Shown: positions 1 through 22,149 of the stretch, in pieces
Layout: every line of letters starts with the position of its first letter
Position numbering within the stretch: position 1 is the first letter of the stretch
Virus record (IMG/VR): IMGVR_UViG_3300030450_001570
Coordinates: 349 to 22,497 of that record
From: a virus
Strand: one strand, 5' to 3'
Length of the DNA: 22,149 nt
Position numbers and translations under genes: made by a program
Notes under the pieces: model-generated
Told to the model about the DNA's origin: nothing
Seen by the model: the letters and a program-made list of their open reading frames with translations, nothing else
Databases searched by the model: none

Positions 1-2
1 GT

Positions 3-320
3 GGATCAAAGAACTTATTAGGCATTGGATCAAAAGGACAACAAAAGCTACATCCAATGGTTGAGTTAGTTATAAAGCTAGAAGATAAAGTATTAAAGCT
101 AGAAAACGAGCTTGGACTTACACCACTAGCTAGACAAAGACTAGGTATTGCCTTTGGCGAGGCATCAATGTCAATTCTTGATCTACAAAAGTTTTTGGAT
201 AATGATTGGGATGACTACGATGATCCACGACTAATCATGCTTGAAGATGATGGACAACCTTTACCAAAGGTAAAAAAGGTTGATAAGGAAACAGGCGAGA
301 TAACTTATGAAGAAGAATGA
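3..320 (+). CDS. terS: Small terminase subunit, P27-like (5' partial)
   Basis: The reading frame is open to the left edge, so the gene starts outside the window; an internal ATG at 57 is probably not the true start. The visible part has a coiled-coil-like stretch (LEDKVLKLENELGL) followed by LTPLARQRLGI, which is typical of the C-terminal half of P27-family small terminases. It ends in an acidic tail. The small terminase recognises phage DNA and recruits the large subunit. The large-terminase gene lies downstream but is separated from it by a methyltransferase gene, which is unusual since the two are normally adjacent. The assignment rests on this motif and on the position. Confidence 0.82.
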   Translation, partial: GSKNLLGIGSKGQQKLHPMVELVIKLEDKVLKLENELGLTPLARQRLGIAFGEASMSILDLQKFLDNDWDDYDDPRLIMLEDDGQPLPKVKKVDKETGEITYEEE

Positions 321-384
321 AGATGATGGACATGTACCTTTATGCTGTAAATGTTCATTACATTGTAGGTGTATAGATGAATAA
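307..384 (+). CDS. Cys-rich 25-aa micro-ORF
   Basis: This ATG-initiated ORF uses the third frame. It overlaps the end of the small terminase gene by 14 nt and the start of the methyltransferase by 8 nt, so it bridges the gap exactly. The product carries five cysteines in a tight cluster, CCKCSLHCRC, followed by an acidic end. The spacing could bind a metal, but the peptide is very short. No function is recognised. The evidence is its fit between two coding regions and its unusual composition; it could also be chance. Confidence 0.4.
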   Translation: MKKNEDDGHVPLCCKCSLHCRCIDE

Positions 385-391
385 TCAAATA
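377..391 (+). repeat. 15-bp direct repeat, left copy
   Basis: ATGAATAATCAAATA occurs here and again at 1029-1043. With the three or four bases before it, 18 of 19 positions match. Here the repeat holds the TAA stop of the upstream micro-ORF and the ATG start of the methyltransferase gene. At the right copy it holds the stop of the methyltransferase gene and the start of the large terminase gene. Confidence 0.85.
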
Positions 392-1036
392 AACCATGTA
401 AAAGCAGATTGTTTAGATTATTTACCAACATTAGATAATGAAAGTATACAACTTGCTATGTTTTCGCCACCATACTTTAATTCTGAAAAAAAATATCAAA
501 GAGGTGGTGGTTTCCATAATAAAGTTCCTATTGGTGAGCCATTGTTTGATATTTTAGAAGTTTTTGAAATATTAAAAGAGAAAATAAAAGATGAGGGTTT
601 TATTTGTATGAATATTGCTTTTTCTTATAGTGAGGGAAAAATAAATAGAGTTGGGGAGCTGATAAGGCAAATTGAAAGAAGAACAGGTTGGCATAATGTT
701 GATAAGATTTATTGGCATAAAACAAATCCAATTCCATTAAAAGGAAGATTAACAAACTCTGTTGAAACAATAGAAGTGTTTTCAAAATATCCCTTAATTA
801 AATATCCAAAAAAAATAAACTATGAACACAACTTTATTGAAACAGCAGTAGCAGGTAATTCAAAAACAAATAATAAACAAAAAGCATATCCTATTGAGTT
901 GCCTTTAAAGTGTGTTGATATATTTTCTAATGAAAATGATCTAGTTATTGATCCATTTGAGGGTAGTGGAACAACAGGCAGAGCTTGTGAGCAACTAAAT
1001 AGAAGATACATAGGAATTGATTTAATAAATGAATAA
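377..1036 (+). CDS. Beta-class DNA methyltransferase (N4-cytosine or N6-adenine)
   Basis: The 219-aa protein has the catalytic motif IV SPPY at residues 30-33 and the AdoMet-binding motif I DPFEGSGTT at 192-200 near the C-terminus. This IV-before-I order defines the beta class of amino-methyltransferases. SPPY is commonest in N4-cytosine enzymes, but N6-adenine cannot be excluded. The region around residues 90-140 (GWHNVDKIYWHKTNPIP and following) is the likely target-recognition part. No restriction endonuclease is adjacent, so it is probably a solitary phage enzyme protecting DNA from host restriction. It overlaps the large terminase start by 8 nt and is flanked by a 15-bp direct repeat, suggesting insertion as a cassette. 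Confidence 0.9.
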   Translation: MNNQINHVKADCLDYLPTLDNESIQLAMFSPPYFNSEKKYQRGGGFHNKVPIGEPLFDILEVFEILKEKIKDEGFICMNIAFSYSEGKINRVGELIRQIERRTGWHNVDKIYWHKTNPIPLKGRLTNSVETIEVFSKYPLIKYPKKINYEHNFIETAVAGNSKTNNKQKAYPIELPLKCVDIFSNENDLVIDPFEGSGTTGRACEQLNRRYIGIDLINE

Positions 1037-1043
1037 TCAAATA
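1029..1043 (+). repeat. 15-bp direct repeat, right copy
   Basis: This is the second copy of ATGAATAATCAAATA (left copy 377-391). It encodes the MNNQI start of the large terminase and contains the TAA stop of the methyltransferase. The methyltransferase therefore also begins MNNQI, although the two proteins are unrelated. Confidence 0.85.
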
Positions 1044-2477
1044 GTTTTACCAAGTACAAAAGGCAGAGATGTTGTCAGGTTTATTGAAAGGTGCTGTGTT
1101 CATGGCGAGGGCGACTTTTATGGAAAACCCTTTTTATTAGATGAATGGCAAAAAAAGATACTGTTTGAACTATACGAAACAAAACCTGATGGAACAAGAA
1201 AGTACAGAGAGGCATTGATTGGTATGCCAAAAGGAAATGGCAAGACAGCTTTAATTGCCTGTATTGGATTATTTGAATTAATCGGTGCAGGTGTTACTTC
1301 GCCACTTGTTGCTATGGCAGGTGCATCAAAAGAACAAGCAGGACTTTGTTTTAACACCATGAGAGCGATGTGTGAAAATAGTCCTGTATTACAAAAGTTT
1401 ACAGAATGTTACGAAAATGAAATACAACTTAAAGGAAGTGCAGGTAGGGCTTATAGAGTTTCGGCAGACTTTAAAACAGCAGAGGGTGGTAGAAATTCAA
1501 CTTTTATTGCTGATGAAATACACGAATGGTCTAATGAACGACTTGAAAGAGTGCATTATGTTATGGCTAACAACACAGCTAAAAGACAAGATGGTTTAGT
1601 GTTGAACATTACAACAGCAGGTTATGATAAAAACACACTTGCAGGGCGTATGTACCAAAGAGGCAAAAAGATACAAACAGGCGAGGTTACTGATGATAAC
1701 GAGTTTTACTTTCATTGGATAGAGGCAGAGCCAACTGATGATGTAAATGATCCTGAAGTATGGAAGAAAGTTAATCCTGCTGTTCAAAATGGTTGGTGGC
1801 AGTTAGATAACCTAAAGCGTAGGCATAAATCATTACCGATTAATGAATTTACTAGATACCACTTAAATACTTGGACAAGAACAAAAGAGGATAGTTGGTT
1901 GCCTGATGGTGTATGGCACGAACAAGCAACAGAGAATTTGCAATTTGATAAAGATGCACCAATGTTTTTAGGTGTGGATATGGCTTTAAAGCATGACAGC
2001 GTTGCAGTAGCCCAAGTCCAAGAAAGAGATGGTTTTTACTATACAACAGCAAGAATTTGGCTACCTAGTGATACAGGTATATATTATTCAGAAGTTGAAC
2101 AGCATATTATTGATCTATGTACACAGTTCAATGTTCAAGAAGTTGCCTATGATCCTGCCTTTTTTGAAAGGTCTGCACAAGAGTTAGTAGATAGAGGTAT
2201 TGAAATGGTTGAGTTTCCACAAACAGGTAAAAGAATGATCCCTGCTTGTGGTAATGCGTATGACATGATTGTTGGAAGAAAGATTAAACATCCTAATTAC
2301 GAAACATTTACAGATCAAGTATTGTCAGCATCTCAACGACAAACTGATAGTGGATGGCGATTATCAAAAGGAAAGTCAAAAAGAAAGATTGATGCCTGTA
2401 TTGCAATGGTTATGGCTTTGGATAGAGCAACTGCACCTGAAGTTGCAGAGGCAGAAGTTGGTATAGCTGAATGGTAG
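1029..2477 (+). CDS. terL: Terminase large subunit
   Basis: This 482-aa protein is the ATPase/nuclease motor that packages DNA through the portal. The Walker A motif GMPKGNGKT lies at residues 65-73. Walker B with its catalytic acid is FIADEIHEW at about 159-167. The nuclease domain has FLGVDMALKHDS near residue 320 and a C-terminal acidic segment, KIDACIAMVMALDRA, near 453-467. Length and motifs fit the HK97/Terminase_1 group. The start overlaps the methyltransferase stop (ATGAATAA) and the stop overlaps the next methyltransferase start (ATGGTAG), so the genes are probably translationally coupled. Confidence 0.97.
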   Translation: MNNQIVLPSTKGRDVVRFIERCCVHGEGDFYGKPFLLDEWQKKILFELYETKPDGTRKYREALIGMPKGNGKTALIACIGLFELIGAGVTSPLVAMAGASKEQAGLCFNTMRAMCENSPVLQKFTECYENEIQLKGSAGRAYRVSADFKTAEGGRNSTFIADEIHEWSNERLERVHYVMANNTAKRQDGLVLNITTAGYDKNTLAGRMYQRGKKIQTGEVTDDNEFYFHWIEAEPTDDVNDPEVWKKVNPAVQNGWWQLDNLKRRHKSLPINEFTRYHLNTWTRTKEDSWLPDGVWHEQATENLQFDKDAPMFLGVDMALKHDSVAVAQVQERDGFYYTTARIWLPSDTGIYYSEVEQHIIDLCTQFNVQEVAYDPAFFERSAQELVDRGIEMVEFPQTGKRMIPACGNAYDMIVGRKIKHPNYETFTDQVLSASQRQTDSGWRLSKGKSKRKIDACIAMVMALDRATAPEVAEAEVGIAEW

Positions 2478-3220
2478 CAAACCTATATAATGGCGATTGC
2501 TTAGAAGTTATGCAGGATATTCCTAATAACTCAATAGATTTTATTTTAACTGATTTACCTTATGGAACTACACAATGTAAATGGGATAATATTATTCCTT
2601 ATGATCCAATGTGGGAACAATTAAAAAGAATTAGGAAAGAAAAAACTGCTGTTGCTTTGTTTGGTAACGAGCCATTTAGTAGTCATTTAAGGTTATCAAA
2701 TATAAATCAATATAAATATGATTGGAAATATAAAAAATTAATTGCAAGTAATTTTGCATCGGCTAAATATCAACCAATGAAACATATTGAGGACATTATG
2801 ATATTTGGAAAAGGAAGACTTAATTATTACCCAATAAAACAACCTCGCTCTGAAAGTGGTAAAAATAGAATTGAAGCAGGTTACAAATATAATTCAAAAA
2901 AAGGTGGCGATTATATTGGGGGTATTAAAAGAAATAATACTACTAGCAATTATGATAGAAATTTTAAATATCCTGAAGATATACAAACATTTAACAACAG
3001 AGCCAAAGGGGATAGAGGATTGCACCCAACCCAAAAACCTATAAAACTTCTAGAGTATTTAATAAAAACTTACACAAAAGAAAACGAAACTGTACTTGAT
3101 TTTACTATGGGATCAGGATCAACAGGCGTAGCTTGTAAAAATACAAACAGAGATTTTGTAGGTATTGAATTACAAAAAGAATACTTTGACATTGCAAAGG
3201 AAAGAATTGAAACTTTATAA
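2471..3220 (+). CDS. Beta-class DNA methyltransferase, tandem copy 1
   Basis: The 249-aa protein has motif IV TDLPYG (DLPYG 28-32) and motif I VLDFTMGSGSTG at 208-219, with HPTQKP before it. This arrangement is typical of phage N6-adenine (or N4-cytosine) methyltransferases of the DLPYGTT...KWD type. It is a close paralogue of the next gene. DNA is identical over 32 nt (2534-2565 versus 3264-3295) and over 41 nt (2660-2700 versus 3390-3430). The central part, about residues 85-175, differs strongly, for example KLIASNFASAKYQPM against KTYKTNFLNANKMPL. That region is likely to set DNA target specificity. No restriction enzyme partner is seen. Confidence 0.92.
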   Translation: MVANLYNGDCLEVMQDIPNNSIDFILTDLPYGTTQCKWDNIIPYDPMWEQLKRIRKEKTAVALFGNEPFSSHLRLSNINQYKYDWKYKKLIASNFASAKYQPMKHIEDIMIFGKGRLNYYPIKQPRSESGKNRIEAGYKYNSKKGGDYIGGIKRNNTTSNYDRNFKYPEDIQTFNNRAKGDRGLHPTQKPIKLLEYLIKTYTKENETVLDFTMGSGSTGVACKNTNRDFVGIELQKEYFDIAKERIETL

Positions 3221-3917
3221 TAACGATTGCTTAGAAGTAATGCAGTACATACCAGACAACTCTATAGATTTTATTTTAACTGATTTACCTTATGGTAAAA
3301 CAGATAATAAATGGGATAGTTCTATTGATATAAAATTTATGTGGAAAGAAATTAAAAGAATTAGAAAAGAAAATACTGTAATAGCACTATTTGGTAACGA
3401 GCCATTTAGTAGTCATTTAAGGTTATCAAACATAAATGAATATAAATATGATTGGGTTTGGAAAAAAACATATAAAACAAATTTTTTAAATGCAAACAAA
3501 ATGCCTTTAAGATGTTTGGAAAACATTTTAATATTTTACAAAAAAAATAAATATTATCCACAGAATTTAAAAATTAAAAATAAAATTAAAGATAGGGGAA
3601 TTAAAGGCACAGGTAATAATTATATAACTACAACTAAAAATCGTTATACACAAAAATTTACAAATTATCCAACTGAATTGCTTGAATATAAATCTGTTCA
3701 TAAACCAATACATCCAACTCAAAAGCCAACAGAACTTCTTGAATACTTAATTAAAACATACACATTAGAAAATGAAGTAGTTTTAGATTTTACAATGGGA
3801 AGTGGATCAACAGGTGTAGCTTGTGTTAATACAAACAGAAATTTTATAGGAATAGAGTTGGATAGAGATTATTTTAAGATTGCACAAGAGAGAATAGGAC
3901 AAAAGGTTATAGAGTAA
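3207..3917 (+). CDS. Beta-class DNA methyltransferase, tandem copy 2
   Basis: I chose the TTG at 3207 because it follows an AAAGGAAAG ribosome-binding site at 6-nt spacing. It also gives a start (KLYNNDCLEVM) that lines up with the paralogue upstream (NLYNGDCLEVM). A longer TTG-initiated frame from 3165 runs deep inside the previous gene and is less likely. The 236-aa protein has DLPYG at 26-30, HPTQKP, and VLDFTMGSGSTG near 192-203. Its middle (NFLNANKMPL...ILIFYKK) looks like the common phage form of this family. The gene overlaps the previous one by 14 nt. It probably modifies a different sequence from copy 1, since the recognition region has diverged. Confidence 0.92.
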   Translation: MKLYNNDCLEVMQYIPDNSIDFILTDLPYGKTDNKWDSSIDIKFMWKEIKRIRKENTVIALFGNEPFSSHLRLSNINEYKYDWVWKKTYKTNFLNANKMPLRCLENILIFYKKNKYYPQNLKIKNKIKDRGIKGTGNNYITTTKNRYTQKFTNYPTELLEYKSVHKPIHPTQKPTELLEYLIKTYTLENEVVLDFTMGSGSTGVACVNTNRNFIGIELDRDYFKIAQERIGQKVIE

Positions 3918-3929
3918 GGGGAATATACA

Positions 3930-4085
3930 ATGAATAATATAAAAGAGTTAATAACAAATGCGATTGAGTTAGTCGCCTTATGGATTATGGTGTATGGTCT
4001 TTGGATGATATACGAGCCATTAGGATTTATTGGCATGGGTGCAGGGTTATTAATTATTAGCTATGGATATACGAGGAACAAATAA
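3930..4085 (+). CDS. Small membrane protein, two predicted TM segments (51 aa)
   Basis: This short ORF starts at ATG 3930 after a good AAGGGGAA ribosome-binding site and ends one base before the portal start codon. After a short polar N-terminus it has two hydrophobic segments, roughly residues 13-28 (LVALWIMVYGLWMIY) and 31-47 (LGFIGMGAGLLIISYGY), then a basic tail TRNK. No family is recognised. Small membrane proteins at this place in phage genomes are usually of unknown role. A holin-like function is possible on topology alone, but nothing else supports it. Confidence 0.72.
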   Translation: MNNIKELITNAIELVALWIMVYGLWMIYEPLGFIGMGAGLLIISYGYTRNK

Positions 4086-5279
4086 TTGAGCTTTATTTTT
4101 AACGAACAGCGAGGTCAAACAGATTACACATTAGCTGAAATGTTGGCTACTAGGGGTGCAGGTCATGCGAATTGGTCAGGCGAAAAAGTGGATCAATACA
4201 CAGCTTTAGGGATTAGTGCTGTTTTGTCATGTGTTTCACTATTAGCAGACAGTATCGCATCTTTACCTATGAGGGTACAAAGGTGGGATAGTGGAAGAAA
4301 GATTTATGTTGATAGTCCTACTTGGGTTAAAAAGCCAAATGCTAACCAACAAAAGTTCGGTTTTATTCATCAAGTTATGGCATCTTTAGCTTTACATGGA
4401 AACGCATTTATCTTTGTTGATAGAGATAGACAGGGTAGAGTTGTTGCAGTTGAAAACATACATCCTGATAATGTCAAAGTACACATGAGAGGTATGGAAA
4501 AAGTGTATGAGATGAAAGATAAAACAATTTTAACAAATAATAATATTTTACATATAGTGTGGTTTTCCTATCCACAAGAGGCAATAGGTTTATCCCCTTT
4601 GAAGTTGCAAAAAAACACTTTCGGTCTTGCACTTGCAATGGAAAGGCATATAAACCAATGGTATTCACAGGGTGCAACACCATCCTCTGTTTTGGAAACA
4701 GATAGAGAACTTACAGCTGAACAGGCATCATCCTTACAGCAGACTTGGACAAGTCATCATACAAGATCAAGAAAACCTGCTGTTCTTACAGGTGGGCTTA
4801 AATGGAAAGCTGTTAGTGCAGAGGCAGGGGAAGAATTAATACAAGCTAGGGATCAAATAACCCAAGAGATTGCAAGAGTGTTTAGAATACCTAGTTATCT
4901 CATTAACTCAAAGGGCGATAGTCAAACTTACTCAAATATAGAAAGTGCAGGTATTAATTTCGTTAGACATACACTACTTGCATGGATTAGCAGACTAGAG
5001 GACAATTTATCAACTCTAGTTGCAGGACAATCTTTTATTTCTTTTGATACCTCTTATTATTTAAGAGGCGACCAACTTTCAAGAATAAGAGCAGGTCAAG
5101 CAGGTATTTCATCAGGAATATTTACACCGAATGAAGTAAGAGAGTGGTTTGACTATGAGCCATACGAAAATGGGGATGAATTTTATTTAGGCATACAGGG
5201 TGCAGTTGCTAATGATGGGCAACCACTTGGAACAGATGTTGGGTCGCCATACGATGAAATGGATAAAAACAATGAGTAG
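4086..5279 (+). CDS. Portal protein, HK97 family
   Basis: The 397-aa protein forms the ring through which DNA enters and leaves the capsid and on which the terminase docks. Typical portal features are YTALGISAVLSCVSLLADSIASLP near residues 38-60, ALHGNAFIFVDRD, the HPDNVKV segment, and IPSYLINSKGDSQTYSNIES near 270-290. The start is TTG directly after the previous stop, with GAGG 9 nt upstream. The C-terminus is acidic and low in complexity. The order terminase, portal, protease, capsid supports the call. Confidence 0.96.
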   Translation: MSFIFNEQRGQTDYTLAEMLATRGAGHANWSGEKVDQYTALGISAVLSCVSLLADSIASLPMRVQRWDSGRKIYVDSPTWVKKPNANQQKFGFIHQVMASLALHGNAFIFVDRDRQGRVVAVENIHPDNVKVHMRGMEKVYEMKDKTILTNNNILHIVWFSYPQEAIGLSPLKLQKNTFGLALAMERHINQWYSQGATPSSVLETDRELTAEQASSLQQTWTSHHTRSRKPAVLTGGLKWKAVSAEAGEELIQARDQITQEIARVFRIPSYLINSKGDSQTYSNIESAGINFVRHTLLAWISRLEDNLSTLVAGQSFISFDTSYYLRGDQLSRIRAGQAGISSGIFTPNEVREWFDYEPYENGDEFYLGIQGAVANDGQPLGTDVGSPYDEMDKNNE

Positions 5280-5475
5280 TGAACAGGAAATATTTGATTT
5301 ACAATTTGCTGATATTGTTAAAGAACATTTAGTTGATGTTGATGTTAAAGCAGAACAACAAGCGAGATCATTTATTGATAGATTGCGACAAACCTTTAAC
5401 ATAAGTCCACCACAGTTTTATATTGCTTTACCTGTTGTTGAATTATGGATTGATGAGGATGGCGATGCCTTATAG
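5272..5475 (+). CDS. Small unknown protein between portal and protease (67 aa)
   Basis: The likely start is ATG 5272, overlapping the portal stop by 8 nt (ATGAGTAG); a longer frame from 5200 lies wholly in portal coding sequence. The protein begins MSSEQEIFDLQFADI, has a helical charged middle (KAEQQARSFIDRLRQTF) and ends acidic (LWIDEDGDAL). Its stop overlaps the protease start. No family is recognised. Its place in a coupled portal-protease operon suggests a role in head assembly, but that is inference. Confidence 0.7.
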   Translation: MSSEQEIFDLQFADIVKEHLVDVDVKAEQQARSFIDRLRQTFNISPPQFYIALPVVELWIDEDGDAL

Positions 5476-6409
5476 TATTGTACATTCCCATCCTGAATGC
5501 CCTAAAGAAAGTGGCGAAACAGGACAAGATCAAATCGGTGGTCATGCAGTAATAAAAGATGATGATGGTACTTTAATGGGATGTCATAAATCTCATCAAT
5601 CAGCAGAGGATCAAATTACAGCTCTTAATATTGCAGAGGCAGAACAAAACAACAAGAAAAAAAAGAAGAAAATTAAAAAAACTATAACAGAATATAATAA
5701 AGCACCCAATCCTATGGTTAAATCTATTGATATGGATGATAAAACAGAATTGCGTACATGGTCTATCAGCGATGTAGAGCAAAAGGATGAGGAAGATGGT
5801 TTAATATCATTCGCAGGTTATGCGAGTGTATTTGATTATTCTTATCCTGTAAATGACATGAGGGGAACATATTTAGAAAATGTTGCTCGTGGTGCATTTA
5901 GTAAAACTCTACAAGAGCAAGATGATGTCAAGCTATTAGTTAATCATGAGGGCATACCTTTGGCTCGTACTAAATCAAATACTTTAAATTTGATTGAAGA
6001 TGAGCGAGGACTTAAAGTTGAGGCAAGACTTGATCCTGCCAATCCTAAAGTCGCAGAGGTAGCTAGTGCAATGAAACGAAACGACCTCAACGAGATGTCA
6101 TTTGCGTTTCAAGCAATAAAGGATGACTTTAACGAGGCAGGGGATGAGAGAACAATTAGAGAGGCAAAGTTATACGATGTTTCAGTTGTTACTACACCTG
6201 CATCAGATGCGACAGTTGCGAAAATTCGTGGCGTTGATCTTCCTGCCCTACAAGATGCTTTAGCAGAGGCACGAAATGATGAGCAAGTAAATGCAGATGT
6301 TATATTATCCACTATTGAGCAGTTGCAAGACTTATTGCCTAAACAGAATGGTGCAAACCTATCTTTGGCAAAAAGAAAATTACAAATGCTTGATATGAAA
6401 GATAGTTAA
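5465..6409 (+). CDS. Prohead protease (HK97 type) with N-terminal extra domain
   Basis: ATG 5465 is preferred over an upstream frame because it has GAGG just upstream and overlaps the previous stop. The 314-aa protein has two parts. Residues 1-60 (ending GTLMGCHKSHQSAEDQITAL) form a small domain seen in actinophage head proteins, joined by a lysine-rich linker (NNKKKKKKIKK, 62-72). Residues about 95-245 are the protease, with the likely catalytic His161 in LLVNHEGIPLART and Ser212 in EMSFAFQ. This enzyme cleaves the capsid delta domain and itself during maturation. The capsid gene follows after a 113-nt spacer. Confidence 0.93.
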   Translation: MPYSIVHSHPECPKESGETGQDQIGGHAVIKDDDGTLMGCHKSHQSAEDQITALNIAEAEQNNKKKKKKIKKTITEYNKAPNPMVKSIDMDDKTELRTWSISDVEQKDEEDGLISFAGYASVFDYSYPVNDMRGTYLENVARGAFSKTLQEQDDVKLLVNHEGIPLARTKSNTLNLIEDERGLKVEARLDPANPKVAEVASAMKRNDLNEMSFAFQAIKDDFNEAGDERTIREAKLYDVSVVTTPASDATVAKIRGVDLPALQDALAEARNDEQVNADVILSTIEQLQDLLPKQNGANLSLAKRKLQMLDMKDS

Positions 6410-6522
6410 GCCGAAATATATAAGCCGAACTCGTTTCACTTGTAATTTCACTTCACAAACACAAAGTAATAAATATATTGTGATTTCTTATAATCACAGA
6501 AAGTAAAAGAGGTTTAACTTAA
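6407..6522 (+). promoter_or_regulatory. Capsid-gene leader with paired direct repeats and hairpin
   Basis: This is the longest non-coding spacer of the head module. It has two TAAGCCGAA copies (6407-6415, 6421-6429), two TTTCACTT copies (6434-6441, 6446-6453), and a hairpin with arms GTGATT and AATCAC (6480-6497). A TATAAT sits across the loop at 6489-6494 and could be a -10 box, but no good -35 is seen. AGAGG at 6508-6512 is the likely ribosome-binding site of the capsid gene. It is a plausible promoter or mRNA-processing region for a gene that must be highly expressed. Confidence 0.5.
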
Positions 6523-7845
6523 ATGTTAGAAAAACTTATTGAAAGTAGGAACGAGGAAAGAGGTCTGCTTGATGATTTGTTAGGGAAAGTTGAAAAAGAA
6601 GAAAGAACTGAACTTAACGAAGAAGAAAACGCAGAATTTGATACTCGTTCAGAAAAAATTAAAGCTCTTGATGAAAGAATTGCAGAACTTGAAGAATTAG
6701 CTGAAAGAGATGCAAAGATTGCAGAGAGCAGACAAATACTAGATGTAAAAGAGGAAACTGTTGCACCTGTCGTTACTGAAATGAAAGAAGATGGGGTTTA
6801 TGAAAATCCAAAGAGGTCATTTCTTACTGATGCGTATAACGCAGAATTTAATGGCGATGTAGAGGCAAGAGAAAGAATTAACTACTCACAAAGACAAGAA
6901 AATGAAACAAGAGATGTTGCAACTTCAAACTTTGCAGGGTTAGTTATCCCTCAATACCTAGTAGATCAAACAGCAGAAAATTTGAAAGCAGGAAGTCCAT
7001 TTTATAATGCAATTCCTAAATTCCAATTACCTGATGATGGTATGACAATGCACATCAGCAGAGTTACCACAGGAACAGCAGTAGGTGCGCAATCATCTGA
7101 AAATTCAGCAGTATCTGAAACAGATATTGATGACACAGACTACACCTTTCCTGTAACAACTTATGCAGGTGCACAAGATGTATCAAAACAAGCTATTGAC
7201 AGAGGTACAGGCACAGAGGATGTTTTAATGGCAGACCTTATGGGTGCTTATTACACAGCTGTTGATAATGCAATGATTAATGCTGATGAAAGTTCAGGAA
7301 CTATTAAAGGTCTAAAGAACATTTCAGGCATTACATCTACAACTTGGACAGATGCAAGTCCGACAGGTGCAGAGTGTGTTAGCAAGTTTGCGAAACTTAT
7401 TAGCGACTTTACATCTGCTAGGTATGCAAGTCCTGATCTAATTGTTATGCACCCAAGAAGATGGGCATATTTAATTGGATCACTTGATGGCGATAGCAGA
7501 CCATTTGTATTGCCTATGGGTAATAATCCATCCAACGCAGTTGGTATTGGCTCTATTGGCTATTCAGCAGTAGGAACACTATTTGGTATTCCTGTTATTG
7601 CTGATGCTAATATTCAAACCGATGCAGGATCAGGTAACAATGAAGATAACGCATTTGCTGTTAAGACTTCAGACCTACCATTTTTTGAAAGTGCATCAGC
7701 ACCTTTCAGATTGAGGTTTGAGGCAACAGCACCTAAATCACTACAAATTACAGTAGTTGTATTTAACTATGTCGCTTTCGGTGCAGGTAAGCAACCAAAA
7801 TCTATTGGTATGCTTTCAGGTACAGGCATGGCAGGTGTTCTCTAA
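6523..7845 (+). CDS. Major capsid protein, HK97 fold
   Basis: The 440-aa protein builds the capsid shell. Residues 1 to about 85 are a highly charged coiled coil (the delta or scaffold domain), removed by the upstream protease. The shell domain follows, starting near ATSNFAGLVIPQYLVDQTAENLKAGSPF and including TYAGAQDVSKQAID, LIVMHPRRWAYLIG and the C-terminal LRFEATAPKSLQITVVVFNYVAFG. These are typical of HK97-type capsid proteins. A long hairpin lies just after the stop. Confidence 0.97.
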   Translation: MLEKLIESRNEERGLLDDLLGKVEKEERTELNEEENAEFDTRSEKIKALDERIAELEELAERDAKIAESRQILDVKEETVAPVVTEMKEDGVYENPKRSFLTDAYNAEFNGDVEARERINYSQRQENETRDVATSNFAGLVIPQYLVDQTAENLKAGSPFYNAIPKFQLPDDGMTMHISRVTTGTAVGAQSSENSAVSETDIDDTDYTFPVTTYAGAQDVSKQAIDRGTGTEDVLMADLMGAYYTAVDNAMINADESSGTIKGLKNISGITSTTWTDASPTGAECVSKFAKLISDFTSARYASPDLIVMHPRRWAYLIGSLDGDSRPFVLPMGNNPSNAVGIGSIGYSAVGTLFGIPVIADANIQTDAGSGNNEDNAFAVKTSDLPFFESASAPFRLRFEATAPKSLQITVVVFNYVAFGAGKQPKSIGMLSGTGMAGVL

Positions 7846-7855
7846 TACCTAATTT

Positions 7856-7892
7856 TTTATGTGCAGTAGTCATTGTGATTACTGCACATAGA
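7856..7892 (+). other. Long hairpin after the capsid gene
   Basis: Arm ATGTGCAGTAGTCA (7859-7872) pairs with TGATTACTGCACAT (7876-7889) over 14 base pairs, including one G-T wobble, around a 3-nt loop. Up to three more pairs extend outwards. There is no T-run after it, so it is not a standard terminator. It may stabilise the 3' end of capsid mRNA or lower read-through. Confidence 0.7.
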
Positions 7893-7909
7893 TAAGGTAC
7901 AGGATAAAA

Positions 7910-8098
7910 ATGGCAAAAAAAGAAATAAACCAAAGTTTAATAGATGGATATAACAGCGAACTTAAATCAGCTGTTCAACAAAACCGACCTAAAAAATATA
8001 TTGATGATATTAAAAAAGCATTAGTTGATGCAGGTGGAAAGATTGAAACAGCAGATAAGAAAGTTAAAGCTGAAACTACATCTAAAAAGACAAAGTAA
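7910..8098 (+). CDS. Small lysine-rich protein downstream of capsid (62 aa)
   Basis: This short ORF lies between the capsid and connector genes. The first 40 residues look helical (SLIDGYNSELKSAVQQNRPKKYIDDIKKALVDAG), followed by a lysine/threonine-rich tail (DKKVKAETTSKKTK). GGATA upstream is a weak ribosome-binding site. No family is recognised with certainty. Small basic proteins at this site in actinophages are usually head-associated or unknown. Confidence 0.72.
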   Translation: MAKKEINQSLIDGYNSELKSAVQQNRPKKYIDDIKKALVDAGGKIETADKKVKAETTSKKTK

Positions 8099-8111
8099 TT
8101 AGCTAGTAGTC

Positions 8112-8723
8112 ATGTCAGATTATATTACATCTAATAACTTTAAAACGCTAAACAACATACCAACTAGCGATACACAGGATGATGTTGCGATTAGTTCTGC
8201 AATCTCATCTGCGAGTAGAGCTATTGATGCGTATTGTGGTAGGCGATTTTATTTAGATGGTGGTGTGTCATCACATGACTACAAAGCTATAAACAAAGAT
8301 TGGATTTATGTGGATGATTTCTCTACAACAACAGGTCTTGTAGTTAAGTTTGACACAGGCGACAATGGTACATTTGATAAAACAATTAGTTCATCAGATT
8401 ATGAAGTTTTACCATTTAACCAAATTATTGGTGGCATTGAGAGCTGTGCATACTACATAGTCCACATGGTAGATGATGATCTACCAATTACAGGTGCAAG
8501 ACCAAGAGTACAGGTTACTGCTAAATGGGGTTGGGCAAGTGTGCCTGATCCAATAACACAAGCAACATATTTATTAGCATCAGAATACTTTTTTGCAAAG
8601 AACGCACCTTTTGGGATTGCAGGTATAAGTGAGGCAGGTTACTCAATTACAACGAGAACTAGCCCAATGGTAAGAAGATTGATTGAGCCATTTAAAAAAG
8701 GCAATCAATTTGGGGTATATTAA
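8112..8723 (+). CDS. Head-tail connector (HK97 gp6-like adaptor)
   Basis: The 203-aa protein begins with an N-terminal segment, SSAISSASRAIDAYCGRRFY, characteristic of gp6-like adaptors that bind beneath the portal. It continues with a beta-rich insert (DFSTTTGLVVKFDTGDNGTF) and the conserved VQVTAKWGWASVPDPITQATYLLASEYF. The C-terminus is MVRRLIEPFKK. Position after the capsid gene supports an adaptor role in head completion. Confidence 0.88.
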   Translation: MSDYITSNNFKTLNNIPTSDTQDDVAISSAISSASRAIDAYCGRRFYLDGGVSSHDYKAINKDWIYVDDFSTTTGLVVKFDTGDNGTFDKTISSSDYEVLPFNQIIGGIESCAYYIVHMVDDDLPITGARPRVQVTAKWGWASVPDPITQATYLLASEYFFAKNAPFGIAGISEAGYSITTRTSPMVRRLIEPFKKGNQFGVY

Positions 8724-8945
8724 ATGAATTTAAAATTAGATGCTAAAGCAATAGGTGGTGTATTAAGTGCATTAGTCATTTCATTAATTAGTTGGTTGTT
8801 TAGATCAGTTCAACAATTATCAATACAGATAGAAGTTTTAGAGGCAAAAGTAATTGCAAGTGAAAATAAGATTAATGAAATATTAACTGTCATATCAGGT
8901 GTAAACGATAACATCACAGAAATTATTTGGAAAATAGGGGGTTAG
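8724..8945 (+). CDS. Small membrane protein with TM segment and coiled coil (73 aa)
   Basis: The ATG follows the connector stop directly. Residues about 10-26 (IGGVLSALVISLISWLF) form one predicted membrane segment. The rest has a regular heptad-like pattern (VQQLSIQIEVLEAKVIASENKINEIL), suggesting a coiled coil, and ends in IIWKIGG. This topology recalls XhlA-like or holin-associated proteins with the order reversed, but no family is certain. Its place between connector and tail terminator is unusual for a membrane protein. Confidence 0.78.
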   Translation: MNLKLDAKAIGGVLSALVISLISWLFRSVQQLSIQIEVLEAKVIASENKINEILTVISGVNDNITEIIWKIGG

Positions 8946-8946
8946 T

Positions 8947-8988
8947 GTGGATTGTTGTGGAAGTTGCAACTGTAATGGTGGTAAGTAG
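8947..8988 (+). CDS. Cys-rich 13-aa micro-ORF
   Basis: A GTG-initiated ORF fills the gap between two genes: it starts one base after the preceding stop and its TAG overlaps the next GTG start (TAGTG). The product has four cysteines in CCGSCNC followed by glycines and a lysine. It may be only a translational bridge. Its Cys pattern resembles that of the micro-ORF at 307-384. No function is recognised and chance remains possible. Confidence 0.3.
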   Translation: MDCCGSCNCNGGK

Positions 8989-9404
8989 TGGCAACGATAA
9001 GTGCAGTAGCCGATGCGTTGGAAACAACTATTGAAAATGTATCTAATCTTAGGGTTTTTTCAGAATTAGAGGATATTGTAAATCCCCCTGCGTGTGTTAT
9101 TACATTTCAGGGAATAGAGTTTGATACAGCTATGCAAAGAGGTTTAGATACGATGAGTTTTGAGTTGCTTGTAATTGTACAGAGATCAAACATCAGAACA
9201 GCAGTTGATAAGATTGAGGGCTACATTACAGGAAGTGGCTCAACATCTATTAGGCAAACAATTTTTAATTCGCCAACTCTAGGACTTAGCGATACCAATG
9301 CTAGGTGCGTTAATGTAAGTAGTACAGAGAATATGTCTGTCAATGGTGTTGATTGTCTTGGTGCAACAATGCAGGTACAGGTTTACACAAAAGGAAGTGC
9401 ATAG
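8988..9404 (+). CDS. Tail terminator-like protein
   Basis: The 138-aa protein starts at GTG, overlapping the preceding micro-ORF stop. It opens with ISAVADALETTIENVSNLRVF and NPPACVITF, a pattern typical of actinophage tail terminators that cap the tail tube and join it to the head. The middle is a beta-rich segment (DTMSFELLVIVQRSNIRTAVDKIEGYI), ending in a strand-rich VQVYTKGSA. Position between connector and tail tube agrees. A neck-completion role is the alternative. Confidence 0.75.
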   Translation: MATISAVADALETTIENVSNLRVFSELEDIVNPPACVITFQGIEFDTAMQRGLDTMSFELLVIVQRSNIRTAVDKIEGYITGSGSTSIRQTIFNSPTLGLSDTNARCVNVSSTENMSVNGVDCLGATMQVQVYTKGSA

Positions 9405-9611
9405 ATGAAATTTGAAATAATTGGAAATCATAAGATAATGGGTGCTGATAAAGGCGACATTATAGAAATACATGATGACAAATTAATTGAAACTTTAACT
9501 AATGGTGGACACATTAAAGAATATAAAGGAAGAAAACGAGCTAGAAATGATAAAGGGCATTACATAGCTGATGATCCAAAGACAGAGAAGAACGAGGCAT
9601 TTGAGGAATAA
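9405..9611 (+). CDS. Small protein preceding tail tube (68 aa)
   Basis: It starts directly after the previous stop. The N-terminus is a short beta-type segment (KFEIIGNHKIMGADKGDIIEI). The C-terminus (RKRARNDKGHYIADDP then acidic residues) is a pattern I know from small unannotated actinophage proteins at this position. GAGG near its end serves as ribosome-binding site for the tail gene. Function unknown; a tail or neck component is plausible. Confidence 0.78.
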   Translation: MKFEIIGNHKIMGADKGDIIEIHDDKLIETLTNGGHIKEYKGRKRARNDKGHYIADDPKTEKNEAFEE

Positions 9612-10343
9612 ATGGCGATATTTGCTTTAACAGATGGTAGATGTTACATAGGTGGATATGACTTATCCGACCATATTGTAGGTATGAACTTGAATTTAAC
9701 AAGTGAAGAACTTGATACAACAACAATTAATTCAGGTGGGTACAGGTCAAGAGCAGGTGGACTTAAAGATGCTCAATTTACTGCTAATGGTTATTTTGAG
9801 GCAGGTGCTAATAAACCTGATGCTTTACTAGGTGCATCAACAGGATCAGAACATATCGTTACAGTTATGGCAGATAGTGGTGCAGGTAATACTTCTTATT
9901 TCTTTAAAGCTAGACAGTTTGAATATACATTGCTTGGTGCAGTTGGGGAATTAACACCATTTAATATTTCAGCTAGTCAATCAGCAGATCAACCTGTAAA
10001 AGCAACACAGATGAATGATGATAGTGCAACTATTACTGCTAATGGAAATACAACAGGTAGGCAGTTAGGTGCAGTAACTTCTGCTCAAAAAGTCTATGCC
10101 TCACTTCATGTATGGTCTGTTGCAGGAACTTCAACCCCAACACTCACAGCTAAGATACAATCCGATGACAATTCTAGTTTTACAAGTGCAACCGATAGAA
10201 TAACTATGTCATCAGCAACAGCAATTACTTCTGAATACAAAACAGCTGATGGTGCAATTACCGATGACTATTGGCGAGTAAATTGGACACTATCAGGAAC
10301 AAGTCCTGTATTCAAAGCAATCGTGTCAATCGGCATCGCATAG
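9612..10343 (+). CDS. Major tail (tube) protein, long paralogue with C-terminal domain
   Basis: The 243-aa protein has an N-terminal tube domain of about 130 residues: IGGYDLSDHIVGMNLNLTSEELDTTTINSGGYRSRAGGLKDAQ and following. It matches the shorter protein at 11079-11489 (VDLSDHVRQVSLSLTAEELDTTAMSATGYRTRAGGLKDGS). A second domain (about 140-243; VYASLHVWSVAGTSTPTLTAKIQSDD, then YWRVNWTLSGTSPVFKAIVSIGIA) is common on phage tail proteins and is probably exposed on the tail surface. A strong terminator lies just after the gene. It could be a decorated tube subunit made beside the short one. Confidence 0.85.
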   Translation: MAIFALTDGRCYIGGYDLSDHIVGMNLNLTSEELDTTTINSGGYRSRAGGLKDAQFTANGYFEAGANKPDALLGASTGSEHIVTVMADSGAGNTSYFFKARQFEYTLLGAVGELTPFNISASQSADQPVKATQMNDDSATITANGNTTGRQLGAVTSAQKVYASLHVWSVAGTSTPTLTAKIQSDDNSSFTSATDRITMSSATAITSEYKTADGAITDDYWRVNWTLSGTSPVFKAIVSIGIA

Positions 10344-10393
10344 CTCTTTTTTAAACAAATTTTTAATATTTTATCTCTAAAAAAGCCCATGTT

Positions 10394-10424
10394 TGCTTGT
10401 CAAGTTATTCAAGCATTTTTTTTT
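10394..10424 (+). terminator. Rho-independent terminator after long tail protein
   Basis: Arms TGCTTG (10394-10399) and CAAGCA (10410-10415) pair around a 10-nt loop, followed by nine T's (10416-10424). It would end transcription of the upstream tail gene before the block of small genes. Confidence 0.75.
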
Positions 10425-10503
10425 AAGTCAATAATTTCAATCTCTAATTTGTGAAAACAGCTCAAATCGGCTCATATTTGGATTTTGGGAAAATGCCATT
10501 TTG

Positions 10504-10516
10504 TATAATGGGTGTA
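10504..10516 (+). promoter_or_regulatory. Candidate promoter, -10 TATAAT with possible leaderless start
   Basis: A perfect TATAAT lies at 10504-10509, and an ATG starts at 10516, seven bases after the end of the -10 box. That is where a transcript would begin, so the first ORF may be leaderless, which is common in Actinobacteria. No convincing -35 is seen. The site follows a terminator, as expected for an independent unit. Confidence 0.55.
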
Positions 10517-10671
10517 TGAATGGTAAAAGAAATATTTGGATGGAAAGTTTTTTTATACTTCCCAATCCAAAAGATGATGATGATAGTAGTTCTAATCATC
10601 ATGGCAGTTGCACAAAAGAAATAAGAGAGATGGGCGATTGCGAATGTTGGTGGTTAGATGATGATGGATAA
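10516..10671 (+). CDS. Moron-type small protein 1 (51 aa, acidic, Cys/Trp end)
   Basis: The ORF starts at ATG 10516 and ends 18 nt before the next small gene. It has an N-terminal hydrophobic patch (IWMESFFILP), an acidic/serine stretch (DDDDSSSNHH) and a C-terminal DCECWWLDDDG. No family is recognised. There is no Shine-Dalgarno, consistent with a leaderless mRNA. A second ORF in another frame (10520-10624, 34 aa) overlaps it and would encode a single-TM peptide (MMMIVVLIIMAVA), so which frame is translated is uncertain. This frame is preferred because it reaches the next gene. Confidence 0.5.
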   Translation: MNGKRNIWMESFFILPNPKDDDDSSSNHHGSCTKEIREMGDCECWWLDDDG

Positions 10672-10689
10672 AAGAAAGGGGAACTAATA

Positions 10690-10812
10690 ATGGTGGATAT
10701 AAATTGGTTAAATCAAAAATTCCAAATGAAAGCACCTAATCAGGATGATGATAAACCTAAAACGAAAGTTAAGCAACCTGATGAAGAAGATATAGATTGG
10801 TCTAATGCGTAA
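10690..10812 (+). CDS. Moron-type small protein 2 (40 aa, hydrophilic)
   Basis: A strong AAAGGGGA ribosome-binding site precedes ATG 10690 at good spacing. The peptide is charged and lacks hydrophobic segments: MVDINWLNQKFQMKAP, an alternating acidic/basic middle (DDDKPKTKVKQP) and an acidic end (DEEDIDWSNA). No family is recognised. It lies between two other small genes in what looks like a three-gene transcript. Confidence 0.6.
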   Translation: MVDINWLNQKFQMKAPNQDDDKPKTKVKQPDEEDIDWSNA

Positions 10813-10855
10813 TCTTCTTAAATTAGGAAAATTTGGATAGGAAAGGACTAACAAA

Positions 10856-11014
10856 ATGATTATTAGAGATTGTGTTAAATGTGGGAAAGAAATTAAATAC
10901 TCTTTCTTTTCGTTTGATAGTAATGGACAACCGACAGGCAAGTATGCACATATAACAGCATCAGGTCTGTGTTCAAACTCTATTGATGGTTGTTGGGAAA
11001 AAAATAACCTATAA
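10856..11014 (+). CDS. Moron-type small zinc-ribbon-like protein (52 aa)
   Basis: ATG 10856 follows a GAAAGGA site at 8-nt spacing. The protein has two Cys pairs: CVKCGK near the N-terminus (residues 6-11) and C39...C46 near the C-terminus (LCSNSIDGCW), a likely zinc-ribbon. The middle is aromatic and polar (YSFFSFDSNGQPTGKYAH). Small zinc ribbons of this kind in phages are often of unknown role. Third gene of the block between the two tail-tube paralogues. Confidence 0.72.
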   Translation: MIIRDCVKCGKEIKYSFFSFDSNGQPTGKYAHITASGLCSNSIDGCWEKNNL

Positions 11015-11078
11015 CAAGAATATTTAAACTTCTTTCGTATAGGGTCTAATTAACCTAAGCGAAAAAAGGAATAATATT
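11011..11078 (+). promoter_or_regulatory. Repeated promoter-like element E1 before short tail tube gene
   Basis: This leader matches another at 15183-15249 in order and spacing. Shared blocks are ACAAGAATA (11014-11022), TCGTAT (11035-11040), exactly 17 nt, then AGCGAAAAAAGGA (11058-11070) and 8 nt to the ATG. ATAACA (11011-11016) could be a -35 box, 18 nt before TCGTAT as a non-standard -10. AAAGGA is the ribosome-binding site. A late promoter or leader is likely. Confidence 0.6.
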
Positions 11079-11489
11079 ATGGCAGTTTTTGCATTTACAG
11101 ATGCAAGTGTAACTATTAATTCTGTTGATCTGTCAGATCATGTTAGGCAAGTTTCATTGTCCTTAACAGCAGAAGAATTAGACACAACAGCAATGTCTGC
11201 AACAGGTTATAGAACTAGAGCAGGTGGTTTAAAAGATGGATCACTTACTGTGGAATTTAACCAAGACTTTGCATCATCAGAGATTGATGCCACATTTAAT
11301 GGCATTATAGGAACAGTAGTAGCATTCGTTGTTAAACCAACAAGTGGCTCTGTATCATCAACAAATCCTAGTTATTCAGGAAATGTTTTGATTACAGAAT
11401 ATATGCCACTAGCAAACGCAGTTGGCGATTTAGCAACAGTATCTATGACTTTCCCAACAAGTGGTGCTGTAACAAGAGCCACAAGTTAA
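11079..11489 (+). CDS. Major tail tube protein, short paralogue
   Basis: The 136-aa protein matches the N-terminal part of the long tail protein and lacks its C-terminal domain. It has the LSDHVRQVSLSLTAEELDTTAMSATGYRTRAGGLKDGS core typical of actinophage tail tubes, then beta strands ending in LATVSMTFPTSGAVTRATS. It forms the tube through which DNA exits. It has its own strong ribosome-binding site in a repeated leader, consistent with high expression. It is probably the main tube subunit. Confidence 0.88.
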   Translation: MAVFAFTDASVTINSVDLSDHVRQVSLSLTAEELDTTAMSATGYRTRAGGLKDGSLTVEFNQDFASSEIDATFNGIIGTVVAFVVKPTSGSVSSTNPSYSGNVLITEYMPLANAVGDLATVSMTFPTSGAVTRATS

Positions 11490-11491
11490 TC

Positions 11492-11764
11492 GTGGGTAAC
11501 ATGACAGTAACCATGTTGGATGGTACGAAAGTAGAAGTAAGGATAACCCCTAAAGACATCATTGACTTTGAAAGAAAGTTTGATGTGCCTGTTTCAGCTT
11601 TACAGCAGGAACAAAGGTATGAGTGGTTGTTATATCTTGCATGGCTATCAGCAAAAAGAGCAAATGGTATAACTGAAAATTACGAACAATGGATTGCACT
11701 TGTTGAAGATTTAGATTTAACATCAGGATCAAGTGATAACCCAAAAGCACAAGCAGTTTCGTAA
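11492..11764 (+). CDS. Tail assembly chaperone, short form (gpG-like)
   Basis: The 90-aa product is the unshifted form of the tail assembly chaperone, found just before the tape measure as in lambda G/GT. It has a short beta N-terminus (MTVTMLDGTKVEVRI), then helices: PKDIIDFERKFDVPVSA and YEWLLYLAWLSAKRANG. The GTG at 11492 or an ATG at 11501 could be the start; neither has a strong ribosome-binding site. The end is reached after the slippery site when ribosomes do not shift. Confidence 0.85.
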   Translation: MGNMTVTMLDGTKVEVRITPKDIIDFERKFDVPVSALQQEQRYEWLLYLAWLSAKRANGITENYEQWIALVEDLDLTSGSSDNPKAQAVS

Positions 11765-11886
11765 GATTAGTTGCACAGGTATCAGTTGCATTAGGCGTTT
11801 CACCTAATGAGATTATGCAACTTGAATTACCTATGTTTGATGCAGTAGTAGATGCGTTAGAACAGCGATATGAAAGTAGTAGTTAA
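11492..11886 (+). CDS. Tail assembly chaperone, -1 frameshift form (gpGT-like)
   Basis: A slippery CCCAAAA (11740-11746) lies in the correct phase (C CCA AAA). The -1 frame opens exactly there after a TAA at 11737 and runs to 11886, adding about 46 residues: STSSFVRLVAQVSVALG, SPNEIMQLELPMFDAVVDALEQRYESSS. This extension is typical of the T part of gpGT, which recruits tail tube subunits to the tape measure. The product is about 131 aa. The end overlaps the next start (TAATG). Confidence 0.85.
11740..11746 (+). other. Programmed -1 frameshift site CCCAAAA
   Basis: The heptamer fits X XXY YYZ with 0-frame codons CCA AAA slipping to CCC AAA. The -1 frame is closed just upstream (TAA 11737) and open downstream until 11886. 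Confidence 0.8.
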
Positions 11887-12458
11887 TGGCTAAAGGATTT
11901 GTTCAAAAAGATTTTCAAATTGATGCCTCTGAATTAAAAGATTTACAGAGGTTATTAAAAATGTATGCAGATAAAGATATGCAAAATGCTATGACTAGAG
12001 CAAACAGGGAAACTGCAACTGTTGTTAGAGATAAGGCAAGAAAAAATGTATCAAGAGAGAATGTACCTTTAGCTCGTAAAAGCTCTAAAGGCGTTGGCTC
12101 ACAAGCAACAAGAACAAGTGCAACTATTTCATGGAAAAAAAATTATAACACAAGACACCCAACCTTAAACTTGGCTAACTATGGTGCGCAAAAATGGCAT
12201 ATACCATATCCACCAAATGCAAAAAAAGTTGGCGAAGTATTTAATATTCCACAACAAGCAATGAAAAGGCGAGTAGGTAAGAAATGGCTAGGTAATCAAT
12301 ATAAAGCAGGGGATAATCCAAATTGGTCTACTTATGGCAAAAAAGGTTATGCAATACAAAAAGCAGTAGAAGATATGAGAGAAAAAGTAGTTGAAATTCA
12401 TGGGGAATTACTACATAAGCAGTTGGTTGATAGTTTCAAAAAAAGAAAGAAAAAATAA
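11886..12458 (+). CDS. Tail-completion-like minor protein (190 aa)
   Basis: The ATG overlaps the frameshift-product stop (TAATG) and the stop overlaps the tape measure start. The N-terminus has a helical part (LKDLQRLLKMYADKDMQNAMTRANRETATVVRDKARKNV) that recalls HK97 gp10-like tail-completion proteins. The middle is basic with aromatic/His residues (NYGAQKWHIPYPPNAKKVG) and the C-terminus is very basic (KKRKKK). Its position between chaperone and tape measure is unusual for gp10. Exact role is uncertain. Confidence 0.65.
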   Translation: MAKGFVQKDFQIDASELKDLQRLLKMYADKDMQNAMTRANRETATVVRDKARKNVSRENVPLARKSSKGVGSQATRTSATISWKKNYNTRHPTLNLANYGAQKWHIPYPPNAKKVGEVFNIPQQAMKRRVGKKWLGNQYKAGDNPNWSTYGKKGYAIQKAVEDMREKVVEIHGELLHKQLVDSFKKRKKK

Positions 12459-13957
12459 TGGCAGGTGCAGAGAAGTTTAAGATAAGTATTTTAGGCGATA
12501 CTAAACAATTTGTTAATAGTATAACTAAAGGTCAAAAGCGTTTAAAGAAATTTGGTAGTGTTGCAAAATCAATAGGTAAAGGTGTAGGGGTTGCCTTTGC
12601 AGGGATGACAGCAGTTGCAGGTACACTTGGCAAACAAATGGTTGAACTTGCAAGTGATGCAAACGAGGCACAGGCAATGTTTGAGGAAACATTTGGAAAT
12701 GCTTTACCACAAGCAAGTGCATTTGTAGAGGAATTTGCACATAAGGCAGGTTTTGCCGAACACGAATTACAGCAGTTACTTGGTACATCAGGTGCTGTTA
12801 TGCAAGGTATTGATTTCACAACAGAGGCATCTGCTGATCTATCAATGAAATTAGCAACTCTTGCAGGGGATGTTGCCTCATTCTCAAACGCACAAGGTGG
12901 TGCAAAAGCAGTATTAGATGCAATGACTAAATCACTACTTGGCGAAAGAGAAAGTCTTAAAACTTATGGTATTGCAATAAACGAGGCAGAAGTACAAACA
13001 GAGGCATTTGCGATGACAGGCAAAAGCTCTGCAAAAGAATTAACTAAACAGGAAAAAGCATTAGCAACTTATAACTTATTACTTAAAAAGACCAAAGTAC
13101 AGCAGGGCGACTTAAATAGAACGCAGGATAGCTTTGCAAACAAATCTAGGAAAGCACAAGCAGAGTTAAAAGACTTAAAGAAAACATTAGGCGAAGAATT
13201 ATTACCTGTTGCTGATGAAATGTTACCTGTTCTTATGGATATGGTTAAAAGTTTAAATCCAAGTCTTACAAATTCAATTAAAGCTCTTTCCCCATTTTTA
13301 AGTGCATTAGGTAAATTGTTTAGTGCATTGCTACCACCATTACTTGCTGTGTTTACTTTTATTCTTGAAAAATTACAACCTGTTTTCTTAAAACTAAGCG
13401 ATTTTGTTCTTGAAACTGTTATACCTGCATTTAGAAAACTACCTGAGGCATTTGAGGAAGTTATTAACAAAATTATTACCAAGATAAATAATTTTTTAAG
13501 TTCGCTTAATAATTTTGCTAGTAAAATTCAAGGTTTTTTCAAAAAGATTGGAATTGATGTTAATGTTCCACAATTAGGATTATTAAACGAAGTTGATTTT
13601 ACAAAAGGCGATGGTGGTATAAATCTTGATGCTTTAGACCAAGCAAGAGAACAAGCAGGTCAAATGGCAGGTGTTAGTACTGCAAGTAATGATACATTTG
13701 CAGGTGCAACAAGTCCATCAATGCAACCTGATACAACAAGTAGAGCATTAGCAGATAGCTATGCACAAATGGCACAAGCTAGGGGTGGGCAAACTGTTGT
13801 AAATAATAATATAGAAGTTACAGCACCACCTTTAACTGATCCTGTTGCAGTAGGTAAAGAAGTAGAAAAAGTATTACAAGCTGTGGAACAATCACAGGGT
13901 AAAGTTAATGTAACAACTCGTAGGTCATTTTCATCATTTAGAGTAGTGCCTATTTAA
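12458..13957 (+). CDS. Tape measure protein (short, 499 aa)
   Basis: The longest tail protein: it sets tail length and is ejected with DNA. The N-terminus has FKISILGDTKQFVNSITKGQKRLKKFGSVAK and a hydrophobic helix (IGKGVGVAFAGMTAVAGTLG). Then come VELASDANEAQAMFEETFGNALPQA, GERESLKTYGIAINEAEVQ and the NRTQDSFANKSRKAQAELKDLKKTLGEELLP pattern typical of tape measures. A second hydrophobic region lies near residues 275-300. At about 1.5 angstroms per residue the tail would be near 75 nm, shorter than in many siphophages. Confidence 0.95.
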   Translation: MAGAEKFKISILGDTKQFVNSITKGQKRLKKFGSVAKSIGKGVGVAFAGMTAVAGTLGKQMVELASDANEAQAMFEETFGNALPQASAFVEEFAHKAGFAEHELQQLLGTSGAVMQGIDFTTEASADLSMKLATLAGDVASFSNAQGGAKAVLDAMTKSLLGERESLKTYGIAINEAEVQTEAFAMTGKSSAKELTKQEKALATYNLLLKKTKVQQGDLNRTQDSFANKSRKAQAELKDLKKTLGEELLPVADEMLPVLMDMVKSLNPSLTNSIKALSPFLSALGKLFSALLPPLLAVFTFILEKLQPVFLKLSDFVLETVIPAFRKLPEAFEEVINKIITKINNFLSSLNNFASKIQGFFKKIGIDVNVPQLGLLNEVDFTKGDGGINLDALDQAREQAGQMAGVSTASNDTFAGATSPSMQPDTTSRALADSYAQMAQARGGQTVVNNNIEVTAPPLTDPVAVGKEVEKVLQAVEQSQGKVNVTTRRSFSSFRVVPI

Positions 13958-13959
13958 TC

Positions 13960-15180
13960 ATGGGTTTACCTGCTGTAAGAGTTCGTATTGGTTTCAACCA
14001 AGATGTTTTAGAGTTAGATGACTTAATAAGAGGTAAATTAGATTTTAACAAGTTAGCAGGAACAGTTGTTTACACCGATGTTACATCAAAGACATTAAGT
14101 GTTTCAACAAACAGGGGTAGATCAAGAGATGTTGATAATTTTACAGTTGGCTCTGCAACTATTAGTTTAGATAATCTTGATGCAAGGTTTGATCCAACAA
14201 ACGCAAGTGGTGCATATTATGGTGGCATTGAGCCATTAATGGCAGTAATTATTGATGCGACAATAGATGGTGGATCTAACTATAAACCTATATTTACAGG
14301 ATTTGTGAATACATGGATTGTTAATTATCCAAATAGTGCAGACAGCACAGTAACAGTAACTTGTTCTGATGCTTTTATGAAATTAGCTAACACACAGCTT
14401 AATTCGCAATCTGTTTCAAGTGCATTAACAGGTGCTTTTATAAATTCAATACTAGATAACGCATCTGTTGCTTTTTCCCCTGATAGAAGTATTGAAACAG
14501 GCAACTCAACAATGGCATCACAAACATTATCTGAAAATACCTTATCAGCTATTCAGACAGCAGAGTTTTCAGAGCAGGGTGCAGTATTTATAGCAAAGGA
14601 TGGTGTGTTTACTTTTAAAGAAAGACACAGTACTTATCCATCTACAATTAGTGCAACTTTCTCTGATGATGGCTCTGATTTGCCTTATAATCGTATGGAT
14701 CAGATACTAGGTAATGACTTTCTTTATAACAATGTAAGGTTAAAAAGAGAGGGTGGGTCGGAACAAACTGCATCTAATAGTGCATCACAGGCAAAATATC
14801 TTATTCGTACTTTTTCAAGACAAGATTTATACAATAACTCTGATGCTGATGTATTAAGCACAGCAAATCTTATTTTGGCAAAATACGCAGAAGTTGATCC
14901 AAGATTTTCAGATGTTGAAGTAGATTTAGAAAATTTAACAACAGGACAACAGGGAACAGTTTTAGATTTAGAGTGTATTGATACAGTTAAAGTTGAGATC
15001 ACACCTGTTGGTACTTCAACGCAGGTTTCAAGATTTTCAATTATTGATGGCATCCAATGGACAATCACACCTAATGAACAAAAGGTTACTTTTTTAACTT
15101 CTGATAGTTCGGATGTGCAGTTTTTGATCTTAAACAGTTCTACATTTGGTTTACTAAACACAGGAAAGTTGGGGTATTAA
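13960..15180 (+). CDS. Distal minor tail protein
   Basis: The 406-aa protein is directly after the tape measure, where actinophages encode the distal tail or hub protein. The N-terminal 140 residues have beta-rich patterns: YTDVTSKTLSVSTNRGRSRDVDNFTVGSATISLDNLDARFDPTN and IFTGFVNTWIVNYP. A central part has LSENTLSAIQTAEFSEQGAVFIAKDGVFTFKER, a pattern common in siphophage tail-tip proteins. The C-terminus has VSRFSIIDGIQWTITPNEQKVTFLTS. Role inferred from family and position. Confidence 0.85.
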   Translation: MGLPAVRVRIGFNQDVLELDDLIRGKLDFNKLAGTVVYTDVTSKTLSVSTNRGRSRDVDNFTVGSATISLDNLDARFDPTNASGAYYGGIEPLMAVIIDATIDGGSNYKPIFTGFVNTWIVNYPNSADSTVTVTCSDAFMKLANTQLNSQSVSSALTGAFINSILDNASVAFSPDRSIETGNSTMASQTLSENTLSAIQTAEFSEQGAVFIAKDGVFTFKERHSTYPSTISATFSDDGSDLPYNRMDQILGNDFLYNNVRLKREGGSEQTASNSASQAKYLIRTFSRQDLYNNSDADVLSTANLILAKYAEVDPRFSDVEVDLENLTTGQQGTVLDLECIDTVKVEITPVGTSTQVSRFSIIDGIQWTITPNEQKVTFLTSDSSDVQFLILNSSTFGLLNTGKLGY

Positions 15181-15182
15181 CT

Positions 15183-15249
15183 ATGACAAGAATAAATAAA
15201 AACTGTCGTATTGACATACTCTACTTATAGCGAAAAAAGGATTTAATTT
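15183..15249 (+). promoter_or_regulatory. Repeated promoter-like element E2 before fibre module
   Basis: Same architecture as the leader at 11011-11078: ACAAGAATA (15186-15194), TCGTAT (15206-15211), 17 nt, AGCGAAAAAAGGA (15229-15241), 8 nt, ATG. ATGACA (15183-15188) sits 17 nt before TCGTAT and could be a -35 box. It probably starts expression of the fibre genes or provides a strong leader. Confidence 0.6.
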
Positions 15250-15708
15250 ATGGCAGGTGCAGGATATAAGTTATTTGCATCAGGCGATGTCTTAACAGCA
15301 TCCGATGTGAATACATATCTACAAGAACAAACAATAATGGTCTTTGCAAATGATAGTGCAAGAGATACAGCTTTAAATTCTGTTAAGTCAGAGGGAATGT
15401 TTGTTTATATAACAGCAGATAACACTTTACAATATTACGATGGGTCAAGTTGGAACGATACAAGTTTAACTGCTGATATTACAGGGATCACAACAGGATC
15501 AACTTCAGGTTTATCAGGTGGTGCAACAAGTGGCACAGTAACCCTAGTAATTTCCCCAAACTTAGCAACTTCAGCAACTGTTGCAGGATCAGATATAGTT
15601 TTAATTGGCGATGCAGATGACAGCAATAATTTAAAAAAGACAACAGCACAAGATATTGCAAATTTAGCAGGTGGTGTTTCGTTAGGTTTAGTAATAGCCC
15701 TAAGTTAA
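15250..15708 (+). CDS. Tail fibre/minor tail protein (152 aa)
   Basis: The N-terminus GYKLFASGDVLTASDVNTYLQEQTIMVFANDSARDTAL and then SEGMFVYITADNTLQYYDGSSW is a widespread phage tail-tip/fibre domain. A low-complexity Thr/Ser/Gly-rich segment follows (TGITTGSTSGLSGGATSGT). The C-terminal part (GSDIVLIGDADDSNNLKKTTAQDIANLAGG) is also common in phage fibres. First gene of the fibre module, with a strong ribosome-binding site in the repeated leader. Confidence 0.85.
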   Translation: MAGAGYKLFASGDVLTASDVNTYLQEQTIMVFANDSARDTALNSVKSEGMFVYITADNTLQYYDGSSWNDTSLTADITGITTGSTSGLSGGATSGTVTLVISPNLATSATVAGSDIVLIGDADDSNNLKKTTAQDIANLAGGVSLGLVIALS

Positions 15709-15720
15709 GAAAGGAAAAAG

Positions 15721-16047
15721 ATGGCAGATACATTACATTCAGTACAAGGTGTTTTAGGCACAGGTAGTACAGCTATTCTTGATGCAGTTGCATCAAGCAC
15801 AACTGAAACTGTAATTGGTTTAACTTTATCAAACATAAGTGGATCAAGTGCAGATGTTACAGTTGATCTTAGTATTACAAAGTCAGGTGGCTCGTTAAGA
15901 AAAGTTCTAAATGATGTCAGCTTACCTTTTGGAACTACTATCACAATGTCTACAAAAATGGTATTGGAAACAGGCGACACTATGCAAGGACTTGCAAGTT
16001 CAGCATCAAGTGTTGATTTTAATTTAGCTTATTTGAAACAAACCTAA
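15721..16047 (+). CDS. Small virion/tail-associated protein (108 aa)
   Basis: A beta-rich protein with pattern TETVIGLTLSNISGSSADVTVDLSITKSGG and LPFGTTITMSTKMVLETGDTMQGLASSASSVDFNLAYL. It resembles small beta-sandwich structural proteins that are frequent in marine phages. AAGGAAAAAG is the ribosome-binding site. Its location between two fibre-type genes supports a tail-tip or fibre-associated role; the precise role is unknown. Confidence 0.75.
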   Translation: MADTLHSVQGVLGTGSTAILDAVASSTTETVIGLTLSNISGSSADVTVDLSITKSGGSLRKVLNDVSLPFGTTITMSTKMVLETGDTMQGLASSASSVDFNLAYLKQT

Positions 16048-16058
16048 AGGGGTAATTT

Positions 16059-16685
16059 ATGTCCTATATAGGTACACAACCAAATAATGTAAAACAGAAT
16101 ATTGGTTTATATACACCAAATGATATTACTGCTTTAACCAAAGATGGTCATTGGGGTGGCTCAACAGAATTAATTACAAGTGGTAGCTCTGATAACTCTG
16201 CACAAACTTTAGAATTTAACGATTGTCTTGTAGGCAATTATGATGTTTATTTAATTCAATGGAACAACTTTGTACCTGCTAATGATGAAAATATGCTTTA
16301 CTTTAGATTAAAAAATGCAAGTGGCGAAATAACAAGTGGATATCAATATGCTAATTTTAATAATACATCAAGTGGTGGAAGTGGCAATAATAAATCTACA
16401 AGTGCTACTTATTTAAGAATTATGGGTGGTGGTGGCTCTAGTACAGGCGAAAATGCTAATGGGCATATTTATATTTATGGTGCTAGTACTTCCGAAAGAA
16501 CATTAGCTACTTATTCAACAACTTATATAGACCAAAATGCTACTTATAACTCAATTATGGGTGGTGGTGTTTATGATACAGCAGAAGTTTCAACAGGTAT
16601 TATGTTTAGAAATATTAGTTCAGGTGGAACATTAGGAAATATAAATACTCTTGATGTATCTATTTATGGTGTGAAAAAAATATGA
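16059..16685 (+). CDS. Fibre/adhesin paralogue, trio 1 member 1 (adaptor-bearing)
   Basis: This 208-aa protein begins with an adaptor-like segment of about 40 residues (SYIGTQPNNVKQNIGLYTPNDITALTKDGHWGG). It is then followed by the family domain: SAQTLEFNDCLVGNYDVYLIQWNNFVPANDENMLYFRL, a Gly-rich loop, and GGGVYDTAEVSTGIMFRN with the end VSIYGVKKI. Member 1 of the second trio (17733) has a matching adaptor and GGYDTTEIINGI. A receptor-binding or tail-decoration role is inferred from family type and place. The stop overlaps the next start (ATGA). Confidence 0.82.
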   Translation: MSYIGTQPNNVKQNIGLYTPNDITALTKDGHWGGSTELITSGSSDNSAQTLEFNDCLVGNYDVYLIQWNNFVPANDENMLYFRLKNASGEITSGYQYANFNNTSSGGSGNNKSTSATYLRIMGGGGSSTGENANGHIYIYGASTSERTLATYSTTYIDQNATYNSIMGGGVYDTAEVSTGIMFRNISSGGTLGNINTLDVSIYGVKKI

Positions 16686-17218
16686 GTAATTTAAGATTAA
16701 TAAAACAAACAGCAACTTCTTCAGGGATAACAAGTGTATCTATGACAGATGTCTTTTCTTCTGACTACGATATTTATTGTGTAACTGTTGCTCAAACAAC
16801 TTATGATGTTACGAACACAGATGTTATTGCTTTAAAATTAAGATTTATAAATTCAAGTGGCTCAATAATTAGTGCAAGTAATTATTCTAGTGCCAATATG
16901 CATATGAAAGCTGAAACAACTAAAGATGAAGATAAGTTTACAAATGGCACTTACTCTTATTCAGGTGCAATAATTGGAAATTATGAAAATGGTGGTGGCG
17001 TTCATTGGATATATAACCCATACAATAGCGATAGATATTCATTTGTAACTTTTGAGGGTGGCGGTGGCTATGATAGTTCAAGCAATAAAATGAGGTCGCA
17101 AAAAGGTATAGGCGTGTTAGAACAACAAGTAAGTATGACAGGTGTAAATTTTTATTCTTCTAATGCTTCTAATACATTTTCTGCTTATGTAACAGTTTAT
17201 GGATTGAGGAAAGACTAA
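16682..17218 (+). CDS. Fibre/adhesin paralogue, trio 1 member 2
   Basis: The 178-aa protein lacks the adaptor and is the family domain alone: SMTDVFSSDYDIYCVTVAQ, then VHWIYNPYNSDRYSFVTFEG, KGIGVLEQQVSMTGVNFYSS and VTVYGLRKD at the end. Its closest relative in the window is member 2 of trio 2 (18379), which has WIYNPTDSSEYTYITYAS. The start overlaps the previous stop (ATGA) and its stop overlaps the next start (TAATG), so the three are probably translated together. Confidence 0.8.
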   Translation: MSNLRLIKQTATSSGITSVSMTDVFSSDYDIYCVTVAQTTYDVTNTDVIALKLRFINSSGSIISASNYSSANMHMKAETTKDEDKFTNGTYSYSGAIIGNYENGGGVHWIYNPYNSDRYSFVTFEGGGGYDSSSNKMRSQKGIGVLEQQVSMTGVNFYSSNASNTFSAYVTVYGLRKD

Positions 17219-17730
17219 TGGCAGGTAGTTTAATTCAAATAGCAACAAATACAGTTAGTGGAACTTCAACTAATTCAATAGATTTAGTTGGAACAACTAC
17301 TGATGATGTATATATGGTAGCTATAACTAATGCAAGTACAACTTCAGATGGACAAATTAGAACAAGAGTTTTAGTTAGTAGTAGTGCAGATACAAGTTCC
17401 GAATACGACCAAGCAAGTAAAGCTCTTATGGATAATGCAGGGTTTGATAATGACGCACAAGCAAATGCAGACCATTGGCGATTTTTTTTCACAGGTAATC
17501 AAACTGCTGAAACACAATCAGCAATACTTTATTTATATAATTTTAATAGCAGTTCAACATATAGTTTTGTACAAAATGAAGTAGCAGGTTATACAAACTC
17601 GCCAAAACTTTATGGATTGCAGGGTGGTGCAGTACAAACAGAGGCACAAAGTTGTAATGGCATTCAATTTTATGCCTCTAGTGGAAATTTAAGTGATGGA
17701 AGTCAATTTACCTTATATAAGGTGGTGTAA
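17218..17730 (+). CDS. Fibre/adhesin paralogue, trio 1 member 3
   Basis: The 170-aa protein has the family pattern DDVYMVAITNASTTSDGQIRTRVLVSSSADTSSEYDQA, LYLYNFNSSSTYSFVQNEVAG and ends NGIQFYASSGNLSDGSQFTLYKVV. It best matches member 3 of trio 2 (18897), which ends NGITIFYSSGNIASGEFKLYG. AAGGTGG at its end serves as ribosome-binding site for the next trio. No catalytic motif; a beta-sandwich binding domain is inferred. Confidence 0.8.
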   Translation: MAGSLIQIATNTVSGTSTNSIDLVGTTTDDVYMVAITNASTTSDGQIRTRVLVSSSADTSSEYDQASKALMDNAGFDNDAQANADHWRFFFTGNQTAETQSAILYLYNFNSSSTYSFVQNEVAGYTNSPKLYGLQGGAVQTEAQSCNGIQFYASSGNLSDGSQFTLYKVV

Positions 17731-17732
17731 TT

Positions 17733-18386
17733 ATGAGTGAATATGGATATATCCCTGAAAGCCCTGAGCAAAAATTTGGTCAAAATTCAGGAATACTGAC
17801 ACCGAATGATATTTATGATCTAGATTTAGCAGGTAAGTGGACTAATTGGACACCTGCTTTAGAACATATACAAACTCAAAGCACTTCAACAAGTGCATCA
17901 ACAATAGATTTCACATCAATAGGAAATTATGATGTATATTTATTAACTGCACAAAATTTATACAGTACAACAGGTGCAAGTGTTGATATAACATTATCAA
18001 ATGATGGTGGCAGTACTTGGGAAGGTGGAACAAAATATGATAGAGCTTTTCAGGGCGTAAGAAGTAGTAGTGGAAGTTATGAAGAAAAAAATTCAGGCGA
18101 TGCTGAATGGCAATACGCATTAAGTTCTGATGACAACAGTTCAACATATTCGCAGGGTGGTGTTGTTTGGTTTTATAATCTTAACAATTCTGCAAAACAC
18201 TCTTATTGCACAATTAATAATATATCTTACAATCAATATCTAAACGAAATATATTCTTTTTTTGGTGCAGGTGGTTATGACACTACTGAAATAATAAATG
18301 GTATAAGGGTGCAGATGAGTAGTAGTAAAACTTTTTCAAGTACAGATGGGCGAGTGAGCTTATATGGATTGGCTAATTATGGGTAG
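17733..18386 (+). CDS. Fibre/adhesin paralogue, trio 2 member 1 (adaptor-bearing)
   Basis: The 217-aa protein has an adaptor at its N-terminus (EYGYIPESPEQKFGQNSGILTPNDIYDLDLAGKWTNW), recalling that of the gene at 16059 (NIGLYTPNDI...GHWGG). The domain follows: STIDFTSIGNYDVYLLTAQ, VVWFYNLNNSAKHSYCTIN, GAGGYDTTEIINGIRVQMSS and the end VSLYGLANYG. Only this gene and 16059 in the series carry the adaptor, so each trio seems to have one protein able to attach to the tail. Confidence 0.82.
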   Translation: MSEYGYIPESPEQKFGQNSGILTPNDIYDLDLAGKWTNWTPALEHIQTQSTSTSASTIDFTSIGNYDVYLLTAQNLYSTTGASVDITLSNDGGSTWEGGTKYDRAFQGVRSSSGSYEEKNSGDAEWQYALSSDDNSSTYSQGGVVWFYNLNNSAKHSYCTINNISYNQYLNEIYSFFGAGGYDTTEIINGIRVQMSSSKTFSSTDGRVSLYGLANYG

Positions 18387-18900
18387 TTTAAAATTTCTTA
18401 AAAGTGCAAGTGGATCAAGTGTTAGTACATTAAGTTTTACAGGTTGTTTTCCAACTAATTTCAATACTTTTGTAATGACCTTAGAAGATTTAGATATATC
18501 AGCAGGTAATGCTGAAATGCAAATGAGATTTATAGATAGTAGCCAAGCAGTTATAAGTGATACAGAATACGATTATGCTTATAGAAATGTAAAATCTTTT
18601 GGTACTTATACAGGTATAAAAGACACAGGCGTAGCTCAAATACAAGGTTTAATATGGTTAGATGATTTTGTATATTCGGCAGGTGCTTTAACTGTTTGGA
18701 TTTATAACCCAACAGATAGTTCAGAATATACTTATATTACCTACGCAAGTTCTTCAGATGTTGATAGTACTTCATCAACAGGTTATGGAACAAAAGGAAC
18801 TGCTGTACATAAATCTGAAGAATTGATAACAGGTGTTAATTTATTACTTAGTAGTGGAACAATGGATAAAATTAAAGTCAATATGTATGGTGTAGTATGA
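18379..18900 (+). CDS. Fibre/adhesin paralogue, trio 2 member 2
   Basis: I chose ATG 18379 (8-nt overlap with the previous stop) over an in-frame ATG at 18364, because the sister proteins start at the equivalent place (GSLKFLKSASGSS). The 173-aa protein has NFNTFVMTLEDLDISAGNAEMQMRFIDSS, VWIYNPTDSSEYTYITYAS, KGTAVHKSEELITGVNLLLSS and the end VNMYGVV. It is the closest relative of 16682-17218. The stop overlaps the next start (ATGA). Confidence 0.8.
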   Translation: MGSLKFLKSASGSSVSTLSFTGCFPTNFNTFVMTLEDLDISAGNAEMQMRFIDSSQAVISDTEYDYAYRNVKSFGTYTGIKDTGVAQIQGLIWLDDFVYSAGALTVWIYNPTDSSEYTYITYASSSDVDSTSSTGYGTKGTAVHKSEELITGVNLLLSSGTMDKIKVNMYGVV

Positions 18901-19415
18901 GTGCTTTAGTTTTATTAGATAGTGCAACAGCAAGTTCAAGTGCAAGTGTAACTTTAGGTGCAGGGGATTGGGATACCAATTATAATGTTTATTTAGTTAC
19001 GATAGATAAAGCTGTACCTGCAAATGATAGTGTAAATTTAGTTTGCAGATTATTAATTAGTGGTACGCCTGATAGTAGTGCTAGTTACGACCACGCTAAT
19101 TATGTATTAAAAGGCGAAACAACATTTGCAGATGAGGGTGGTGTAAACGCTAATGAAGTTACTTTAGGTGGTGCAGGAACAGGTACAGGCGAAAGTGTAA
19201 GTGGCAATATACATCTTTTCAAAATGAATGTATCAGGAACATATAAGTCAATGACTTTTGATACAACTTATCTTAATTCAAGTGCAAACCTAAGAAGTAA
19301 AGTAGGTGGTGCATTTTTGACAAATACTGCTGTTGCAAATGGAATAACAATATTTTATTCTAGTGGCAATATTGCTAGTGGGGAATTTAAGTTGTATGGA
19401 TATGCAATAAGTTAA
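18897..19415 (+). CDS. Fibre/adhesin paralogue, trio 2 member 3
   Basis: The 172-aa protein has NYNVYLVTIDKAVPANDSVNLVCRLLISG, a Gly-rich part (GGAGTGTGESVSGN), IHLFKMNVSGTYKSMTFDTTYL and the end FYSSGNIASGEFKLYGYAIS. It is similar to 17218-17730 in its last 30 residues. It ends the array. The short span to the next gene carries a good ribosome-binding site (AAAGGGGG). Confidence 0.8.
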   Translation: MSALVLLDSATASSSASVTLGAGDWDTNYNVYLVTIDKAVPANDSVNLVCRLLISGTPDSSASYDHANYVLKGETTFADEGGVNANEVTLGGAGTGTGESVSGNIHLFKMNVSGTYKSMTFDTTYLNSSANLRSKVGGAFLTNTAVANGITIFYSSGNIASGEFKLYGYAIS

Positions 19416-19450
19416 TTATGGATTACGAAAATAGAAAGGGGGTGGAATAA

Positions 19451-19768
19451 ATGGGAAAAACTTTAGATGAATTTAAGGTAGAGGCACAATCAGAGATAGA
19501 TGCTGAAAAACCTTTATACGCACAAGTTAATAACGAAAAGCGACCTTTCACAGATGCAGAATACGACCAAGCTGTATTGGATCGTGCTAATTATAAACTT
19601 GATGAGCAAGACAATGGATATATCAGAGCAAGGCAAGAGGCATTCGCAAGTATTGGGGATCAGTTAGATCAACTATATTGGGATATTGATGCAGGAAAGC
19701 TAGATAAGACAGGTGCTTGGTACAAAGCAATCAAGAAAGTAAAAGATGACAACCCTAAACCGAGTTAG
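19451..19768 (+). CDS. Virion-associated type protein (105 aa)
   Basis: The protein has NEKRPFTDAEYDQAVLDRANYK, then ARQEAFASIGDQLDQLYWDIDAGKLDKTGAWYKAIKKVKDDNPKP. The segment IGDQLDxLYxD...WYKAIKxVKxxNP is a recurring pattern in marine phages, located by fibre genes, where it is thought to be structural or fibre-associated. Function is not known. Confidence 0.78.
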   Translation: MGKTLDEFKVEAQSEIDAEKPLYAQVNNEKRPFTDAEYDQAVLDRANYKLDEQDNGYIRARQEAFASIGDQLDQLYWDIDAGKLDKTGAWYKAIKKVKDDNPKPS

Positions 19769-19782
19769 AAAGGTAGGATAAT

Positions 19783-20013
19783 ATGCAATCCTTAGAGGAT
19801 TATGCAAAAGAAAATCCAAACAAATCTCGGTTAAGCGAGATGGAACACCCTGAACTAAAGGGTATGGTTGATGAGGCAGTTCAGGGTATCAGAAATGGCA
19901 TAGAGCCAACAGTTTCAGCGAAATGGTTTGTAGAACATTCGCCTGTAAAGCTGACAATTAAACACGATACTGTAAGGCAATGGTTATATGACAAGGCAAG
20001 AGAAAGAATATAA
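19783..20013 (+). CDS. Small HTH-like protein (76 aa)
   Basis: The protein has HPELKGMVDEAVQGIRNGIEPTVSAKWFVEHSPVKLTIKHDTVRQWLYDKARERI. The C-terminal half looks like a helix-turn-helix DNA-binding fold (TIKHDTVRQWL as recognition part). It resembles small regulator-like proteins next to actinophage metallophosphoesterases. AGGTAGG upstream is the ribosome-binding site. The gene overlaps the next by 26 nt, which implies coupling. Confidence 0.7.
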   Translation: MQSLEDYAKENPNKSRLSEMEHPELKGMVDEAVQGIRNGIEPTVSAKWFVEHSPVKLTIKHDTVRQWLYDKARERI

Positions 20014-21238
20014 AAACCTTAACGAATTTGTTAAGTCGCAGGTAGATCAACCAACACCTGCGAAGAAAAAGAGCGATGCACCAACAGGATTTGAGGCAGG
20101 TGTGTCGTGGTCTAATAAAACTAAATCAGGCACAATCACAAGTCGTGCATTAAAGCAAAATCAAGAGCCAAATTGGGATGAGCATTTATCTCAATGGGGT
20201 TATGATCCACAACAATTCAAAATAAAGAAAGATACTTTACAATTTAGGTGTTGGGATGCCAACTTTGGTGTTGATGCTAATGGCGATCCAATCATTGAAA
20301 CACTTTATTATTATCGGTGCGATATTGAGCTTAAAAGCCCTGAAACAGATGATGTGGACTATGTTGAGCTAGTTAAAGAGATAAAACAACACAAAAAAGC
20401 ACCTATTAAGACAAAACTAGATAATGACTTTGCTTTTACTGTTTGTATTTCAGATTGGCAGATTGGTGTAAGATCAACAGACAAAATAATGAAAAGAATA
20501 CTAGAAAGCATTGATGATGTAGAGGACAGGATAAAAGAATTAAAGAAAATGGGCATAAAGCCAAATCAATTAGTTATTTATAATTTAGGCGACATTGTTG
20601 AAAACTGTTCAACGAGTGGATGGTACGCTAATCAAATTGCAACCTTAGATGTTCCAAATGTTCGTGAGCAGATGATGATAGCTAGGCGATTAGTTATGAA
20701 ATCTATTGAAAGATGGACAAAATACTTTGATAAAGTTTTAATTATTTCAGTTCCCTCAAATCATGGACAAACAAGAAGTGGTTATAAAGCGATAACTGAT
20801 GAAAACGCAGATAACCTTGATCTACAACTATTTGATAATATTGCAGAGATTTGTTCGGCAAGTGAGGCATACAAGCACATTAAATTCGTTATTCCTGAAA
20901 GAGATTACAAAGTTACGCTAAATATTAAAGATGTTATTGTTCAATCACTACATGGGCATCAACTTGGTGCAGGAACGACAGCTTATGCAAAGGCAAAGTC
21001 TTGGGCAGAAAAACAAGCTCTACAAATTGATAATCAGTTTGATATTTTATTAAATGGGCATTTCCATCACTTTAGTTGGGTTAATGAAAGCATGAAACAT
21101 TTTATACAAGCACCCTGTATGCTACCACCTGATGAGAACGATTGGTTTTCAGCTAAATATGGATCAGTTAGTAACGCAGGTTGCTTAACTTTCGTTGTAG
21201 GTGGCGAGAAAAAGATACAGTATTTAGAAGTCTTGTAA
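19988..21238 (+). CDS. Metallophosphoesterase (actinophage type)
   Basis: The 416-aa protein has the metal-binding motifs in order: SDWQIG (155-160), GDIVEN (201-206), NHG (258-260), HGH (322-324) and GHFHH (357-361). The first motif has D-W-Q where calcineurin-like phosphatases have D-x-H, as in phage relatives. The N-terminal 140 residues are a variable extension. Possible substrates are nucleic acid or nucleotide phosphodiesters; the role in the phage is not known. The 3' end overlaps a minus-strand ORF by 15 nt. Confidence 0.88.
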   Translation: MTRQEKEYKNLNEFVKSQVDQPTPAKKKSDAPTGFEAGVSWSNKTKSGTITSRALKQNQEPNWDEHLSQWGYDPQQFKIKKDTLQFRCWDANFGVDANGDPIIETLYYYRCDIELKSPETDDVDYVELVKEIKQHKKAPIKTKLDNDFAFTVCISDWQIGVRSTDKIMKRILESIDDVEDRIKELKKMGIKPNQLVIYNLGDIVENCSTSGWYANQIATLDVPNVREQMMIARRLVMKSIERWTKYFDKVLIISVPSNHGQTRSGYKAITDENADNLDLQLFDNIAEICSASEAYKHIKFVIPERDYKVTLNIKDVIVQSLHGHQLGAGTTAYAKAKSWAEKQALQIDNQFDILLNGHFHHFSWVNESMKHFIQAPCMLPPDENDWFSAKYGSVSNAGCLTFVVGGEKKIQYLEVL

Positions 21239-21415
21239 TTTATCAATCATTTCAAATAATTCATGTTTAGTCAATTTTATATCTTTATTATGAAAAATAA
21301 TTTTACCTTTACTATCAATAACTAAAAATAATTGTTGCTTAAATTTTGCATCTAAGTTTTTATCTATAAAAAAGGTATTATGCCAAATAGTTTTGATATT
21401 ATTTAATCTTGCCAT
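21224..21415 (-). CDS. Small unknown protein, minus strand (63 aa)
   Basis: This ORF faces the metallophosphoesterase gene and overlaps its end by 15 nt. The protein shows QLFLVIDSKGKIIFHNKDIKL (strand-turn-strand) and a helix, TKHELFEMIDKLQDF. It overlaps the end of the other minus-strand ORF by 13 nt, so the two look like an operon. No family is recognised. The layout argues that it is real, but it is short and AT-rich. Confidence 0.55.
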   Translation of the reverse strand: MARLNNIKTIWHNTFFIDKNLDAKFKQQLFLVIDSKGKIIFHNKDIKLTKHELFEMIDKLQDF

Positions 21416-21531
21416 TTGTCCATTTGCCTTTTAATTTCTCTATTTAAAAATATATATTCACATCTCATTTCAAAAAGTTCTTTTTCTGCCTGTCTTAATT
21501 TTTTTCTTAATTCTTTTCTTTTATCTTGCAT
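21403..21531 (-). CDS. Small coiled-coil protein, minus strand (42 aa)
   Basis: Starting at ATG 21531, the peptide is highly charged and helical: MQDKRKELRKKLRQAEKELFEM, then REIKRQMDKWQD. It could be a small coiled coil. It overlaps the next minus-strand gene by 13 nt. In the same frame the ORF extends upstream (CPYAQKKSIKES) but only to a stop with no ATG/GTG/TTG, so the short form is given. No family is recognised. Confidence 0.5.
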   Translation of the reverse strand: MQDKRKELRKKLRQAEKELFEMRCEYIFLNREIKRQMDKWQD

Positions 21532-21609
21532 ACTTTCTTTAATAGATTTTTTTTGAGCATAAGGACAAGAAATTTAAAAATATTTTTATTTTTTAAAGTC
21601 TTATAAATA

Positions 21610-21672
21610 GATCCACGATCCATAGAAGAACACACAATATATAGTGGTATCTTCTTTAGATCGCAAAGGATC
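21610..21672. other. Nested inverted repeats forming a long imperfect hairpin
   Basis: Three inverted-repeat pairs nest in order: GATCC (21610-21614) with GGATC (21668-21672), CGATC (21616-21620) with GATCG (21659-21663), and AGAAGA (21624-21629) with TCTTCT (21650-21655). Inside, AC-CAC pairs with GTG-GT with one bulge. That is about 21 pairs in 63 nt, with no ORF across it. It lies between divergent genes and may be an operator or structured RNA. Confidence 0.6.
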
Positions 21673-21693
21673 AGAAAATTATTTTAAAAAAAC

Positions 21694-21718
21694 ACTAAAA
21701 ATGCCTGAAGTTTTTAGT
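21694..21718. repeat. Inverted repeat ACTAAAAA / TTTTTAGT
   Basis: Eight-base arms at 21694-21701 and 21711-21718 with a 9-nt loop. It lies in the divergent intergenic region, upstream of the gene at 21775. It could be an operator or a weak hairpin; no T-run follows on the plus strand. Confidence 0.45.
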
Positions 21719-21774
21719 TGGTCGGCGTATTACATATAGATATGAAAGAAAACAAAACACATAAAGGGGGTGTT

Positions 21775-21966
21775 ATGAAAAAACAAATTAACTTGGATAA
21801 TGTTCTTGAAGAATTAAAAAACGCAAAAACATATATCGGTCAATCAACTTGGGAATTTCCTAAAGGTATTGATGATGAATTAGGTATTAAAAATCAAATT
21901 GCTGATGCTGAAAAAGCAGTTGATAATGCTATTGAATATATCAATGAAACTATATTAGAAGATTAA
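21775..21966 (+). CDS. Small acidic unknown protein (63 aa)
   Basis: The start at 21775 follows AAAGGGGG at good spacing; in-frame starts at 21718 (TTG) and 21741 (ATG) have weaker signals. The protein is helical and acidic: INLDNVLEELKNAKTYIGQS, WEFPKGIDDELGIKNQIADAEKAVDNAIEYINETILED. No family is recognised. It is followed by a strong terminator, so it forms a one-gene unit after a divergent intergenic region. Confidence 0.72.
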   Translation: MKKQINLDNVLEELKNAKTYIGQSTWEFPKGIDDELGIKNQIADAEKAVDNAIEYINETILED

Positions 21967-21988
21967 ATATAGTTTAATTAAAAAATTG

Positions 21989-22016
21989 CCCCCTTTAGCA
22001 AAGGGGGTTTATTTTA
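21989..22016 (+). terminator. Strong rho-independent terminator
   Basis: Arms CCCCCTTT (21989-21996) and AAAGGGGG (22000-22007) pair perfectly with a 3-nt loop, followed by TTTATTTTATT. It ends the gene at 21775-21966. Confidence 0.92.
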
Positions 22017-22024
22017 TTAGGACA

Positions 22025-22041
22025 AAAGCTCTAAGAGCTTT
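22025..22041. other. Short perfect inverted repeat AAAGCTC / GAGCTTT
   Basis: Seven-base arms surround a 3-nt loop (TAA), followed by ATATAG and CTATAT as a second weak inverted repeat (22042-22061). It lies just upstream of the last gene and may be an operator or leader structure. Confidence 0.45.
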
Positions 22042-22062
22042 ATATAGTAATATCTCTATATT

Positions 22063-22149
22063 ATGGAAATTGAATTATTAAGAATAGCAACAGAGCCAAA
22101 ATCAACTAATGGTATTTTATTTCACAAACTAGATGATGGGTCAAGAAAG
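22063..22149 (+). CDS. DUF5675-like protein (3' partial)
   Basis: Only 29 residues are visible: MEIELLRIATEPKSTNGILF, then HKLDDGSRK, cut by the window edge. The start resembles DUF5675 proteins (MxLELxR...STxGxLF), found in many phages near lysis or structural genes; their function is not established. There is no Shine-Dalgarno before the ATG, and a TAATAT (22048-22053) nearby could be a -10 of a near-leaderless transcript. The call is tentative, given the short sequence. Confidence 0.55.
   Translation, partial: MEIELLRIATEPKSTNGILFHKLDDGSRK

Follow-up and report, generated by a model that had tools for sequence, protein, structure and literature searches.

Two trios of paralogous genes in a marine siphophage tail module probably encode two different heteromeric receptor-binding spikes

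Six consecutive genes in the tail module of a siphophage probably give rise to two different receptor-binding spikes, one from each trio of genes, in which the subunits A, B and C form a hetero-oligomer anchored by A. That each trio makes a heteromeric spike with a single anchored subunit, as an earlier note on this DNA proposed, is well supported by indirect evidence, namely the covariation between the subunits and the way the trios are inherited. The best single reading of the stoichiometry is most likely a 1:1:1 A:B:C heterotrimer. Textbook phage fibres are made of three copies of a single protein, and receptor-binding fibres are almost always taken as homotrimers. On balance, we also favour the view that a large group of marine siphophages makes obligate A:B:C heterotrimers that originate from an ancient gene triplication, most of these phages carrying two heterotrimers with six exchangeable surfaces.

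The window (the whole stretch of 22,149 nucleotides analysed here) is part of a virus record of 22,497 bases, which encodes siphophage structural genes (terminase, portal, head protease, major capsid and major tail proteins, and tape measure). The module is located 3' of the tape measure and tail genes and 5' of a fibre-assembly-type gene, which fits a fibre-tip or receptor-binding module, and all features of the module and its flanks described here are on the plus strand. Upstream are a tail protein gene (13,960-15,180, phrog_5313; as a query it fetched 22 related contigs), a conserved gene with homologues at the equivalent place in many relatives (15,250-15,708) and, directly 5' of the first A gene, p108 (15,721-16,047), which encodes a conserved protein of 108 amino acids. 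The next gene is a domain gene in all 67 p108 loci having more than 200 bases downstream. The first trio consists of A1 (member 1, 16,059-16,685), B1 (member 2, 16,682-17,218) and C1 (member 3, 17,218-17,730), and the second of A2 (member 4, 17,733-18,386), B2 (member 5, 18,379-18,900) and C2 (member 6, 18,897-19,415). The open frame of B2 runs from 18,364, and its start is probably the second ATG at 18,379 (MGSLKF...), within the stop region of A2. Members 1 and 2 overlap by 4 nt, members 2 and 3 by 1 nt and members 5 and 6 by 4 nt, with a gap of 2 nt between members 3 and 4; across the relatives, 135 of 160 A/B junctions and 157 of 175 B/C junctions overlap. Such overlapping stop and start codons imply coupled translation, which would help to yield equal amounts of the subunits, so the overlapping starts pointed out earlier are real and the equal amounts expected from them are consistent with the data. 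After the array follows a gene for a small protein (19,451-19,768, phrog_1787), whose family occurs directly 3' of many unrelated tail-fibre genes and which is therefore a likely fibre-assembly or chaperone protein; here it would probably aid folding or assembly of the spikes.

The six ORFs are genuine homologues in the order A-B-C-A-B-C. In an all-against-all BLASTP comparison the best partners were position-matched (71.6 bits for members 2 and 5, 71.6 for members 3 and 6 and 67.0 for members 1 and 4), although the pairing of members 1 and 4 is weak from the window alone because members 1 and 6 scored barely less (65.5 bits). The position-matched motifs are GGVYDTAE and GGYDTTE in members 1 and 4, WIYNPYNSDRYSFVT and WIYNPTDSSEYTYIT in members 2 and 5, and NGIQFYASSGN and NGITIFYSSGN in members 3 and 6; the ORFs, the motifs and the twice-repeated order of one adaptor-bearing and two short genes were thus all present as first described. 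With class profiles built from relatives (and including the window's own domains among the building sequences), each member favoured its positional class by 68 bits or more, and margins this wide for every member exclude chance resemblance. No Pfam family scored above its cut-off for the six ORFs, and no informative PHROGs family was found for them.

The module was compared across more than 100 related viral fragments, marine phage contigs fetched using the upstream tail protein, member 1, the small gene and p108, as well as variants of these queries; near-identical arrays were merged, and the contigs are still no random sample of phages. In a tree of 196 domains the positional labels A (positions 1 and 4 and the first of single trios), B and C required two changes, which is the minimum for three labels, and the class C clade had 99% support. 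Members at the same position therefore pair, as the earlier note had expected, and pairing of neighbours within a trio clearly fails. A smaller, more careful tree supported the C clade at 100/98 with A and B nearly clean, and placed unspecialised single-copy domains mostly outside the three classes; single domains with low scores and little class preference are found at the ends of stalked fibre proteins. Among complete arrays, 52 were ABCABC and 24 ABC, the latter count including two rows from L202, where the fourth gene of a single ABCABC array is broken. The sole irregular array (ACABC in L146) looks decayed or frameshifted; apart from it no complete array had 2, 4, 5 or 7 members, all truncated arrays were legal fragments, and the three consecutive similar genes always occurred together. 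A block duplication of three genes, as suggested earlier, holds true in kind, but the sequences place it as ancient and group-wide. A recent local duplication in the window phage was rejected, as the trios of the window have only about 30% identity to each other, at least 52 distinct arrays carry the double trio, and the split into A, B and C predates it.

Only members 1 and 4 have N-terminal extensions, of about 33 and about 42 residues, respectively; the other four members are without. The type-1 adaptor (16,059-16,157; MSYIGTQPNNVKQNIGLYTPNDITALTKDGHWG) was found only at position 1, on every first A behind p108, and the type-2 adaptor (17,733-17,858; MSEYGYIPESPEQKFGQNSGILTPNDIYDLDLAGKWTNWTPA) only at position 4, on every fourth gene, while no class B or C member among the relatives had an adaptor. 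A third type, M(S)PLGAARFGL, occurs in many single-trio phages. Because A alone carries the adaptor, a single A chain would dock the spike to the tail, and the two adaptor types at positions 1 and 4 would direct the spikes to two docking sites or give them two orientations. The adaptors are conserved, whereas whole members of the window have 25-94% identity with those of its nearest relatives and the body behind the adaptor is wholly replaced in L054 and L060; a conserved N-terminal adaptor with an exchangeable and highly variable C-terminal part is what is expected of a fibre-tip module. In L054, L060, L062 and L070 the second-trio slot is occupied by a single gene with the type-2 adaptor (E 2.5e-14 to 6.7e-13), a body of 31-33% glycine and its own small gene directly after, so here one fibre gene substitutes for the three genes of a trio, which speaks for the trio making up a single spike. 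We presume that this body is comparable to the Gly-rich adhesins of the T4-like gp38 type; the trio domains, in contrast, are not Gly-rich. With the Gly-rich body, the adaptor may be used in a different stoichiometry, which counts against the heterotrimer reading. Near a Gly-rich fibre gene in a relative without the trio, L013, there is a flavoprotein-like ORF of 361 residues (7747-8832; MKLAIIGKGTAGALALNHF), which we take to resemble a tryptophan-halogenase-type protein.

The trio also behaves as a unit of inheritance. Among 55 phages with both trios complete, the rank correlation of relatedness had a mean of 0.52 (0.46-0.60) between members of the same trio and of 0.12 (0.04-0.19) between trios. 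The adjacent C1 and A2 correlated at only 0.04 compared to 0.46 for A1 and C1, which are not neighbours; distance along the DNA thus fails to explain the trio-wise relatedness. The window and L057 illustrate this, with identities of 84/90/94% in trio 1 and 32/30/29% in trio 2. The adjacency of both sets in most phages having the module could suggest that all six proteins build one mixed hexamer or ring instead of two spikes, but we consider this extremely improbable, since the two trios show almost no correlation in relatedness, single-trio phages exist, trio 2 is replaceable in its entirety, and the main covarying pair described below is at background with the partner from the other trio. Single subunits can be exchanged, judging from L002, which shares A1 and B1 with the window at 93% identity and C1 at 51%, and this counts against the heteromer reading. 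Together with the high divergence between phages, such exchange would be expected if the trio were a gene cassette of three independent binding proteins, separately attached and broadening the choice of receptors. This is nevertheless very unlikely considering the strict multiples of three, class identities older than the divergence of the phages, the absence of adaptors from B and C, and covariation that is specific to the trio. Elsewhere in the group, the class C domains of L067 (7789-8295) and L083 (4106-4615) are almost the same in sequence (tree distance about 0.06), in phages whose tail proteins are distant from each other, which suggests a recent exchange of a single subunit.

Covariation between the subunits was analysed by mean-field DCA on 163 concatenated trios (effective number 152), comprising about 70,000 inter-gene pairs. 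There was one clear inter-gene outlier, column 137 of A with column 70 of B (A137-B70), with a score of 1.85 and the next pair at 1.29. In the window these columns correspond to A1 residue 167 (codon 16,557-16,559), predicted to face B1, and its covarying partner B1 residue 73 (16,898-16,900), and to A2 residue 177 (18,261-18,263) and B2 residue 74 in the frame from 18,364 (18,583-18,585). The residue combinations track size and polarity (F-L 76, Y-Q 12, Y-H 9, M-M 6, I-W 3 and H-Y 3). Mutual information of the pair was 0.64 within the same trio versus 0.22 across the two trios of one phage; the within-trio value exceeded all 2000 permutations in first and second trios separately, and the pair was at rank 1 by matched-minus-swapped information. 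Its rank was 1 among 22,496 pairs from first trios, 2 among 23,562 from second trios and 10 among 23,715 from the rest, three sets that are disjoint in sequence, with first and second trios coming from the same phages and their histories thus not fully independent. Among 21 tree-independent contrasts, an average of 14.4 went in the same direction and 1.1 in the opposite (p about 0.001); the contrast test alone fails correction for multiple pairs, and the claim of covariation is therefore carried by the replication across the sets. Covariation over all inter-gene pairs is weak, which counts against the heteromer reading and, as the pair was picked from so many, leaves some room for cassettes without physical coupling, the A-B signal being an artefact of phylogeny or linkage. 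We regard this as highly improbable, because the pair replicates in two disjoint sets, recurs on independent branches and disappears when the partner comes from the phage's other trio.

The partner of A137 is B70 and not residue 70 of A itself (DCA 0.19), and B70 does not have B's own residue 137 as its partner either (-0.03), which disfavours homotrimers. A second pair, B137-C123, ranked 2 in first trios, 5 in second trios and 4 on average. Columns 70, 137 and 123 appear to be on adjacent strands according to the couplings of neighbouring columns, and B thus seems to contact both A and C through one shared patch. No covarying C-A pair stood out in the inter-gene couplings, and a test of pseudo-threefold symmetry comparing direct and transposed coupling matrices was negative, both of which weigh against the heterotrimer; contact between C and A is something we infer. 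The fixed order, the co-inheritance of the trio and the A-B contact would also be explained by an anchored A homotrimer followed by homotrimers of B and C, stacked end to end in one fibre, and most known phage fibres are homotrimeric, as is gp24 of phage Pam3 (PMC9608196). We find such a stack unlikely: B and C lack a linker or stalk, A137 covaries with B70 in place of A70, and the covarying residues seem to form one patch per chain, with which B faces both A and C, not opposite ends.

AF2 models of members 1 and 3, predicted as monomers, are confident beta sandwiches (mean pLDDT 87.4 and 94.8, respectively). Viral structural matches include collagen-repeat, Stf-repeat and Gly-rich fibre proteins, and fibres with collagen or Stf repeats carry this fold at their tip; together with the unspecialised single copies on stalked fibre proteins, this speaks for a receptor-binding spike. 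When the fold was examined for likeness to C1q/TNF-like trimeric jelly rolls, the best matches to solved structures were C-terminal sandwich domains of GH32 proteins (Z 8.2 and 7.5), followed by galectins; the C-terminal domain of Pgp3 matched with Z 6.9. These middling matches are as suggestive of lectin-like sandwiches as of trimeric folds and so count against the heterotrimer, while a lectin-like role for the tip domain is plausible. By sequence profile, no credible match to a solved structure was found.

The closest precedent that we found is the tail of Dishui Lake virophage 2 (DSLV2), a capsid fibre resembling the tip of T4 gp37, which is reported to be a 1:1:1 heterotrimer of co-expressed proteins and to bind bacterial cells, and likewise derives from three consecutive genes of similar size (PMC12724248). 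Unlike the virophage tail, the present system belongs to a siphophage tail module, with an apparently different domain, one adaptor-bearing member per trio and usually two trios. In the open-access papers searched we found no tailed phage described with a three-paralogue spike, which is not proof that none exists. The gp24/gp25 system of Pam3, a homotrimeric fibre with a dedicated downstream chaperone (PMC9608196), similarly has a beta-sandwich tip encoded among the tail genes, with a small companion gene after it; there one gene makes all three chains, whereas here there are three class-specialised paralogues, two of them without an anchor. Gene 4 of Lederberg EXVC029P (QOI68897.1), an example of the tip domain in a marine phage fibre, belongs to the family of the trio domains (55.5 bits to class A and 50.3 to class C), with a p108-like protein nearby (weak match, E 3e-4). 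It differs from the trio members in being single-copy and unspecialised, its A and C scores being about 5 bits apart.

In the heterotrimer that we propose, A, B and C would be three ancient paralogues arranged next to one another about a pseudo-threefold axis, with B and C held through contacts with A and with each other. Most phages of the group having two different heterotrimers, a virion could show six distinct binding surfaces, exchangeable singly or as trios if the model is true; that these surfaces bind receptors we likewise infer. As the earlier note proposed, such sets could conceivably broaden the host range or counter changes in the receptor. A heterotrimer with three diverged faces would allow the surfaces to evolve separately while one adaptor keeps the docking constant. 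Automated annotation and structure prediction of receptor-binding proteins, which fold one protein as a homotrimer, would mis-model such spikes. Since phages with a single copy, with one trio and with two trios all exist today, the transition from a homomer to an obligate heteromer after gene triplication could be studied in this group.

No DNA similarity to deposited phages was found, and protein searches of the phage collection matched only H1 (MW202713.1) and Lederberg EXVC029P. The nearest relatives of the major capsid protein are in mycobacteriophages and the nearest terminase is that of a Pontimonas phage. A contig scan with member 4 as query gave no match and a first scan of genome contigs with p108 gave no relative; the genome collection yielded L300, a single ABCABC locus within a record titled Candidatus Actinomarina sp. 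AG-919-G14. Marine Actinobacteria (Ca. Actinomarina) are thus the probable host for at least some of these phages, and the phage contig in that record may represent infection, prophage or contamination. Other observations concern the surroundings of the module. The ABCABC contig L065 also has alternating fibre and small assembly-type genes (278-4389), including one single-copy tip domain (278-937). A protein 3' of the module in L016 (2715-4808), L021 (17,311-19,239) and L146 (10,029-11,741) begins with what resembles a signal peptide, contains a Thr-rich stretch and is acidic in its C-terminal half. In the window, 9612-10,343 and 11,079-11,489, about 0.7 kb apart, both match major tail protein families (phrog_9522 and phrog_4574), and three DNA-methyltransferase-like ORFs with SPPYF and DLPYG motifs (377-1036, 2471-3220 and 3165-3917) flank the terminase gene, the latter two being neighbouring paralogues.
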